From positions 4,128,755 to 4,192,754 of the forward strand of contig NZ_CP083985.1 in the NCBI RefSeq assembly GCF_020172665.1: 64,000 nt of DNA, given 5' to 3'. The notes under the pieces are model-generated. The model saw only the letters and a program-made list of their open reading frames with translations, was not told the DNA's origin and searched no databases. Below are positions 1-64,000 of this stretch, piece by piece. Each line of letters starts with the position of its first letter. Position 1 is the first letter of the stretch. This stretch comes from [Mycobacterium] zoologicum (GTDB lineage Bacteria > Actinomycetota > Actinomycetes > Mycobacteriales > Mycobacteriaceae). The translations under genes were made by a program, and so were the position numbers.

Positions 1-20
1 GAGATGTGTATAAGAGACAG
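1..20. other. Residual Nextera/Tn5 mosaic-end adapter
   Basis: The first 20 bases contain the 19-bp Tn5 mosaic end (AGATGTGTATAAGAGACAG) with a G before it. From knowledge of the kit, a G at that place fits the read-2 (i7-side) adapter and a C would fit read 1. It interrupts the dnaX reading frame at a low-complexity Glu-Pro repeat. This is library-preparation sequence, not genome. Confidence 0.95.
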
Positions 21-1372
21 GGTTCGGGTTCGGGTTCGGGCTCCGGCGCCGGTTCGGCAGCCGGCGGCGGCGACGGCTCTTGTGCCACCGCGGGCTCAGG
101 CTCGGGCTTGGGCTCGGGCGCCTGGGAACGACGGGTGAACTGCTTGCCCGAAGCCACAGACGCAGCCGGTGCGCCCGCCGCCGGGGCACCACCCGGGATC
201 GACATGTCCAGCCGGCCCTCGATGCGCTCCACCCGTTGCAGCAGCGCGGCTTCGGTGTCGGCGGCCGACGGCAGCAGCAGTCGGGCGCACACCACCTCCA
301 GCAGCAGCCGCGGGGCCGTCGCGCCACGCATCTCGCCGAGGCCGGCGTGCACCACCTCGGCGTAGCGGGCCAGGGTGGCCGAGCCGATCCGGGCGGCCTG
401 GTCATACATCCGCTCCAGCATGTCCTCCGGAGCGTCGACCACGCCTTTGGCCACCGCGTCCGGAACTGCTTGCAGCACAATGAGATCGCGGAACCGCTCC
501 AGCAGGTCGATGGCGAACCGTCGCGGATCATGCCCGGCGTCGACCACCGCCTCCACCGCGCCGAACACCGACGCCGCGTCCCCGGCGGCCAGCGCGTCGA
601 CCGCCTCGTCGATCAGTGCGACGTCGGTGGCCCCCAGCAGGCCCAGCGCCCGCTGGTAGTGCACATGGTTGACTCCGTCGGCGTCCTGCTCGGAGCCGGC
701 CAGTAACTGGTCGAGCACCGACAGGGTGTCGCGCGGCGAACCGCCGCCGGCGCGGATCACCAGCGGGTACACCGCGTCGTCGACGGCGACGTGCTCCTGC
801 TCGCAGATCCGCCCGATCAGCTCCCGCATGGTCCGCGGCGCCAGCAACCGGAACGGATAGTGGTGGGTGCGGGACCGGATGGTGGTCAGCACCTTCTCCG
901 GCTCGGTGGTGGCGAACACGAAGATCAGGTGGTCCGGCGGCTCCTCGACGATCTTGAGCAGCGCATTGAAGCCCGCGGTGGTCACCATGTGCGCTTCGTC
1001 GATGATGAAGATCCGGTACCGCGACTGCGCCGGTGCGTAGAACGCCCGGTCCCGCAGATCGCGGGTGTCGTCGACGCCACCGTGGCTGGCGGCGTCGAGT
1101 TCGACGACGTCGATGCTGCCCGGCCCGTTGGGCGCCAGCGCCACGCACGAATCGCAGGTCCCGCACGGGGTGGGAGTGGGCCCCTGCTCGCAGTTCAGCG
1201 AGCGGGCCAGGATGCGGGCCGAGGACGTCTTGCCGCAGCCCCGCGGACCGGAGAACAGGTAGGCGTGGTTGATCCGGCCCGCCGACAACGCGGTGCACAG
1301 CGGTTCGGTGACGTGCTCCTGCCCCACCACTTCGGCGAAGGTTGCCGGCCGGTACTTGCGGTAGAGCGCCAC
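21..1372 (-). CDS. dnaX: DNA polymerase III subunit gamma/tau, 3' end missing
   Basis: Clamp-loader ATPase of the replisome. Translated from GTG at 1372 it begins MALYRKYRPATF. Walker A GPRGCGKT is at residues 42-49, four zinc-ligand cysteines are at about 61, 70, 73 and 76, and the Walker B/DEAH-like segment IIDEAHMV follows at about 120. After the AAA+ and collar domains the protein becomes a Pro/Glu-rich linker (PEPKPEPEP) and is cut by the adapter at the contig edge, so the tau C-terminus is absent. About 450 codons remain. The start was chosen because the conserved ALYRKYRP begins directly after it. The neighbour upstream, an Rv3722c-type aminotransferase, matches the mycobacterial order. 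Confidence 0.96.
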
Positions 1373-1421
1373 GCAAGGGAGGTTACTTGCTCGGGCCGAC
1401 GACGGTGCACGCCCGGCGGCG

Positions 1422-1991
1422 CTACACCTTCGGCCGCAGATACCCCAGTGTGTTGTAGGCGGGGTCGAAGTCCCGCCAGTTCACCGTCACGAACAGTCGG
1501 CCGCTGGAGTTCTGGTCGGCCGTCTCGTAGCGGAACGCGGTGGCGGTGCGCTCGATAGCCGTGACGACCGCGGCGTGCCCGTGTTCGCTGACGAACCCGC
1601 CCGGGCCGTAGACGACGACGTCGCCGACGTGCGGTTCGTTGGCTCCGCCGGCGAATGGGATCTGGTCGAAGTACTGTGCCAGGCCGTTGGTGGCGAAATG
1701 GTGGTAGAGGTCGAAGGCATTGCCGCTTGGGTCGTGGTTCTGCCAGGGGTAGCCCAGCCCGGAGATGTAGTGCGCGATCAGCGGGTAGCACTGGCCGTCG
1801 CCGTAGACCACCGGGTTGCCCAGCGCTGCGTCGGCGGCCTCCTGGCGGAATCCGTCGACCTGGTCGGCAATCCTGGCCGCAATCGGCGTCGGGTCAATCG
1901 GTGGGGCCGCGGACGCCGGGACGTTGCCGCCCGGCCACGTCAGCAGCACCGCGACCAGCGCGGCAACCCAACCGGCGACCTTGAGCATCAT
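1422..1991 (-). CDS. Secreted CHAP-domain (NlpC/P60-like) putative peptidoglycan amidase
   Basis: A 189-residue protein. An N-terminal signal segment (MMLKVAGWVAALVAVLLTWP, then ...ASA) is followed by a CHAP-type core. The putative catalytic Cys lies in DGQCYPL and the His in SEHGHAAVV, with the supporting VGDVVVYG strand between them. CHAP proteins cleave peptidoglycan peptides or amides, so a cell-envelope role is inferred. It sits between the aminotransferase (8-bp gap) and dnaX on the same strand and could be co-transcribed. Starts at 1991 or 1988 (tandem ATG) are both possible. Substrate is unknown. Confidence 0.8.
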   Translation of the reverse strand: MMLKVAGWVAALVAVLLTWPGGNVPASAAPPIDPTPIAARIADQVDGFRQEAADAALGNPVVYGDGQCYPLIAHYISGLGYPWQNHDPSGNAFDLYHHFATNGLAQYFDQIPFAGGANEPHVGDVVVYGPGGFVSEHGHAAVVTAIERTATAFRYETADQNSSGRLFVTVNWRDFDPAYNTLGYLRPKV

Positions 1992-1999
1992 GGCGTGCG

Positions 2000-3398
<1,399 letters not shown>

Positions 3399-3470
3399 GG
3401 TTGCAGTCTAGCGGGCCGCTGGGATGAGTGGCGCGCGGCCGCAGTCGGGGTCTCGGCTACCATTGCCGAC

Positions 3471-3556
3471 GGAGGATTCGCCTAGTGGCCTATGGCGCTC
3501 GCCTGGAACGCGGGTTGGGTTAATAGCCCTCAGGGGTTCAAATCCCCTATCCTCCG
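3471..3556 (+). tRNA. tRNA-Ser(GGA)
   Basis: An 86-nt class II tRNA with acceptor stem GGAGGAT/ATCCTCC, anticodon stem CTCGC/GCGGG, loop CTGGAAC (anticodon GGA), long variable arm (GTTGGGTTAATAGCCC) and T arm AGGGGTTCAAATCCCCT. It reads UCC/UCU. CCA is not fully encoded. Confidence 0.96.
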
Positions 3557-3638
3557 CACCCGATTCGGGTGCGACCGATCCGCCGTCGCGCGGCGCCGGT
3601 CGCACCCGAATCATCAACTGACCAGCAAGGGAGGTGGC

Positions 3639-4361
3639 GTGAGTCGTACCGTCGCCACGGTTTGGCACGCGTCGCTCTCGACTCTCGCCGCCATTTTGTA
3701 TTTCTTGTTCGTGCTGCCGCGTTGGTGGGAACTGACCGGTTATGCCCCGCACGTGGTGGGCACGGTCTTCCGGATCATCCTCGGGGTGCTGACCGGCATG
3801 CTCGCGCTGCCGGTGGCGGCCGCGCTCAAGCAGGCCCGCAAGCCGGAGTACGGCACCCCGCAGCTGGCGCTGACGCTGCTGACGGGCTCGATCGTGGCTC
3901 ACGTGGTGGCGGGCTCACTGATCGTCCTGACCGCGCTCACCGAGATCTGGCTGTCGCTGGACACCGCCGGCATCTGGCAGTTCGGCAGTTACGGCGCCGC
4001 TGCGGCGATCGCGCTGCTGGGCGTGGGCGCGTACTACCTGTCGTTCGTCGCCGAGATGCCGCCGCCGCCGCCGAAACCGATCAAGCTCAAGGTCGACAAG
4101 CAGCCCAAGAAGCTGCCCTGGAGGGGTAAGCGGAAGGCGAAGGCGTCTGACGAGGTTGACGCGGTTGACGAGGTCGATGAGACCGACGTCGATGAGACCG
4201 ACGAAGCCGACATCGAAGAGACCGAAGACGCTGACCCTGACGACACCGACGGCGCTGAAGCCGACGAGACCGTCCAGGCGCAGACCGTCGAGGACGAGAA
4301 GACCGTCGAGGACGAGAAGCCGCGTCCGTCAGGCAAGCGGCAGGCCAAGTCCGCCGAATAG
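3639..4361 (+). CDS. lucA: LucA-type integral membrane protein (lipid uptake coordinator)
   Basis: A 240-residue homologue of Rv3723/LucA, which in M. tuberculosis stabilises the Mce1 and Mce4 fatty-acid and cholesterol importers. Four membrane helices are visible in the first ~145 residues (ASLSTLAAILYFLFVLP; FRIILGVLTGMLALPVA; TLLTGSIVAHVVAGSLIVL; YGAAAAIALLGVGAYYL). A Pro-rich turn (EMPPPPPKP) leads to a basic patch and a very acidic tail with DEVD/DETD-type repeats. GTG 3639 has GGAGGTG just upstream. Location after the aminotransferase/SRP RNA/tRNA cluster supports orthology. The tail is repetitive and may vary between strains. Confidence 0.9.
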   Translation: MSRTVATVWHASLSTLAAILYFLFVLPRWWELTGYAPHVVGTVFRIILGVLTGMLALPVAAALKQARKPEYGTPQLALTLLTGSIVAHVVAGSLIVLTALTEIWLSLDTAGIWQFGSYGAAAAIALLGVGAYYLSFVAEMPPPPPKPIKLKVDKQPKKLPWRGKRKAKASDEVDAVDEVDETDVDETDEADIEETEDADPDDTDGAEADETVQAQTVEDEKTVEDEKPRPSGKRQAKSAE

Positions 4362-4372
4362 CGGCTGGCCGA

Positions 4373-4867
4373 TCAGGGCTTGGGCGCCCAGTCCCACACC
4401 GACATGTCGTCGGCTGGGTACTGGGCACAGGCCTCGGTCGACTTGGCGACGACGCCCTTGTTGTTGAAGAAGATCTTGGCGTGGTTGGGCCACGACACCG
4501 TCAGCGGGTCGGCGAAGTTGGTCGCCAGCTCCTCGGAGTAGGCCCGGCGCTGCGCGGCGTCCAGCGAGAAGAACCAGTGCATCTTGTCGATGGCGGCCTG
4601 CTGGACCTGCACCGGCTTGTTGTGCATGTCGATCATGTAGCGCTCGTAGTAGACCGGCGACAGGTCGCGGCTGGCCGCCAGCATCTGCTCGGCGGTGCAG
4701 TTGGTCGCGATCACCCGGCGCGGGATCGGGAAGTCATCGGTGGCGTCGGCGGAGGCGACGGCGGGGAAGACGGCGGCGGCCATACCGGCGGCTATTCCTG
4801 CCCTCAAGGCAACCGCAGCCCCTCGGCGAATCGTGCGGTGCTTACGCATGAATCCCACTTTAGCCAT
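4373..4867 (-). CDS. Secreted mycobacterial protein, DUF5078-like
   Basis: A 164-residue exported protein. The first ~40 residues are a basic n-region plus hydrophobic core ending in an AxA-type site (AVASADA). The mature part has one Cys pair (NCTAEQM and [10 protein letters not shown]), suggesting one disulfide, and a Trp-rich end (SVWDWAPKP). It resembles the DUF5078 family of exported actinobacterial proteins with no known function; the family call is from memory of its DMSVWDW ending. A GGAAAGG about 9 nt before ATG 4867 supports this start, with an internal ATG (4849) as alternative. It converges on lucA with an 11-bp gap. Confidence 0.75.
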
Positions 4868-5021
4868 TGCCGCAGACCTTTCCCTATGTCAGTTCTCTGA
4901 CATCTAACCCAGCCACTGAGCAGCAATGCTACATAACTTTAGCCGAGCTACCCAATTGGTCTGAGCTGCTGCGAGCATGGAATCGCTCACAGTCGGGCGG
5001 CGGTGTGGCAGACCCAGCGCC

Positions 5022-7937
5022 TCAGCTGCCCCGGTGGGCGAACTCCTGAGTCGCCGGTTCCAATGCGGCGGCCCGCGCCGCGGCGGCCGCCTCACGATGC
5101 CGCTCGGCTTTGCCGCCGACGTGTGGCAGCACGTTGATCGGCCACCAGAACCAGCGGCCCAACAACGCGGCGATCGAGGGCGTCATGAACGCCCGCACGA
5201 TCAGCGTGTCGAACAGCAGCCCCAGGCCGATGGTGGTGCCGATCTGCCCGATGATGCGCAGGTCGCTGACGGCCATCGAGGTCATGGTCAGGGCGAACAC
5301 CAGACCGGCGGCGGTCACCACCTTGCCGGTGCCGCCCATCGCCCGGATGATGCCGGTGTTGAGCCCGGCGTGGATCTCCTCTTTGAGTCGGGCGACCAGC
5401 ATCAGGTTGTAGTCCGACCCCACCGCCAGTAGCACGATCACCGACATCACCACCACCAGCCAGTGCAGCTGCATCCCGATCAGGTACTGCCACAACAACA
5501 CCGACAGCCCGAAGGAGGCACCCAGCGACAGCGCGACGGTGCCGACGATCACCGCCGCGGCCACCAGCGCCCTGGTGATCAGCAGCATGATGACGAAAAT
5601 CAGGCACAGCGAAGAGATTCCGGCGATCAGCAGGTCGAACTGGGAGCCGTCGTGCATGTCCTTGAACAGCGCGGCGGTACCGCCGAGGTAGATGGTGGCG
5701 TCCTCGAGCGGAGTTCCCTTGAGCGCCTCCTCCGCCGCGACCCGGATCTTGTCGATATGGGAGATCCCTTCCGCCGTAGCTGGATTGCCCCGGTGCGAGA
5801 TCATCATCCGGACCGCCTTGCCGTCCGGTGAGATGAACATGTTCATCGCCCGCTTGAAGTCCGGGTTTTCGAACACCTCCGGCGGCAGGTAGAACGAGTC
5901 GTCGTTCTTGGACTCGTCGAACGCCTTACCCATGGCCGTGGCGTTGCCGGCCATATCGTCCATCTGCGAGAACAGTCCGGACATGGTGCTGTGCATGGTC
6001 AGCATCATGGTCCGCATGGTCTCCATGGTGTCGATCATCGGCGGGAAGGTGGTCAGCATCTGCGGCATGAGTGCGTCCATGTCGCCCATGTGCGCGATCA
6101 TCTTGTCCATGCTCTGACTCATCGGGTCGATGCTGTCGACCATGTCGAACGCCGAGCGCAGCGAGAAACAGATCGGGATGTCGTAGCAGTGCGGTTCCCA
6201 GTAGAAGTAGCTGCGGATCGGCCGCCAGAAGTCCTCGAAGTCGGCCATGTGGTCGCGGATGTCGTAGATCTGGCCCTGCAGGACGTCCATGTCGGCCACC
6301 ATCTCGTGGGTGGTGCCGGCCAATTGGCCCATGTAGCCGAGCATTTGGCGCATGGTGGCGATCGTCTGTTCCATCGCCTCGGCCTGGGTGAGCATGTCGT
6401 CCATGCGCTTCTTCTGGAACTGCAGGCTCTGCATCTGGCCGGCGTTCTGCATGCTGATCTGGAACGGAATCGACGTGTGCTCCAACGGTGTTCCCTGCGG
6501 GCGGGTGATCGCCTGCACGCGGGAGATCCCGACGACCTTGAACACCGCCTTGGCCAGCTTGTCGATGACCAGGAAGTCCGACGGATTACGCAGGTCGTGA
6601 TCGGACTCGATCATCAGCACTTCCGGCATCATCCGCGACTGCGAGAAATGTCGGTCCGCCGCGGCGAAACCCTCGTTGGCCGGAATGTCGGTGGGAATGT
6701 ACTTGCGGTCATCGTAGGCGGGCGCATAGCCCGGCAGCGCCAGCAGTCCGACGGCCGCAACGATCAGTGAGGCAACCAGAATCGGCCCCGGCCAGCGGAC
6801 GATCGCGGTCCCCAGCTGGCGCCAGCCGCGGGTGCTCATCTTGCGCTTGGGCTCCAGCAGGCCGAACCTGCTGCCCACGGTGATGATCGCCGGGCCCAGG
6901 GTCAGCGCCGCGGCGACCGAGACGAGCATTCCTACCGCACAAGGGATGCCCAGGGTGATGAAGTAGGGCATCCGGGTGAAGTGCAGGCAGAACAGCGCGC
7001 CCGCGATGGTCAGCCCGGAGCCCAGGATGACGTGCGCGACGCCGTTAAAGGCCGTGTAGTAGGCGGTTTCTCGGTCTTCTCCCTTGGAACGCGCCTCGTG
7101 ATAGCGGCCGATCAGGAAGATCGCGTAGTCGGTGCCGGCGGCGATCGACAGTGAGACCAGCAGGTTGACGGCGAACGTCGTCATCCCGACCAGGTGGTGG
7201 TAGCCCAGGAACGCCACCACGCCGCGTGCGGCGTTCAGTTCCAGGTAGACCATGGTCAGCAGCAGAACCACCGTGGTGATCGACCGGTAGACGGCCAGCA
7301 GCATGGTGAGGATGACCACAATGGTGACGGCCATCATCTTCAGCATGGACTTGTCGCCGGCGTGGTTCATGTCCTTGGCCAGCGCGGCGGTGCCGGTGAC
7401 GTAGACGGTCAGCCCGGGCGGTTTCTGAATCGAGTCCACCGCTTGGCGAACGGATTCGATGGATTCGTTGGCCGCAGCCTGGCCGATGTTGCCGACCAGG
7501 TTCAGCTGCACGTAAGTCGCTCTGCCGTCGGCACTTTGAGCGCCGACCGCGGTCAGCGGGTCGCCCCAGAAGTCCTGGACGTGCTGCACGTGAGCGGTGT
7601 CGGCCTTGAACTTGGCGACCAGCTCGGCGTAGTACTCGTGCTCGGCGTCACCGAGTTCGTGATCGGCTTCCAGCACGATCATCGCGGTGCTGTCGGAGTC
7701 AGACTCCTTGAATACCTTGCCCATCCGGGTCATGGCCACCATTGCGGGTGCGTCGGTGGGACTGGCCGAGACGGCGTTCTCCTGGCCGATCTGCTCCAGC
7801 GTCGGCAGCAGCGTGGTCAATGCCACGATCAGCGCGAGCCACCCCAGAATGATCGGCACCGACAGCCGGCGAATGGTCCGCGCGATGAACGTCCGCTCAG
7901 GAGGCCCGCCGGCGACTTTGTGTTTGGACGGACTCAT
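5022..7937 (-). CDS. MmpL-family RND lipid/siderophore transporter
   Basis: A 971-residue inner-membrane transporter of the MmpL type, energised by protons. Two six-helix halves are visible, each with its proton-relay Asp-Tyr pair in the fourth helix region ([17 protein letters not shown] near residue 270; [17 protein letters not shown] near 850). Between helices 7 and 8 lies a Met-rich periplasmic coiled-coil region (repeated MDDML/MRTMM/MDDMAGN). The start ATG overlaps the mmpS stop by 4 bp, so the two form one operon read away from the TetR gene. Substrate cannot be told from sequence; paired MmpS/MmpL systems export lipids, siderophores or drugs. Confidence 0.95.
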
Positions 7938-8380
7938 GCCGCCTTCAGCAGGCAGAACGTGTAAGCGTTCACCTCGTTGGAGATGCGTTCGGACTTGACC
8001 TCGCCGTCCACGATGATCCGGCAGCCGATGCTGTTGCTGTCACCTTGGGCCATGATGCTGCCCACCACCGCCGGCAGGGTGGTGACGATCTCCAGCTGCC
8101 AGGGCAGGGTGGCGTTCTCCACGCGCTGCGGTTCGGAGTTGACGTCGAAGTAGCTGATGTCGGCGACGGTTCCGGGCGGGCCGAAGATCTCATACGTCAT
8201 CCGCTTGGGGTTGAACGGCTTGGTCTCGTCGACCTGGCCGTCGGAGTAGGAGGGGCGCTTCTCGGCACCGAACAGGCCGTGGATGCGTGTCACCGTGAAG
8301 CCGGCGACGCCGACCACTGCCAGTATCACGACGGGTATCCACACCCGGCTCAGCACCTTGAAAATCGGAGTCCCCTTCAC
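7934..8380 (-). CDS. MmpS-family transport accessory protein
   Basis: A 148-residue partner of MmpL. There is one N-terminal membrane helix ([21 protein letters not shown]) with the rest in the periplasm. Family features seen are [26 protein letters not shown], the [24 protein letters not shown] strand segment, and CRIIVDGEV...N near the end with two cysteines. The GTG start at 8380 follows AGGTGCGAG. It overlaps mmpL by 4 bp. The promoter lies in the 104-bp gap to the divergent TetR gene, which has two palindromes, so repression by that regulator is likely. Confidence 0.93.
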
Positions 8381-8413
8381 CTCGCACCTTTGGGTACCCT
8401 AACCCAAGTTCCA

Positions 8414-8429
8414 CGTGCGTAAACGCACG
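8414..8429. promoter_or_regulatory. Candidate TetR operator 1
   Basis: Perfect palindrome with 7-bp arms, CGTGCGT-AA-ACGCACG, in the gap between mmpS and the TetR gene, 34 bp upstream of the mmpS start. It shares the GTGCGT/ACGCAC half-site with the second palindrome. Autoregulation by the adjacent TetR protein is inferred. Confidence 0.6.
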
Positions 8430-8454
8430 CTACAGCACTCCCGACCGCGGTAGC

Positions 8455-8473
8455 AACGCACAATATGTGCGTT
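8455..8473. promoter_or_regulatory. Candidate TetR operator 2
   Basis: Palindrome AACGCAC-AATAT-GTGCGTT with the same half-sites as operator 1 but a 5-bp centre. It lies 12 bp before the preferred TetR start and overlaps an in-frame GTG at 8467, which argues that the protein begins downstream. Confidence 0.6.
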
Positions 8474-8484
8474 ATCCTCCACCT

Positions 8485-9150
8485 GTGCGTCCGGCAACCT
8501 TCCAGCGCGCCCGCAGCGACGAGAAGAAGCGCCAGCGGGCCGAAGCCCTGATGGAAGCGGCTCGCTCGGTGGCCCTGGAGGCCGGTGTGGCATCGGTCAC
8601 GTTGACCAAAGTCGCCGGTCGGGCCGGGGTGCACTACTCGGCGGTGCGGCGCTATTTCAGCTCGCACAAGGAGGTGCTGCTGCGGCTGGCCGCGGAGAGC
8701 TGGCAGCGCTGGTCGGACACGGTCTGCGCGGCGCTGAGCGAGCCCGGGCCGATGTCACCGGAGCGGGTGGCCACCACGCTGACCTCCGGACTGGCCGCCG
8801 ATCCGCTGTTCTGCGACATGCTGGCCAACCTGCACCTGCACCTGGAGCACGAGGTGGACGCCGGCCGGGTGATCGAGGTGCGTCGCGACAGCACCGCGGC
8901 GGGACTGGCCATCGCCGACGCCATCGAGCGGGCCCTGCCCGGGCTGGGCAAGCAGGGGGCGCTGGACCTGCTGCTGGCCTCCTATTCGCTGGCCGCGCCA
9001 CTGTGGCAGATCTCGCATCCCTCGCCCGACCTCACCGACGCCTATGCCATGGAGTCACAGGTGCCGCCGGACTGGAATCTGGATTTCACCACCGCGTTGA
9101 CGCGCCTGCTGACCGCCACCTGCGTCGGGCTGCTGGCGCGATCAGTCTGA
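8485..9150 (+). CDS. TetR-family transcriptional regulator of the mmpS-mmpL operon
   Basis: A 221-residue repressor-type protein. The N-terminal TetR HTH is clear (RAEALMEAARSVALEAGVASVTLTKVAGRAGV, then HYSAVRRYFSSHKEVLLRLA, residues ~14-65). The C-terminal part is a helical ligand-binding domain rich in Leu and Ala. It is divergent from mmpS. GTG 8485 was chosen over GTG 8467 because the latter sits inside an operator-like palindrome; neither has a Shine-Dalgarno, so the message may be leaderless. The stop overlaps the convergent polymerase gene by 9 bp. The inducer is unknown. Confidence 0.9.
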   Translation: MRPATFQRARSDEKKRQRAEALMEAARSVALEAGVASVTLTKVAGRAGVHYSAVRRYFSSHKEVLLRLAAESWQRWSDTVCAALSEPGPMSPERVATTLTSGLAADPLFCDMLANLHLHLEHEVDAGRVIEVRRDSTAAGLAIADAIERALPGLGKQGALDLLLASYSLAAPLWQISHPSPDLTDAYAMESQVPPDWNLDFTTALTRLLTATCVGLLARSV

Positions 9151-10170
9151 CTTCTCCCGGCTGGGCTGCACCCGCTTGGGCTCGCCGGGCATCTTCGGAT
9201 AATTCGGCGGGTAGGGCATGTCCCCCAGGCCGCGGGCCTCGTCGGCGGCTGCCAGCTCGAGCAGCGACTGCAGCGACTGCTCGCGGTCCCCGATGGTGCG
9301 CCAGGGATCACCGCGACGGGCGATCAGGTCGGGAACGGTGCTGATGGTGAAGTCGTCGGGGCCCACCGAGCCGGCCAGCTCCTCCCAGGTCAGCGGTGTC
9401 GAGACGGTCGCGATCGGGGTGGCCCGCACCGAATACGCCGACGCCATGGTGCGGTCGCGGGCGTTCTGGTTGAAGTCGACGAAGATCCGCCGTCCCCGCT
9501 GCTCCTTCCACCACGCCGAGGTGACCGCGTCCGGTGCGCGCCGTTCGATCTCACGCGCCAGCGCGATCCCGGCCCGGCGCACTTCGATGAAGTCCCAGTC
9601 GGTGGCGATCCGCAGGTAGATGTGCAGGCCGCGGCCACCGGAGGTCTTGACGTAGCCGAGCAGGCCGAGCTCGTCGAGCAGCGGGCGCACCACATCGAGG
9701 GCGACCGCGCGGGCCTCGGCGAAGCCGGTGCCGGGCTGCGGGTCCAGGTCGATGCGCAGCTCGTCGGGGTGGTCGGTGTCGCCGCAGCGCACCGGCCAGG
9801 GGTGGAAGGTGACGGTGCTCATCTGCACGGCCCACAGCACGTCGGCGGGCCGGACCACCTTGAGGACATCGGCGCTGCGCCCGGACGGGAACGTCACCCG
9901 GCAGGACTGCAGGTCTTCGGGATGCCCGCGCGGCAGCCGCTTGGAGTAGACCTCGGTCCCCTCGATGCCGTCGGGGAAGCGCTGCAGGTGGGTGGGCCGG
10001 TCGCGCAGGGCATGTAGCAGCGGCCCGTCGGCCGGTTCGGTGACGGCCAGGTAGTAGTCGGCCAGTGCCCGTTTGGTGCCGGCCGTGCCCAGCCGGGGGA
10101 AGTAGACCTTGTCGCCGCTGGTGAATCGGACGGCCGTGCCGTGGACGTCGAGTTCTTCGGGACCGGCCAC
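9142..10170 (-). CDS. LigD-type DNA/RNA polymerase-primase (stand-alone PolDom)
   Basis: A 342-residue archaeo-eukaryotic primase-like polymerase, as in the polymerase domain of LigD and mycobacterial PolD/Rv3730c proteins. These add ribo- or deoxynucleotides at gaps and ends during repair. Visible motifs are the two-metal LRIDLDPQPG (DxD), KTSGGRGLHIYLRI, and the C-terminal signature FVDFNQNARDRTMASAYSVR followed by VSTPLTWEEL. No ligase or nuclease domain is fused. It follows ligC with a 2-bp gap on the same strand, so gap filling and sealing are encoded as one operon. Confidence 0.93.
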   Translation of the reverse strand: MAGPEELDVHGTAVRFTSGDKVYFPRLGTAGTKRALADYYLAVTEPADGPLLHALRDRPTHLQRFPDGIEGTEVYSKRLPRGHPEDLQSCRVTFPSGRSADVLKVVRPADVLWAVQMSTVTFHPWPVRCGDTDHPDELRIDLDPQPGTGFAEARAVALDVVRPLLDELGLLGYVKTSGGRGLHIYLRIATDWDFIEVRRAGIALAREIERRAPDAVTSAWWKEQRGRRIFVDFNQNARDRTMASAYSVRATPIATVSTPLTWEELAGSVGPDDFTISTVPDLIARRGDPWRTIGDREQSLQSLLELAAADEARGLGDMPYPPNYPKMPGEPKRVQPSREKSD

Positions 10171-10172
10171 CC

Positions 10173-11201
10173 TCAGGCCTCCAGCACATCGGCGAGGTCG
10201 TAGTTCAGCGGGACGTCGAGCTGGTCGAAGGTGCAGCTGGTCGGATCACGGTCGGGACGCCAGCGCAGCAGCTTCACGGTGTGCCGGAACCGGCTGCCCT
10301 CCATCTGGTCATAGGCGACCTCGACGACGCGCTCGGGCCGGATCGGCACCCACTGCTTGTCGGCGGCTGAGTTCCACCGGCTGGCCTCACCCTCGCGGAC
10401 ATCACCCAGGCGCAGCGGTTCCAGCTCGGCCAGCAGGGTGAGCCGGTCGGCATCGGTGAACGCCGAGGACCCGCCCACCATCGCCAACTCACCGTCGGGG
10501 GTGTACAGGCCCAGCAGTAGCGAGCCGATACCGTTGCCGCTCTTGTGAATCCGGTAGCCCATCACCACGCAGTCGGCGTCACGTTGGTGTTTGACCTTGA
10601 CCATGTCGCGTTTGCCGGGCAGATACGGCCCGTCCGTGCGCTTGGCGACGACGCCGTCGAGCCCGGCCCCCTCGAACGTGGTCAGCCAGCGGGTGGCCTG
10701 CTCGGGATCGGCGGTGGCGCGGGTGACATGGCAACTGCCGCCGCCGATGACCAGCTCGGCTAGCGCCTGCCGGCGCACCCGGAACGGCTCGCCGAGCAGT
10801 GCCTTGGACCCGGTGGCCAGCGCGTCGAATCCGATGAACCGCGCCGGCGTCTGCTCGGCCAACAGTGCGACCCGGCTTGCCGCGGGATGAATCCGCTGGC
10901 TCAGCGACTCCCAGTCCAGCCGGGTCCGCCCGCCGACCTGGCGCGGCACCACCACCTCACCGTCGAGCACGCAGCGCGGGGCGGTCTCGGCGCGCAGCGC
11001 GGCCAGCAGCTCGGGGAAGTAGCGGCCCAGCGGTTTTCCGGTGCGCGACTGCAGCAGCACGTCGTCGCCGTCGCGGAACACGATGGCGCGAAAGCCGTCC
11101 CACTTGGGTTCATAGGACCAGGAACCGCTGGGAACCGTGGCCGCCGCCTTGGCGAGCATCGGATCCACCGGCGGCGCCACGGGCAGATCCATGGTGTCCA
11201 T
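10173..11201 (-). CDS. ligC: ATP-dependent DNA ligase LigC
   Basis: A 342-residue ATP-dependent ligase. The adenylated lysine is K33 in motif I (EPKWDGFR). Motif III-like LDGEVVVP, motif IV DGVVAKR and motif V MVKVKHQRDADCVVMGY are all present, followed by an OB-fold. The size matches LigC enzymes that seal nicks in repair without the LigD nuclease. Located 2 bp before the LigD-like polymerase and 15 bp after a dehalogenase gene, all on the minus strand. An internal ATG (MDLPVAPP) at 11192 is an alternative start. Unlike the M. tuberculosis layout I recall, ligase and polymerase are co-directional. Confidence 0.94.
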   Translation of the reverse strand: MDTMDLPVAPPVDPMLAKAAATVPSGSWSYEPKWDGFRAIVFRDGDDVLLQSRTGKPLGRYFPELLAALRAETAPRCVLDGEVVVPRQVGGRTRLDWESLSQRIHPAASRVALLAEQTPARFIGFDALATGSKALLGEPFRVRRQALAELVIGGGSCHVTRATADPEQATRWLTTFEGAGLDGVVAKRTDGPYLPGKRDMVKVKHQRDADCVVMGYRIHKSGNGIGSLLLGLYTPDGELAMVGGSSAFTDADRLTLLAELEPLRLGDVREGEASRWNSAADKQWVPIRPERVVEVAYDQMEGSRFRHTVKLLRWRPDRDPTSCTFDQLDVPLNYDLADVLEA

Positions 11202-11216
11202 GATGGACGCTGCGGC

Positions 11217-12122
11217 TCAGTGGCGCAGGAACTCCAGCACGTGGCGGGCCAACTCCTCGCCGGCGTCCTCCTGAAGGAAGTGGCCGGCATCGTGGATCAC
11301 CGGGTGGGCGCGGCCGCGGGCGCCGCGCATCTCACGCTGGAAGATCGGCGCCATGGCCCCGGTGAACGGATCATTGTCGCTGAACGCCACCAGCATCGGG
11401 ATCTCCGAGGCGCACAGTGCGGCCCACGCCGCCCGGTTGGCCGCCGCGGAGACGTCGTCGGGGGTGGTGGGGATCAGCGACGGCATGGTCCGCGGTCCGA
11501 CGCAGTAGCTGTCGTCGGGGAACGGCGCGTCGTAGCCCGCGCGCACCGCATCGCTCATCGGCCGGCGGCACGCGGCCTGCACGCCCCAGCCGATTTCGAG
11601 CGTCGGCGCAGTCTCGATCGTCTCGCGGAAACGCCACCAGACCTTCGGCATCGGGACATCACCGGTGGGCAGCCCGGTGTTGGCCACCACCACCCGGGCG
11701 AAGCGGTCGGGGTTCTCGGTCAGCATCCGCAGCCCGATCAGGCCACCCCAGTCCTGGCAGACCAGCGTCACGCCTTGCAGGTCGAGGACGTCGAACGCCA
11801 GTGCCCGCATCCACTCCACGTGCCGGGCGTAGGTGTGGTCGTCCGCGCGGGTCGGCTTGTCCGAGCGGCCGAACCCGACCAGGTCCGGGCAGATCACCCG
11901 GTAGCCGGCCTCGGCCAGGATCGGCATCATCTTGCGGTACAGATACGACCACGAGGGCTCGCCGTGCAGCATCAGGATGGGCTCGCCGTCGTCCGGGCCG
12001 TCCTGCACCCAGGCCACCCGCAGCGTCCCGCCGTCGTCGTCACTCAGATCGCAATACTGCGGCGGGTAGTCGAAGTCCGGAAGGCCGGTGAACCTGTCGT
12101 CGGGGGTGCGCAGTATCTGCAT
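11217..12122 (-). CDS. Haloalkane dehalogenase-like alpha/beta hydrolase (HLD-I, DhmA type)
   Basis: A 301-residue alpha/beta hydrolase that fits haloalkane dehalogenases, which hydrolyse carbon-halogen bonds through an Asp nucleophile. Seen: HGEPSWSYLYRKM (oxyanion hole and halide-binding region), LVCQDWGGLIGL (nucleophile Asp followed by halide-stabilising Trp), the acid Asp candidate in FSDNDPF, and the catalytic His in HDAGHFLQED. The Asp position after strand 7 fits subfamily I. ATG 12122 was chosen; the longer open frame upstream is antisense to the MCYPV genes. Real substrates of mycobacterial members are unclear. Confidence 0.9.
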   Translation of the reverse strand: MQILRTPDDRFTGLPDFDYPPQYCDLSDDDGGTLRVAWVQDGPDDGEPILMLHGEPSWSYLYRKMMPILAEAGYRVICPDLVGFGRSDKPTRADDHTYARHVEWMRALAFDVLDLQGVTLVCQDWGGLIGLRMLTENPDRFARVVVANTGLPTGDVPMPKVWWRFRETIETAPTLEIGWGVQAACRRPMSDAVRAGYDAPFPDDSYCVGPRTMPSLIPTTPDDVSAAANRAAWAALCASEIPMLVAFSDNDPFTGAMAPIFQREMRGARGRAHPVIHDAGHFLQEDAGEELARHVLEFLRH

Positions 12123-12187
12123 GAGGTGACGATACCCAGCCCGATAGGCTGGTTTCCGCGCTTCGCACCAGTTGAGAGGAACCACCG

Positions 12188-12328
12188 ATGTGCTACCCCG
12201 TGACCTGTCGGATCTGCGGCAAGACCACCTGGGACGGCTGCGGTGAGCACGTCGCCGACGTGAAGGCCTCGGTGCCGCCGGAGCAGTGGTGCGGCGGCCA
12301 CCCGGAGTCGGAGCGCCGGCCCGGCTGA
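12188..12328 (+). CDS. Small MCYPV cysteine-motif protein
   Basis: A 46-residue protein starting MCYPVTCRICGKTTWDGCGE and ending shortly after PPEQWCGGH. Cysteines in CRxCGK, GCGEH and WCGGH could bind one zinc ion. GAGAGGAACCACCG lies just before the ATG. It is nearly the same as the first 45 residues of the next gene, so the two are tandem paralogues. Proteins with this MCYPVxC start are common as short unknown proteins. No function can be given. Confidence 0.8.
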   Translation: MCYPVTCRICGKTTWDGCGEHVADVKASVPPEQWCGGHPESERRPG

Positions 12329-12382
12329 CGCGCCACTCCCCGCGTACCGATCCCCGCGCACCGACTGAGAGAGGAACCGCCG

Positions 12383-13090
12383 ATGTGCTACCCCGTGCCG
12401 TGTCGGGTCTGCGGCAAGACCACCTGGGCCGGCTGTGGTGAACACATCGCCGAGTTGCGCGCCCAGGTACCCCCGGAGCAGTGGTGTCAAGGACACGGTC
12501 CCGAGGCGGCGCCGACGGCGCCGGCATTCGTCGGCACCCCGCAGACACCGTTTCCGGCTTACCCCGCACCGCGGCCCACCAACTGGTCGACGTATGCGGC
12601 GCTAGCGGTGGCGCTGGTAGCCCTGGCGGTAGCGGCGGCCGCGTTGTTCCGCCCGGCGACGGCAGTGTCACCGGCTGAGGACGCCGTGCCGGCACTGGCA
12701 GTGCCCAGCACCGGGGGTGTGTTCAGCGCGCAGCAGTCGGCCGACGCCAAGCTGAAGGTGTGCGACGCGTCCCGGCTGACCCGCTCGGCGGTGCAGTTCA
12801 ACACGAATATGGAGAACCCGGTACCGGGCGACCCGGCCGGCGACCTGGCGGTCGGCACCAATGCCCGCCTGGCGCTGTCGCACAGCGCCCAGTACCTGCA
12901 CAACCTGCTGTCGAAGGAGCCGGCCACACCACCCGAGCTGGCCACCGCTGTCGGCAACTACGCCGACACACTCAGTGAGTTGGCGCTGGGTTATCTGACC
13001 GGTCACTCGGCGGACGACTCGGTGCAACAGCCGCTCCGCGATCGGCTGACAGCGACCATCGACGTCATCGACAACCTCTGTCCGATGTGA
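12383..13090 (+). CDS. MCYPV cysteine-motif domain fused to a membrane-anchored extracytoplasmic domain
   Basis: A 235-residue protein. Residues 1-45 repeat the preceding small protein (MCYPVPCRVCGKTTWAGCGE, WCQGH). A Pro-rich linker (about 50-75) and one membrane helix (TYAALAVALVALAVAAAALF, about 77-97) follow. The rest is an outer domain with two cysteines (KVCDAS and DNLCPM) that has the look of small mycobacterial secreted helical proteins. The leader GAGAGGAACCGCCG copies that of the upstream gene, so the duplication includes the ribosome binding site. The domain join suggests coupling of a cytoplasmic zinc-ribbon-like module to the envelope. Function is not known. Confidence 0.8.
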   Translation: MCYPVPCRVCGKTTWAGCGEHIAELRAQVPPEQWCQGHGPEAAPTAPAFVGTPQTPFPAYPAPRPTNWSTYAALAVALVALAVAAAALFRPATAVSPAEDAVPALAVPSTGGVFSAQQSADAKLKVCDASRLTRSAVQFNTNMENPVPGDPAGDLAVGTNARLALSHSAQYLHNLLSKEPATPPELATAVGNYADTLSELALGYLTGHSADDSVQQPLRDRLTATIDVIDNLCPM

Positions 13091-13102
13091 CGATCCGCGG
13101 GG

Positions 13103-14467
13103 TCACACCCCGACGGCGCGTTCCAACTCCTCCAGCGAGGTGTCGAGGTGGCCGAGTAGCCGCTGCAGGTGCGGCACCGAACGCCGGCAACCCACCAGCC
13201 CGAAGTCGAGGTTTCCGGCATTGCTGACCACGGTCATGTTCAGCGCCTGCCCGTCGAGGGCGATCGACAGCGGATAGTTGCCGTCCAGGCGGGCACCGCG
13301 CCAGTACATCGGCTCGGCCGGACCGGGCACGTTGGAGATGACGATGTTGAATGGCGGGCGGGCCGCGGAGACGAACCCGGGGACGGCCGACATGGCCAGC
13401 GGCGCCATGTTGGCCGCCGACAGGGCCAGCGCCTGAGCGCGCGGCAGCTCGGCGAACACCTTCTTGTTGCGGCACATCGACTCGCTGATTGTCGCCAGCC
13501 GCTGCGCGGGGTCGGCGAGGTCGGTGGCCAGGTTGCACAAGATGGTGCCGACCATGTTGCCGCCGGCGTCGGCGTCGGCCTCGGTGCGCAGGCTCACCGG
13601 GACCATCGACACCAGCGGGGTGTCCGGCAGTGCGTTCTGCTCGTCGAGGTAGGCGCGAAGCGCCCCGGAGCACATGGCGAGTACGACGTCGTTGACGGTC
13701 ACCCCGGCGGCACGCTTGATCGCGACGATGCGTTCCACCGGCCAGGACTGCGCCGCGCACCGGCGGGCCCCACCGATCTTGACGTTGAACATGGTGCGCG
13801 GCGCCTCGAACGGCAGGGTCAGCTGCTGCTCCAGCAGTGCCGAGCGTGCCAGCTTGATCGTTGATGGGCCCAGCGCCGCAAGGCCTTTCACTGCTCCGGT
13901 CAGCTGGCTCAACGGCGACGGAGACTCGGTGGGCGGCCGGGTGCGCGCCGGCAGCGACCACGGGGCGCGCAGTTCTGCCTCGCGCGGATCAGTCGACAGC
14001 GCACGGCCCAGAAGTCGCAGCAGCGAGACGCCGTCGACCAGGGCGTGATGGATCTTGACGTACACCGCGAACCGGCCGTCGGCCAGGCCCTCCACCAGGT
14101 GGGCCTCCCACAGCGGGCGGTGCCGGTCGAGCAGGCTGCCGTGTAGCAGCGAGGTCAGCTCCAACAGGTCGCGCACCCGGCCCGGCACCGGCAGCGCTGA
14201 GCGCCGCAGGTGGTACTCCATCTCGATGTCGGCTTCGTTGTCGAAGGCCCAGCCCACGTTGGCGATCCCGCCGAGCAGGGTCGCGGGACGCTTGCGGAAG
14301 GCCGGCTGCAGGTCCCCGGCAGTCAGCAACTCGTGGTAGATCTCGCCGACGAACTCTCGCCCGGCACCCTCGGGCGGCTCGAACAGCATCAGGCCGCCGA
14401 CGTGCATGGGATGTTCCCGCGTTTCGCCCAGCAGGAAGACCGAATCGAGCAGTGAGATGAGCTCCAT
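13103..14467 (-). CDS. WS/DGAT wax ester synthase/diacylglycerol acyltransferase
   Basis: A 454-residue acyltransferase that esterifies diacylglycerol or fatty alcohols with acyl-CoA for storage lipid. The catalytic HHxxxDG motif is present as HHALVDG near residue 140. The PLWEAHLVEGL motif lies before it, and NVPGPAEPMYWRGA plus the C-terminal Ile/Asn-rich segments are typical of the family. It belongs to the Tgs group and its length equals that of M. tuberculosis Tgs2, but mycobacteria have many paralogues, so no symbol is given. It converges on the MCYPV fusion gene (12-bp gap) and diverges from ami1. Confidence 0.92.
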   Translation of the reverse strand: MELISLLDSVFLLGETREHPMHVGGLMLFEPPEGAGREFVGEIYHELLTAGDLQPAFRKRPATLLGGIANVGWAFDNEADIEMEYHLRRSALPVPGRVRDLLELTSLLHGSLLDRHRPLWEAHLVEGLADGRFAVYVKIHHALVDGVSLLRLLGRALSTDPREAELRAPWSLPARTRPPTESPSPLSQLTGAVKGLAALGPSTIKLARSALLEQQLTLPFEAPRTMFNVKIGGARRCAAQSWPVERIVAIKRAAGVTVNDVVLAMCSGALRAYLDEQNALPDTPLVSMVPVSLRTEADADAGGNMVGTILCNLATDLADPAQRLATISESMCRNKKVFAELPRAQALALSAANMAPLAMSAVPGFVSAARPPFNIVISNVPGPAEPMYWRGARLDGNYPLSIALDGQALNMTVVSNAGNLDFGLVGCRRSVPHLQRLLGHLDTSLEELERAVGV

Positions 14468-14516
14468 CGGTCTATTAGACCCCGGCGGGCAAGGCCGTGG
14501 TTGCTAGTCTTTTGCA

Positions 14517-15239
14517 GTGCGTCGCCGGAACATTGCCGCCCTTGCCTCGGTTGGGTGCCTGGCGGTGGCAGGACTGGGCGCCCCGCCGTCCCCCGGCGCC
14601 ACCGGCAAGACGGTGTTCCTCGATGCCGGGCACAGCGGTGCCAGCGACTCATCCATCAACCGCCAGGTGCCCAACGGGCGCGGCGGCACCAAGCCGTGCC
14701 AGACCAGTGGGACCTCCTCGAACGCCGGCTACCCCGAGCACAGCCTGAACTGGGATGTGACCAACCGGATCCGCGCCGCACTGGAAGACGCGGGCGTGCA
14801 CACCGAGCTCTCGCGTGCCGACGACGCCTCGGTGGGTCCGTGCATCGACGCCCGGGCGGCCGCCGCCAACGCCGCGCATCCGGATGCGATCGTGTCGATC
14901 CACGCCGACGGCGGGCCGGCCTCCGGCCGCGGGTTTCACGTCAACTACTCCAGCCCGGCGCTCAACGACGCCCAGTCCGGCCCGGCCGTCCGGCTGGCCG
15001 GCGATATCCGAGACTCGTTGGCGGCCGGAGGTTTTCCCGAATCCAGTTACCTGGGTTCGAACGGATTGTTCGGACGTGCGGATCTGGCCGGGCTGAACCT
15101 CGCTGAATATCCGGCCGTGCTGGTCGAATTGGGCAATATGCGCAACGCCGAGGACGCGGCGCTGTTGGAGAGCCCTGAGGGCCGGGACCGCTACGCTGCC
15201 GCCGTCACCCGTGGGATTCTCGCTTTCCTCGGCGGGTAA
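14517..15239 (+). CDS. ami1: Zinc N-acetylmuramoyl-L-alanine amidase (Rv3717/Ami1 type)
   Basis: A 240-residue secreted Amidase_3 enzyme that cuts the bond between muramic acid and the stem peptide during growth and division. Signal peptide residues 1-~28 (RRRNIAALASVGCLAVAGLG). Zinc ligands are seen as His in LDAGHSG, Glu in YPEHSLN and His in SIHADGG, with the catalytic Glu in VELGNMRN. There is no cell-wall-binding domain, as in Rv3717. A GTG start is used. The lipoprotein metalloprotease gene begins 3 bp after the stop, so the two are co-transcribed. Confidence 0.94.
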   Translation: MRRRNIAALASVGCLAVAGLGAPPSPGATGKTVFLDAGHSGASDSSINRQVPNGRGGTKPCQTSGTSSNAGYPEHSLNWDVTNRIRAALEDAGVHTELSRADDASVGPCIDARAAAANAAHPDAIVSIHADGGPASGRGFHVNYSSPALNDAQSGPAVRLAGDIRDSLAAGGFPESSYLGSNGLFGRADLAGLNLAEYPAVLVELGNMRNAEDAALLESPEGRDRYAAAVTRGILAFLGG

Positions 15240-15242
15240 CCC

Positions 15243-16685
15243 ATGGCGCGACTGGTTTTCGTTGCAGCCTGCGTCATGTTGGCTCTGGCCGGCTGCTCCA
15301 ACGACATCCCCACCGTGGTGACCGGCCACGCGGTCTCGATGCTGTACAACCCGGGCCGGGTCGGCGGACTGCCGGTGTCGGAAGGACCCAGCGGCCCGCG
15401 TGGTGAGCTCCCGGCCGTCACCGCCAGGGTGAGCGGCAGCGACGGCGGGGATGTCGACCGGCTGTCGCAGCTGGCGATCGACGACATCGAGGCGTTCTGG
15501 ACCCAGCACTACGCGGAGTCTTTAAGTGGCAGTTTCGCACCGGTGTCGTCGCTGGTCTCGTATTCCTCCACCGACCCGAACGACTCCTCGGTGTGCGGCG
15601 GCGACTTCTACCACGTGCCGAACGCGATGTACTGCAAGCGGATGGACACCATGGCCTGGGACCGGGCCAAGTTCATGCCGACCGCGCGAAAGTACTTCGG
15701 AGACATGGCGATCAACGGGACACTGGCGCATGAGTACGGGCACGCCCTGCAGAACATGGCCGGCTTGGTCAACCTGTTCACCCGAACCCTGGTGCGCGAA
15801 CAGCAGGCCGACTGCTTCGCGGGGGTGTACCTGCAGTGGGTGGCCGCGGGCAGTTCGTCACGCGCGTCGTTGAGCACCGGCGACGGGCTCAACCATGTGC
15901 TGGCCGGGCTGATCGTGATCCGCGACCCCGTCTCGACGTCCGACAACCCGGTCTCGGTCTCCGATGCGCACGGCACCGCGCTGGACCGGGTCGGCGCGTT
16001 TCAGACCGGCTTCGACGGTGGCGCGGACATGTGCGCGCGCATCGACTCCGACGAGATCCGCAAACGGCGCGGCAATCTGCCACGCTCCCTTTTTGATTCG
16101 GAGACTCCGCAGAGCGATCTGCTGATCGACGAGTCGGTGCTGGGCACCCTGATGGCGCAGCTGGGTCAGATCTTCGTCCCGGCCGCCCCGCCGTCGCTGT
16201 CGGTCACCGGTGACTGCGGCGGGGGTAAGCCCGATCCGGTGGCGTACTGCCCCGGATCCAACACGATCGTCGTCGACCTGCCCGGGCTGCAGGCGATGAG
16301 CACGCCGTCGGATCAGTCGACGCTGGCGCTGCCGCAGGGCGACAACACCGGGCTGTCGGCCGTCACCTCGCGCTATGCGCTGGCCGTTGCGCGCGAGCGC
16401 GGGGCCGGCCTGGACGGTGCCACCGCCGCGCTGCGCACCGCATGCCTGACCGGGGTGGCGCAGCGGGCGATGGCCTCTCCGATGACGGTGCCTTCCGGGC
16501 CGTCCGGTACCGGCCTGACGCTGGCCGGCGGCGATCTGGACGAGGCCATCACCGGCCTGCTGATGAACGGCGTGGCCGCCAGCGACGTCGCCGCGCACAC
16601 CGTGCCGGCCGGCTTCACCCGGATCCTGGCGTTCCGGTCCGGCCTGCACGGCGATATCGACGGCTGCTTCGGGCGGTTTCCGTGA
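15243..16685 (+). CDS. lpqM: LpqM-like lipoprotein, neutral zinc metallopeptidase
   Basis: A 480-residue lipoprotein. The lipobox LALAGC puts the acylated Cys at about residue 18. The peptidase core has the HExxH motif in LAHEYGHALQNMAG and a downstream REQQADCFAGVYLQW segment carrying the third ligand, as in the YpfJ-type neutral zinc metallopeptidases. Six further cysteines suggest disulfides outside the membrane. It follows ami1 and overlaps the next gene by 4 bp (GTGA). Envelope protein processing is inferred; the substrate is unknown. Confidence 0.88.
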   Translation: MARLVFVAACVMLALAGCSNDIPTVVTGHAVSMLYNPGRVGGLPVSEGPSGPRGELPAVTARVSGSDGGDVDRLSQLAIDDIEAFWTQHYAESLSGSFAPVSSLVSYSSTDPNDSSVCGGDFYHVPNAMYCKRMDTMAWDRAKFMPTARKYFGDMAINGTLAHEYGHALQNMAGLVNLFTRTLVREQQADCFAGVYLQWVAAGSSSRASLSTGDGLNHVLAGLIVIRDPVSTSDNPVSVSDAHGTALDRVGAFQTGFDGGADMCARIDSDEIRKRRGNLPRSLFDSETPQSDLLIDESVLGTLMAQLGQIFVPAAPPSLSVTGDCGGGKPDPVAYCPGSNTIVVDLPGLQAMSTPSDQSTLALPQGDNTGLSAVTSRYALAVARERGAGLDGATAALRTACLTGVAQRAMASPMTVPSGPSGTGLTLAGGDLDEAITGLLMNGVAASDVAAHTVPAGFTRILAFRSGLHGDIDGCFGRFP

Positions 16686-17287
16686 ATCGCCGGCCGGAAC
16701 CGCCCGATCAGCCGGACCGGCGTAACACCCCACCGATGCAGCCGAGGCAGGACTGGGGACGCACCCAGCCCGGGCCGCGGCGCCCGATTCCGCCGCCGCG
16801 CCCGCCCGCTCGACCACCGGCCCAGCCCTGGTACCTGGAGTTCCGACGGCCGCCGGTCCCCCCTGCTCCCCCGAGTCCACCACCACCGCCGCCACCACCA
16901 CCAAGGGTCCCCCCAGCTGCTCCCCCGAAATCCGCTGCGCCGCAACCCCAATCGAATCGGGGACTGCTGATCGGCGCCGGTGTCAGCGTCGTGTTGGTGT
17001 TTGCGGTACTGGCGACCCTGATGCTCAGCGGCCTGATCGGCGGGTCCGGTCCGGTCGAACTCGACGTGACCCACGCCCAGGACGGGGTTCGCCAGGTGCT
17101 CACCGACCCGATCGACGGCTACGGACGCGAGAACGTCGGCGACGTCCGTTGCAACGACGGGGTCAACCCGAAGGTGCACCGGGGCCGCAGTTTCACCTGT
17201 GTGGTCGCTGTCGACGGCGCCCAGCGCCAGGTTCTGGTGGAGTTCGCCGACGACGACGGAACCTACGAGGTCGACCGTCCGCGGTGA
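16682..17287 (+). CDS. Pro-rich membrane-anchored DUF4333-like protein
   Basis: A 201-residue protein. The first ~95 residues are Pro/Arg-rich and cytoplasmic with long proline runs. One membrane helix follows (GVSVVLVFAVLATLMLSGLI), then an outer domain with the DUF4333 look: VRQVLTDPIDGYGRENVGDVRC ... SFTCVVAVDGAQRQVLVEFAD, with a Cys pair. GTG 16682 overlaps the lpqM stop. DUF4333 proteins are envelope proteins without an assigned activity. Membership in an amidase-metalloprotease operon suggests a cell-wall role. Confidence 0.82.
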   Translation: MNRRPEPPDQPDRRNTPPMQPRQDWGRTQPGPRRPIPPPRPPARPPAQPWYLEFRRPPVPPAPPSPPPPPPPPPRVPPAAPPKSAAPQPQSNRGLLIGAGVSVVLVFAVLATLMLSGLIGGSGPVELDVTHAQDGVRQVLTDPIDGYGRENVGDVRCNDGVNPKVHRGRSFTCVVAVDGAQRQVLVEFADDDGTYEVDRPR

Positions 17288-17441
17288 CGTTTTAGCTGGT
17301 CAAACATAGATAAAAGCGCCCAAATGCACTGGTGGGCAATGTCTGTGGGCTGGCTAGGAGTTAGCTGACGAGCTTGCTTGCAGCGGGCCGCGCCGCCGTA
17401 GGGTCACACGCGCCAACTACCCGTGGTTCCCGAGGAGTTCG

Positions 17442-18284
17442 ATGACCTACGTCAAGCCGCCCGAGTTGATCAACACGATGATCGACGCCGGGCAGTCCAA
17501 GATTTTCATGTCCACCCGCGACACCTTGATCCGCGCATTCATGGCCGGCGCGACGCTGGCCCTGGGGGCGGTGTTCGCGGTGGCCATGACGGTGCAGACC
17601 GGTCAGGCGCTCATCGGGGCACTGCTGTTCCCGTCCGGGTTCTGCATCCTCTACCTGCTCGGGTACGACCTTTTGACGGGTGTGTTCGTGCTGGCGCCGC
17701 TGGCCTGGCTGGACAAGCGCCCGGGTGTCACCATCGGCGGGGTGCTGCGGAACTGGGGACTGGTGTTCGTCGGTAACTTCGCCGGCGCGTTCACCGTCGC
17801 GGTGCTGATGGCGATCGTGTTCACCTACGGGTTCTCCACCGCGCCCAACGAAGTCGGTCAGATGATCGGGCACATCGGCGAGGCTCGCACGCTGGGCTAT
17901 GCCGCACACGGCTTCCAGGGCATGCTGACGCTGTTCGTGCGCGGCATGCTGTGCAACTGGATGGTGTCCACCGGGGTGGTCGGGGCCATGATGGCCACCG
18001 ATGTCACCGGCAAGGTGATCGCCATGTGGCTGCCGGTGATGCTGTTCTTCGCAATGGGTTTCGAGCACTCGGTGGTCAACATGTTCCTGTTCCCCTCCGG
18101 CCTGATGCTCGGCGGGAACTTCACGATCATGGACTACCTCGAGTGGAACGAGATCCCCACCGCGCTGGGCAATCTGGTGGGCGGACTGGCGTTCACCGGG
18201 CTGGCGATGTACGCGACGCATTCGCGGACCGCGCCCAAGCGCAACGCTGCGGTGGTGCAGAAGGAAGTGGCGGCCGGCGTCTGA
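17442..18284 (+). CDS. Formate/nitrite transporter family channel
   Basis: A 280-residue FNT-family pentameric channel for small monovalent anions such as formate or nitrite. Six membrane helices are visible. Two conserved half-helix regions are present (GALLFPSGFCILYLLGYDLLTG and FFAMGFEHSVVNMFLFP), the second with the central gating His (FEHSVVN). GAGGAG lies just before ATG 17442. It stands alone between the DUF4333 gene and a convergent tRNA. FocA against NirC type cannot be fixed from sequence. Confidence 0.9.
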   Translation: MTYVKPPELINTMIDAGQSKIFMSTRDTLIRAFMAGATLALGAVFAVAMTVQTGQALIGALLFPSGFCILYLLGYDLLTGVFVLAPLAWLDKRPGVTIGGVLRNWGLVFVGNFAGAFTVAVLMAIVFTYGFSTAPNEVGQMIGHIGEARTLGYAAHGFQGMLTLFVRGMLCNWMVSTGVVGAMMATDVTGKVIAMWLPVMLFFAMGFEHSVVNMFLFPSGLMLGGNFTIMDYLEWNEIPTALGNLVGGLAFTGLAMYATHSRTAPKRNAAVVQKEVAAGV

Positions 18285-18290
18285 CGTCGG

Positions 18291-18341
18291 GTGTGCGGTT
18301 TGATACGCCGACTCCGGTGGGTCGCGTACCAAACCGCACAC
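18291..18341. terminator. Inverted repeat between convergent FNT gene and tRNA-Ser
   Basis: Perfect 12-bp arms GTGTGCGGTTTG (18291-18302) and CAAACCGCACAC (18330-18341) enclose 27 bp, which contain a second partial pairing (GATACGC/GCGTACC). There is no U-tract. It begins 7 bp after the FNT stop and lies 20 bp from the tRNA end, so a bidirectional intrinsic-like terminator is the simplest reading. Confidence 0.5.
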
Positions 18342-18361
18342 TCGGCACGGGTTTCGCTTGG

Positions 18362-18449
18362 CGGTGGCGGAGGGATTTGAACCCTCGGACGGGGGTTACC
18401 CGTCACACGCTTTCGAGGCGTGCTCCTTAGGCCGCTCGGACACGCCACC
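18362..18449 (-). tRNA. tRNA-Ser(CGA)
   Basis: An 88-nt class II tRNA on the minus strand, with acceptor GGTGGCG/CGCCACC, anticodon loop CTCGAAA (CGA), long variable arm (GACGGGTAACCCCCGTC) and T arm GAGGGTTCAAATCCCTC. It reads UCG. Confidence 0.95.
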
Positions 18450-18478
18450 GCGGGACAGCGTACCCAACGACTGGCCCG

Positions 18479-18940
18479 TCATCCCAATCGCTGCCGGGCG
18501 AAGAACTCCTCCAGGGGCGCGGCGCACTCATCGGCCAGCACTCCGCCGCGAACTTGCGGCCGGTGATTGACCCGCCGATCGCGCACGACGTCCCACAGTG
18601 AGCCCACCGCGCCGGTCTTGGGCTCGAACGCCCCGAACACCAGCCGCGACACCCGGGCGGCCACCAGCGCCCCCGCACACATGGTGCAGGGCTCCAGGGT
18701 GACGGCCAGGGTGGCGCCGGTCAGCCGCCAGCCGTCGCCGAGCACAGCGGCTGCGGCCCGGATCGCCAGCAGCTCGGCGTGCGCGGTCGGGTCTCCGAGG
18801 GCTTCGCGGGCGTTGGCGGCCCGGGCCAGCACGGTGCCGTCGGGGCCCACCACCACCGCTCCCACCGGCACGTCGTCGGACCCGGCCGCGGCGGCAGCGG
18901 AAAGCGCAGCGCGGATCAGGTCCTCATCGGTAGGGATCAC
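18479..18940 (-). CDS. tadA: tRNA-specific adenosine deaminase
   Basis: A 153-residue zinc deaminase that converts A34 to inosine in tRNA-Arg(ACG). The zinc and proton-shuttle motifs are HAELLAIR (His and Glu) and PCTMCAGAL (two Cys). The tRNA-Arg(ACG) substrate gene is also in this window at 28741. The GTG start overlaps the stop of the upstream partner gene by 3 bp. The pair tadA with an Rv3753c-type gene and the divergent tyrA match M. tuberculosis order. Confidence 0.95.
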   Translation of the reverse strand: MIPTDEDLIRAALSAAAAAGSDDVPVGAVVVGPDGTVLARAANAREALGDPTAHAELLAIRAAAAVLGDGWRLTGATLAVTLEPCTMCAGALVAARVSRLVFGAFEPKTGAVGSLWDVVRDRRVNHRPQVRGGVLADECAAPLEEFFARQRLG

Positions 18941-19458
18941 TTATGGCGTCGCGGCAGTGCCGCACTGAGCTGCTCGTCGAAGCCCATCTCTCCGGCGATC
19001 CGGTGCAGTTGCTCGTCGACGGCAACGTCGGACTCGTCGAGGATCACGCCGAGCACCGCGGCGGGCAGACCGATGTCGGACAGCAGGCCCAGGTCGCCCT
19101 CCTCGAAAGGCTCGGAGTCCTCCAGCTCGTCGGCGTCGATGTCGGAATCCAGCTCCTCGAGCACCTCGTCGGCAATGTCATAGTCCAGTGCGGCCGTCGC
19201 GTCCGAGATAAGCAACCGGGTGCCCGCGGGGCCGGGGCGGACGATCAGGAAGAACTCGTCGTCGACATTGAGCAGCCCGAAAACCGCGCCCGCACTGCGC
19301 AATTCACGCAGTTCGGTCTCGGCGGCCTGCAGACTGGTGAGCGCCTCGTCACGCATGGGCGTGCAGCGCCACTTGCCGTCTTCGCGCACAACAGCCATCC
19401 CAAAACCGGCCGGCGTCTCCGCCGGCCGGCCCTGTGCGGACGCGCCCTGTGCTCCCAT
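18937..19458 (-). CDS. tRNA adenosine deaminase-associated protein (Rv3753c-like)
   Basis: A 173-residue actinobacterial protein that nearly always lies next to tadA. Features are AVVREDGKWRC near residue 22, a mixed alpha/beta core (VFGLLNVDDEFFLIVRPGP) and an acidic stretch (LEELDSDIDADELEDSEPFE), with no membrane helix or enzyme motif. It is translationally coupled to tadA. ATG 19458 is the likely start; the much longer open frame upstream runs antisense to tyrA and is not coding. The association with tadA is by position, and its role is not established. Confidence 0.85.
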   Translation of the reverse strand: MGAQGASAQGRPAETPAGFGMAVVREDGKWRCTPMRDEALTSLQAAETELRELRSAGAVFGLLNVDDEFFLIVRPGPAGTRLLISDATAALDYDIADEVLEELDSDIDADELEDSEPFEEGDLGLLSDIGLPAAVLGVILDESDVAVDEQLHRIAGEMGFDEQLSAALPRRHK

Positions 19459-19497
19459 CGCCGCCAACGGTAGTCGCCGTTTACGTCGTTGACCAGC

Positions 19498-20484
19498 GTG
19501 TGCCAACCTGGACAGGTGGCGGGACACGCAGCGAAAACACCGGTTTGTGTATTGGGGCTCGGCCTGATTGGCGGTTCGGTGCTGCGCGCGGCCGCAGCCG
19601 CGGGGCGGGTGGCGTTCGGCTACAACCGTTCCGCAGACGGGGTCAACGCCGCGATCACCGACGGATTCGACGCCACCGCCGAACTGGACACCGTGCTGCA
19701 GCGGGCCGCGGAGACCGGCGCGCTGATCGTCCTCGCCGTCCCGGTGCCGGCCCTGCCGACGCTGCTCGACCATGTCCGCCGGCTGGCCCCGAATTGCCCG
19801 CTGACCGACGTGACCAGCGTCAAGAGCGCCGTGCTCGACGACGTCACCGCCGCCGGGCTGGCCGAGAAGTTCGTGGGCGGGCACCCCATGGCCGGCACGG
19901 CGCATTCGGGCTGGCCGGCCGGTCACGCCGAGCTGTTCGTGGGCGCACCCTGGGTGATCAGCGTCGACGACCACGTGGATCCGACGGTGTTCGCCGCCGT
20001 GCTGGACCTGATCCTGGACTGCGGATCGGTGGCGGTGCCGGCCCGCTCCGAGGAACACGACGCAGCCGCTGCGGCGATCTCGCACCTGCCGCACCTTCTG
20101 GCCGAGGCGCTGGCCGTCACCGCCGCCGACGTGCCGCTGGCGTTCGCGCTGGCCGCCGGATCCTTCCGGGACGGCACCCGGGTGGCCGGGACCGCACCGG
20201 ATCTGGTCCGGGCGATGTGCGAGGCCAACGCCCCGCAACTGGTGCCGACGCTGGATCGTGCGATGGAACTGCTGGCCGCGGCACGCGAATCGCTGACCGC
20301 GGACGGATCGGTGGCCGAACTGGCCAACACCGGCCATGCCGCCCGGACCCGCTACGACAACTTCCCGCGCAACGAGATCGTCACCGTCGTGGTCGGCGAA
20401 GAGGATTGGCGCCGCGAGCTGGCCGCAGCCGGCCGGGCCGGCGGGGTGATCAGATCCGCGCTGCCAGTCCGGGATAGTCGATGA
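19498..20484 (+). CDS. tyrA: Prephenate dehydrogenase
   Basis: About 328 residues. It makes 4-hydroxyphenylpyruvate from prephenate with NAD in tyrosine synthesis. The Rossmann motif [15 protein letters not shown] is at the N-terminus, [13 protein letters not shown] is the conserved substrate-site His segment, and [10 protein letters not shown] belongs to the dimerisation domain. There is no ACT domain. The start is uncertain: GTG 19498, GTG 19516 and TTG 19489 are in frame without a clear ribosome site. The end overlaps the convergent glycolipid-binding gene by 35 bp. Confidence 0.93.
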
Positions 20485-21046
20485 CGAATCCGTCGTCGTC
20501 GACCAGCAAGGTGGTGCCGGCCGGGTCGGTGCCCGGGGTAAGCACCGTGATGCCCTCGCCGGGGCCGGCGCTGCAGTAGCTGGCTTCCGCCGCGCTCAAC
20601 TCCATCTCCGGGACCATCAGATAGATGGTCGGCAGCGTTATCGAGGCGGCCCGCTGGTGCAGGCGGGCGCGGCGGATCGGCAGCGTGTTGAAGAACGGGC
20701 TGTAGACCATGTCGATGTCCAGGGCGCCGTCGTAGCCGGTCCGGGTCTGGCCGCGGGCGTCGGTGACCAGCCACATGTTCTCTTCGTCGCGGGCCACCAC
20801 CAGCTGGCGTTCGCGTTCGGCCGTCGTGATGGTCAGGCCCAGCCGCTTGGTGGCCCCGGATTCGTCGGTCTGCAGGTCGTAGTAGACGCCGAACGCGGGG
20901 TGTTCTCCGGTGGCCGAGGCCACCAGCCGGCCGTTGGCCCGGATCCGGTTGCCGGACAGCTGCACGCGCACCGATTCCATCCGGGAGGCGTCCGGCGCCC
21001 GCCAGGTCAGGATCGCCGGCCACGTGCCGGACGGGGCTGCGTTCAC
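20450..21046 (-). CDS. Putative glycolipid-binding protein (Rv3755c-like)
   Basis: A 198-residue protein of the putative glycolipid-binding family (PF06475). It is beta-rich with [20 protein letters not shown] at the start and [10 protein letters not shown] at the end, typical of this soluble fold. It has no signal peptide, so it is cytoplasmic. GTG 21046 was chosen because homology starts there; the open frame further upstream is not supported. The Rv3752c-55c order is kept. The ligand is unproven. Confidence 0.83.
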
Positions 21047-21123
21047 CGGACCACCGTAAGCGACGGGTCGGTGATCCGCAGAAACTGCCCGGAACACATC
21101 CGGAAACCGGCAAGATATCCTCC

Positions 21124-21447
21124 ATGAGCAGCGACCTCTCCGAGCCCGTCGACCCGCAACAGGACAAGGCCGCCGCACCGTCGGCGCCGGCGCCGGCCAT
21201 GCCGCTGACCCGCGCCGGCGCGCTGTGGAGTGCACTGATCGGCGGGTTCCTGGTCCTGATCGTGCTGCTGGTGTTCGTCACGCAGAACACCGCTCAGGTG
21301 GCGTTGACGTTCCTGGTCTGGCAGTGGAGCCTGCCGTTGGGGGTGGCGATCCTGCTGGCGGCGATCTGCGGCGGGCTGATCACCGCCCTGGTCGGCACCG
21401 CCCGGATCTTCCAGCTGCGCCGCGCCGCCAAGAAGGCCCTGCGCTAG
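21124..21447 (+). CDS. LapA-domain (DUF1049) membrane protein
   Basis: A 107-residue protein with a disordered Ala/Pro-rich start and two membrane helices (LWSALIGGFLVLIVLLVFVTQN; LGVAILLAAICGGLITALVG) forming a hairpin. FVTQNTAQVALTFLVWQW between them is the LapA-like signature. A basic tail (RRAAKKALR) follows. LapA in enterobacteria helps lipopolysaccharide assembly control; mycobacteria lack LPS, so the role here is open. The end overlaps the convergent phosphatase gene by 4 bp. Confidence 0.85.
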   Translation: MSSDLSEPVDPQQDKAAAPSAPAPAMPLTRAGALWSALIGGFLVLIVLLVFVTQNTAQVALTFLVWQWSLPLGVAILLAAICGGLITALVGTARIFQLRRAAKKALR

Positions 21448-22076
21448 CCGTCTCCGGGCATCCGCTGCTGGTTGCGCGGCAACAGGTCCCAGACGTGCTC
21501 GGTGCCGTTGGTCGAGGCCACCGCACCCTGCCCTGATCGTGAGTACAGAAGCCGGGTGACCGAGACGTAGTCGACCGGAAACGACAGCAGCCGCCGGGTG
21601 CCCAGCAGCTGGTGCAGCGCCACGTTGATCACGCCGCCGTGGCTGAACACCGCGACCGTCTCGTCGGCTTCGGCGGCGGCCACCACGTCGGCCAGCGCGG
21701 CGGCCACGCGGGCGCAGAACGCCTCCTCATCGACACCGGCGGGCAGCAGGCCTTGGGCCATCCGATCCCAGTCCTGCGGCCGCTCGTTGCGCAACTGCTC
21801 GACGGGCAGGTAGCCGGCCAGCTCACGGTCGTATTCGGCGAACCGTTCGTCGACCTCGACAGCCAGGGCACGCTCGGCGGCCAGCGGTCCGGCGGTCTGG
21901 ACGGCACGGCGCTGCGGGCTGCTCACCAGCCGGGTGATCGGGAAGCGTTTTAGCGCGGCGGGCAGACGCTGCGCCTGCTCCAGGCCGGTCTCGGACAGTT
22001 CGGGGTCGGAGCCCTGGCCGTATTCGCTGCGCAGCGGCAGCGCATGGCGGATCAACAGCACCTGCACGGGGGTCAC
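21444..22076 (-). CDS. Histidine phosphatase family protein
   Basis: A 210-residue phosphoglycerate-mutase-like phosphatase. The phosphohistidine motif is LLIRHALPLRSE (the G of RHG is replaced by A). SSPQRRAVQTAGPLA supplies the second Arg, a Glu follows in AEYDRE, and the second His lies in VAVFSHGGVINV. GTG 22076 was chosen because RHA must be near the N-terminus. The substrate is not predictable. Its upstream gap has palindromic repeats. Confidence 0.9.
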   Translation of the reverse strand: MTPVQVLLIRHALPLRSEYGQGSDPELSETGLEQAQRLPAALKRFPITRLVSSPQRRAVQTAGPLAAERALAVEVDERFAEYDRELAGYLPVEQLRNERPQDWDRMAQGLLPAGVDEEAFCARVAAALADVVAAAEADETVAVFSHGGVINVALHQLLGTRRLLSFPVDYVSVTRLLYSRSGQGAVASTNGTEHVWDLLPRNQQRMPGDG

Positions 22077-22100
22077 CCTACTTCGCTGCGGTTTCCCCCT

Positions 22101-22167
22101 GGCGCGAGCGTGCACAAACGTCAGGGCCCACCTGCGGGTTTGCCGAACATTTGTGCACGGTCGGGGC
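22101..22167. repeat. Dispersed palindromic repeat, copy 1
   Basis: Imperfect inverted repeat with arms GGCGCGAGCGTGCACAAACG (22101-22120) and CATTTGTGCACGGTCGGGGC (22148-22167), 16 of 20 matching, around a centre with CCCACCTGCGGG. It resembles copy 3 at 41524 in arms and centre. It lies upstream of the phosphatase gene. Confidence 0.65.
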
Positions 22168-22256
22168 AAGGGGGCGTCAGGGGGTGACGATGTTGAAGTT
22201 CGGGTCGGCGGCGTCGGCGAAATCCCTTGTGCGTCCAGCGTGCCGCCGTTCTCCTC

Positions 22257-22324
22257 TGGCGCGAGCGTGCGCAGTTGTCCCTCGTGCCCGGCGTGTCGGC
22301 GTACAGACGCGCACGCTCGCGCTA
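22257..22324. repeat. Dispersed palindromic repeat, copy 2
   Basis: Arms TGGCGCGAGCGTGCGC (22257-22272) and GCGCACGCTCGCGCTA (22309-22324) pair with one G-T exception. The outer arm is the same GCGCGAGCGTGC block as copy 1, but the centre differs. It includes the tcrY stop codon and probably serves also as its terminator. Confidence 0.6.
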
Positions 22325-23827
22325 GGTGGTGGGCAGCCGGACGGTGAACTCGGTCCGCCCCGGGACGCTGGTCACCGCGATCGTGCCGTCGTGCGCCCGG
22401 ACCACTGCGGCAGCGATCGCCAGACCCAATCCGGTGCTGCCGCCCTTGCGGGACCGGGAGGTGTCGCCGCGGGCGAAGCGCTGGAAGATCTCCGGCTGGA
22501 ACTCCTCGGCGATCCCCGGCCCGTCGTCGGTCACGCTCAACACGGCGGCACCGGCCTCGACACCCAACCGCACCGTCACCTCGGTGCCCGGGCCGGTGTG
22601 GACGCGGGCATTGGTCAGCAGGTTGGTCAACACCTGATGCAGCCGGGCCGCGTCGCCGGGAACCGTCACCGGCTCGTCGGGCAGGTCGAGGCGCCAGCGG
22701 TGGTCGGGGCCGCCGACGTGGGCGTCGCTGACGGCGTCGACCGCCAGCCGCGACAGATCCACCGGTTGGTGTTCCAGCGGCCGGCCGGAGTCCAACCGGG
22801 CCAGCAGCAGCAGGTCTTCGACCAGACTGGTCATCCGGGCAGCCTCGGACTGCACCCGCCCCAGGGCGTGCGCCACGGCCTCGACGTCATCCGGAACCCG
22901 TTGCGCCAGTTCGGTATACCCGCGAATCGCGGTCAGCGGCGTACGCAACTCGTGGCTGGCGTCGGCGACGAACTGGCGCACCCGGATCTCGCTGGCCTGA
23001 CGCGTCGCCAAGGCGGCCGCGATGTGGTCGAGCATCCGGTTGACCGCCGCACCGAGCTGGCCGACCTCGGTACGGGGATTGGTGTCGGCTTCGGCGACCC
23101 GCACCGGCAGCGTCGCGTCGCCGCGGTCCAACGGCAGGCCCGCCACCTCACCCGCGGTCTGGGCCACCCGGCGCAGCGGGGTCAGCGCCCGCCGGATCAC
23201 CACACTGCCGGCGCTCGCCGCGGCGGCCACCGCGACCAGGGTCACCAGGCCGAAGATCAGCAGCACCCGCACCATGGTGGCGTCCACCGCCGCCAGCGGC
23301 AGCCCGGTGACGATCATCCCGCCACTGTGGTGGGCCGGTGTCGCGATCACCCGGTAGCGACCAACCCCCTCCAGGCGCCGGGTGACCGGAGCCCGGGCGT
23401 CATTGCATTCGATCAATTCCATTGTGGCCGAGGGGCTCAGGACCTCACGGAAGCCGGGGGTGCTCAGGTAGCCGGCCTCAACATCCGAGTCACCAGCATC
23501 GCCGATCACCACGCCGACCATGCCGGGCGGTTGCCCCGGGGCGTCGAGGAAATCCGGTCCCGGGCCGGGCCGGGGGCGGTGGCGACGGTGCCCCATCGGC
23601 GGCGGGGGCTGGCCGTGCAGCCGCGCCGAGCGGCGCGCGGCGTCGTAGAGCTGGTGGTCGACCTGGCCGACCAGGTATTGGTACAGCGCCAGCTCCGTCA
23701 CCGCGCCTATGCCCAGGCAGGCCACCGTCAGCAGCGCGATCTGTCCGGCGAGCAGCCGCGCCCGCAGCGACCAGCTTCGCTCGCCGGTCAGCTTGTCACC
23801 CAGCCGGTTTGAGCACATATCCGGCAC
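22322..23827 (-). CDS. tcrY: Sensor histidine kinase TcrY
   Basis: A 501-residue membrane sensor kinase. Helix 1 (LLAGQIALLTVACLGIGAV, ~25-45), a Pro/His-rich extracytoplasmic domain (GQPPPPMGHRRHRPRP), helix 2 (LIFGLVTLVAVAAAASAGSVV, ~190-210), HAMP linker, HisKA with the phospho-acceptor His in DASHELRTPLTAI, and a HATPase domain with N box LTNLLTNARVH, DDGPGI and GSTGLGLAIA. The start overlaps the tcrX end by 32 bp. The histidine-rich outer loop suggests metal or pH sensing, which is inference. In M. tuberculosis TcrXY responds to low iron or starvation by some reports. Confidence 0.94.
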   Translation of the reverse strand: MPDMCSNRLGDKLTGERSWSLRARLLAGQIALLTVACLGIGAVTELALYQYLVGQVDHQLYDAARRSARLHGQPPPPMGHRRHRPRPGPGPDFLDAPGQPPGMVGVVIGDAGDSDVEAGYLSTPGFREVLSPSATMELIECNDARAPVTRRLEGVGRYRVIATPAHHSGGMIVTGLPLAAVDATMVRVLLIFGLVTLVAVAAAASAGSVVIRRALTPLRRVAQTAGEVAGLPLDRGDATLPVRVAEADTNPRTEVGQLGAAVNRMLDHIAAALATRQASEIRVRQFVADASHELRTPLTAIRGYTELAQRVPDDVEAVAHALGRVQSEAARMTSLVEDLLLLARLDSGRPLEHQPVDLSRLAVDAVSDAHVGGPDHRWRLDLPDEPVTVPGDAARLHQVLTNLLTNARVHTGPGTEVTVRLGVEAGAAVLSVTDDGPGIAEEFQPEIFQRFARGDTSRSRKGGSTGLGLAIAAAVVRAHDGTIAVTSVPGRTEFTVRLPTT

Positions 23828-24500
23828 CGCGCAGAGTGTGGATCATCGGCGGGCGGCCGTTGTCGATCTTCTTACGCAGATACGAGATGTAGAGCTCGAC
23901 GATGTTGGCCTTTCCGCCGAAGTCGTACTCCCACACCCGATCCAGGATCTGCGCCTTGGACAGCACCCGCTTGGCATTGTGCATCAGATAGCGCAGCAGC
24001 TCGAATTCGGTGGAGGTCAACGTGATCGGGTCACCGCCGCGAGTCACCTCGTGGGAGTCCTCGTCGAGAACCAGGTCGCCCACCACGATCTGAGCCCCGC
24101 TGTCGGCGGTGCTCACCCCCGACCGGCGCAGCAGGGCGCGCAGCCGCAGCACCACCTCCTCGATGCTGAACGGCTTGGTGACGTAGTCGTCGCCGCCCGC
24201 GGTCAGCCCGGCGATGCGATCCTCCAGCGCGTCCTTGGCGGTCAGGAACAGTACCGGCAGCCGCGGGTTGGTCTCGCGCAGTCGCGGCAGCACGTCCAGG
24301 CCGCTCATGTCGGGCAGCATCACGTCGAGCACCACCACGTCGGGGCGTTCGGCCTTGGCCGCCGCGATGGCCGAGGCGCCGTCGCCGGCGGTCGCGGCAC
24401 TCCAGCCCTCGTAGCGCAGCGCCATCGCCACCATCTCGGCGAGCACCGCCTCGTCATCGACCACCAGCACGGTGATCGGCTTGCCGTCGGCGCGTGCCAT
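23796..24500 (-). CDS. tcrX: Response regulator TcrX (OmpR/PhoB type)
   Basis: A 234-residue response regulator. The receiver domain has the acidic pair DDE near residue 15, phospho-acceptor Asp in VVLDVMLPDMSG, and Lys in YVTKPFS. The winged-helix DNA-binding domain includes LTSTEFELLRYLMHNAKRVLSKAQILDRVW and SYLRKKID...IHTLRGAGYVL. It is nearly identical in motif order to M. tuberculosis TcrX. ATG 24500 (MARADGKPITVLVVDDE) matches the family start; ATG 24536 is in frame. It is first in the tcrX-tcrY operon. Confidence 0.95.
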   Translation of the reverse strand: MARADGKPITVLVVDDEAVLAEMVAMALRYEGWSAATAGDGASAIAAAKAERPDVVVLDVMLPDMSGLDVLPRLRETNPRLPVLFLTAKDALEDRIAGLTAGGDDYVTKPFSIEEVVLRLRALLRRSGVSTADSGAQIVVGDLVLDEDSHEVTRGGDPITLTSTEFELLRYLMHNAKRVLSKAQILDRVWEYDFGGKANIVELYISYLRKKIDNGRPPMIHTLRGAGYVLKPAG

Positions 24501-24623
24501 CACCACACGTTCCACCGATCCCCGCGGCCCAGTCATCGCATTCCAGTATCTCTGCGCCGATGGGCCGGGCCTGTATCGACACTGTGCGCCCGCTTTGAAC
24601 GTCCGCGCCGATATCGTCATCGC

Positions 24624-24968
24624 ATGGCACGCACCCCGCAGGAGATCTTCGACCACCACATCCGCGCCCTGCTCGCTCGCGACGTCGAGGCGCTGCTCAC
24701 CGACTACACCGAGGAGTCGGTGCTGATCACCCCCGCCGGTGTGGCGGCGGGCCTGACCGGAATCCGGGCCGCGTTCGGCCAACTGGCCGACGCGCTGGCC
24801 GGCGCGGAGTTCACCATCGGCTCCCAGACCCACCACAACGACGTCCTGCTGCTGGAGTGGACGCTGGACGCGCCGGCGTTCACGGTGCGGGGCGTGGACA
24901 CCTTCCTGTTCGACGCCGACTCGATCCGAGTGCAGACCATCTCCCAGTCGGCCACTCCCAAGGGCTGA
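24624..24968 (+). CDS. SnoaL/NTF2-like small protein
   Basis: A 114-residue NTF2-fold protein (PQEIFDHHIRALLARDVEALLTDYTEESVLITP and the C-terminal FLFDADSIRVQTI are typical of SnoaL-like proteins). Such proteins are often small isomerases, hydrolases or pockets without activity. It is divergent from tcrX and followed after 3 bp by the phosphotransferase gene, so they form an operon. No catalytic residue can be assigned. Confidence 0.85.
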   Translation: MARTPQEIFDHHIRALLARDVEALLTDYTEESVLITPAGVAAGLTGIRAAFGQLADALAGAEFTIGSQTHHNDVLLLEWTLDAPAFTVRGVDTFLFDADSIRVQTISQSATPKG

Positions 24969-24971
24969 CTC

Positions 24972-25991
24972 ATGGATCTGGAACCGGTAGCGCAGTGGAT
25001 GTCGAGCCGAGGTTTGGGCGACGGACCACTGGAAGACGTCACGGAGCTGTCCGGCGGCACCCAGAACATCATGCTGCGATTCACCCGGTCGGGCCGCGGC
25101 TACGTGCTGCGCCGCGGACCGCGGCACCTGCGTCCGCGCAGCAACGCGGTGATGCTGCGCGAGACCCGGGTGCTGGCCGCGCTGGCCGGCACCGACGTAC
25201 CGCACCCGCGGCTGATCGCCACCTGCGACGACCCGGACGTGCTCGGTGACGCGGTGTTCTACCTGATGGAGCCGGTGGACGGGTTCAACGCCAGTGGCGA
25301 GCTGCCCGCCCTGCACGCCGGCGACCCCGCGGTGCGCCACGAGATGGGCCTGTCGATGGCCGAGTCGCTGGCCAAACTCGGCGCCGTCGACCATGTCGCG
25401 GTGGGGCTGGCCGACTACGGCAAGCCGGACGGTTTCCTGGAGCGGCAGGTGCCGCGCTGGCTGGCCGAGCTGGACTCCTACCGGCAGTTCGAGAACTACC
25501 CCGGCCCGGATCTGCCCGGCGTCGACGACGTCGCCGCCTGGCTGCAGGCCACCACCCCGTCGTCGTGGCAGCCGGGCATCATGCACGGCGACTATCACGC
25601 CGCCAACGTGATGTTCTCCCGCACCGGACCGGAGCTGGCGGCGATCGTGGACTGGGAGATGTCGACCATCGGGGACCCGCTGCTGGACCTGGGCTGGCTG
25701 CTGGCCACCTGGCGCCAGGACGACGGCTCCAGCGTGTTCAGCCACACCCTGACCGGTATGGACGGATTGGCCTCGACCGGCGAGCTGGTGGAGTGCTATG
25801 CCGCCGGCAGCTCCCGCGACCTGTCGAACATCGGCTGGTACACCGTGCTGGCCAGTTTCAAGCTGGCGATCGTGATCGAGGGGACCCTGGCCCGGGCGTC
25901 CGCCGGGATGGCGCAGCAGGAAGTGGGCGAGCAACTGCACGACGCCGCGGTCTGGTTGTTCGAGCGCGCGCAGGGCTTGATATCGGGCTGA
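24972..25991 (+). CDS. APH-type phosphotransferase (aminoglycoside phosphotransferase fold)
   Basis: A 339-residue kinase-like enzyme. A Gly-rich N-lobe loop (LSGGTQNIMLRF), the Lys-equivalent region, the Brenner motif HGDYHAANVM (catalytic Asp and Asn) and DWEMSTIGDPLLDLGWLL (metal Asp) are present. This close-to-ACAD10/11 subgroup phosphorylates hydroxyacyl-CoAs or other small molecules and not only antibiotics. Mycobacterial relatives sometimes carry misleading acyl-CoA dehydrogenase names. It is co-transcribed with the SnoaL-like gene. The substrate is unknown and drug resistance is not implied. Confidence 0.88.
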   Translation: MDLEPVAQWMSSRGLGDGPLEDVTELSGGTQNIMLRFTRSGRGYVLRRGPRHLRPRSNAVMLRETRVLAALAGTDVPHPRLIATCDDPDVLGDAVFYLMEPVDGFNASGELPALHAGDPAVRHEMGLSMAESLAKLGAVDHVAVGLADYGKPDGFLERQVPRWLAELDSYRQFENYPGPDLPGVDDVAAWLQATTPSSWQPGIMHGDYHAANVMFSRTGPELAAIVDWEMSTIGDPLLDLGWLLATWRQDDGSSVFSHTLTGMDGLASTGELVECYAAGSSRDLSNIGWYTVLASFKLAIVIEGTLARASAGMAQQEVGEQLHDAAVWLFERAQGLISG

Positions 25992-26089
25992 CCGCACAGC
26001 GGGAAAGATTCGCCGAGATTCGGAAAAATCTCGGATCACGAGGGACGGCGTCGATTTTCGCGCCGCGCTTATGACGAAAATGTTGTGTT

Positions 26090-26101
26090 GTCTACCTAGA
26101 C
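26090..26101. promoter_or_regulatory. Candidate operator before the HTH gene
   Basis: Palindrome GTCTA-CC-TAGAC, 18 bp upstream of the GTG start of the small HTH protein. It may be the site for autoregulation. Short, so it could be chance. Confidence 0.35.
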
Positions 26102-26119
26102 GAGCTAAGGTTGATTGGT

Positions 26120-26428
26120 GTGGACGATCGTCACAAGGACCCAACCGTTGTACTGCCCTACTTGGTCGGGAGGCCACTCGGTGCCACCGAGGTCTACGAG
26201 GCATTCGGCTATCGCAAGTCCGCGTATTACAAGGCGGCGCACGAGGGTCGGCTGATCAGTGCGGACAATCTCATTCGAGTCGCCCGGTATTTCGGCTTGA
26301 ACCCGGTCGACCTGCAGGTTCGTTTCGGGCTGATCGAACACGACGCCGTCGCGGAATACCTGCAGGATTCGTCGAGGCCGTTGCGCATCGGCGATCTCAA
26401 GGCCGATCTGGACAAACCACCGGTCTGA
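26120..26428 (+). CDS. Small HTH DNA-binding protein (phage-repressor-like)
   Basis: A 102-residue protein. The first two thirds contain a helix-turn-helix: GATEVYEAFGYRKSAYYKAA (helix, turn, recognition helix), then ISADNLIRVARYFGLNPVDLQVRFGLI, which resembles small mycobacteriophage repressor-like proteins. GTG 26120 was chosen for the CTAAGG about 9 nt upstream; TTG 26111 is in frame. It is followed after 28 bp by three paralogous membrane protein genes on the same strand, which it probably controls. Exact family not recognised. Confidence 0.75.
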   Translation: MDDRHKDPTVVLPYLVGRPLGATEVYEAFGYRKSAYYKAAHEGRLISADNLIRVARYFGLNPVDLQVRFGLIEHDAVAEYLQDSSRPLRIGDLKADLDKPPV

Positions 26429-26456
26429 CGGGGCATTCGGGAAGTACCGTCGACGC

Positions 26457-27206
26457 ATGACGTCGGCCTTCATAGGCGTCACCGTGCTGGTGGCGCTATA
26501 CAGCCTGTGGGTGCGTCGCGACACCTGGTGGTCCCGCTGGGAGATCGGCGTCAGCACAGCCATCGCGCTGGAGTGCGCCGCATTGGTGCTGATGTCGCCG
26601 TGGGCGGCCGAGACCATCGGCTCGCCACTGCATCGGGCCGCCCACATCTGGAACCTGCAGCAGTTGGTCGGCCACCTGTTCCTGGTGGTCGCCATCGCGG
26701 CCAACTCGCACCACGTGCTGTTGCGCCTGGCTGACCACGAGCGGATTCGGCCGCTGTTTCGCCGGCACGTGGTGTGGCCGGTGCGAATCGGGCTGCTGGC
26801 ATTGGTGGTGGTGTTCGTCGTCGCCGACGCGGGTTACCGGCCGGACGGATTGTCGACCAGCGGCGAAGTCTGGGCCAACGTCTACTGGGTGCTGTGGTGC
26901 GGCCTGCTGATCTACCTGTCCGGCTGCGCTACGCGACTGCTGCTGGCGGTGCGCGACGATCCACGCGCCAAGGAGACCGTCGAGCTCTACACCGCCTCGT
27001 CGGCATTCGCGCTGGCCGCCATGATGGCGCAGTTGAGCACCACCTGGTCCAAAAACGACGCCAGCACGCTGGTCTGGTTTTGCGCGTGCGTGTCGGTGAC
27101 GATCTTCGCCTACGGCTCGGCACGTTCGTGGCAGGCCAAGGCGGCCTGGTTCCACACCGGCAGGCTTCCGGTCAGCGAGAACAATCCCCCGCAACCGTTG
27201 GCGTGA
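26457..27206 (+). CDS. Seven-helix membrane protein, paralogue 1 of 3
   Basis: A 249-residue integral membrane protein of no known function. About seven hydrophobic helices are seen. Blocks shared with the next two genes are LWVRRDTWWSRWE after helix 1, LMSPWA, WNLQQLVGHL, NSHHVLLRLAD, DPRAKETV and IFAYGSARSWQAKAAWF at the end. The conserved RRDTWW and NxxHxLxRL motifs face the membrane boundary and could be functional. First of three tandem copies after the HTH gene. Confidence 0.8.
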   Translation: MTSAFIGVTVLVALYSLWVRRDTWWSRWEIGVSTAIALECAALVLMSPWAAETIGSPLHRAAHIWNLQQLVGHLFLVVAIAANSHHVLLRLADHERIRPLFRRHVVWPVRIGLLALVVVFVVADAGYRPDGLSTSGEVWANVYWVLWCGLLIYLSGCATRLLLAVRDDPRAKETVELYTASSAFALAAMMAQLSTTWSKNDASTLVWFCACVSVTIFAYGSARSWQAKAAWFHTGRLPVSENNPPQPLA

Positions 27207-27938
27207 GTGCGCCGGATGACGTCGGGGTTCATCATCGCCACATTGGCGATCATCGTCTATAGCCTGTGGGTTCGCCGCGACACGTGGTGGACCCGCTGGG
27301 AGGTCACCGCCACCTTCGCCGTCGCGATGGAGGGCTGCGCGCTGCTGTTGATGTCGCCGTGGGCCGCGCCCACCGTCGGAGTGATGCTGCACCAGGCGCT
27401 CGGCGTGTGGAACGTGCAGCAGATGCTCGGCCACCTGTGCTTGATCGCGGCGGTGTCGGGCAACATCTACCACATGTTGGTGCGCCTGGCTGACCCCGAA
27501 CAGGTGAGGGTCTTGATGCGGCGTCAGCTCATGGTGCCGATCTGGCTGGGCGTCGCGATCATGGTGCCGGCCTTCGTGCTCGCCGACCAGGACTACGTCC
27601 CCGACTTCTTCTCCGCCCCGTCCGCCAATTCCTGGATGATCGTCTACGCGGTGACGGGCAGTGCGGTGGTGCTCTACCTCAGCGCCTACGTCAGCCGGCT
27701 GATGCTGACCCTGCGCCAGGACCCGCGGGCCAAGACCACCATCGACCTGTACCTGGTGTCGATGGGGTTCGCGGCGGCCGCCACGGCGGCGGTGATCGCC
27801 TCGGCCTGGGTCGACGGCGACGACGCCAGCCCGGTGATCTGGGTCTGTATCTGCCTGTCGATCGGGATCTTCGCCTACGGCTCGGCACGCTCCTGGCGGG
27901 CGAAGAGCGCGTGGTTCTCGCCGGCGACGGCCCGATAG
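27207..27938 (+). CDS. Seven-helix membrane protein, paralogue 2 of 3
   Basis: A 243-residue paralogue of the preceding gene. The same blocks are kept: LWVRRDTWWTRWE, LMSPWA, WNVQQMLGHL, NIYHMLVRLAD, DPRAKTTI, IFAYGSARSWRAKSAWF. The frame starts directly after the stop of copy 1 (ATG four codons in, MTSGFIIATLAIIVYSLWV, is the alternative start at 27216), so translation is coupled. Not recognised as any transporter family with known substrate. Confidence 0.8.
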   Translation: MRRMTSGFIIATLAIIVYSLWVRRDTWWTRWEVTATFAVAMEGCALLLMSPWAAPTVGVMLHQALGVWNVQQMLGHLCLIAAVSGNIYHMLVRLADPEQVRVLMRRQLMVPIWLGVAIMVPAFVLADQDYVPDFFSAPSANSWMIVYAVTGSAVVLYLSAYVSRLMLTLRQDPRAKTTIDLYLVSMGFAAAATAAVIASAWVDGDDASPVIWVCICLSIGIFAYGSARSWRAKSAWFSPATAR

Positions 27939-27944
27939 TCGGGC

Positions 27945-28658
27945 ATGTCGGCTGTATTCATCACGGCCGCACTGGCCGTGGTCTGTTACTGCCTGTGGGT
28001 TCGCCGCGACACCTGGTGGTCGCGCTGGGAGTCCGCCGCCACGTTCGCTATCGCGATGGAGGGCTGCGCGCTGCTGCTGCTCTCGCCGTGGGCCGGCCAT
28101 GAGCTCAGCCCGCTGCTGCACAGCTTCCTGGGTGTGTGGAATGTCCAGCAGCTGATCGGCGGCCTGTGCATGATCATCGCGATCGTCGCGAACATCAACC
28201 ACATGCTGGTCCGGCTAGTGCAGCCCGACCTGGTGCGGCCGCTGATGCGCAAGCACCTGCTGGTGCCGTTGAGCCTGGGTATTGCGGTGATGCTGGTGGC
28301 GTTCGTCGAGGCCGACTACGGCCACCAGCCGGACATGTTCGCGAGCATGACGGGCGACCGCTGGGTGAGCGCGTACGAGCTGGCGATCGCCGCCATATCG
28401 GTGTATCTGGGCAGCTACATAGGCCGACTGATGCTGCTGCTGCGGCATGATCCGCGGGCCCGCACGACCGTCGCGCTGTACCTGGCGTCGTTCGTGTTCG
28501 CGCTGGCGGCATGCGTGCTGGTGGCCATCTCGATCTGGATCCGCAGTTATCTGGGCCCGGCGATCTGGGGCTGCATCTGCCTATCGGTGGGCATCTTCGC
28601 CTACGGGCTGGCGCGGTCCTGGCAGGCCAAGCAGGCTTGGTTCATCCCGCAACACTGA
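27945..28658 (+). CDS. Seven-helix membrane protein, paralogue 3 of 3
   Basis: A 237-residue third copy, 6 bp after copy 2. Blocks: LWVRRDTWWSRWE, LLSPWA, WNVQQLIGGL, NINHMLVRLVQ, DPRARTTV, IFAYGLARSWQAKQAWF. The helices differ more between copies than the motifs do, which suggests selection on the loops. Three similar but diverged subunits in a row could form a hetero-oligomer. The operon ends at the hairpin at 28673. Confidence 0.8.
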   Translation: MSAVFITAALAVVCYCLWVRRDTWWSRWESAATFAIAMEGCALLLLSPWAGHELSPLLHSFLGVWNVQQLIGGLCMIIAIVANINHMLVRLVQPDLVRPLMRKHLLVPLSLGIAVMLVAFVEADYGHQPDMFASMTGDRWVSAYELAIAAISVYLGSYIGRLMLLLRHDPRARTTVALYLASFVFALAACVLVAISIWIRSYLGPAIWGCICLSVGIFAYGLARSWQAKQAWFIPQH

Positions 28659-28672
28659 CGCGCGGAACGTTG

Positions 28673-28725
28673 ACTCTGCGTCCACCAGGCGAGCTACTCG
28701 CACTTCTGCCTGGTACACGCAGAGT
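28673..28725. terminator. Hairpin after the membrane-protein operon
   Basis: Arms ACTCTGCGTCCACCAGGC (28673-28690) and GCCTGGTACACGCAGAGT (28708-28725) pair with two mismatches at the TCC/TAC region, around a 17-nt loop. It lies 14 bp after the last stop and 15 bp before a convergent tRNA. No U-run is present. It may be a terminator or a palindromic repeat. Confidence 0.5.
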
Positions 28726-28740
28726 GAAAGGGAAACTAAG

Positions 28741-28813
28741 TGCGCCCGAAGGGATTCGAACCCCCAACCTTCTGATCCGTAGTCAGATGCTCTATCCGTT
28801 GAGCTACGGGCGC
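28741..28813 (-). tRNA. tRNA-Arg(ACG)
   Basis: A 73-nt tRNA on the minus strand with acceptor GCGCCCG/CGGGCGC, D arm GCTCAACGGATAGAGC, anticodon loop CTACGGA (ACG) and T arm GGGGGTTCGAATCCCTT. It is the substrate for inosine formation by TadA. Confidence 0.96.
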
Positions 28814-28857
28814 GTGTCTTCAGTTGTACTGCATCGGCCGAGCAAGCTCAGCCGTGG

Positions 28858-28946
28858 CGGAGGCGAGAGGATTTGAACCTCCGGTCCCCCGTAAAGGGGA
28901 CAACTCATTAGCAGTGAGTCCCATTCGGCCGCTCTGGCACGCCTCC
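28858..28946 (-). tRNA. tRNA-Ser(GCT)
   Basis: An 89-nt class II tRNA on the minus strand with acceptor GGAGGCG/CGCCTCC, anticodon GCT in CTGCTAA, long variable arm (TTGTCCCCTTTACGGGGGAC) and T arm GGAGGTTCAAATCCTCT. It reads AGC/AGU. Confidence 0.96.
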
Positions 28947-29032
28947 TCGAACTCGTTGAGGGTACCGGATCAATGCGCCAGCTCCGAAACCGCGGGTTCG
29001 ATAGGCGTCCAGGCCCACATATGCTGTGGTCC

Positions 29033-30079
29033 GTGACCCCCCGCCTGCGCCCGGAGATCGCCGCACTGCCGGCCTACGTCGAGGGCAAGACGGTGCCGGG
29101 CTCGATCAAACTGGCCAGCAACGAGACCGTCGGAGCCCCGCTGCCCAGCGTGCTCAAGGCCGTCGAACAAGCCCTCACGGGTATCAACCGCTACCCGGAC
29201 AACGGTTACGCCGCACTGCGGGCCCGACTGGCCGAGCACGTCGGATTCGAGCCCCGGCACGTGGCCGCGGGCGCCGGGTCGGTGAGCCTTTGTCAGCAGC
29301 TCATCCAGATCAGCGCCGGGGCCGGCGACGAGGTGGTGTTCGGCTGGCGCAGCTTCGAGATCTACCCGCTGCAGGTCCGCACCGCCGGCGCCGTCCCGGT
29401 GCAGGTGCCGCTGCGGGCGCACACCTATGACCTGGACGCCATGCTGGCCGCGATCACCGAGCGCACCCGGCTGATCTTCGTGTGCAACCCGAACAATCCC
29501 ACCTCCACCGTCGTACACCCCGATGCGCTGGAGCGGTTCGTGGCCGCGGTGCCGTCGCACATCCTGGTCGCCATCGACGAGGCCTACGTGGAGTACATCC
29601 GCGACGGCATGGCGCCCGACAGCCTGGGGCTGGCGCGAAAGTACCCGAATGTTGTTGTGCTGCGGACGTTTTCCAAGGCATACGGGCTGGCCGGGCTGCG
29701 GCTGGGCTACGCCGTGGGCGACCCGGAGATCATCACCGCACTGGGCAAGGTCTACGTGCCGTTCACGGTGTCCACCGCGGCGCAGGTCGCCGGGATCGCC
29801 TCGATGGACGCCGCCGACGAGCTGATGGCCCGCACCGACGCGGTGGTCGCCGAACGCTCCCGAGTCGCCGGCGCACTGCGCAAAGCCGGCTTCGAGCTGC
29901 CGGCGTCGCAGGCCAACTTCGTCTGGCTGCCGCTGGCTCAGCGCACCGCCGACTTTGTGGCGGCCGCCGCGGACGCCCGGATCGTCGTCCGCCCGTACGG
30001 CACCGACGGGGTCCGGGTGACCATCGGCGCACCGGAGGAGAACGACGCGCTGTTACGGTTCGCTCAAAGCTGGATCTGA
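29033..30079 (+). CDS. hisC2: Aromatic/histidinol-phosphate aminotransferase HisC2
   Basis: A 348-residue PLP aminotransferase of the HisC/aromatic aminotransferase group (Rv3772 type), acting on phenylalanine or tyrosine precursors. Motifs: IKLASNET near the N-terminus, FVCNPNNPTSTV, IDEAYVEY and the PLP Lys in RTFSKAYGLAGLRLGYA, with RVTIGAPEEN for the substrate Arg. GTG 29033 fits the family start (TPRLRPE); ATG 29021 is in frame. It lies next to tRNA-Arg and tRNA-Ser and is followed by a SRPBCC gene after 11 bp. Confidence 0.94.
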   Translation: MTPRLRPEIAALPAYVEGKTVPGSIKLASNETVGAPLPSVLKAVEQALTGINRYPDNGYAALRARLAEHVGFEPRHVAAGAGSVSLCQQLIQISAGAGDEVVFGWRSFEIYPLQVRTAGAVPVQVPLRAHTYDLDAMLAAITERTRLIFVCNPNNPTSTVVHPDALERFVAAVPSHILVAIDEAYVEYIRDGMAPDSLGLARKYPNVVVLRTFSKAYGLAGLRLGYAVGDPEIITALGKVYVPFTVSTAAQVAGIASMDAADELMARTDAVVAERSRVAGALRKAGFELPASQANFVWLPLAQRTADFVAAAADARIVVRPYGTDGVRVTIGAPEENDALLRFAQSWI

Positions 30080-30090
30080 GGAGGAGTTCT

Positions 30091-30504
30091 ATGCACGCCA
30101 CCGCCACCGCCACCGTCGCAGCACCCGCGTCCCGGGTGTGGGCGGTGCTCTCCGATCACGAGGGCATGTCCAGCTGGGCCCCCGGCCTGAAGATCACCCT
30201 GATCCGGCCCGGCGCCCCCGAGCCCAACGGCGTCGGCGCCCAGCGGCGCATCAAGGCGATCCCGGGAGTACCGCCGATCGTGGAGGAGGTCATCGCCTTC
30301 GAGCCGGATCAGCGGATGAGCTACCGCGGCGTCTCGGGCATGCCGTTCCGCAACTACGTCGGCGACGTGGTGTTGCGGCCCAGCGGATCGGGCACCGCGA
30401 TCACCTACACCGTCAGCGCCGACAACCCGGTGCCCGGGGTGGCCGCGGTACTGGCCAACGGCTTGCTGTTCGCCCTCAAGCGGGCCGTCAAGAAGGCGGG
30501 CTGA
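30091..30504 (+). CDS. SRPBCC (polyketide cyclase/START-like) family protein
   Basis: A 137-residue ligand-binding fold. It begins with the usual strand MHATATATVAAPASRVWAVLSDHEGMSSWAPGL and ends with a long helix (AAVLANGLLFALKRAVKKAG). A very strong ribosome site GAGGAGG lies 8 nt before the ATG. It may bind a hydrophobic ligand. It lies between hisC2 and a DUF4334 gene in one operon. Confidence 0.88.
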   Translation: MHATATATVAAPASRVWAVLSDHEGMSSWAPGLKITLIRPGAPEPNGVGAQRRIKAIPGVPPIVEEVIAFEPDQRMSYRGVSGMPFRNYVGDVVLRPSGSGTAITYTVSADNPVPGVAAVLANGLLFALKRAVKKAG

Positions 30505-30507
30505 GCG

Positions 30508-30972
30508 ATGAGCGATCCGATCCGCGAGAAGTTCGCCGCGTTCACCGAACGCACCGGGCAGATCCCCGACGCCGAGCTCGACGCGTTCTGGGCGGCGCTG
30601 CCGCCGGCCACCGTCGACGGCATGATCGGCGACTGGCGCGGCGGGGAGTTCGTCACCGGCCACAAGATGAACGGCCTGTTGGAGAAGGCACGCTGGTTCG
30701 GCAAGAGCTTCCGCTCGGCCACCGACGTCCAACCGCTGGTCTGCCTGGACGACGACGGCAACAAGTTCTCCAACATCAAGCTCGGCAAGGGCGAGGCCAG
30801 CCTGTGGTCTGAGGAGTTCCGCGGCGAGGTGGTGGCCACCATGGTCTACGACGGCCAGCCCACCCACGACCACTTCAAGAAGGTCGACGACGACACCGTG
30901 ATGGGCATCATGAACGGCAAGGGCGTGCTCGACGACGGCCGGTACTTCTACTTCTACCTGCAGCGGGTGTAG
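30508..30972 (+). CDS. DUF4334 / GXWXG-domain protein
   Basis: A 154-residue soluble protein. The GXWXG signature appears as GDWRGGEFVTGH near residue 47, followed by the DUF4334 part (DDTVMGIMNGKGVLDDGRYFYFYLQR). Its activity is unknown. It starts 3 bp after the SRPBCC stop and converges on terC with a 6-bp gap. Confidence 0.85.
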   Translation: MSDPIREKFAAFTERTGQIPDAELDAFWAALPPATVDGMIGDWRGGEFVTGHKMNGLLEKARWFGKSFRSATDVQPLVCLDDDGNKFSNIKLGKGEASLWSEEFRGEVVATMVYDGQPTHDHFKKVDDDTVMGIMNGKGVLDDGRYFYFYLQRV

Positions 30973-30978
30973 TCGCGG

Positions 30979-31902
30979 TCAGGGCCGCAGCACGAGTTCG
31001 CGGATCGGCTCGGTCTCGCTCTCGCTGGTGGTGCGGCGGTGCCACAGTGAGGCGATGACGGTGACCGCGAGCACGCCGACGATCACCAGCAGCGACGGCC
31101 CGGTGCCGATCTCGATCCCGCCGACGCCCCCTTCATGCATCGCGTGCATGATCAGCTTCACGCCGATGAAGCCCAGGATCACCGACAGTCCGTAGGACAG
31201 GTAGACCAGCCGGTCGAGCAGGCCGTCGAGCAGGAAGTAGAGCTGCCGCAGCCCCAGCAGCGAGAAGGCCGTCGCGGTGAACACCAGGTAGGGGTTCTGG
31301 GTCAGGCCGAAGATCGCCGGGATCGAGTCGAACGCGAAGAGCACGTCGGTGCCGGCGATCGCGATCATCACCAGCGGCGTCGGGGTGTGAACGAACTTCT
31401 TCGCGAACCGGATGACGCCGTTCGGGGCCTTGGGAGCCGCATCTCTGCTCTCCGACCGCAGCATGTTGCCCGCCGTCAGGAGCAGCAGCAGGCCGAAGAA
31501 GTAGAACACCCAGGCGAAGGTGTTGATCAGTGCCGCGCCGACCAGGATGAAGCCGGTCCGGGCGACCAGCGCGACGGCGATCCCGAACAGCAGCACCTTC
31601 TGCTGCTCGGCGCGGGGCACCCCGAATCCGGCCATGATCACCAGGAAGACGAACAGGTTGTCCACCGACAGCGCCTTCTCGGTGAGGTAGCCGGCGAAGT
31701 ATTGCGCCCCGACGTCGGCGCCGCCGAAGACGAGCAGGCCCAGCCCGAATGCCACCGCGACACCGACATATCCGGCGGACCAGACCGCCGATTCGGCCAG
31801 CGTCGGAATGTGTGCCTTGCGGACGTGGAAGAAGTAGTCGAAGGCCAGCAATCCCACCAGCCCGACGATCGTCAGGCTCCATAACCACCCGTTGATGTCC
31901 AT
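30979..31902 (-). CDS. TerC/Alx-family membrane protein
   Basis: A 307-residue TerC-family protein, whose members are linked to manganese export, tellurite resistance and metalation of exported enzymes. Nine or so helices are visible, with the conserved acidic TEKALSVDNLFVFLVI and IAGTDVLFAFDSIPAIFGLT motifs giving membrane Asp/Asn residues for metal. It is divergent from echA21 with a 112-bp gap. I searched that gap for a yybP-ykoY manganese riboswitch and did not see a convincing one. Confidence 0.92.
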   Translation of the reverse strand: MDINGWLWSLTIVGLVGLLAFDYFFHVRKAHIPTLAESAVWSAGYVGVAVAFGLGLLVFGGADVGAQYFAGYLTEKALSVDNLFVFLVIMAGFGVPRAEQQKVLLFGIAVALVARTGFILVGAALINTFAWVFYFFGLLLLLTAGNMLRSESRDAAPKAPNGVIRFAKKFVHTPTPLVMIAIAGTDVLFAFDSIPAIFGLTQNPYLVFTATAFSLLGLRQLYFLLDGLLDRLVYLSYGLSVILGFIGVKLIMHAMHEGGVGGIEIGTGPSLLVIVGVLAVTVIASLWHRRTTSESETEPIRELVLRP

Positions 31903-32014
31903 GTATCGCCCACGGTAGGTCGCTGGGACGACGCGCAGGTTGCGGGGCCATGACCTGCCGGTGAATGGCCGGGTCGCCGATCGGGTAACGGGTGCCCAGG
32001 CTACGGTTTCAGCT

Positions 32015-32839
32015 ATGACCGCGACCTATGAATCCGTCACCGTCGAGATCAAAGACCACGTAGCCCAGGTCACCCTGATCGGGCCCGGTAAAGGCAACGC
32101 GATGGGCCCGGCGTTCTGGTCGGAACTGCCGGAGGTGTTCGCCGCGCTCGACGCCGACCGCGACGTGCGCGCGATCGTGCTGACCGGCTCCGGCCGCAAC
32201 TTCAGCTACGGCCTGGATGTGGCCGCGATGGGCGGCACCATGGCCCCGGTGCTGGCCGAAGGCGCCCAGGCCCGCCCGCGTTCGGAGTTCCACGCCGAGA
32301 TCCTGCGGATGCAGAAGGCCACCAACGCCGTCGCCGACTGCCGCACCCCCACCATCGCGGCGATTCACGGCTGGTGCATCGGCGGCGGGGTGGACCTGAT
32401 CGCGGCCGTCGACATCCGCTACGCCTCCGCCGACGCCAAGTTCAGCGTGCGCGAGGTCAAGCTGGCCATCGTCGCCGACATGGGCAGCCTGGCCCGGCTG
32501 CCGATGATCCTGTCCGACGGGCACCTGCGGGAGCTGGTACTGACCGGTAAGGACATCGACGCCGCCCGGGCCGAGAAGATCAACCTGGTCAACGACGTCT
32601 TCGACGACGCCGAGGCCTGCCTGGCCGCTGCGCACGCCACCGCCGCCGAGATCGCGGCCAACCCGCCGCTGACCGTCGAGGGCGTCAAGGACGTGCTGGA
32701 TCAGCAGCGCATCGATGCGGTGTCGGCCAGCCTGCGCTATGTCGCCACCTGGAACGCGGCGTTTTTGGCGTCCAAGGACCTGATGGAGGGCATCGGCGCG
32801 ATGATGGGCAAACGGAAGCCCGAGTTCACCGGCGAGTGA
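32015..32839 (+). CDS. echA21: Enoyl-CoA hydratase EchA21
   Basis: A 274-residue crotonase-fold enzyme acting on acyl-CoA. The oxyanion-hole segments are GSGRNFSYGLDVAAM and AIHGWCIGGGVDLIAAVDIRYAS, and catalytic carboxylates lie in SVREVKLAIVADMGSLARLP. The length equals that of M. tuberculosis EchA21 and the location between hisC2 and lipE is conserved. The stop overlaps the start of the SMR gene by 1 bp, the first of a chain of four coupled genes. Confidence 0.92.
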   Translation: MTATYESVTVEIKDHVAQVTLIGPGKGNAMGPAFWSELPEVFAALDADRDVRAIVLTGSGRNFSYGLDVAAMGGTMAPVLAEGAQARPRSEFHAEILRMQKATNAVADCRTPTIAAIHGWCIGGGVDLIAAVDIRYASADAKFSVREVKLAIVADMGSLARLPMILSDGHLRELVLTGKDIDAARAEKINLVNDVFDDAEACLAAAHATAAEIAANPPLTVEGVKDVLDQQRIDAVSASLRYVATWNAAFLASKDLMEGIGAMMGKRKPEFTGE

Positions 32840-33162
32840 TGGCCTGGATACTGCTGCTCGGGGCCATTGGTTTCGAGGTCGCCGGAACGCTGTCGCTGCG
32901 GGCCTCCGACGGGTTTTCCCGGCTCGGCTGGGCGGTTCCGGTGGCCGTCGGCTACCTGGTGTCCTTCGTGCTGCTGGCGATGGTGCTCAAGCGGGGCATG
33001 CCGGTCGGGGTGGCCTACGGGGTCTGGTCGGGGATCGGGGTGGCGCTGACGGCGGCGCTGGCCCGGTTCCTGTTCGACGATCCGTTCACGCCGGTGATGG
33101 CCGCCGGGGTGGTGCTGATCGGGGCGGGCGTGTACCTGATGGAGATCGGGGCGCACGCGTGA
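32839..33162 (+). CDS. SMR-family small multidrug transporter
   Basis: A 107-residue protein with four helices. The essential membrane Glu is seen in GAIGFEVAGTLSLRASDGFSRL (helix 1), and PVGVAYGVWSGIGVALTA is the helix 3 signature. SMR proteins exchange protons for cationic compounds or guanidinium. ATG 32839 shares its A with the echA21 stop, and the end overlaps the thioesterase start by 4 bp. Confidence 0.93.
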   Translation: MAWILLLGAIGFEVAGTLSLRASDGFSRLGWAVPVAVGYLVSFVLLAMVLKRGMPVGVAYGVWSGIGVALTAALARFLFDDPFTPVMAAGVVLIGAGVYLMEIGAHA

Positions 33163-34025
33163 GCGAGCCGTCTTTCCCGCAACCGACCCTGGCTGACCTG
33201 GTCGCCACCCTGAACGTCGAGCAGACCGACGAGCGTCACTTCGCCGCCACGCAGCTGGACAATCCGCACCACCACATCGTCGGCGGGCACATCGCGGGCC
33301 AGGCTCTGATGGCGGCCAGCCGCACCGCCCCGGGCCGGGTGCCGCACAGCATGCACGCCTATTACCTGCGGGCCGGGGACGCCAGCCGCCCGGTCGATCT
33401 GCAGGTGGAGGTGGCCCGCGACGGCGGCACGCTGTCGACACGGCAGGTCACCGCCCGCCAGGACGGCCATGTCCTGCTGGAGATGCTGTCGTCGTTCACC
33501 ACGGCCGTCGAGGCACCCGAGCACCAGCTGCCGATGCCCGATGTGCCCGAACCGGATTCGGTGCAGCCGGTCCAAGCTCAGCTCGCTGCCTACGCCGACG
33601 AGCTGGGCGGCTACTGGGTTCAGCCGCACCCGTTCAACCAGCGCTACATCGACCCACCGCCGCGGGCGGCCCTCGATCTCGGCGAGCCGTCACCGCGAAT
33701 CCGCTTGTGGTGGAAGCCCTGTGAGGCGGTTCCGGTTGACGCCGCGCTGCACAGCGCGCTGCTGACCTACCTGACCGGCACCAAGATGGTCGAGACGGCG
33801 GTAGCCATGCGGGGGGCTACGCAGGCCAGCGCGTTCAACGCGCTGATCGACCATGCGCTGTGGTTTCAGCGGCCGGTGGATCTGTCGGATTGGGTGCTGT
33901 CCGATCAGGTCTCACCCAGCGGCGTCGCCGGGCGCGGCCTGGGAAGCGCCACGATGTACAACCGGGCGGGGCAGCTGGTGTGCGTCGCCACCCAGGAACT
34001 CTATTTCGGGCGGGGACGACAATGA
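33159..34025 (+). CDS. Acyl-CoA thioesterase II (TesB-like)
   Basis: A 288-residue double-hotdog thioesterase that releases fatty acid from acyl-CoA. GGHIAGQALMAASRT and SMHAYYLRAGD in the first hotdog and IDHALWFQRPVDLSDWVLSDQVSPS (with the catalytic Asp region DHALWFH-like) in the second are typical of TesB. GTG start overlaps the SMR stop; the end overlaps lipE by 4 bp. With echA21 and lipE it suggests a fatty acyl degradation operon. Confidence 0.92.
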   Translation: MSEPSFPQPTLADLVATLNVEQTDERHFAATQLDNPHHHIVGGHIAGQALMAASRTAPGRVPHSMHAYYLRAGDASRPVDLQVEVARDGGTLSTRQVTARQDGHVLLEMLSSFTTAVEAPEHQLPMPDVPEPDSVQPVQAQLAAYADELGGYWVQPHPFNQRYIDPPPRAALDLGEPSPRIRLWWKPCEAVPVDAALHSALLTYLTGTKMVETAVAMRGATQASAFNALIDHALWFQRPVDLSDWVLSDQVSPSGVAGRGLGSATMYNRAGQLVCVATQELYFGRGRQ

Positions 34026-35299
34026 TTCCAGAGATCTTGACTCCCGACGGCAAGATTCGGCTCCCGGCCGACCTGGATGCGGTCACCGACGTCGGCGCCG
34101 AGGAGGAGCCCTTCGATTCCGCTGCGGTGGAACGGATCTGGCAGGCGGTACGGCACTGGTACTCAGCCGGCATGCACCCGGCGATCCAGTTGTGCCTGCG
34201 CCACAACGGCCGGGTGATTCTCAACCGCGCGATCGGGCACGCCTGGGGCAACGCCCCGTCCGACCCCGCCGACGCCGAGCAGGTGCCCGTCACCACCGAC
34301 ACCCCGTTCTGCGCGTATTCGGCGGCCAAGGCGATCAGCTCGACCGTGGTGCACCGGCTCGCCGAACAGGGTCACTTCTCGCTGGACGATCGGGTGACCG
34401 ATTACCTTCCCGATTACGGCCGTAACGGCAAGGCGCGCACCACGATCCGCCAGGTGATCACCCACAGCGCCGGGGTGCCGTTCGCCACCGGGCCGCGCCC
34501 GGACGTGCAGCGCGTCGACGACAGCGACTACACCCGTGAGCAGTTGGCCAACCTGCGGGCCATCTACCCGCCGGGGTGGGCGCACATGTATCACGCGCTG
34601 ACCTGGGGGCCGCTGGTCCGCGAGATCGTCTCGGCGGCCACCGGCCGCAACATCCGCGACATCCTGGCCACCGAGATCCTTGCGCCCCTGGGCTTCCGGT
34701 GGACGAATTTCGGTGTGGCCGAAGAGGACGTGCCACTGGTGGCGCCCAGCCACGCCACCGGCCGCCCGCTGCCCGGGCCGATCGCCGCGGTGTTCCGCAA
34801 GGCTATCGGCGGGACCATGCATCAGATCATCCCGTTCACCAACACCCCGCTGTATCTGACCAGCGTCATCCCGTCGTCCAACACCGTCTCGACGGCATTC
34901 GAGCTGTCCCGGTTCGCCGAGATCTGGCGACGCGGAGGCGAACTCGACGGCGTGCGGGTGGTCTCACCGGAGACCATGGCCGCCGCGACGGCCCAGTGCC
35001 GCAGGCTGCGCCCGGATGTGGCGACCGGGCTGGTGCCGCTGCGCTGGGGCACCGGATTCATGCTGGGCTCCAACCGATTCGGCCCGTTCGGGCGGGGCGC
35101 GCCGGCGGCGTTCGGGCACCTGGGTCTGGTCAACGTCGCGATCTGGGCGGACCCGGCGCGCGGACTGTCGGCCGGGCTGATCTCCAGCGGCAAACCGGGC
35201 AGCGACCCGGAGGCCAAGCGCTACACCGCGTTGATGGATCGGATCGCGGCCGAGATCCCCGCTACCCGACGGGGCGGCTACAGCGGCGACGGCGGCTGA
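34022..35299 (+). CDS. lipE: Beta-lactamase-fold esterase LipE
   Basis: A 425-residue serine esterase with the class C beta-lactamase/penicillin-binding fold. The SxxK nucleophile motif is YSAAK near residue 97; the Tyr of the YxN-like motif lies in MYHALTWG, and FGHLGLVN near the end replaces KTG. Order echA21-thioesterase-lipE is close to the M. tuberculosis one. ATG 34022 has its 4-bp overlap with the thioesterase. The last 22 bp overlap the convergent GH25 gene. Confidence 0.9.
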   Translation: MIPEILTPDGKIRLPADLDAVTDVGAEEEPFDSAAVERIWQAVRHWYSAGMHPAIQLCLRHNGRVILNRAIGHAWGNAPSDPADAEQVPVTTDTPFCAYSAAKAISSTVVHRLAEQGHFSLDDRVTDYLPDYGRNGKARTTIRQVITHSAGVPFATGPRPDVQRVDDSDYTREQLANLRAIYPPGWAHMYHALTWGPLVREIVSAATGRNIRDILATEILAPLGFRWTNFGVAEEDVPLVAPSHATGRPLPGPIAAVFRKAIGGTMHQIIPFTNTPLYLTSVIPSSNTVSTAFELSRFAEIWRRGGELDGVRVVSPETMAAATAQCRRLRPDVATGLVPLRWGTGFMLGSNRFGPFGRGAPAAFGHLGLVNVAIWADPARGLSAGLISSGKPGSDPEAKRYTALMDRIAAEIPATRRGGYSGDGG

Positions 35300-35946
35300 G
35301 CCGGACGCGGACCGATGCCGCAGGCCGACGCGAACTGCTGCGGGGTCAGTCCGTCGGCGGAATTCATGTCGCACCGCCCGAAGGGCGGGCAGCCCTCCGG
35401 CAGCCCTCCGCCGTAACCGTTCCCGTCGGTGTACTGGTGGGCCACCTTGCCCGGATACGGCGGGTTGGAGCCGTAGGCGGCGATGATCAGCCGGATGTCG
35501 TCGGGCTTGGTGGGCCAGAGCCGGTTGAGATCGTAGACGTTGCCGTAACCGATTATCCGGGAACGGTTTCCACACCACTCGGCCAGATTCCAGTACAGCC
35601 GATTGATCGGATCGGATTGGTCGCCGCCCGGATTGCCGCCGGACTCGACATCGAGCATCAATGACACCCGCGGGTGCAGGCCGCCGTTCTCGGCGAACAT
35701 CGCCTGCACCGTGGCGGCATTGGACTGCCAGGTCGCCGGCCGCACGTAGGTGTAGACGATCCCGAACGTCAGGCGGCCGTCATCGAGCGCGTTGTGCATC
35801 CAGGCGTAATTTCGGGCGAAATTGCGGTCGCGGTAGGTGCCGTCGCAGACCCGGATCGACAGCACCCGGTAGGGGTAGGAATCATTGACCGGGACTTGAA
35901 ATTCGGAGACATCGGCAAACAGCGTGTTGGGCTGTGCGAGCTGCAT
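35278..35946 (-). CDS. GH25-type muramidase-like protein, phage-lysin resemblance
   Basis: A 222-residue protein with the GH25 lysozyme layout: N-terminal strand ADVSEFQ (DxSxxQ), catalytic-type pair DVES in SLMLDVESGG near residue 97, and the late VAHQYTD strand corresponding to the conserved WQY. Such domains occur in mycobacteriophage endolysins. No signal peptide or binding domain is seen, so a cytoplasmic or phage-holin-dependent protein is implied. It is divergent from the LysR gene and overlaps lipE by 22 bp. The activity is inferred from motifs only. Confidence 0.72.
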   Translation of the reverse strand: MQLAQPNTLFADVSEFQVPVNDSYPYRVLSIRVCDGTYRDRNFARNYAWMHNALDDGRLTFGIVYTYVRPATWQSNAATVQAMFAENGGLHPRVSLMLDVESGGNPGGDQSDPINRLYWNLAEWCGNRSRIIGYGNVYDLNRLWPTKPDDIRLIIAAYGSNPPYPGKVAHQYTDGNGYGGGLPEGCPPFGRCDMNSADGLTPQQFASACGIGPRPAQPPSPL

Positions 35947-35995
35947 TCGGTTACGTTATCGCACCTCCGCGCTCGATGATTCCTATAGTGAATCG

Positions 35996-36913
35996 ATGGA
36001 ACTGCGGCATATCAGGTACCTGTTGGCGGTCGCCGATCATCAGAACTTCACCCGGGCGGCCGAGGCACTGCACGTCTCCCAACCGACACTGTCCCAACAG
36101 ATCAAACAACTCGAGCACACGCTCGGGGTCGAACTGTTCGATCGCTCCGGCCGTACTGTCCGGCTCACCGACGCCGGGTCTGCCTACGCACACCATGCCC
36201 GACTGGCGCTGCGCGACCTGCAGGCCGCCGAGCGGGCCGTGCACGACGTGCGCGATCTGTCCCGCGGCAACCTGCGGATCGCGATGACTCCCACCTTCAC
36301 CGCATATCTGCTCGGGCCGCTGATTCACCGGTTCCGGTCGGCCTACCCAGGCATTCGACTGACCGTGCTGGACACCAGCCAGGATCGCATCGAGGCCGAC
36401 CTGTTGGCGGACCGACTCGACCTCGGCATCGGCTTCGCCGGTCCACACGCCGCCGGAATCGACGCGCAGACGTTGTTCACCGAGACGCTCGGCCTGGTCG
36501 TCGGATCGGGCCATCCACTCGCGGCGACCCCCGCCCGGGTGCCGGTCTCGCAGCTGGCCGACACACCGCTGGGGCTGCTCAGCGCCGACTTCGCCACCCG
36601 GTTACACGTAGACGACTACTTTGCGGACTGTAAAGTGCCGCAAAACATTGCGATCAACGCGAACTCGATCAGCGCGCTACTGGAGCTGGTACGCCACAAC
36701 GTCGTCGCCACCGTATTACCGGATGCGATCACCAGCGAACGCCCCGACCTGCACCCGGTTCCCCTGGACCCGCCGCTGCCGACCCGCACCGTGGCACTGC
36801 TGCAGCGCGCCGGCGTCTACCGGTCCGCCGCGGCGCGGGCATTCGCCGAGACCGTCGACGCGGTGGTAGCCGAGCGGCGGTGCCCATCAGGCAAGTATTG
36901 GTCGTACCAATAG
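35996..36913 (+). CDS. LysR-family regulator (CynR-like), intact copy
   Basis: A 305-residue LysR protein. The winged HTH is at residues 1-60 (MELRHIRYLLAVADHQNFTR, ALHVSQPTLSQQIKQLE), and the substrate domain follows with GNLRIAMTPTF and the late VATVLPDAI segment. It ends in PSGKYWSYQ. The promoter side faces the GH25 gene with 49 bp between starts. It heads the cassette LysR, noncoding element, protein A, protein B, which is duplicated at 39283-40428. Confidence 0.92.
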   Translation: MELRHIRYLLAVADHQNFTRAAEALHVSQPTLSQQIKQLEHTLGVELFDRSGRTVRLTDAGSAYAHHARLALRDLQAAERAVHDVRDLSRGNLRIAMTPTFTAYLLGPLIHRFRSAYPGIRLTVLDTSQDRIEADLLADRLDLGIGFAGPHAAGIDAQTLFTETLGLVVGSGHPLAATPARVPVSQLADTPLGLLSADFATRLHVDDYFADCKVPQNIAINANSISALLELVRHNVVATVLPDAITSERPDLHPVPLDPPLPTRTVALLQRAGVYRSAAARAFAETVDAVVAERRCPSGKYWSYQ

Positions 36914-36955
36914 TTCCACGTGGATCTGCGTATTGGACAGTGCGCCCGTTGCCTT

Positions 36956-36998
36956 CCATGCTGAATGTCATCTGAGTGAACACTTTTCAAACAGATGG
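36956..36998 (+). promoter_or_regulatory. Conserved 43-bp element before protein A, copy 1
   Basis: This stretch matches 39689-39731 at 42 of 43 positions, although the genes around it differ at many positions. It has CATCTG (36969-36974) and CAGATG (36992-36997), able to form a stem with a 17-nt loop, and ends 8 bp before the start of protein A. It may be a LysR binding site, a promoter or a leader hairpin. Confidence 0.6.
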
Positions 36999-37006
36999 AA
37001 CATGGT

Positions 37007-37264
37007 ATGCAATTTTTGAAGTTGAACTTGATCAACAAGCACGGGGTCTCCGACCGACACGGCGAGGTGCTGATCGCCACGTCTGAAATCGAGTCGGTGC
37101 GCTCGTTCATCCATGCCGATCACATGCTGTCGCACCACGAGGTCGGTTCGATCATCACCACCAAGACCGGTGACAAACACCATGTCTCGCAACACACCAA
37201 TGAGATCGCCGACATGCTGCGGTCAGCGGCCGATCACGAACAAGACTGGGTGGCCATCCGATGA
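37007..37264 (+). CDS. Small conserved protein A, copy 1
   Basis: An 85-residue soluble acidic/His-rich protein (MQFLKLNLINKHGVSDRHGE..., HADHMLSHHEVGSIITTKTG). It is close to the protein at 39740 along its full length. ATG 37007 was chosen because similarity between the copies begins there; ATG 36995 is inside the conserved element. It overlaps protein B by 4 bp (ATGA). No known family is recognised. The ITTKTGDKHHVSQHTNEIA part looks like a small beta domain plus helix. Confidence 0.75.
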   Translation: MQFLKLNLINKHGVSDRHGEVLIATSEIESVRSFIHADHMLSHHEVGSIITTKTGDKHHVSQHTNEIADMLRSAADHEQDWVAIR

Positions 37265-37707
37265 CGATCGCGGTATACGACGACGAGGCCCTGGGCGTGC
37301 CCGAGCTGGCCCAACTCGAACGATGGCTGCACGTCCCCCGCGGGCACCGTATCGCGTTGATCAACGCACCCGTCGATTCGGCACTGCGACTGTTGGCCGT
37401 CAGCCGCAGGAACCCCTACGACGCCGACGTGATAATCGCTTTCGCGACGCGGCGCAAGGAACTTGCCCGGCTGAAGGCGGCCTACCGTACCGCCTCCGCG
37501 AGCCGGCCGACGTGGATTGTTCACCCCGATCCGGACCGGCCCGGGACGGACCTGCGCTGGCAGTGGCTCATAGCCGCGCTACGCCAGTACGGCGTCAACG
37601 CGGTGCAACAGGTTCCGATCGGCCGGCTCTGGTCGGCGGTGCTGTTGCAGCCGATCCACGACGCCCATCCGGGCGAGGAACTGGTGGGCCATCCGGGTTC
37701 TTCCTAG
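37261..37707 (+). CDS. Protein B, DUF3052-like, copy 1
   Basis: A 148-residue soluble alpha/beta protein. The strand-helix order (RIALINAP, VIIAFATRR, PTWIVHPDPDRPGTDLRW, VNAVQQVPIGRLWSAVLLQP) is like DUF3052 proteins of actinobacteria, in which a late strand with a conserved Trp-Ser is typical. The relation is tentative. Coupled to protein A. The second copy is at 39994. Function is unknown. Confidence 0.72.
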   Translation: MTIAVYDDEALGVPELAQLERWLHVPRGHRIALINAPVDSALRLLAVSRRNPYDADVIIAFATRRKELARLKAAYRTASASRPTWIVHPDPDRPGTDLRWQWLIAALRQYGVNAVQQVPIGRLWSAVLLQPIHDAHPGEELVGHPGSS

Positions 37708-37710
37708 CCG

Positions 37711-38427
37711 ATGCCTACCACCCCGCGCCTGTGGCTGATGACGCCCGTGGCCATTGGGCTGCTCGTTCTCGGCTGTCACCACCACCAGCCTCCGGGTTCG
37801 TCAACCCGTTCTGGGGCAATCACTTTGGAAGATGCCGCGATGGCAGCGATGCCACCGGGATGGCAACCCCATGTCGTCACTCCGATCAGTCAGCAAGAGG
37901 CCCAGGACACCGTGTTGGGCTACTTCGAGATGACGCTCCAGGCCCTTCCACCGGGAGCCGTCATCGTCGCCACCGACTACGGCGGAGCCGAAACCACCGG
38001 ACCGTGCAACGGCGCGGTCGCCGGCACCGACCCGCCGCAGGAGTTCTCGGCCATCGGTCAACTCGAGACGCCCGGACCGGGGTCGGACCGCACCGTCGTC
38101 GCCGTCGGCGACACCTGGAGGAGTTGGGGCTGGTGGGTATTCGAGCGAGACGGTCTTGCCAAGCCCAACAGATTCGGCTACGCCCCGGACGGTTACGCCT
38201 TCCAGATCCAGGTATCCGACCCGCCCGGATACTCGCCGATCGTCAGCGCCATTTCACCCTGCTACTCGCACGCCGCGGCACGTGCTGACGCCCCGTTTCC
38301 GGCGATGATCTCCGCCGACGGCCGGCTCGACGACGTCGGAGCCTCGCGCCCCGTTTCGTACGGCATACAGTTCGTCAGCCATAACGGCGTCAGCGGGCGG
38401 TCGCATGCCTTCCGAAGTGCTCGGTGA
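37711..38427 (+). CDS. Putative secreted lipoprotein
   Basis: A 238-residue protein with a lipoprotein signal: VAIGLLVLGC puts the lipidated Cys at about residue 22, followed by HHHQPPG. The mature part has Trp-rich strands (DTWRSWGWWVFERDG) and a Cys pair, and no enzyme motif that I recognise. The gene begins 3 bp after protein B and its last 38 bp overlap the convergent hydrolase gene. It has no copy in the second cassette. Confidence 0.78.
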   Translation: MPTTPRLWLMTPVAIGLLVLGCHHHQPPGSSTRSGAITLEDAAMAAMPPGWQPHVVTPISQQEAQDTVLGYFEMTLQALPPGAVIVATDYGGAETTGPCNGAVAGTDPPQEFSAIGQLETPGPGSDRTVVAVGDTWRSWGWWVFERDGLAKPNRFGYAPDGYAFQIQVSDPPGYSPIVSAISPCYSHAAARADAPFPAMISADGRLDDVGASRPVSYGIQFVSHNGVSGRSHAFRSAR

Positions 38428-39238
38428 GCAGCTTGGTCAGCCGCTGCGGCGCCTCGTCCGGAATCCAGTGACTGATCCCTTCCAGCGTCTGCAACTCCCA
38501 CGGACCGGTGACGCGCCGCTGGGACAGCTCATGGCCCTTGCGGCCGACGGCGGTGTCGCCGTCGCTCCACACCTGCAGGGTGGGAACCGGCACCTTGCGC
38601 CGCAGAATGGCCGGCGGCGTCAGCGGCATGCCCCGATACCAGTTCAGCGCGGTTCGGGCGCTGCCGAGCCGCTGCAGTTCGGCGAAATCCCTGGCGGCGT
38701 TCGCCTTGCTCTGGCCGGTTCCGTGCAGGTTGGCGATGAAGCGGGATTCGTTGCCCAACAACATCTCCGGCAGCCACGGCAGCTGGAAGAACAGCATGTA
38801 CCAGGACTTGAGGGCCTGGCCGCTGCGGGCCATCGACTTGATGAAGGCCAGCGGATGCGGAACCGATACCGCACTCAGGGTCTTGACCAGGTCAGGGCGC
38901 TCGGCCGCGACGCCCCACGCGACGGCGGCTCCCCAGTCGTGGCCGACAACGTGCACCGGACCGACACCGGCGGCGTCGATCAGGGCGACGGCGTCGGCGA
39001 CCAGCTCGGTCAGCCGGTAGTCGCGGCGCCGCGTCGGCAGCGCGCCGGGTGTGTAGCCGCGCTGATCCGGCGTCAGCGTCCGGAACCCTTGATCGTTCAG
39101 CAGTTCGGCCACCTCCACCCAGGACGACGAGGTCTGCGGAAAGCCGTGCAGCAGCACGACCGGGACGCCGTCCTGCGGGCCGGAGTCGCGGACGGCGAAA
39201 ACGAGACCCTGTCGTTCGAATGTGGTCAGTCTGGACAT
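38390..39238 (-). CDS. Alpha/beta hydrolase (epoxide hydrolase/dehalogenase-like)
   Basis: A 282-residue alpha/beta hydrolase. HGFPQTSSSW is the oxyanion segment, VVGHDWGAAVAW carries the Asp nucleophile in an HDWG context, the acid Asp lies in WSDGDTAV and the His in ISHWIPDEAP. The motif set points to epoxide hydrolases of the EphF/EphA kind. It is divergent from the LysR remnant and convergent on the lipoprotein gene. The substrate is unknown. Confidence 0.88.
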   Translation of the reverse strand: MSRLTTFERQGLVFAVRDSGPQDGVPVVLLHGFPQTSSSWVEVAELLNDQGFRTLTPDQRGYTPGALPTRRRDYRLTELVADAVALIDAAGVGPVHVVGHDWGAAVAWGVAAERPDLVKTLSAVSVPHPLAFIKSMARSGQALKSWYMLFFQLPWLPEMLLGNESRFIANLHGTGQSKANAARDFAELQRLGSARTALNWYRGMPLTPPAILRRKVPVPTLQVWSDGDTAVGRKGHELSQRRVTGPWELQTLEGISHWIPDEAPQRLTKLLTEHFGRHATAR

Positions 39239-39282
39239 ATAGCCATCTTCTCAGTCCTGCCGATCATTTCTATAGTTGATCG

Positions 39283-39646
39283 ATGGAGTTGCGACATGCC
39301 GATGGGCCTGCTCAGCTCGGACTTCGCCACTCGGCTGCACGTGAACTCCTATTTCGCGGAATACAAAGCGCCGCACTATGTTGCGATCGAGTCGAACTCG
39401 ATGAGCGCGCTATTGGAGTTGGTGCGGCGCAACGTCGTCACAACCGTGTTGCCGGCCGCGATCACCAGCGAGCAGGCCGACCTGCACCCGGTGGTCTTGG
39501 AGCCGTCACTGCCGATCCGCACCGTACAACTGCTGCAGCGTGGCGGCATCTACCAAACTGCCGCGGCACGCGCATTCAGCAGCACCTTGGACACGGTGGT
39601 GGCCGAACGGCGGTGCCCCTCGGGCAAGTATTGGTCATATCAATAG
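39283..39646 (+). pseudogene. LysR remnant with internal deletion (second cassette copy)
   Basis: The first codons (ATG GAG TTG CGA CAT, MELRH) equal the start of the intact LysR at 35996, and the leader CTATAGT...GATCGATGGA is also shared. Directly after, in another frame, the sequence continues with GLLSSDFATRLHVNSYFAEY and runs to the same PSGKYWSYQ end. Roughly 185 codons are missing, including the whole DNA-binding domain. A 116-residue frame from ATG 39296 stays open and could make the effector-domain half, but a regulator is no longer encoded. Confidence 0.85.
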
Positions 39647-39688
39647 CTCCCGGTGGATCTAAGTATTGGACATCGATTACGTCGGCTC

Positions 39689-39731
39689 CCATGCTGAATG
39701 TCGTCTGAGTGAACACTTTTCAAACAGATGG
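39689..39731 (+). promoter_or_regulatory. Conserved 43-bp element before protein A, copy 2
   Basis: Matches 36956-36998 with one difference, which changes CATCTG to CGTCTG and still allows G-U pairing with CAGATG (39725-39730). It ends 8 bp before protein A copy 2, with GGGGGCGG ahead of the ATG. It is kept although the LysR gene upstream is broken. Confidence 0.6.
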
Positions 39732-39739
39732 GGGCGGCG

Positions 39740-39991
39740 ATGCAATATCTGAGGTTCAACCTGATCAACAAGCACGGGGTCTCTGACCAACGTGGCGAGG
39801 TGTTGATCGCCCCGTCCGAGATCGAGTCGGCGCGCTCCTTCATACACACCGACCACATCCTGTCCCATCACGAAATCGGCGCGATCATCACGACCAAGAC
39901 CGGTGACAAGCACTACGTCTCACAACACACCAACGAGATCGCCGAGATGCTCCGCATGGCCGACGATCGCGAGAGAGGCTGGATTTCCTAA
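39740..39991 (+). CDS. Small conserved protein A, copy 2
   Basis: An 83-residue paralogue of the protein at 37007 (MQYLRFNLINKHGVSDQRGE, HTDHILSHHEIGAIITTKTG, VSQHTNEIAEMLRMADD). The His-rich middle is kept. ATG 39740 is preferred, with GGGGGCGG upstream, and ATG 39728 is in frame. The next gene starts 3 bp after the stop. The reading frame is intact, so the copy may be functional. Confidence 0.75.
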   Translation: MQYLRFNLINKHGVSDQRGEVLIAPSEIESARSFIHTDHILSHHEIGAIITTKTGDKHYVSQHTNEIAEMLRMADDRERGWIS

Positions 39992-39993
39992 CA

Positions 39994-40428
39994 ATGACAA
40001 CTGCCCTGGATTACGAGCTCGAGATCGTCGACCCACCCGGTTTTGCCCAACTGGTGGAGCGACTGAAGCTCGGACACGACCGCCGTATCGCGGTCATCAA
40101 TGCACCGCTGCATTCAGCGTTGCGCCAACTGCCGGTCAGTCGCGAGAACCCCTACGGCTCCGACGTAGTCATCGCGTTCGCGATGCGACGAGTAGATCTG
40201 GCCTGGTTGAAGCCGGCCTATCGGGCCGCCTATGCGCGTCGGACGAGTTGGCTCGTCTATCCCGAGCCGACCCGCCCCGGAACAGACCTGCGCTGGGACT
40301 GGTTCCTGGCGGCGCTACGTCAGTACGGCGTCCACGTCATCGAGCAGATTTCCATCGACAGAAACTGGTCGGCAGTCCAGTTGATGTCGAAGCAGGCCGG
40401 CGATCAGGACGCGACCCTGGTGGGGTAA
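39994..40428 (+). CDS. Protein B, DUF3052-like, copy 2
   Basis: A 144-residue paralogue of the protein at 37261. Matching segments are RRIAVINAPLHSALRQLPVS, NPYGSDVVIAFAMRR, PTRPGTDLRWDWFLAALRQYGV and IDRNWSAVQL. The frame is intact. It ends just before a convergent tRNA-Ser. The role is unknown. Confidence 0.72.
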   Translation: MTTALDYELEIVDPPGFAQLVERLKLGHDRRIAVINAPLHSALRQLPVSRENPYGSDVVIAFAMRRVDLAWLKPAYRAAYARRTSWLVYPEPTRPGTDLRWDWFLAALRQYGVHVIEQISIDRNWSAVQLMSKQAGDQDATLVG

Positions 40429-40435
40429 AAAATTG

Positions 40436-40522
40436 CGGTGGCGGAGGGATTTGAACCCCCGGACGGTTTTGGCCGTCTCTCGCTTTCAAGGCGAGTGCAT
40501 TAGGCCGCTCTGCCACGCCACC
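40436..40522 (-). tRNA. tRNA-Ser(TGA)
   Basis: An 87-nt class II tRNA on the minus strand with acceptor GGTGGCG/CGCCACC, anticodon loop CTTGAAA (TGA), long variable arm (GACGGCCAAAACCGTC) and T arm GGGGGTTCAAATCCCTC. It reads UCA. It is the fourth serine tRNA of the window. Confidence 0.96.
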
Positions 40523-40546
40523 GCGGAAAATCGTACCCTGGCCGTC

Positions 40547-41515
40547 ATGCGTGCCATCATCGCCGACTCCCCCGAAGTGCTGTCCTGGAAGGACGTCGCA
40601 GACATCCAGCCCGATCCGGGCGAAGTTCTGATCCAGGTCGCCGCAGCCGGGGTGAACCGCGCCGACCTGTTGCAGGCGGCCGGAAAGTATCCGCCACCCC
40701 CGGGAGCCAGCGAAACCATCGGCTTGGAGGTGTCCGGTGTGATCGCCGCGCTCGGTGACGGGGTCGAGCAGTGGAGCATCGGCCAGGAGGTGTGCGCACT
40801 GTTGACCGGCGGCGGCTACGCCGAGTACGTGGCGGTGCCCGCCCCGCAGGTACTGCCGATTCCCGCCGGTGTGGACCTGGTGGACGCCGCGGCGTTGCCG
40901 GAGGTGGCCTGCACGGTGTGGTCGAACCTGGTGCAGACCGCCGGCCTGTCCGAGGGCCAACTACTTCTGGCGCACGGCGGCGCGAGCGGGGTGGGCAGCC
41001 ACGCCATTCAGGTGGCCCGCCAACTCGGCGCGTGGGTGGCCGTCACCGCCGGGTCCGATACGAAGTTGCAGCTCTGCCGTGAACTGGGCGCGGAGATCAC
41101 CGTCAACTACCACGACGAGGACTTCGTCGAGCGCGTCCGCGAGGCCGGCGGCGCCGACGTGATCCTGGACATCATGGGCGCCGCCTATCTGGACCGCAAT
41201 ATCGACGCCCTGGCAGTCGACGGGCGCCTGGTGGTGATCGGGATGCAGGGCGGGGTCAAGGGCGAGCTGAACATCGGCAAACTGCTCGCCAAGCGAGCCG
41301 GGGTGATCGGCACGACGTTGCGCGGCCGGCCGGTGGAGGGCCCACACGGCAAGGGCGCCGTGGTCGCGGCCGTGGCCGAGAAGGTCTGGCCGATGCTGGC
41401 CGACGGCCGGATCAAACCGGTGATCGGGGCCAGCCTGCCGATCGCTCAGGCCGCTGAGGCGCACCGATTGTTGGCCTCCGGTGAGGTGGCCGGGAAGGTC
41501 GTGCTGACCGTCTGA
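40547..41515 (+). CDS. Zeta-crystallin-type NAD(P)H:quinone oxidoreductase (Rv3777-like)
   Basis: A 322-residue medium-chain reductase without zinc ligands. GroES-like N-terminus (GVNRADLLQAAGKYPPPPGASETIGLEVSG), Rossmann domain with LLAHGGASGVGSHAIQVARQLGA, and ILDIMGAAYLDRNIDAL. It is of the TP53I3/quinone reductase group that reduces quinones or enones with NADPH. Position next to the Rv3778c-type gene is conserved. Convergent with that gene across a palindromic repeat. Confidence 0.9.
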   Translation: MRAIIADSPEVLSWKDVADIQPDPGEVLIQVAAAGVNRADLLQAAGKYPPPPGASETIGLEVSGVIAALGDGVEQWSIGQEVCALLTGGGYAEYVAVPAPQVLPIPAGVDLVDAAALPEVACTVWSNLVQTAGLSEGQLLLAHGGASGVGSHAIQVARQLGAWVAVTAGSDTKLQLCRELGAEITVNYHDEDFVERVREAGGADVILDIMGAAYLDRNIDALAVDGRLVVIGMQGGVKGELNIGKLLAKRAGVIGTTLRGRPVEGPHGKGAVVAAVAEKVWPMLADGRIKPVIGASLPIAQAAEAHRLLASGEVAGKVVLTV

Positions 41516-41523
41516 CCCCTCCT

Positions 41524-41591
41524 GCGCCGAGCGCGCACAAACGTCCACCCCCACCTGGGGAGATACCGGAACTTTCTGCACGCTCGGCGCA
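41524..41591. repeat. Dispersed palindromic repeat, copy 3
   Basis: Arms GCGCCGAGCGCGCA (41524-41537) and TGCACGCTCGGCGC (41578-41591) pair at 13 of 14 places with the other a G-T. The centre has ACAAACGTCC and CCCACCTGGGG as in copy 1. It lies between the convergent oxidoreductase and aminotransferase-like genes and may end both transcripts. Confidence 0.65.
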
Positions 41592-41602
41592 AGGGAAAGG
41601 CG

Positions 41603-42799
41603 TCAGCCCAGCGACGCCAGCGCCCGAACCAACTGATCGACCTCGGACATGGTCGAGTAGTGACTCAACCCGATGGTGACCGCTCCCCCGATGTCGTCCA
41701 CCCCGATCGCCTCAAGCACCCGCGACCCGGCGTTGGCGATCGCCAGCACGCCATTGTCGGCCAGGCGCTGCACCACCCGCTCGGCCGGCACGTTACGCAC
41801 CGCGAAGCTCACCACCGGGATGCGTGCCTCGGGCTGGCCGATCATCATCACCAACGGCAGCGACCGCAGTGAGTGCAGCAGGTAGTCGAACAGCCGGTTC
41901 AGGTACTCGGTGACCGAGCGCATCGAGATGGCCAGCCGCTCCGGCCGGCTGCCGCGGGCCGACTCATCCAGCGACGCCAGGTATTCGACGCTGGCAACGA
42001 CCCCGGCCAGCAGGCCGAACTGGTGCAGTCCCACCTCCAGGCGGGCCGGGCCGGTAGCCACCGGATCGAGCGACACCGACGCGAAGGTGTCGATCAACGC
42101 CGGGTCGCGGAACACCAGCGCACCCACCGGTGGGCCGCCCCAACTGGCGGCGTTGACGGCCACCACGTCGGCACCGATGTCGTTGATGTCCATCAGCTGA
42201 TACGGCGCGGCCGCGGAATGGTCGACAACCGCGACTCCGCCCACGTCGTGGATCAACTTGGTGACCGGCCGCAGGTCGGTGATGGTGCCCAGCACCCCCG
42301 ACGCCGACGTCAGGGCCACCAGCCGGGTCGACTGGTTGATCAGGTTCGCCCACTGCCAGCTCGGCAGCTCCCCGGTCTCGATGTCCACCTCGGCCCAGCG
42401 CAGCTTGGCGCCGTAACGGTTGGCCGAACGCACCCAGGGCGCGATGTTCGCCTCGTCGTCGAGCCGGGTGACCACGGTCTCGTAGCCCAGGCTGACCCGC
42501 GACGACGCGGCATCGGCCAGCGCGCTCAACAGCACCGCACGATCCGGGCCCAGCACCACCGCGTCGGGATCGGCCCCGAACAGGTCGGCCACCGCCTGGC
42601 GGGCCGCCACCAGCACCGCCGCACTGCGCCGCGCCGCCGGGTGCGGACCAGCCGCCGTCGCCAGTGATCCGCGGAAGGCGGTGGACACCGTGGTCGCCAC
42701 CGAATCCGGGATCAACATGCCGGTCGGAGCGTCGAAATGCACCCAGCCGTCACCCAACGTCGGGTGCAGTCCTCGCACCCGGGCGACGTCGTACGCCAT
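41603..42799 (-). CDS. Cysteine desulfurase-like PLP-fold protein lacking the canonical lysine (Rv3778c-like)
   Basis: A 398-residue class V aminotransferase-fold protein. The order of motifs is that of NifS/Suf[12 protein letters not shown], the substrate loop [24 protein letters not shown] (Asp-His of the cofactor site), then at about residue 222 [11 protein letters not shown], where the PLP lysine (SGHK...YGP) is expected and absent. The catalytic Cys loop is also not obvious. It may be a non-catalytic partner or use PLP differently. ATG 42799 gives the family length. It is divergent from the membrane glycosyltransferase gene. Confidence 0.88.
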
Positions 42800-42888
42800 G
42801 GCAGCCACCTTCAAATACACAGGTACCTGAGAACGGATAGCTCCCCCGCCACGCTCAGCCGCCTCACCTAGGCAGACATACTAGTGCA

Positions 42889-44841
42889 GTGCTTGTGGGC
42901 CCCGGATTGATTGCCGCCTTGGCGCTCCTTGTCGTACCCGGAACCCTGGTGGCGGCCGGTGCGCGACTGTCTTGGCCGTTGGCGGTGACGGTCGGGCCGG
43001 CCCTGACCTACGGCCTGGTGGGCCTGGCGATCGTGCCGTTCGGCGCGTGGGGAATCCCCTGGAACGCGGGCACCGCCGGCGCGACGCTGGTGGTGGGCGG
43101 CGCTTTGGTGGCCGGGCTTGCGCGCGGGTTCCGGTCGCTGCTGGACCGTCGCCCCGGTATTCACGTGGCCGCGCCGGGATCGTCGGGCGGGCCGACGCTG
43201 CTGGTGGCCGCCGGGGCGCTGATCGGCATGGTCCTGATCGGCTGGGCGGCGGTGCGCGGGCTGGGCCATTGGCAGTCGATCCCGAGCACCTGGGACGCGG
43301 TCTGGCACGCCAACACCGTGCGCTTCATTCTCGACACGGGCCAGGCCTCCCCCACCCACATGGGCGAGCTGCGCAACGTCGAGACCCACGCCCCGCTGTA
43401 CTACCCGTCGGCGTTTCACGCGCTGACGGCGGTGCTGTGCCAGCTGACCGGTGCCGCACCCACCTCGGCCGCCACGCTGGCCGGGGTGGCCGCCTCGATA
43501 TGGCTGTTCCCGATCAGCGCTGCGCTGTTGACGTGGGGCCTGCTGCAACGGGTTTCCAGCACGGCGGTGACGGCCTTGTCGGCGGCTGCGGCGGCGGCGT
43601 TGTCGGCATCGTTCACCGCGCTGCCTTACGTCGAGTTCGGCACCGCGGCGCTGCCCAACCTGGTGGGCTACGGGCTGGTGGTGCCGACGTTCACGCTGCT
43701 GACCAGCGTGCGCACCATGCGCGACCGGATTCCGTTGGCGGTGCTGGCACTGCTCGGGACGTTCTCGGTGCACCTGACCGCCGGTGTGGTGACCGTGCTC
43801 TTGGCGGCGGCCTGGTGGCTGTGCCCCCGCGACGGCGCGCTGTGGAACCCGTTGCGCGGCAAACGACGTGACACTCTGGCGCTGGCCTCAGCGGTGGTGC
43901 CGGCCGGGTTGCTGCTGCTGCCGCAGCTGTTGAGTGTGCGCCGGCAGGCCGAGATCATCGCCGGGCATTCGTTTCTGACCCATGAGGGCCGCAAGTCCGG
44001 GCTGCGCGACGCGCTGCTGCTGCACACCCGCCACCTCAATGATTTCGGAATTCAGTACGCGCTGGTGGGCCTGTGCGCGGTGGGCGCGGCGGTATTGCTC
44101 TATAAGAAGGTGTACTGGCCGCTGGCGCTGTGGGCGGTGCTGGTGGTGGGCGTGGTGCAGTCCTCGGCGCCGCTCGGCGGGCCGGTGGGCCGGACGCTCG
44201 GAATGTTCACCGACCTGTTCTACAGCGACCCGCGCCGGATCATGGCGGCGATGACACTGCTGCTGATCCCGATGGCCGGTGTCGGGCTGGCGTTTCTGGC
44301 CGGGTTTGCGGCCAGGCCGGTGGGTGCTCGGCTGCGTCCGGTGCTGACCGGGGTGCTGCTGGTGGCGGTGACGGTCGGGCTGGCCTGGCACTACCTGCCG
44401 CGGCACGCGTTCCTGCTGGGCGACAAGTACGACTCGGTGATGGTCGACGCCCGCGACCTGGAGGCCTTCGCGCATCTGGCGGCGCTGCCCGGGGCGCGCG
44501 ACAGCGTGATCGGCAACGCCAACGTCGACGGCAGCTCCTGGATGTACGCCGTCGCCGACCTGCACCCGCTGTGGACGCACTACGACTATCCGCAGCAGGA
44601 GGGCCCCGGCCCGCAGCGGTTCATCTTCTGGGCGTATGCCGACGACGCCGACACCGATCCGCGGGTGGCGCAGGCCGTGCATGACCTCAACATCCGCTAT
44701 GTGCTGATCAGCAGCCCGATAGTGCGCGGGTTCACCCTGCCCGACGGACTAGTCTCACTGGATAAATCGCGGTCATGGGCCAAGATCTACGACAACGGCG
44801 GGGCCACTATCTACCAATGGCAGGGAGGCGCGGGGCATTGA
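42889..44841 (+). CDS. Rv3779-like multi-pass membrane protein (putative GT-C glycosyltransferase)
   Basis: A 650-residue membrane protein with ten or more helices and outer loops. An early loop has STWDAVWHANTVRFILDTG, the acidic pattern expected for a GT-C enzyme using a polyprenyl-phosphate sugar. The last ~150 residues form a soluble domain (VIGNANVDGSSWMYAVADL). The M. tuberculosis counterpart has been connected with polyprenyl-phosphomannose formation, so a role in lipoarabinomannan or arabinogalactan building is probable. The GTG start lies 89 bp from the divergent gene. The end overlaps bpa. Confidence 0.88.
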   Translation: MLVGPGLIAALALLVVPGTLVAAGARLSWPLAVTVGPALTYGLVGLAIVPFGAWGIPWNAGTAGATLVVGGALVAGLARGFRSLLDRRPGIHVAAPGSSGGPTLLVAAGALIGMVLIGWAAVRGLGHWQSIPSTWDAVWHANTVRFILDTGQASPTHMGELRNVETHAPLYYPSAFHALTAVLCQLTGAAPTSAATLAGVAASIWLFPISAALLTWGLLQRVSSTAVTALSAAAAAALSASFTALPYVEFGTAALPNLVGYGLVVPTFTLLTSVRTMRDRIPLAVLALLGTFSVHLTAGVVTVLLAAAWWLCPRDGALWNPLRGKRRDTLALASAVVPAGLLLLPQLLSVRRQAEIIAGHSFLTHEGRKSGLRDALLLHTRHLNDFGIQYALVGLCAVGAAVLLYKKVYWPLALWAVLVVGVVQSSAPLGGPVGRTLGMFTDLFYSDPRRIMAAMTLLLIPMAGVGLAFLAGFAARPVGARLRPVLTGVLLVAVTVGLAWHYLPRHAFLLGDKYDSVMVDARDLEAFAHLAALPGARDSVIGNANVDGSSWMYAVADLHPLWTHYDYPQQEGPGPQRFIFWAYADDADTDPRVAQAVHDLNIRYVLISSPIVRGFTLPDGLVSLDKSRSWAKIYDNGGATIYQWQGGAGH

Positions 44842-45344
44842 GTGTTGACCCGGGTGACAGGGACGATCTGGACGGGGTGGAGGTCATCTCCGGCTCCGAC
44901 TCCGATGGCGGCGAGCAGTCGGTGACCGACTTGATCGAGCAGCCCGCCAAGGTGATGCGGATCGGCACCATGATCAAACAACTGCTGGAGGAGGTGCGCT
45001 CGGCGCCGCTGGACGACGCCAGCCGGGTCCGGCTGCGTGAGGTGCACGCCGCCAGCATCCGTGAGCTCGAGGACGGCCTGGCCCCGGAACTGCGCGAGGA
45101 ACTGGAGCGCCTGACGCTGCCGCTGCGCGAGGACGCCACCCCGTCCGACGCCGAGTTGCGGATCGCCCAGGCTCAGCTGGTCGGCTGGCTGGAGGGGCTG
45201 TTCCACGGCATCCAGACCGCGCTGTTCGCCCAGCAGATGGCGGCCCGCGCGCAGCTGGAGCAGATGCGTCACGGCGCACTGCCGCCCGGTGCCGGCCAGG
45301 GAGGCCAGATCGGGCACGGCCACGACTCCGGTCAGTACCTGTAG
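44838..45344 (+). CDS. bpa: Bacterial proteasome activator Bpa (PafE)
   Basis: A 168-residue ring-forming, ATP-independent proteasome activator. The helical core (VTDLIEQPAKVMRIGTMIKQ, then SIRELEDGLAPELREELERL, GWLEGLFHGIQTALFAQQMA) is followed by a flexible tail that ends in GQYL, the motif that docks into the 20S alpha ring. The N-terminus is acidic and disordered. TTG 44838 overlaps the upstream stop (TTGA), so it is translated from the same message. It lies 6 bp before wzt. Confidence 0.94.
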   Translation: MSVDPGDRDDLDGVEVISGSDSDGGEQSVTDLIEQPAKVMRIGTMIKQLLEEVRSAPLDDASRVRLREVHAASIRELEDGLAPELREELERLTLPLREDATPSDAELRIAQAQLVGWLEGLFHGIQTALFAQQMAARAQLEQMRHGALPPGAGQGGQIGHGHDSGQYL

Positions 45345-45350
45345 CTGATC

Positions 45351-46160
45351 GTGGCCGGCACCGATCCGCACATCGAGACCCGGGACGCCTGGGTCGAGTT
45401 CCCCATCTTCGACGCCAAGTCCCGGTCGCTGAAGAAGGCGTTCCTGGGCAAGGCCGGCGGGGCGATCGGCCGCAACAACTCCAACGTGGTGGTGGTCGAG
45501 GCACTGCGCGACATCACCATGTCACTCGAGCTCGGAGACCGGGTGGGCTTGGTCGGCCACAACGGCGCCGGCAAATCTACACTGCTGCGCCTACTTTCGG
45601 GTATCTACGAGCCGACGCGCGGGTCGGCGACGGTGGTGGGCCGGGTGGCGCCGGTGTTCGACCTCGGGGTGGGCATGGACCCGGAGATCTCCGGATTCGA
45701 GAACATCATCATCCGCGGGCTGTTCCTCGGTCAGACCCGCAAGCAGATGGCCGCCAAGGTCGACGAGATCGCCGAATTCACCGAACTGGGCGACTATCTG
45801 GCGATGCCGCTGCGCACCTACTCCACCGGCATGCGGGTGCGCCTGGCGATGGGTGTGGTCACCAGCATCGACCCGGAGATCCTGCTGCTCGACGAGGGTA
45901 TCGGCGCGGTGGACGCCGAGTTCTTGAAGAAGGCCCAGACCCGGCTGCAGAAACTGGTGGAGCGCTCCGGAATCCTGGTGTTCGCCAGCCATTCCAACGA
46001 ATTCCTGGCGCGGCTGTGCAAGACCGCGATGTGGATCGACCACGGCACCATCAAGATGACCGGTGGAATCGAAGAGGTCGTCGGCGCCTACGAGGGCCCT
46101 GAGGCCGCCCGGCACGTGCGTGAGGTGCTGGCCGAGACACAGTCCGAGGGCATAGCGTGA
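45351..46160 (+). CDS. wzt: Galactan ABC exporter, ATP-binding subunit Wzt
   Basis: A 269-residue ATPase of the polysaccharide-export ABC type (Rv3781). Walker A GHNGAGKSTL, the signature as YSTGMRVRLAMG, Walker B ILLLDEGIGAVD and the switch His in ASHSNEF are all visible. It drives flipping of the lipid-linked galactan with Wzm. No C-terminal carbohydrate-binding domain is present. GTG start; the end overlaps glfT1 by 4 bp. Confidence 0.95.
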   Translation: MAGTDPHIETRDAWVEFPIFDAKSRSLKKAFLGKAGGAIGRNNSNVVVVEALRDITMSLELGDRVGLVGHNGAGKSTLLRLLSGIYEPTRGSATVVGRVAPVFDLGVGMDPEISGFENIIIRGLFLGQTRKQMAAKVDEIAEFTELGDYLAMPLRTYSTGMRVRLAMGVVTSIDPEILLLDEGIGAVDAEFLKKAQTRLQKLVERSGILVFASHSNEFLARLCKTAMWIDHGTIKMTGGIEEVVGAYEGPEAARHVREVLAETQSEGIA

Positions 46161-47071
46161 GTGCGACCGTCTACGCCGTCGTCGTCACCCATCGCCGGGT
46201 CGAACAGTTGGCGGAGTCGCTGAAGGCGGTGGTGACCCAGTCCCGGGTGCCGGATCACCTGATCGTCGTCGACAATGACTTCGCCGCCGGCGACCCTGAA
46301 GTAGCCGAGTTGGTGGCGTCCCAACCGGTGCCGACGACCTATCTGGGTTCACGCCGGAACCTCGGTGGCGCAGGCGGTTTCGCGCTGGGCATGCTGCACG
46401 CCCTGGCGGCCGGCGCGGACTGGCTGTGGCTGGCCGACGACGACGGACGGCCGGCCGATTCCGCGGTGCTGGACCGGCTGCTGGACTGCGCGACCCGCTA
46501 CGGCCTGGCCGAGGTGTCACCGATGGTGTGCAACATCGACGAGCCGGAACGGTTGGCCTTTCCGCTGCGGCGCGGCCTGGTGTGGCGGCGGCGGGTCGAC
46601 GAATTGGTTCGTGACGGAGGCGATCTGCTGCCGGGCATCGCGTCGTTGTTCAACGGGGCGCTGTTCGCCGCATCCGCCTGCGAGGCGGTCGGCGTGCCGG
46701 ATCTGCGGTTGTTCATCCGCGGCGACGAGGTGGAGATGCACCGGCGGCTGGTGCGTTCCGGCCTGCCGTTCGGCACCTGCCTGACCGCGGCGTACCTGCA
46801 TCCCAGTGGCACTGAGGAATTCAAGCCGATTCTGGGCGGTCGGATGCACACCCAGTACCCCGACAACGCGGCGAAGCGGTTTTATACCTACCGCAACCGC
46901 GGCTACCTGATGGCTCAGCCCGGCATGCGCAGGCTGCTGGCGCAGGAGTGGCTGCGGTTCGGCTGGTTCTTCCTGGTGTCGCGGCGCGATCCGGCGGGGC
47001 TGGCCGAGTGGATTCGGCTGCGCCGGCTGGGGCGTCGGGAACAGTTCGGCAAACCCGAGGGGCAGCAATGA
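46157..47071 (+). CDS. glfT1: Galactofuranosyltransferase GlfT1
   Basis: A 304-residue GT2 enzyme (Rv3782) adding the first galactofuranoses to the lipid-linked linker of arabinogalactan. VYAVVVTHRRVEQLAESL starts the GT-A fold; the metal DxD appears as LADDDGRP near residue 97; IRGDEVEMHRRLV carries the catalytic-base region. GTG 46157 and a 4-bp overlap with wzm at the end show tight coupling. The cytoplasmic face of the membrane is its place of action. Confidence 0.95.
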   Translation: MSATVYAVVVTHRRVEQLAESLKAVVTQSRVPDHLIVVDNDFAAGDPEVAELVASQPVPTTYLGSRRNLGGAGGFALGMLHALAAGADWLWLADDDGRPADSAVLDRLLDCATRYGLAEVSPMVCNIDEPERLAFPLRRGLVWRRRVDELVRDGGDLLPGIASLFNGALFAASACEAVGVPDLRLFIRGDEVEMHRRLVRSGLPFGTCLTAAYLHPSGTEEFKPILGGRMHTQYPDNAAKRFYTYRNRGYLMAQPGMRRLLAQEWLRFGWFFLVSRRDPAGLAEWIRLRRLGRREQFGKPEGQQ

Positions 47072-47898
47072 GTTTCACCGATATAGCGGTCGAGTCGCGC
47101 ACCTTCGCGCGGGCCCGGGCCGACCTGGCCGACGGCTTCGGCCGCCGCGAGCTGTGGCTGCACCTGGGCTGGCAGGACATCAAGCAGCGCTACCGGCGCA
47201 GTGTGCTGGGCCCGTTCTGGATCACCATCGGCACCGCCACCACCGCGGTGGCGATGGGCGGGCTGTACTCCAAGCTGTTTCACCTCGATCTGGCGGTACA
47301 CCTGCCGTACGTGACGCTCGGGCTCATCGTCTGGAACCTGTTGAACGCGGCCATCTTGGAGGGCGCCGACGTGTTCGTCGCCAACGAGGGGCTGATCAAG
47401 CAGTTGCCGACGCCGCTTTCGGTGCACGTCTACCGGCTGGTGTGGCGGCAGATGATCCTGTTCGCCCACAACATCGTCATCTATCTGCCGATCGCACTGA
47501 TCTTCCCGAAACCCTGGTCGTGGGCGGATCTTTCGGTGATCCCGGCGCTGGCGCTGATCGCGCTGAACTGTGTGTGGGTGTCGCTGTGCTTCGGGATCCT
47601 GGCCACCCGTTACCGCGACATCGCGCCGCTGCTGTTCAGTGTGGTGCAGTTGCTGTTTCTGATGACGCCGATCATCTGGAACTACGAGACGTTGAAGGCC
47701 CAGGGCGCGACCCGGTGGATGAACGTCGTCGAGCTCAACCCGCTGATGCACTACCTGGAGATCGTGCGGGCACCGCTGCTCGGTGCGCACCAGCCGCTGC
47801 GGCACTGGGCGGTGGTGCTGGGGCTGACCGTCCTCGGCTGGTCGGTGGCCGCTTTGGTGCTGCGCCAGTTCCGGGCGCGGGTAGCCTACTGGGTGTAG
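47068..47898 (+). CDS. wzm: Galactan ABC exporter, membrane subunit Wzm
   Basis: A 276-residue permease of the ABC-2 type (Rv3783). An amphipathic N-terminus with the conserved WQDIKQRYRRSVLGPFW is followed by six helices. LFLMTPIIWNYETL and LNPLMHYLEIVRAPLLG are typical of Wzm/TagG proteins. With Wzt it moves galactan across the membrane. Last gene of the coupled run that starts at 42889. Confidence 0.95.
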   Translation: MSFTDIAVESRTFARARADLADGFGRRELWLHLGWQDIKQRYRRSVLGPFWITIGTATTAVAMGGLYSKLFHLDLAVHLPYVTLGLIVWNLLNAAILEGADVFVANEGLIKQLPTPLSVHVYRLVWRQMILFAHNIVIYLPIALIFPKPWSWADLSVIPALALIALNCVWVSLCFGILATRYRDIAPLLFSVVQLLFLMTPIIWNYETLKAQGATRWMNVVELNPLMHYLEIVRAPLLGAHQPLRHWAVVLGLTVLGWSVAALVLRQFRARVAYWV

Positions 47899-47990
47899 CC
47901 CGCCCCGACCCGAGTCACATTCGCCCGATGCGCACCTCGGGGGAACCACAGAGATGTTGACGAATCGGATACGCCTACCGCTGAGGCGAT

Positions 47991-48929
47991 CTACCCCGCC
48001 TTCCATTCCCGGTACTCCTGGGGTGTCAGCTCTCGGCCGAATACGGTTGACAGAGCCGGATTCTGAGCGAGGTAGGCGTCCTCGTTGCTTCGCCAGGCCT
48101 GCCCATACCGATAGAACGGCAACCACGGGTGCAGGTGGTGCACCAGGTGATAGGTCTGCGACAGCATGACCGGCATCAGCAGCCACTCCATTCCGACCCG
48201 GTTCCGGGTGGCCCGGTAGCGGTTCTCCTGCTGCGTCTGCTCCAAGCCGTGGTGCGGCAACCAGTCGAACCACCAGCCCAGGATCGCCATCCCGATGCGC
48301 TGCGGGATCAGCAACACGATCACGATGGTCCAAAAGTTCCCGGTGAGGGTCGCGGCGCCGAGGCCCACAGCACTCAACGAGAACACCACTACCGTTTCGG
48401 CGACCTCGGCCAGCGGGCGGCGTCGGCCACGCTGCAGCCTCCGCTTGAGCTGTCGGCAGTACCAGACCGCATAGAAGGCATCCATCAGCGCCCAGCGGAA
48501 CGGCAACTGCCAGGCCGGCGCGTGGCTGGCGAACAGGTCCGGATCGTTGTCGCCGTCGTTGGCGTTGCGGTGGTGCTGAAGGTGGACGTAGCTGAACGCC
48601 GGCAGCGAAAACATCGGCCCCACAAAGAGCCACGCCGCGCGACCGAACACCGAGTTCACCCAGCTCGCCGAAGACAGCGAGTGGTGCAGCGCATCGTGGG
48701 CCACCATGAACATCGCGTAGACCACCGCGGTGTTGACCGTGATGGTCAGCCAGATCGGCGCATGACCGCCGATCGCGGCGGCCGTGGAGAGAACGAAGAC
48801 CACCAAGGCAACCGCACCCAGCGTCAGGGTGGGCCAGGCAACATCGGGTATCGACTCGCCCGGGTGCGGGTGCCGTTGGCGTACAACGGTTCTTGACGGC
48901 GCGTGATCCATCGTCTCGAGCGGCGGCAT
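47991..48929 (-). CDS. Membrane fatty acid desaturase/hydroxylase family protein
   Basis: A 312-residue di-iron membrane enzyme. The three histidine boxes are HDALHH, HLQHHRNAND and HHLHPWLPFY, with four helices between them. It resembles FA_desaturase members including carotenoid hydroxylase/ketolase enzymes, so either a lipid or a carotenoid may be the substrate. ATG 48929 was chosen because GGAGGAGG lies directly upstream; ATG 48980 is in frame but has no ribosome site. It converges on wzm with 92 bp between. Confidence 0.88.
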   Translation of the reverse strand: MPPLETMDHAPSRTVVRQRHPHPGESIPDVAWPTLTLGAVALVVFVLSTAAAIGGHAPIWLTITVNTAVVYAMFMVAHDALHHSLSSASWVNSVFGRAAWLFVGPMFSLPAFSYVHLQHHRNANDGDNDPDLFASHAPAWQLPFRWALMDAFYAVWYCRQLKRRLQRGRRRPLAEVAETVVVFSLSAVGLGAATLTGNFWTIVIVLLIPQRIGMAILGWWFDWLPHHGLEQTQQENRYRATRNRVGMEWLLMPVMLSQTYHLVHHLHPWLPFYRYGQAWRSNEDAYLAQNPALSTVFGRELTPQEYREWKAG

Positions 48930-49055
48930 GAGCCTCCTCCAATACGCGACTACGCGAGTGCGAAATAACCTAAGTCGCATAGGAGATTATGGGATTTTCG
49001 ACGAGAACTTCCCCACGCACGCTTGATGTTTGGTCAAAATGCCATCACGGTTTCG

Positions 49056-52000
49056 CTACGGAGTGACCGGGTTGTTCGTCCCGTTGGTGCCACTCGCCGT
49101 CGCGCCTTCCGACTGGGTGCCACCGGTGTTGACGATGTCGCCGTCGCCGCCACTGCCGCCGGTGTTGCCGGCCCCGGTGCCGCTGCCGCCGCTGCCGCCG
49201 GTGGCGGTGCCGCCGGTGGCGGTGGACGGAGTCGGCGTGACAGCGCCGTCGTTGCCGAAGGCGTCGAGCCGGCTCGACCCGCCGAGGCCGCCGGCGCCAC
49301 CGTCGCGGCCGTCACCGCCGTTGCCGCCGGTCGACGTCCCGTTGGCCAGGTTGCCCGCGTCACCGCCGGTCGCGATGCTGGCCTTGCCGCCGTTGCCACC
49401 GGTGCCACCGTTGCCCGCGTCATCGGATGTGGCGTTGCCGCCGGTACCGCCGTGCGCGGTGCCGCTGGCCGTGCCACCGGGGCCACCCAGAGATCCGCCG
49501 TTGGTGGTCTTGGAGCTCTGGATGTCCGAGCTTCCGCCGTTGCCGCCGTGGCTGCCCGCGCCGGTGGCGCTGCCGCCGTCGCCGCCGGTGGAGGTGCCGT
49601 AGGAGTCACCGCCGGTGGAGCTGTAGCCGGCCTCACCGGATTCCAGTTCACCGAAGCCGCCGTTGCCACCGGTGCCGCCGTCGGTACCGGTGCCGCCGTT
49701 GCCGCCCTGGGCCACCGCGTCGCCTCCCGCACCGACCGAGCCGCCGCCGGGTGCGTCGACCACGAGGTAGCCGGCGCCGCCGTCGCCACCGGTGCCGTTG
49801 TCGCCGAGACCACCCTTGCCGCCGGTGGCGCTGCCGGTGACGCTGCTGTCGATGCCGGTTGCCGAAACAGCGGCCGCGCCGCCCGTGCCGCCCGTGCCGG
49901 TGTTGTCACCGGCGCCGCCGTCACCACCGGTGACGGTGGTCTGGTCGATGACGGCGCCATCGGTGGCCGTGATGTCGGCCGTTCCGCCCGCGCCGCCGCT
50001 ACCGCCGTTGGTTCCGGTACCGGCGTTGCCACCGGTTGCGCTGCTGCCGGTGATGGCGCTGCCCTTGCCGATGGCGGTCAGGCTCGCGGCCCCGCCGTCG
50101 GCGGTCGCACTGGCGTTACCACCGGTCACCGTGGTGCCGGAGATGCTGCCACCGTCGCTGACGTTCACCGCGGCGCCGCCGCCGACATGGTCGCCGACGT
50201 TGTCGCCGCTGCGCACGGTGACGTCGCTGACGGTACCGCCGCCCTTGTTGACCATCGCGTTGTTGGTGCCGTCCTGACCGTTCACACCGTTGGCGCCGCC
50301 GTTGGTGGCGTTGCCACCGACCGCGTTGGCGCCGTCGATGGTGCTGCCCTGGCCGTCGGCCTGGATACCGGCGTAGCCACCGGTGCCGCCCTGGCCGCCG
50401 ACGCCGGTGATGCTGCCCGCACCGCCGTCGCCGCCGTTACCGCCGGTCGCGGCGCTGTTGGTGACGATGCCGCCATCGATCTGGCTGATGATGGCGCCAC
50501 CGCCGCCGCCACCGCCACCGCCGCCCTGGCCGGCGGTCGTGCCGGTCGCGGCGGCACCGCTGCCGCCGTTGCCGCCGTTGCCGCCGGTCGCGGTGTTGGT
50601 GTTGTCGCCGCCGTTGATGGCGCCGCCGCTGGCGCCGGCACCGCCGTCGCCGCCGTTGCCGGCAGTGCCGGTTCCGACATTGCCGTCGCTGTCCAGGGCC
50701 ACCGCACCGCCGTTACCCCCGGCGCCGCCGTGGCCACCGGTGAAGCTGCCCGTTCCACCATCGCCACCGTTGCCACCGGCACCTGCGGTGCCATCGACGG
50801 TGGTGCCGCCGTCACCGCCGGTACCGCCCGAGCCGCCGGTGCTCAGCACCGGGTTGGTCAGGTCGGCGCCCACGGGTGCGCCCGTTCCGCCTCCGCCACC
50901 CTTGCCGCCGGTGCCGGCCGTGCCGTTCTCGGAGGAGCCGCCGACGCCACCGTTGCCGCCGTGCCCACCGGCCATGGTGGCCATCGGGATGAACTCGGGG
51001 TCCGCGGCACCGGTGGTGTTGCCACCTGCGCCGCCATCGCCACCGTTGCCCGCGGTGTCGTCACCGGTGGCGTTGGCACCGGCGCCACCGGAGCCGCCGT
51101 AGCCGCCGTGGCCGGAACCGTCGCCACCGACACCGCCGACGCCACCGTTACCGCCGATGCCGTTGCCGCGGTCGGCCGCCGACGTGACCGCGCCACCGGT
51201 TCCACCGTTACCGCCGGTGCCGCCGTAGACGCCCTGGCCACCGCCGCCGCCGGCACCACCGGTGCCTGCCGCGTAGCCGGATCCACCACTGCCGCCGTTG
51301 CCGCCGGAACCGCCGACCCCGGTCGCGTCGTCGTGCGCCGGGCTCAAGCCGTTGCCGACGAAGTTGCCGTTGTCATCGGTGAATGCGTCGCCGCCGAGCC
51401 CGCCGGCGCCGCCGTCGCCGCCGTTGCCGATCCGGCCCAGGTTGCCGTCGGTGCCGTCGCTGTGGCCGTCGCCGCCACCGGTGCCGCCCACACCCACCGT
51501 GGCGCCGGCCGCGCCGCCGTCACCACCGTTGCCGCCGATGCCACCGGAGCCGCCGCTGCCGTTCTGGTCAGTGGGCACCAATTCCATGATCAGCTGGCCG
51601 TTGGCGCCCTTGCCGCCGACACCGCCGACACCGGCATCGCCGCCGTTGCCGGTGTCGCCGCCGTTACCGCCGTTGCCGTTGGTCGCGTTACCGCCGTTGC
51701 CACCGGCGCCGCCTACGCCACCGTTGCCGGCGTTGCCACCGGCTCCACCGGCCATGGACGGATCGATGGAGTCGGCACCGGTACCGCCGGTGCCGCCCTT
51801 GCCGCCGACACCACCCGCGCCACCGTTACCGGCGTTGCCCGACACCGAGCCGCCATTGCCGCCGACACCGCCCGCGCCACCTGCACCACCGGCGAAGCCG
51901 TTGCCGCCGGCACCGGGCGTGCCGTCCTCCTGCAGGACACCATTCGAGCCGTCGCCGCCCTGCGAGCCGGTGCCACCGACACCACCGTTACCGCCGTTGC

Positions 52001-53738
52001 CGTGGTCGCCACCGGCACCACCGTTGCCGCCGGCGCCGCCGGCCACGCCGGTGCTGTCGGGGTTGAGGCCGTTGCCCGTGCCACCGACGCCGCCGTTACC
52101 GCCGTTACCCGAGACGGTCGTCGGCAAAGTGCCGTCGCTGCCGTCGGCACCCGCGGTGCCCGGCGTGCCACCGAACAGCAGCCCGGTGGCGAGGCCCGCC
52201 GCGCCGCCCTTACCACCGAGACCGACCGCGCCGAGGTTGCCGCCGTTACCGCCGGCACCGCCGTTGCCACCACCGACAAGGCCGGCCGGGGCCGCGGCGG
52301 CGTTGATTCCGTCGCCGCCGGCCGGTGCGGCCCCACCGCCCGATCCACCGTCGCCGCCGTCGCCGCCGTTGCCGGCCAGACCGGAACCACCACCGTTACC
52401 TCCGGCGCCGCCGTTACCGGCCGCACCCGCGGTGTGAATGCCGAAGAAGCCTCCGGCACCACCGTTACCGCCGGCGCCACCCACGCCACCGGCACCACCG
52501 GATCCGGCGTTACCACCGTTGCCGCCCAGACCACCGACGCCGCCGGGGCCGGTCGGGTCGGCGGCAAGTGCGGTGATGCCTTCGTTCACGGGCTGCGTGT
52601 TGTCGTTGCCGTTGCCGCCGACACCACCGTCGCCACCGTTACCGCCGACACCACCGTTACCTCCGGCGCCCCCGGTACCACCGGCGCCGGACGTGCCGAA
52701 CAGTCCTGCCGCGCCACCGTTTCCGCCGACGCCTCCGGCACCGCCGGCCAAGCCGTCGACACCGGCACCGCCATTGGTGCCGGCGATGCCGGCCGCACCG
52801 TCGGCGCCGCCGGGGAAGCTCAACGCGTCCATGCCGCGGTTGCCGTTGGTCCCGGCCGCGCCGTTTCCGCCGGCGCCGCCGGCGCCGCCGCTGCCGCCGT
52901 TGCCGAACAGGAAGCCGGCGACACCGCCGTTGCCGCCGGTCAGGCCGGCCAAGCCCGCCGCGGCGACACCGTCGGCGCCGAATGCGCCCGCGCCACCGTC
53001 GCCGCCGTTGCCCAGCAGGAAGCCACCGGCACCACCGTCGCCGCCGGCCATGTTGATGCCGACACCGCTGCCGCCGGCACCACCATCGCCGAGCATGCCA
53101 CCGGCACCACCGTCGAGGTCAATCGAGCTGGCGTTTGCGAAGGAGTAGGTGCCGTCCTGAACGTCGGCCAGGGTGATCACATTGCCGTCGGCGTCGGTCA
53201 GGGCCGCGCCACCCGCACCGATCAGGTCACCGTCGGCGTTGGTGAACGTGCCGCTACCACCGTCACCGAACAGGAAGCCGCCCGCGGTGGCGGCGTGGTA
53301 CATCAGGTCGCCGTCGTCGGAGAGGCTGACGTAGGCGTTGGCGCCGTTGGCGAAGACACCGTCGACGGTGAACCCGCCGCTGATCAGCGATTCACCGAGG
53401 CTGTGCAGCGGCTGGTAGATCACCATGTTGATCGCGTTGGCGACGAAGTCATCCAGCCCCTGCAGCGGGTCGACCATCTGGTCGGCGGCCGAGCCTGGGA
53501 CGTCGCCACCGAACAGCGCGCTGTAGTCGACGAGCGAGGACTCCATGGACGACGAGTCGAACCACGTCGACATCTGGCTCCACAGGGCATCGAACATGTC
53601 GTCGAACCCGTCGGCCCGTGCGGGTGCCGCACTCAGCGGCATCATCCCGAATGCGAGGAAAGCCCCGACCGCACTCGTAGCGCCGACCACGCGGCCGGCC
53701 CGACGCCTGCCCTTTCCAGCGATAGACCTCGACGACAT
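49056..53738 (-). CDS. Large signal-peptide PGRS-repeat protein without PE domain
   Basis: A 1560-residue exported protein. Residues 1-~43 are a signal peptide ([20 protein letters not shown] ... APARA-DG). A non-repeat domain follows to about 190 ([36 protein letters not shown]). Then about 900 residues of GGxGG/GNGGxGG repeats as in PE_PGRS proteins. Beyond ~1100 the pattern turns to VTGGN-type repeats ([26 protein letters not shown]), probably a beta helix. GGAGGAGGGG precedes the ATG. The PE domain is absent, so export by ESX-5 is not expected. The long open frame on the opposite strand is a shadow. Confidence 0.9.
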
Positions 53739-54255
53739 GATCCCCTCCTCCAGGCGATGGTGCGCGTTGACGATGACGTAAAAAACTTAAGTAAACGTAA
53801 GCTAACAAAAACGCGAGTCGAGCGTGATGCCTTATCCGAACTTTGTTTTCGGCACATTACGAGCATGCGATTGCACCGGTCAAGTGGGGTTTCGACGTGA
53901 TGTTTGCCGGGTAACTTTCACAAATTCGGGCAACAGAGAGCAGATTTGTAACCCTGATAGTCGACGGGCCGCTGCTTATGCGGATCCAGCAATTTCTTTG
54001 CTGACCCATCAGAAACAGCGGGCTGGTTGATTATCTGGGGCGTACCGAAAACCTCTGTGACGGCACACTTCCGGCTACGCGGAGATAGCTGCCGGGGAGC
54101 ACCATAGGTGGTCGAACAATTTACTGCGGCAGCGAACCACCAGCTCAGCGGCTCGCCACCCAGCCGGTCACGCGGCCCTACCCCACCGCCTTGCTCGCTG
54201 AATTCCCGACAGGGTAGTTAACCTTCGGCGTTTGCGGGGTGTGGCGTTGCCGATG
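53739..54255. promoter_or_regulatory. AT-richer leader region upstream of the large PGRS gene
   Basis: Over 500 bp with no supported gene. It is visibly richer in A and T than its neighbours (AAAAAACTTAAGTAAACG near 53780). It should hold the PGRS promoter and 5' leader. It also holds GTAGTTAACC near 54214, resembling the AGTTAAC boxes upstream of the other two PGRS genes. No RNA gene or repeat was recognised. Confidence 0.5.
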
Positions 54256-55371
54256 TCAGGAATCAAGAACGAAGCGGTACGCACTGATCACATCGGGATC
54301 GGGATCCAGCCCCAGGCCGGGTCCGTCCGGCACCGCGATCCGGCCGTTCACCGGCACCAGGGCTTCGCCGTAGATCGAGGCTTCCAGGTCGAACCAGCGC
54401 CACTCGACCATCGCACCGGCGCCACCCCGTGCGGCGGCGGCGTGCATCGCGGCCAGCAGACCCGGCCCGTCATAGAAGGAGTGCGTCATCACCGCGACGT
54501 TGTGGACCGCCGCCAGCGGAAACACCTTGCACAACTCGGTGATTCCGCCCATCTTCGCTGGGCTGGGCTGCACGAAGTCCACCGCGCCGGCGGCCAGCAA
54601 CCGCTCGAACTCCATGAGGGTGCCGACGTTTTCGCCCGACGACACCGGCAGACCCGTGCTGCGGCGTAGTTCGGCCAGTCCGCCGAAGTTCTCCGGCGGC
54701 CACAGCGGTTCCTCCAAAAACGTCAGCCCCAGGGCGTGCAGGTCGGTGGCGAGCGCTTGAGCCTGCGGCAGGCTCCAGGAGCAGCCGGCATCCACGATCA
54801 GCGCGATATCGGCCCCGGCTTGGTCACGGGCGGCCTGCATGGCGGGCAGCGTCGATTCGTGCAGCTTGATCGCGCCGAATCCGTCGTCGACGACGCGGCG
54901 CACCGCGGCACGAACCCGATCCGGCTCGGTGTAACAGGCCAGGCTCGCATAGCAGGGCAGGACGTGGGCCCCGGTCGTGCCGCCGAGCAGCGCCGCGACC
55001 GGGACCCCGGCGCGTTTTCCGGCGATGTCCCACAGCGCGATGTCCACTGCCGACAGCGCGTAGGTGATGGCGCCGCCGCGGCCGAAGACGTGCAGTTTGC
55101 GTTGCACCTGCTCCATGAGCGCGGCGATGTCGCCTGCGTCGCGGCCCAGGCACAGCGGCGCGACGAGTTCGTCGAGCGCACGGGCGGCCAGGTCGGTGCC
55201 GTACAACCCGAACGCCTCGCCCCAACCCACGGTGCCGTCGTCGGCGGTCACCTTCACCAGCAGTGAGTCCACGGCGTCGATCGGTTTGCCCCACAGCGCG
55301 GCACCCGGCAGGTCTGGCTTGAGCGGGATGCGCAGCGGAATCGCTTCGATGACATCGATGACGGTGGGCAT
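54256..55371 (-). CDS. Mandelate racemase/muconate lactonizing enzyme family protein
   Basis: A 371-residue enolase-superfamily enzyme. The capping domain is at 1-~120 and the barrel follows. A KxH-type base pair is seen as IKLHES, metal ligands as Asp in [10 protein letters not shown], Glu in FLEEPLWP and Glu in SSGENVG, with [11 protein letters not shown] and [10 protein letters not shown] later in the barrel. The reaction starts by abstracting a proton next to a carboxylate, and the product is not predictable. It is divergent from gtrA by 31 bp. Confidence 0.9.
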
Positions 55372-55402
55372 GGTTTTCAGGGTAGGACTTAAGCTTCCTC
55401 AG

Positions 55403-55813
55403 GTGACCGAGACGCCGCAGCATCATCAGCACCTGCCCACGCAGATGCTGCGTTTCCTGGTCACCGGGGTGCTGTCGGCGGTGGTGGACTTCGGGCTGTA
55501 CCTGCTGCTGTATCTCGGTTTCGGGGTCAAGGTCGACCTGGCCAAGGCGTGCAGCTTCGTCGCCGGCACCCTGACCGCCTATGTGATCAACCGGCGCTGG
55601 ACATTCCAATCCTCAGCGCACACCGGGCGCTTCGTCGCGGTGATGGCGTTGTACGCGTTGACGTTCGGGGTGCAGGTGGGGATCAACCACCTTGTTCTGG
55701 ACCTGCTGGACTACCAGCGGTGGGCGCTGCCGGTGGCGTTCGTGGCCGCGCAGGGCACCGCGACCGTCATCAACTTCGTGGTGCAGCGGACGCTGATCTT
55801 CCGGGCACGCTGA
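55403..55813 (+). CDS. GtrA-family membrane protein (Rv3789-like)
   Basis: A 136-residue protein with four helices. [20 protein letters not shown], the conserved [22 protein letters not shown] and [13 protein letters not shown] at the end are typical of GtrA. M. tuberculosis Rv3789 belongs here and takes part in arabinan synthesis through decaprenyl-phosphoarabinose or AftA. GTG 55403 follows a CTCAGG. Its last 74 coding bases and stop are repeated at 56652, downstream of vapBC. Confidence 0.87.
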
Positions 55814-55816
55814 GCT
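55740..55816 (+). repeat. 77-bp direct repeat, copy 1 (3' end of gtrA)
   Basis: Matches 56652-56728 at 76 of 77 positions. It covers the last 25 codons of gtrA, the stop and 3 bp more. The two copies are 912 bp apart and bracket vapBC. Confidence 0.9.
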
Positions 55817-55866
55817 CAGGCGAGGACGACCTACGGCGCCGGCGATACCAGCGCTGGTCAGCTTCA

Positions 55867-55895
55867 TATGTACGTATCTGTCAGTAATATGTACG
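55867..55895. promoter_or_regulatory. Candidate VapB operator
   Basis: Two TATGTACG direct repeats (55867-55874 and 55888-55895), 21 bp apart, or two turns of the helix, end just before the vapB ATG. Each has the GTAC palindrome. Autorepression by the VapBC complex is the usual mode. Confidence 0.55.
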
Positions 55896-55896
55896 C

Positions 55897-56124
55897 ATGG
55901 CGGTGAAGCGGACGACGATCGAACTCGACGAGGATCTGGTGCGCACAGCCCAGTCGGTGACAGGCCAGACACTGCGGTCGACGGTGGAATCCGCGCTGCG
56001 CCGGCTGGTAGCCGAGGCCCAGGACGAGGCCAATGAGCGCCGGCGGCGGATCACCGAGCATCTCGCCCGCGCCGGCACACAGGTCGACACCGCGATACTG
56101 CTGTCCGATCAGGCGTGGCAATGA
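55897..56124 (+). CDS. vapB: VapB-type antitoxin (ribbon-helix-helix)
   Basis: A 75-residue antitoxin. The N-terminal half is a ribbon-helix-helix (VKRTTIELDEDLVRTAQ, then LRSTVESALRRLV); the C-terminal half is a charged helix and tail for toxin binding. The stop overlaps the toxin ATG by 4 bp. It should bind its own promoter repeats and mask the toxin. Confidence 0.88.
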   Translation: MAVKRTTIELDEDLVRTAQSVTGQTLRSTVESALRRLVAEAQDEANERRRRITEHLARAGTQVDTAILLSDQAWQ

Positions 56125-56528
56125 CGCTGTGGCTGCTCGACAAAAGCGCGCACGTACGGCTGGTCGCCGGGGCGCCATTGCCGGACGGCATCGACCTGAC
56201 CGACCTGGCCATCTGCGAGATGAGTGAACTCGAATGGCTGTACTCGGCGCGCTCAGCGGCCGACTACGACGGCCAGTCCGCGTCGCTGCATGACGCCTAC
56301 CCGGTGATGGCCGCACCCACCGACATCTTCAGCCGGGTCCGCCGCCTTCAGCGGGACCTGGCACACCACCGCGGGATGTGGCATCGAACTGCGCTGCCCG
56401 ACTTATTCATCGCCGAGACCGCGCTGTACCATCGGGCCGGCGTCTTACATCACGACCGGGACTACCGGCGAATCACCGAGGTGCGGCCGGGTTTTCAGGT
56501 CCGGGCGCTCGCGGCTGACAACGGCTAG
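56121..56528 (+). CDS. vapC: VapC-type PIN-domain toxin ribonuclease
   Basis: A 135-residue PIN ribonuclease. The acidic quartet is visible as Asp in LWLLDKSAH (residue 8), Glu in CEMSELEW, Asp in TALPDLFIAETA and the late HHDRDYRRI Asp. VapC toxins cut tRNA or rRNA with magnesium. ATG 56121 overlaps vapB. All catalytic positions are present, so it should be active. It lies between two copies of the gtrA end. Confidence 0.88.
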   Translation: MTLWLLDKSAHVRLVAGAPLPDGIDLTDLAICEMSELEWLYSARSAADYDGQSASLHDAYPVMAAPTDIFSRVRRLQRDLAHHRGMWHRTALPDLFIAETALYHRAGVLHHDRDYRRITEVRPGFQVRALAADNG

Positions 56529-56651
56529 CGGGGTTATGGCGCCGGTGTGACGCTCCGGTCGCCTTTGGCGCCGGCGCTGCCCGGACCACCGAAGACGCCC
56601 GAGCTGCGAGGATGTCGAACAGGTAGTCGAGGTCGGCGTGCGCGGCAGGTG

Positions 56652-56728
56652 TCGTGGCCGCGCAGGGCACCGCGACCGTCATCAACTTCGTGGTACAGCG
56701 GACGCTGATCTTCCGGGCACGCTGAGCT
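56652..56728 (+). repeat. 77-bp direct repeat, copy 2 (duplicated gtrA end)
   Basis: A second copy of the gtrA 3' end, with one G-to-A change, in noncoding sequence after vapC. It is not attached to a gtrA start, so it is a remnant and not a gene. Confidence 0.9.
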
Positions 56729-56754
56729 GCGCTCACGTAGCTCTCCGCACAGAC

Positions 56755-56786
56755 AGATTCGGCCGGCCTACTGGCCGGCCGAATCT
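56755..56786 (-). terminator. Strong hairpin terminator of PGRS gene 2
   Basis: Perfect 14-bp stem AGATTCGGCCGGCC/GGCCGGCCGAATCT with a TACT loop, 21 bp after the minus-strand PGRS stop. No U-tract follows. A diverged relative is at 58226. Confidence 0.7.
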
Positions 56787-56807
56787 GGTGAACAAGTTAT
56801 GGAGAGG

Positions 56808-57896
56808 TTAGCCGGAGGCTCCCGCCAAGCCGCTCGGTCCCGGTGCGCCGGCCGCCCCGGCCGCGCCGTAGATCCCGGCTGCGCCGCCGGAACCGCCGGC
56901 ACCACCGGCTGCGCCTTCACCACCGATACCACCCAGCGGGCCACCGGTTCCGCCATCACCGCCGCGACCGCCCGTACCGCCGTCGCCGCCGTTACCCATC
57001 CAGGTCGCACCGTTACCGCCGGCACCTCCGGCACCGCCGGCACCGCCAGGTCCATTGCCGGTTCCGGTGACGCCCACGGCCCCGACCCCGCCGTCTCCGC
57101 CGTTGCCGCCGATTCCGAACAAGAAATTGGTCGCATTGCCGCCAGCACCGCCGGCGCCACCAGCACCGCCGGCCACGGACGCGGCGCCACCGTCACCGCC
57201 ATTGCCGGCTATGCCGTACTGGGAGAGACCGCCGACACCGCCGGCAGCGCCGGCACCACCGTCGCCGCCGTTACCACCGATGCCGTCGTAGGACATACCC
57301 CCGTTGCCACCGGCCTGGCCGGCCACAGCGCTGTTCCAACCGTCACCGCCGTCACCGAACCAGAGCCCACCGGCTCCGCCGTCGGGATGGTCCACGGTTC
57401 CGTCGATGCCGTTGCCGATCAACATGCCCTGGCCGCCGATCGTGGTCCAGAAGCCATTCAGCGCGTCGTCCCACTGAACCGTCAGGTTGCCCAGCCACGT
57501 GTCACCGTTGATCCAGTCCTGGTTCCACTGGTAGTGGGGCTCCCAGATGTTCTCCTGGTACCACTGCGTGAGGTTGAACGGGTCGGCGGGCGCAGCCCCG
57601 GACAGCCAGTCGTCTGAGCTGTTAACGTTCCACGAACCCTGCAGCGCGTCATTGAGGTTGTCGATCCAGGTGTCCAAGTCGTGACTCTGCGCCGGGTCCA
57701 CCGCGAACAGCGCATCCAGAAATGCTTCGAAGCCGAAGTCTTCGCCGTCAGCCCTTGCCACCGGCGCCCCCAGCACCGGCGACAAACCGAAGGTAAGGAA
57801 GGCTCCAGCCGCAGCACTGATGCTGATAACCCGCTGGCGGGCTGTAGTGCCCTTTTGCGGTTGACCGTCCCGCTTCTTCAAATGCCGATCCGTCAT
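56808..57896 (-). CDS. Signal-peptide PGRS-repeat protein, tandem copy A
   Basis: A 362-residue exported protein. Signal peptide 1-~50 ([20 protein letters not shown] ... APVARA-DG). A Trp-rich non-repeat domain follows (~50-150: [60 protein letters not shown]), then PGRS-type GGxGG repeats to the end ([19 protein letters not shown]). There is no PE domain. ATG 57896 has GGGAGGGG upstream. It is closely related to the gene at 58280, so a tandem duplication is clear. Surface or secreted localisation is inferred. Confidence 0.88.
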
Positions 57897-58225
57897 CTGC
57901 GCCCCTCCCATGTGCTTCTCATATGCACGCTCAGCTAGTTCCGATCATCCTAAGTGAAACTGGGTTCTCAGCCAAATCAATGCTCTACCAGCAACGAAAC
58001 GCTCCTACGTCTCATGTCCGGCAGTACTGCTGACTACGCGCAATCTCTCTCACCTGAGATGATCCGAGATTGACCTTAGACGGAAAGTTAACCAAGCGGA
58101 AGCCAAAAGTGCGAAATCTTGTACGTTGCTGCCAAATAATTCGACATCACCGCTCTGAGCTGCATCTTTGAGCGCCGCAAGACCGAACCGGTGATGCTGC
58201 CGTTCGCGCATCCGTCCGCACAGAC
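57897..58225. promoter_or_regulatory. Leader region of PGRS copy A
   Basis: About 330 bp without a gene. It is similar along most of its length to the region upstream of copy B. Shared pieces include CACGCTCAGCTAG next to the gene and a block AAGTTAAC-nn-AGCGGAAGCCAAAAG (58085-58109). It contains the promoter of copy A. No RNA gene was seen. Confidence 0.55.
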
Positions 58226-58259
58226 AGATTCGGCCGACCGCAGCCGGCCGACCGAATCT
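58226..58259 (-). terminator. Hairpin terminator of PGRS gene 3
   Basis: Imperfect hairpin with outer stem AGATTC/GAATCT and inner GGCCG/CGGCC, 20 bp after the minus-strand stop. It is the diverged copy of the hairpin at 56755. Confidence 0.6.
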
Positions 58260-58279
58260 GGTGAGCAAGTGTGGAGAGG

Positions 58280-59380
58280 TTAGCCGGAGGCGTGTCCCGC
58301 CAAGCCGCTCGGTCCCGCGGCGCCAGCCGCCCCGACCACGCCGAAAATCCCGCGTGCGCCGGGCGCTCCGCCCGCGCCGCCGGCGCCGCCCGCACCGCCG
58401 GCACCACCGAGGGGGCCACCGTCGCCACCGTTGCCGCCCTGGCCGCCCATACCACCGTCGCCGCCGTTGCCCATCCAGATTGCGCCGCTACCACCGGCGC
58501 CACCGGCACCGCCGACACCGCCGGCCAAGCCATCTCCGCCACCGTCGCTGCCCGTGGCCCCGGATCCGCCCTCGCCGCCGTCACCGCCGATACCGAACAA
58601 GAAACCGGTCGCATTGCCACCAGCACCGCCGGCGCCGCCGGTAGCGCCGGCCGCCGCGGCGGCGCCGCCATCACCGCCATTGCCTGCGAAGCCGTAGTTG
58701 GCGGCACCACCCATACCGCCAGCAGCGCCGATGCCACCGTCACCGCCGTTACCAGCGATACCGTCGTAAGACATGCCGCCAACGCCACCGGCCTGGCCGG
58801 CCACCGTGCTGTTCCAACCGTCACCGCCGTCACCGAACCAAAGCCCACCGGCTCCGCCGTCGGGATGGTCCGCGGTTCCATCGATACCGTTGCCGATCAA
58901 CATGCCCTGGCCGCCGATCGCGGTCCAGAAGCCATTCAGCGCGTCATCCCACTGAACCGTCAGGTTGCCCAACCACGTCTCACCGGCGATCCAGTCCTGA
59001 TCCCACTGATAGTGGGGTTCCCAGATGTTGTCCTGGAACCACTGCGTCAGGTTGAACGGGTCAGCGGGCGCAGCCCCGGCCAGCCAGTCGTCTGAGCTGT
59101 TAACGTTCCACGAACCCTGCAGCGCGTCATTGAGGTTGTCGATCCAGCTGTCCCAGTCGTGACTCTGCGCGGGGTCGACCGCGAACAGCGCATCGAAGAA
59201 CTCGTCGAAGTTGAAGCCGAAGTCGTCGCCGTCCGCCCTTGCCACCGGCGCCCCCGCTATCGGCGACAAGCCGAAGGTGAGGAACGCGCCAGCCGCAGCA
59301 CTGATGCTGATAACCCGCTGGCGGGCCGAAGCGCCCTTTTGCGGTTTACGGTCCTGCCTCTTCGAACCCCGACCTATCAT
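58280..59380 (-). CDS. Signal-peptide PGRS-repeat protein, tandem copy B
   Basis: A 366-residue paralogue of copy A with the same layout: basic n-region (GSKRQDRKPQKG), signal peptide ending APVARA-DG, Trp-rich domain ([60 protein letters not shown]) and GGxGG repeats. The non-repeat domain is more alike between copies than the repeat part. ATG 59380 has GGGAGGGC upstream. No PE domain is present. Confidence 0.88.
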   Translation of the reverse strand: MIGRGSKRQDRKPQKGASARQRVISISAAAGAFLTFGLSPIAGAPVARADGDDFGFNFDEFFDALFAVDPAQSHDWDSWIDNLNDALQGSWNVNSSDDWLAGAAPADPFNLTQWFQDNIWEPHYQWDQDWIAGETWLGNLTVQWDDALNGFWTAIGGQGMLIGNGIDGTADHPDGGAGGLWFGDGGDGWNSTVAGQAGGVGGMSYDGIAGNGGDGGIGAAGGMGGAANYGFAGNGGDGGAAAAAGATGGAGGAGGNATGFLFGIGGDGGEGGSGATGSDGGGDGLAGGVGGAGGAGGSGAIWMGNGGDGGMGGQGGNGGDGGPLGGAGGAGGAGGAGGAPGARGIFGVVGAAGAAGPSGLAGHASG

Positions 59381-59797
59381 CTCTTTGCCCTCCCAATACG
59401 CGTCTCATATGCACGCTCAGCTAGTTGCGATCACCGTAAGTGAAACTGCGCCTTCAGCAGAAAAAGTGCTTCTACCAGCGGTGGAACGCTTCCGCGTCCG
59501 GTGTCCGATGGTCCTGCTGCCTGGCTCCGCTCGCTTTCACCTGGGATGATACGAGATCGAGATTAGACCGTAAGTTAACTGAGCGGAAGCCAAAAGCTCA
59601 AATTTTTCTATGTTACTGCTCAGTAATTTGATACCCCATACTCTGACCTGCGGTTTTGAGATCCTCAGTCCCAATCCGACTAAGGCTCAATCAGCCGACT
59701 CTGCGGCCGGCCTACCAAAAACCTGTCGCGGGGGAGGGTTTCCGTCAGTCACGGCGGCGACTTGTGAGTATTGATCCGCGGCTGGCACACTCCTCGC
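59381..59797. promoter_or_regulatory. Leader region of PGRS copy B and promoter region of rmlA
   Basis: About 417 bp without a supported gene. The half near PGRS copy B repeats the leader of copy A, including the AAGTTAAC-nn-AGCGGAAGCCAAAAG block (59572-59596). The other half should contain the rmlA promoter. No RNA gene or operator was recognised. Confidence 0.5.
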
Positions 59798-60670
59798 GTG
59801 CGCGGAATCATCTTGGCCGGCGGAGTCGGCTCTCGGCTGCACCCGATCACCGTGGGCACCAGCAAGCAATTGCTGCCGGTCTTCGACAAGCCGATGATCT
59901 ACTACCCGCTAACGACGCTGATCCTTGCCGGGATCCGCGACATCCTGGTCATCACCACACCGACCGATGCCGCGGCATTCGAACGACTGCTGGGCGACGG
60001 ATCGCAGTTCGGTATCTCGATCAGCTACGCGGTTCAGGCGAGCGCAGACGGACTCGCCCGGGCATTCACGATCGGCAAGAGTCACATCGGAAAAGACTCT
60101 GTCGCACTGGTTCTCGGCGACAACATCTTCTACGGCCCCGGGCTGGGGTCACAACTCAGCCGACTCAGAGACGTCCGCGGGGGCAGAATTTTCGCCTACC
60201 GGGTGTCGGATCCGACGGCATACGGTGTCGTCGAATTCGACGCGGAAGGCCACGCGATCTCCCTCGAGGAGAAGCCGAAGCGTCCGCGATCGAACTACGC
60301 GGTCCCGGGGCTGTACTTCTACGACAACGACGTCGTCGAGATCGCAGCGTCGCTTCGGCCATCGGATCGCGGTGAGTATGAGATCACTGACGTCAACCGC
60401 GCCTACCTCGACCGCGGCACCTTGTCGGTAGAGGTCCTGCCTCGCGGCACCGCGTGGCTCGACACCGGAACGTTCGATTCGCTGCTGGACGCCGGCAACT
60501 ATGTCCGCACCATCGAACTACGTGCGGGCTTGAAGATCGGCGTGCCCGAGGAAGTCGCCTGGCGCCGCGGCTTCATCAACGATGACCAGCTCCGGGAACG
60601 AGGCGAGAGCCTGATCAAATCGGGATACGGCCAATACCTGCTTGAACTGCTCGACACAGGTAACGGCTGA
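59798..60670 (+). CDS. rmlA: Glucose-1-phosphate thymidylyltransferase
   Basis: A 290-residue nucleotidyltransferase making dTDP-glucose, the first step to dTDP-rhamnose for the arabinogalactan linker. The signature [30 protein letters not shown] is split over the N-terminus (Gly-rich loop, then Lys and the PVFDKP segment). [10 protein letters not shown] holds the metal Asp; VEFDAEG and [20 protein letters not shown] complete the site. GTG 59798 leaves the loop at the N-terminus. It stands without other rml genes nearby. It converges on a glycosyltransferase gene. Confidence 0.95.
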
Positions 60671-60701
60671 ACTCGACCACCGCGCCGATTGGGCATGGCG
60701 T

Positions 60702-62882
60702 CTAGGCTTGTCGGTCTGCGATGCACAGGACTTCGTCGAGGCTGGCGGTGCGTGGGCCGGTGGCCGGGTCGGGGTTGGTGTTTTTGACGCGGAGGGCCTG
60801 GCCTAAGCGTGCAGTGTCGTACATGGCTGGGCCACGGGCCATGACGTTGGTCAGGATGTAGCGGCCGGTGTCAGCGGCGCGCTGAATCGCCTCTTCGGCT
60901 GCGGTGGTGCCGGTGAGTGCGGTTGCGTCGTTGAAGTTGATGCCGACCTGGAAGACCCGGGGGTCGGCGTCGAGCACTGCGGTCAGGCGGGTGAGGTAGT
61001 TCTCGGGGGCGAAGAACCGCCAGCCTTGGCCCAGGTGCAGCCAGAGCCGTCCCTTGATCTGCGCGTGCAGCTGTGCGAGCTGGGCTCCCGGTCTACCACC
61101 GGATCTGTCCCGGATCAGGGTGAGGAACCCGTAGCGTTTGCGCAACTGTGCGCGGTCGGCGGTCGATAGGCCGGTATCGAGTACTAGGAAATGCCCGATG
61201 CGTGAGGAATCGAGGCAGCAATTGAGAAATGAGTTCAGGGTCTGCTCAATGGCCTGCCGGTCGGCTCCGGTGATCAGGCTGACGGTGACCTCGCCCTGCC
61301 TGCGGTTTGCGGTCAGGGACTGCACTACGGCTTCGGGGTACAGGGAGGCCGCATCGATCATGGCCGGCACCGAGAAGTCGCGGTTAGCCGCAATCCGTTG
61401 CCGATCCGATTCCGGAATATCGACACGGGCCAGCAGCTGCCGACCCAGCGTGAACGCTTCCGCGTGCCGATGTGTCCAAGACGCACACACCGCCTGCTCA
61501 TCGACCGCTCGCCAAGCGTAAATCTCAGCGAAATATCCGAGGACAAAGAGGTCCTGCTCGGGGAAAACGGTTTCGGCGGCACACTCGGCGAATAGGTAAC
61601 CGAGCCCGTAGCGTTGCGCATTACGGTACTCAACGGCGAGGGCATGCAACGCCTCGGCGCGGGTTGGTCGAAAAAACCATGCGCGCAGGTAGGCGTCTTC
61701 AACGTCGTGCCACGGTTCACCAACCTGCTGCATCGAGGCGGCGAGCCGATACATCGCCCAATAGACTTCCTCGTCACAACCGGCCATGTCGACCCGCTGC
61801 GCATACCAGGTGCGTGCGGCGTCGAAATCCCCCAGTTGGAAGCAGGTCTCGGCAAGGAAAAAGACCGACCGCGCATCTTCGGGATTACGTTCGACCTCGG
61901 CCAGCCACCGATCGCGATCGGGTGCGAACTTATGGGTGAACAGCTGACGCTCGCGGACTTGCTGGGCTGCGCTGTCAAGTTCGGCGTCGAAGTGCACGTC
62001 GGCGTAAGGGCCGTCTGGAACATCGGCCTCTTCAGGGAGCCCCGCGAAGGTTACCGACAGTGCGCGGTCCACGATGGCGATCTGGTCGCGGGCAGAGAAC
62101 AGCTGGTAGCCGCGCTCGGCGAGCTCGCGCCGCGCAGACTCGTCGGCAAGCAGCTCCACACAGCGATCGACCAGGTCGTCGTAGTCGGCGAATGCCACAC
62201 CCGACCCGAACTCGTGCTCTAACGCAGGATCAGCACCGCATTCGGAGACCACCGCGCGTTTGTTGGCGAGCAAATAGGACACCCGGGCAATCTCGAATAT
62301 CTTCGCATTCCAGTAATGCATATTGAGCACGATTTTCGAACGTGCGATCCAGGCGTCGCGGCTGGCACCGTAGACGCCCGATAGCCATTTGACCCGAAGA
62401 CCTCGATCGTGCAAGTCCCGCAGAACGGCATATCGGCGCTCGTAGGGCGCCCCATAGAAAAGTACGTCGATATCCTCAACAGCTGGCACGATCCGGGTCA
62501 GCTCGGGGACATATCCAATCGGGACATAAGTAGGCCGAGGAATTCCCCGCGCGGCAAGATACTCGATATTAGCCTGACTGTAATCCCACGTCGGATAGCG
62601 TCGGAAAAGGTCGAAAAACGTCGGCAATGTTGCCGAGGGCAAGTCGTCCCCCAGTTGCTCAAGGTTGTAGAAGATGGGGTCTTTGGGCGGTGTTAAACCG
62701 TGTCGGACGAGGATATTTCCGCCGAGCACAATGGTGCGGCGGTCATCGAGGTCCAGACGATCGGTCAGCACTGAATCATGGCCGAGCGCCAAAAGTGCAT
62801 AGTGCAGACCTTCGGCAACTTCGTTAAATGCCCTGCTGTGATCGAAATTCGGAGGTGATACAACCGCGACGGCGAAGCGCAT
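60702..62882 (-). CDS. Large multidomain glycosyltransferase with TPR-like middle
   Basis: A 726-residue protein. Residues ~1-280 look like a GT-B enzyme: VLGGNILVRHGL, FYNLEQLGDD, VDVLFYGAPYERRYAVLRDL, then KIFEIARVSYLLANKRAVVSE for the sugar-nucleotide part. Residues ~290-480 are helical repeats like TPRs (EDARSVFFLAETCFQLGDFD, AEALHALAVEYRNAQRYGLG). The C-terminal ~200 residues start VTVSLITGADRQAIEQTLNS as in GT-A folds but without a clear DxD. ATG 62882 was preferred to the GTG at 62900. It may glycosylate a surface polymer. The exact family is uncertain. Confidence 0.75.
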   Translation of the reverse strand: MRFAVAVVSPPNFDHSRAFNEVAEGLHYALLALGHDSVLTDRLDLDDRRTIVLGGNILVRHGLTPPKDPIFYNLEQLGDDLPSATLPTFFDLFRRYPTWDYSQANIEYLAARGIPRPTYVPIGYVPELTRIVPAVEDIDVLFYGAPYERRYAVLRDLHDRGLRVKWLSGVYGASRDAWIARSKIVLNMHYWNAKIFEIARVSYLLANKRAVVSECGADPALEHEFGSGVAFADYDDLVDRCVELLADESARRELAERGYQLFSARDQIAIVDRALSVTFAGLPEEADVPDGPYADVHFDAELDSAAQQVRERQLFTHKFAPDRDRWLAEVERNPEDARSVFFLAETCFQLGDFDAARTWYAQRVDMAGCDEEVYWAMYRLAASMQQVGEPWHDVEDAYLRAWFFRPTRAEALHALAVEYRNAQRYGLGYLFAECAAETVFPEQDLFVLGYFAEIYAWRAVDEQAVCASWTHRHAEAFTLGRQLLARVDIPESDRQRIAANRDFSVPAMIDAASLYPEAVVQSLTANRRQGEVTVSLITGADRQAIEQTLNSFLNCCLDSSRIGHFLVLDTGLSTADRAQLRKRYGFLTLIRDRSGGRPGAQLAQLHAQIKGRLWLHLGQGWRFFAPENYLTRLTAVLDADPRVFQVGINFNDATALTGTTAAEEAIQRAADTGRYILTNVMARGPAMYDTARLGQALRVKNTNPDPATGPRTASLDEVLCIADRQA

Positions 62883-63105
62883 AGGTGCATCGTAGTACAC
62901 GGATATTTTGCGTGCATCGTCGCGGCGCTAGCTCTTCGTGACGAACAACTCGCCGAAAATAATCGGTATCACCGGCCTTGTCCGCCCGCTTGTGGCGGGC
63001 AGTGATCGCCATCGTCCCGGCCTTGCGCCCTGCGATAGTCACCTGGGCCACCGCCCCACGGGCGCGAAAGTCCGAGAGAAATTCCCTCGGCGGTCCTCTC
63101 CTAAC
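62883..63105. other. Noncoding gap between two glycosyltransferase genes
   Basis: About 220 bp with no convincing gene. A short minus-strand frame (AQVTIAGRKAGTMAITARHK...) is open from 63051 to inside the next gene but matches nothing I recognise; it might be a remnant. A small GC hairpin (GCCCGC/GCGGGC near 62982-62998) is present. Confidence 0.4.
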
Positions 63106-64000
63106 TCACTCACTGCCGCCGGTCAAATTCGATGTCCGCTGCGGTCGTCGGGATGGTCTCTGCGTCTTCGCCGTCGCATCACTGCCAATTGTAGCCCTGC
63201 CAGGGCTAACCAGCCGCTGTACCGATGAGCGACTTGACGTTTGTTTAAGACCATAAACATCGAGGAACCCCGCTACCATTGTGTCAAGAGCTGGCGGTTC
63301 AGGGAGCGCGGCGCAGAAACGTTCCCAAAGGCCGGCTTCCGTAGCGGCTCTCCGCATGACTGTGGCCAGAGCATGCGGGTCACCCCGGGTAAAGTGGATC
63401 CCGTTGATGTTGTCGTTAACGCGTTCGGCCAACGCTCCAACATCGGAACAGATGACCGGCCGGCGGAACGCCCACGCTTCCGACACCACTAGGGCAAAAG
63501 CCTCATCCCAGAGAGACGGTACGATGCACCAATCAACGCGTGCCATTCGGCTAGCCAATTGATCCACCTGGTAGGGCCCATTGCTTCGCACGATTCGCTC
63601 CCCGAAAGGGCGTTCGTTTTCTTCGGCGAGGAAATCTTGGATTTCCTTTGCTGCCGCCGGCGTGGCATAGCGAAGATTATCGCCATTCACCTCAACCGTG
63701 AGATCTGTGAAACCTTGTTCCCGAAGGATTGCCACCGCTTCGAGGATGATTCGAACACCCTTGATATCGACCATCTGCCCAAAAAATCCAAAACGGTTCT
63801 TCGGACCGTCAGATACTGGGAGCGCTAAGCCGTGTGTACAGTCTGCTTGTCCGTTCGATACGTGGCGAATCTTGTCCGGATCGATCCCCCACGCTACGTA
63901 ACGGTCGACCATGAAGCTGCTGGGACAGGTGAAAACATCTACTTCCCCCAGGTGGCGCATGAACCACATCTTTCGCAAGGCAAAGTGTTCAGGCGGGAGG
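63106..64000 (-). CDS. GT4-family glycosyltransferase, 5' part beyond the window
   Basis: A GT-B glycosyltransferase cut by the right edge. Its frame is open through 64000. About 298 codons are in view, covering the end of the acceptor domain (VDVFTCPSSFMVDRYVAWGI) and the nucleotide-sugar domain: RFGFFGQMVDIKGVRIILEA, then WCIVPSLWDEAFALVVSEAWAFRRPVICSD, the E-x7-E region of GT4 retaining enzymes. The C-terminus ends in a basic Ser-rich tail. With the upstream gene it suggests a surface-glycan cluster going beyond the window. Codon use looks less GC-rich than in the core genes. Confidence 0.85.
   Translation of the reverse strand, partial: LPPEHFALRKMWFMRHLGEVDVFTCPSSFMVDRYVAWGIDPDKIRHVSNGQADCTHGLALPVSDGPKNRFGFFGQMVDIKGVRIILEAVAILREQGFTDLTVEVNGDNLRYATPAAAKEIQDFLAEENERPFGERIVRSNGPYQVDQLASRMARVDWCIVPSLWDEAFALVVSEAWAFRRPVICSDVGALAERVNDNINGIHFTRGDPHALATVMRRAATEAGLWERFCAALPEPPALDTMVAGFLDVYGLKQTSSRSSVQRLVSPGRATIGSDATAKTQRPSRRPQRTSNLTGGSE

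Follow-up and report, generated by a model that had tools for sequence, protein, structure and literature searches.

Two CynR-type LysR cassettes with small proteins A and B in [Mycobacterium] zoologicum, one carrying a truncated regulator gene whose end retains a predicted operator

We analysed a window of 64,000 nt of [Mycobacterium] zoologicum (contig NZ_CP083985.1) in which a LysR-type regulator gene is followed by genes for two small unnamed proteins, here called A and B. The original prediction that this arrangement occurs twice in one order was borne out, and all six genes were located (35996-37707 and 39283-40428). Copy 1 begins with LysR1, an intact CynR-family regulator of 305 aa (35996..36913, + strand). 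Its last codons are covered by a palindrome, TATTGGTCGTACCAATA, the predicted copy-1 operator (36896..36912, +), behind which lies a promoter-like element (36933..36962, +) composed of TTGGACA (36933-36939), 17 nt and CATGCT (36957-36962). A1, an orphan protein of 89 aa (36995..37264, +; an alternative start is possible at 37007), and B1, a DUF3052-like protein of 148 aa (37261..37707, +), follow, their genes overlapping by 4 nt (ATGA). Between the cassettes, as predicted, are a lipoprotein-like gene that accompanies copy 1 only (37711..38427, +; called from a reading of its N-terminus) and a resident alpha/beta hydrolase gene (38390..39238, −; PF00561). Copy 2 consists of the LysR2 remnant (39283..39646, +), an operator with one mismatch, TATTGGTCATATCAATA (39629..39645, +), a promoter-like element (39666..39695, +; TTGGACA at 39666-39672, 17 nt, CATGCT at 39690-39695), A2 (87 aa; 39728..39991, +) and the DUF3052-like B2 (144 aa; 39994..40428, +). 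A and B are intact in both copies. The locus is bordered by a tRNA-Ser (TGA) gene (40435..40522, −), as in most relatives (it was not seen in locus L017), and Rfam yielded nothing beyond tRNA. The left neighbour is an endolysin-like gene (35278..35946, −), with PHROG endolysin matches (best E 3.3e-18) and no Pfam match.

The second regulator gene is damaged much as originally described. Compared with the intact orthologue of Mycolicibacter sp. MYC017 (L016), 554 bp are missing between 39296 and 39297, a length that is not a multiple of three, so that about 185 codons and the frame are lost (blastn pieces and alignment). The upstream side, the first five codons, which now form the whole N-terminus, and an open C-terminal part of 114-116 codons (39296-39646) are kept, and the DNA-binding domain is gone. 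The C-terminal part still scores 105 bits against the CynR model (profile positions 191-292). The loss of most of LysR2 was probably recent.

Comparison with relatives indicates that copy 2 is the resident cassette and copy 1 a diverged second cassette that was inserted. MYC017 carries a cassette with an intact LysR at the same tRNA-Ser site, which is 96% identical in nucleotides to copy 2 and only about 77% identical to copy 1; the A2 and B2 proteins are 99% and 94% identical to their MYC017 counterparts. In trees, copy 2 groups with MYC017 and MYC098 (bootstrap 99-100), whereas copy 1 branches apart, its exact position among Mycolicibacter being unresolved. An insert of about 2.5 kb holding copy 1 and the lipoprotein-like gene (approximately 35932..38408, unstranded; from blastn breakpoints and junction alignment) is absent from MYC017, MYC098 and MYC340. 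The endolysin-like gene adjoins the hydrolase gene in three relatives, with aligned ends 12-15 nt apart (L014-L016), and the hydrolase neighbourhood is the same in L014-L016 and in genomes G101, G623 and G667 (by contig coordinates and lengths, G639, G441 and G583 correspond to L014, L015 and L016, and G048 to L018/L019). The 60-nt stretches at both edges of the insert hold no common direct repeat of 6-12 nt. A phage or plasmid origin was considered and rejected, since no relatives of A were found in viral contigs or phages and none of B in phages, and plasmids gave a single weak B match of 32% coverage. Homologues of the lipoprotein-like gene, which has no family match in Pfam or NCBIfam, occur in 36 of 148 genus genomes, its own included, and at none of 19 such loci (L087-L105) was LysR, A or B present within about 1.5 kb. 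Between the two copies, amino-acid identity is 74% for A1/A2 and 55% for B1/B2, and a LysR repeat of 300 nt is 77% identical, far above chance; at 55-77% identity the copies are too diverged for one to be an assembly chimera or collapse of the other.

The regulator belongs to a known family, and so the original statement that nothing known fits no longer holds. LysR1 has HTH_1 and LysR_substrate domains (Pfam) and scores 444.2 bits against the CynR model NF008416, above the curated equivalog cut-off of 277. Its best solved relative is E. coli CynR (E 1.2e-55); identity is 54% with cynR from E. coli records and 57-64% with the copies in Streptomyces and Embleya. A CynR gene would be expected beside cyanase or carbonic anhydrase genes; LysR1 instead has A-B downstream. 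The only cyanase (PF02560) match in this genome, C1:780579, lies far from the window, with no LysR, A, B or TATTGGAC box within 10 kb, which suggests that cyanate handling is independent of the cassette. Among the 62 ligand-domain columns that are invariant in the E. coli and 10 cyn/deaminase regulators, 48 are identical in all 11 A-B regulators and 14 differ in at least one (A146G in 10 of 11), so the effector may differ now. The inducer would be cyanate or a related small anion.

The predicted operator is shared by all cassettes of this type that we compared. All 12 cassettes examined (both window copies, L014-L017, G101, G623, G667, G086, G612 and G600) have the palindrome TATTGG-N5-CCAATA before A-B, with 11-12 of 12 arm positions matched and its centre 29 nt upstream of TTGGACA, a conservation that partly reflects common ancestry because these cassettes are mutually related. 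TTGGACA and CATGCT are 17 nt apart in 11 of them and 18 nt apart in G086. The palindrome, which precedes the −35-like box by 29 nt, contains a T-N11-A motif, TTGGTCGTACCAA, of the kind expected of a LysR-type site. In G612 and G600 LysR ends before the palindrome and the palindrome is still present, so the conserved element is a site in the DNA and does not reflect the tail of the protein. Scanning the 4.43-Mb genome returned one perfect site (copy 1) and one site with one mismatch (copy 2), against chance expectations of 0.03 and 1.3; 14 two-mismatch sites lie elsewhere, and the reversed pattern gave 45 sites at two or fewer mismatches. The arm mismatch of copy 2 is missing from MYC017 and recurs in L017, whose regulator is intact. 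Beyond the A-B cassettes, 8 of 10 cynR relatives are followed by a GTATTGGAC-type box, with cynS, cynT or a deaminase gene next in line; in L052 and L053, the remaining two, cynS is divergent and there is no such downstream box. At the same 29-nt distance, these eight cyn loci show 3-5 of 6 palindromic pairs, a weaker palindrome (mean 4.25 of 6, with a second offset nearly equal at 4.1), and the A-B consensus is matched at no fewer than 9 of its 12 positions in four loci and at 7-8 in the other four. The A promoters are not among the sites listed by a sigma-70 consensus scan. A second TTGGACA, attributed to chance, occurs further upstream in copy 2 and L016. Our open-licence literature search returned no description of a LysR-A-B cassette or of an actinobacterial CynR operator.

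B is the more widespread of the two small proteins. It was found in 20 of 396 genus genomes. The original prediction had named A and B lying mostly apart as the finding that would speak against a cassette; this is the case for B, which has an intact A beside it in just 5 of those 20 genomes, and not for A, every copy of which adjoins a B. Among 10 genus genomes with this LysR beside B, six keep B where A is cut to a 51-codon open frame (G600 and G612) or gone (G623, G101, G086 and G667), and a MAG has the reversed order, B then A. Two places in G600, 98.6% identical over 9.6 kb at both contig ends, account for a second B match there; we took this for an overlap in the assembly, and G600 enters the counts with a single cassette. 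Contigs C15 and C292 of G048 overlap by 141 bases, and A was therefore counted once. B1 and B2 match no Pfam family and do not reach the DUF3052 gathering cut-off, and B has no match among solved structures; by hhalign, B aligns with DUF3052 (PF11253) at 96.3% probability (E 2e-9, about 106 columns). Two of 22 B relatives match PF11253 weakly (best E 0.021), and a distant protein, G182, is matched by both the B profile and PF11253. A separate canonical DUF3052 protein is encoded at C1:1862040. Methyltransferase-fold matches are of middling strength, and a SAM-binding glycine-rich motif is not visible in the B alignment. Most likely, B is a DUF3052-like protein with a methyltransferase-like fold, and its role would more probably be binding or scaffolding than catalysis. 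A is an orphan with conserved histidines and would be an optional partner of B. Neither protein has an NCBIfam match, and the AlphaFold2 model of A is poor (mean pLDDT 57). Matches of A1 to Pfam phage gp11 (E 0.089) and of A to solved structures, including viral capsid proteins and phage gp11 (E at least 0.13), were set aside as chance. FlbD, which we took to be a possible relative of A, gave no Pfam match for seven A members and was not found in this genome; three of the seven weakly match phrog_8458, a 'flagellar protein' (best E 0.059).

Read from the sequence, the anatomy of the cassettes, the insertion and the deletion, the operator with its geometry and the regulator family make it probable, in our judgement, that A-B has taken the place of the cyanase genes in a CynR-type regulon and that copy 2 is run in trans by LysR1. 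LysR would bind the palindromic site over the end of its own coding sequence; with a transcription start shortly after the CATGCT box, this site would lie at about −65, and the E. coli CynR site IR1 is reported to be centred at −66 (PMC5002191). With its inducer, LysR would contact the −35 box at the TATTGGAC site and switch on A-B. Overlapping or almost touching, the A and B genes are probably coupled in translation. The resident copy 2 would have lost most of its regulator gene and retained operator, promoter, A and B; the operator would be retained because it overlaps the last LysR codons. The diverged copy 1, inserted with the lipoprotein-like gene some 0.9 kb ahead of the LysR2 remnant, would then supply a LysR able to act on both operators. 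That copy 2 depends on LysR1, as originally suggested, is plausible: the operator is kept, and the DNA-binding domains of LysR1 and of LysR2's intact orthologue in MYC017 are identical at 58 of 62 positions.

The origin and the present state of copy 2 can be explained in other ways. Decay is the most serious of these, if somewhat unlikely: LysR2 would have been lost first, leaving A2-B2 silent and on the way out. The large out-of-frame deletion, the operator arm mismatch and the four nonsynonymous and three synonymous codon changes in B2 on the window lineage are consistent with this. However, A2 is unchanged on the window branch, its single nonsynonymous and single synonymous differences from MYC017 both falling on the MYC017 side; B evolves fast in other compared pairs too (dN/dS 0.20-0.50); and L017 carries the same mismatch beside an intact regulator. 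We regard as improbable that one cassette was duplicated in tandem in situ and the second regulator then decayed, the sense in which the original prediction could be taken to call the cassette duplicated, and we include in this judgement an older form in which ancient tandem copies were lost in all sampled relatives. Order and strand are equal and the repeats lie 2.7 kb apart start to start, but the closeness of copy 2 to the MYC017 cassette, the trees and the lack of the insert in MYC017, MYC098 and MYC340 point the other way.

Two further proposals concern what the genes do, and we give both very little weight. Two small adjoining genes, repeated and patchily distributed, could be a toxin-immunity pair, as originally entertained, or a toxin-antitoxin pair under LysR control; yet A and B have no PADLOC or NCBIfam match and, in Pfam, only the chance-level A1 match, their order is reversed in the MAG, and the partners are not kept together. 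Since B persists without intact A, it does not require A as an antidote. It is also very doubtful that the LysR2 fragment of 114-116 aa is made from an internal ATG and partners LysR1 in a dominant-negative or effector-sink role. The ATG at 39296 does open a frame through to the original stop, and only 3 of 114 codons carry amino-acid changes relative to MYC017; against this, the DNA-binding part, the linker and about half of the ligand domain are missing from the fragment, its 3′ end is needed for the operator anyway, and its conservation says little because the deletion looks recent.

Under the CynR-type reading, A and B would gain a regulatory home, a CynR-type switch that predicts a quickly testable inducer class, and the locus would serve as a natural experiment in trans-control, in which one genome combines two diverged target operons with only one intact regulator of CynR type. 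If the operator reading is true, the signature of palindrome, 29 nt and TTGGAC would be a search tool for mycobacterial CynR targets, and such a search could cover the M. abscessus LysR beside cyanase that affects rifamycin susceptibility. That pair, MAB_0055c-MAB_0054c, is of LysR1's lineage, with a 294-aa LysR beside cyanase as in G050, a genome probably of that species group, and differs from the cassette in being without A-B and in having been reported for rifamycin susceptibility. CRISPRi knock-down of the LysR left cyanase mRNA unchanged, a point against the CynR-type reading, although the accessible text mentions no inducer (PMC10269454). For a LysR protein that has sites at two clusters of genes, CutR of Mycobacterium sp. 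JC1 is a mycobacterial precedent. Repeats bound by this LysR-type regulator precede both of its duplicated target clusters, and one repeat likewise lies where an upstream ORF ends (PMC12609908). Unlike the cassette, CutR has CO dehydrogenase genes as targets and TTAAG-n6-CTTAA as its operator, and the accessible part of that report mentions no truncated second regulator (PMC12609908).

Another of the closest known systems is CynR-cynTS(X) of E. coli with its actinobacterial cynR-cynT-cynS form, with which the cassette shares the regulator family, the geometry of site and TTGGAC box, targets directly behind the operator and a conserved ligand-domain core. The cassette differs in that its targets are A-B, not cyanase or carbonic anhydrase, and in that the regulator gene runs in the same direction as its targets, the operator lying over the regulator's last codons. 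We tentatively suggest, at less than even confidence, that the mycobacterial CynR gene is a portable switch and copy 2 a regulator-less satellite driven in trans by its diverged neighbour cassette: with operator and promoter at or just behind the regulator's 3′ end, any gene set landing downstream would become a target, the sets being cyanase, carbonic anhydrase with cyanase, nucleoside deaminase, B alone and A-B. Absent from the A-B cassettes, CTAT follows TTGGAC in seven of the eight cyn loci.

Two sets of a LysR-type regulator gene followed by genes A and B lie on the plus strand ahead of a tRNA-Ser gene in the window, 64 kb of a single-contig 4.43-Mb mycobacterial genome. Copy 1 comprises LysR1 (35996-36913), A1 (36995-37264) and B1 (37261-37707), with a 4-nt overlap between A1 and B1, and is directly followed by a lipoprotein-like gene (37711-38427). 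A minus-strand hydrolase gene (38390-39238) lies between it and copy 2, which consists of a LysR2 remnant (39283-39646), A2 (39728-39991) and B2 (39994-40428). An endolysin-like gene matching PHROG lysis families (35278-35946, minus strand) is also found in this neighbourhood of MYC017, MYC098, MYC340 and M. acidiphilus; in genome G612, it lies on the opposite side of the tRNA.

The double occurrence of LysR-A-B stated in the original prediction is real, but the two sets are not a recent tandem duplication. The copies share 74% identity in A and 55% in B, and the closest named relatives found in a genome-contig scan are Mycolicibacter species. At the corresponding tRNA-Ser gene, MYC017 carries a single cassette, still intact, and its DNA is 96% identical to copy 2 but only ~77% identical to copy 1. 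In MYC017, MYC098 and MYC340, the hydrolase and endolysin-like genes align to within 12-15 nt of each other; in the window, ~2.5 kb (35932-38408) containing LysR1-A1-B1 and the lipoprotein-like gene separates them. In trees built from B and from the DNA encoding the LysR C-terminus, bootstrap values of 99-100% unite copy 2 with MYC017 and MYC098, and copy 1 falls among Mycolicibacter, its exact branch not being resolved; a LysR protein tree gave the same outcome for copy 1. The MYC017 identities, the insert and the trees together argue that copy 1, rather than having been duplicated recently, is either a diverged cassette that arrived at the site or a very ancient paralogue. The insert has a GC content of 64.8% versus 67.6% for the window, and comparison of 60-nt stretches at its edges revealed no common direct repeat of 6-12 nt.

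Relative to MYC017, LysR2 has lost 554 bp, including the DNA-binding part. The remaining fragment differs from MYC017 by 3 nonsynonymous and 8 synonymous changes, of which 4 synonymous changes were assigned to the window side and two of the three nonsynonymous ones could not be placed. Because these changes are mostly synonymous, the deletion is probably recent. A2 differs from its MYC017 counterpart at two sites, one synonymous and the other nonsynonymous, and both changes map to the MYC017 side. For B2, the comparison gives 11 nonsynonymous and 10 synonymous differences. Assigned codon by codon, 4 nonsynonymous and 3 synonymous B2 changes fall on the window side and 3 and 5, respectively, on that of MYC017.

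The regulator belongs to the CynR family: with 444.2 bits, LysR1 clears the cut-off of the CynR equivalog model (277), E. coli CynR is its nearest relative of solved structure, and LysR1 is 54-64% identical to cynR relatives in E. coli, Streptomyces and Embleya records. Together with a recognisable operator and the DUF3052-like character of B, this replaces the earlier view that nothing known fits the system. Relatives of LysR1 occur in 13 of 148 genus genomes (E 1e-70), the window's own included, and three of these 13 carry an A-B or B cassette. In other mycobacteria, such relatives (58-72% identity) adjoin cynS (cyanase), cynT (carbonic anhydrase) or a deaminase gene of the cytidine type, as identified by Pfam on one example each (loci L044, L050 and L048, respectively) and otherwise by resemblance; PF02560 also matches cynS of G050, G087, G109 and G141. 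At loci L047, L048 and L049 (G130, G022 and G069), the gene behind the regulator encodes the deaminase, not cyanase, and at L047 and L049 an amidohydrolase-like gene is oriented divergently from the regulator; the literature searched yielded no description of CynR-type control of such a deaminase. At locus L045 (G050:C1, about 55 kb), a 294-aa LysR adjoining cyanase resembles M. abscessus MAB_0055c-MAB_0054c, a pair reported to be tied to rifabutin susceptibility (PMC10269454), and an operator-like site of the cassette type lies ahead of the cyanase gene. The window genome's own cyanase gene (G000:C1:780579-780779, L136) has neither a CynR gene nor such an operator within the 10 kb around it.

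In the ligand domain, 62 columns do not vary among E. coli CynR and ten regulators of cyn or deaminase genes; 48 of these are identical in all 11 A-B regulators, and no residue was both fixed in the A-B regulators and missing from the others. Since these columns are kept, a small anion such as cyanate would be the first inducer candidate, an assignment tempered by A to G at position 146 in 10 of the 11 A-B regulators and by differences at further positions.

A palindrome, TATTGG-N5-CCAATA, is conserved in 12 cassettes, both copies included, with 11-12 of 12 arm positions matched. Its centre lies 29 nt ahead of a -35-like TTGGACA, and CATGCT comes 17 nt beyond that box (18 nt in G086). Across the 12 sequences, pairing at this offset reaches 5.5 of 6, versus at most 3.2 at all other offsets. 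In most cassettes the palindrome forms the last LysR codons, and it is still kept in G612 and G600, where LysR stops ahead of it, which argues for selection at the DNA level. The window's genome contains one perfect match (copy 1), one one-mismatch match (copy 2) and 14 two-mismatch matches, against 0.03, 1.3 and 30 expected from composition; the case for the copy-2 operator rests on the position of the site and not on its rarity. One of the 14 two-mismatch sites, which are of a kind expected by chance, falls inside the window but away from the cassettes (window ~59382-59398; G000:C1:4188136-4188152).

Of ten cynR relatives, eight have GTATTGGAC or a similar sequence downstream of the regulator, with a degenerate palindrome again 29 nt away. 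This motif is less sharp, as the palindrome averages 4.25 of 6 pairs with a rival offset reaching 4.1, and agreement with the A-B consensus is 9-10 of 12 positions in four of the eight sequences and 7-8 in the other four. The reverse form, TATAG-N-GTCCAAGAC, is present in four Streptomyces or Embleya cynR upstream regions, adjoining annotated carbonic anhydrase and cynS genes in two records; the other two carry no gene annotation there. The first E. coli CynR site is centred at -66 (PMC5002191), which fits the cassette spacing if transcription starts just after CATGCT, the predicted start.

The sequence itself establishes the cassette anatomy, the LysR family, the conserved operator with its occurrence in both copies, and the loss of the DNA-binding part from LysR2. 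We propose that LysR1 activates A1-B1 and would also serve the copy-2 operator in trans, since its DNA-binding domain and that of the intact MYC017 orthologue of LysR2 differ by 4 residues in 62, with no change in residues 20-42. The inducer would be a cyanate-like compound, and A-B may have a role in stress or binding. One regulator serving two clusters has a parallel in mycobacteria: CutR of strain JC1 has binding repeats ahead of two duplicated CO dehydrogenase clusters, one repeat being located where an upstream ORF ends (PMC12609908). Three points of the original interpretation change: the second cassette is a diverged one rather than a tandem duplicate, the regulator is of the CynR family and has a recognisable operator, and B is DUF3052-like.

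B has no Pfam or NCBIfam match; profile-profile comparison linked it to DUF3052 with 96.3% probability, and its AlphaFold2 model (mean pLDDT 77.5, pTM 0.73) is moderately similar to methyltransferases. A 283-aa protein at locus L025 (G030:C51, 6529-7377, minus strand) combines a STAS domain with a B-like domain fused in frame behind it. This fusion speaks for B acting in binding or regulation and suggests that the family is tied to partner-switching regulation. A canonical Streptomyces DUF3052 gene is described (PMC4255298) as invariably adjoining a gene whose product may be a thiol-specific antioxidant protein. A is small, with many invariant histidines (H16, H40, H43, H47, H62 and H67), and its structure model is poor.

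A is present in 2 of 148 genus genomes and 1 of 296 phylum genomes, the latter the window's own; a genome-contig scan, whose reach is limited to close relatives, added MYC098, MYC340, MYC017, M. acidiphilus and one mycobacterial MAG. B occurs in 20 of 396 genus genomes (E 1e-6 or better), and a LysR of this lineage precedes it in 10 (G000, G583, G639, G441, G600, G612, G623, G101, G086 and G667). In these 10, A is intact in four, cut to a 51-codon open frame in G600 and G612 (beginning with TTG in G612), and absent from G623, G101, G086 and G667. Each A found adjoins a B, whereas an A that is intact accompanies B in 5 of the 20 genomes. In the MAG (G048) the order is B-A, the stop of B overlaps the start of A, and no LysR was found in the vicinity; the B-A pair (L084 and L085; contigs C15 and C292) has an alpha/beta hydrolase gene on one side and large NRPS-like genes on the other. 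The other nine B genomes had neither A nor a LysR of this lineage within the stretches examined, and in G117 B is adjoined by LysR genes of a different kind (~28-30% identical). In M. acidiphilus (L017, 6951-14836), the cassette is directly followed by FHA-domain, EccB and FtsK/SpoIIIE-domain genes of a type VII secretion locus. Both ends of contig G600:C1 (L074 and L075) carry ~9.6 kb that are 98.6% identical, with LysR frame-broken in one, which is probably an assembly overlap.
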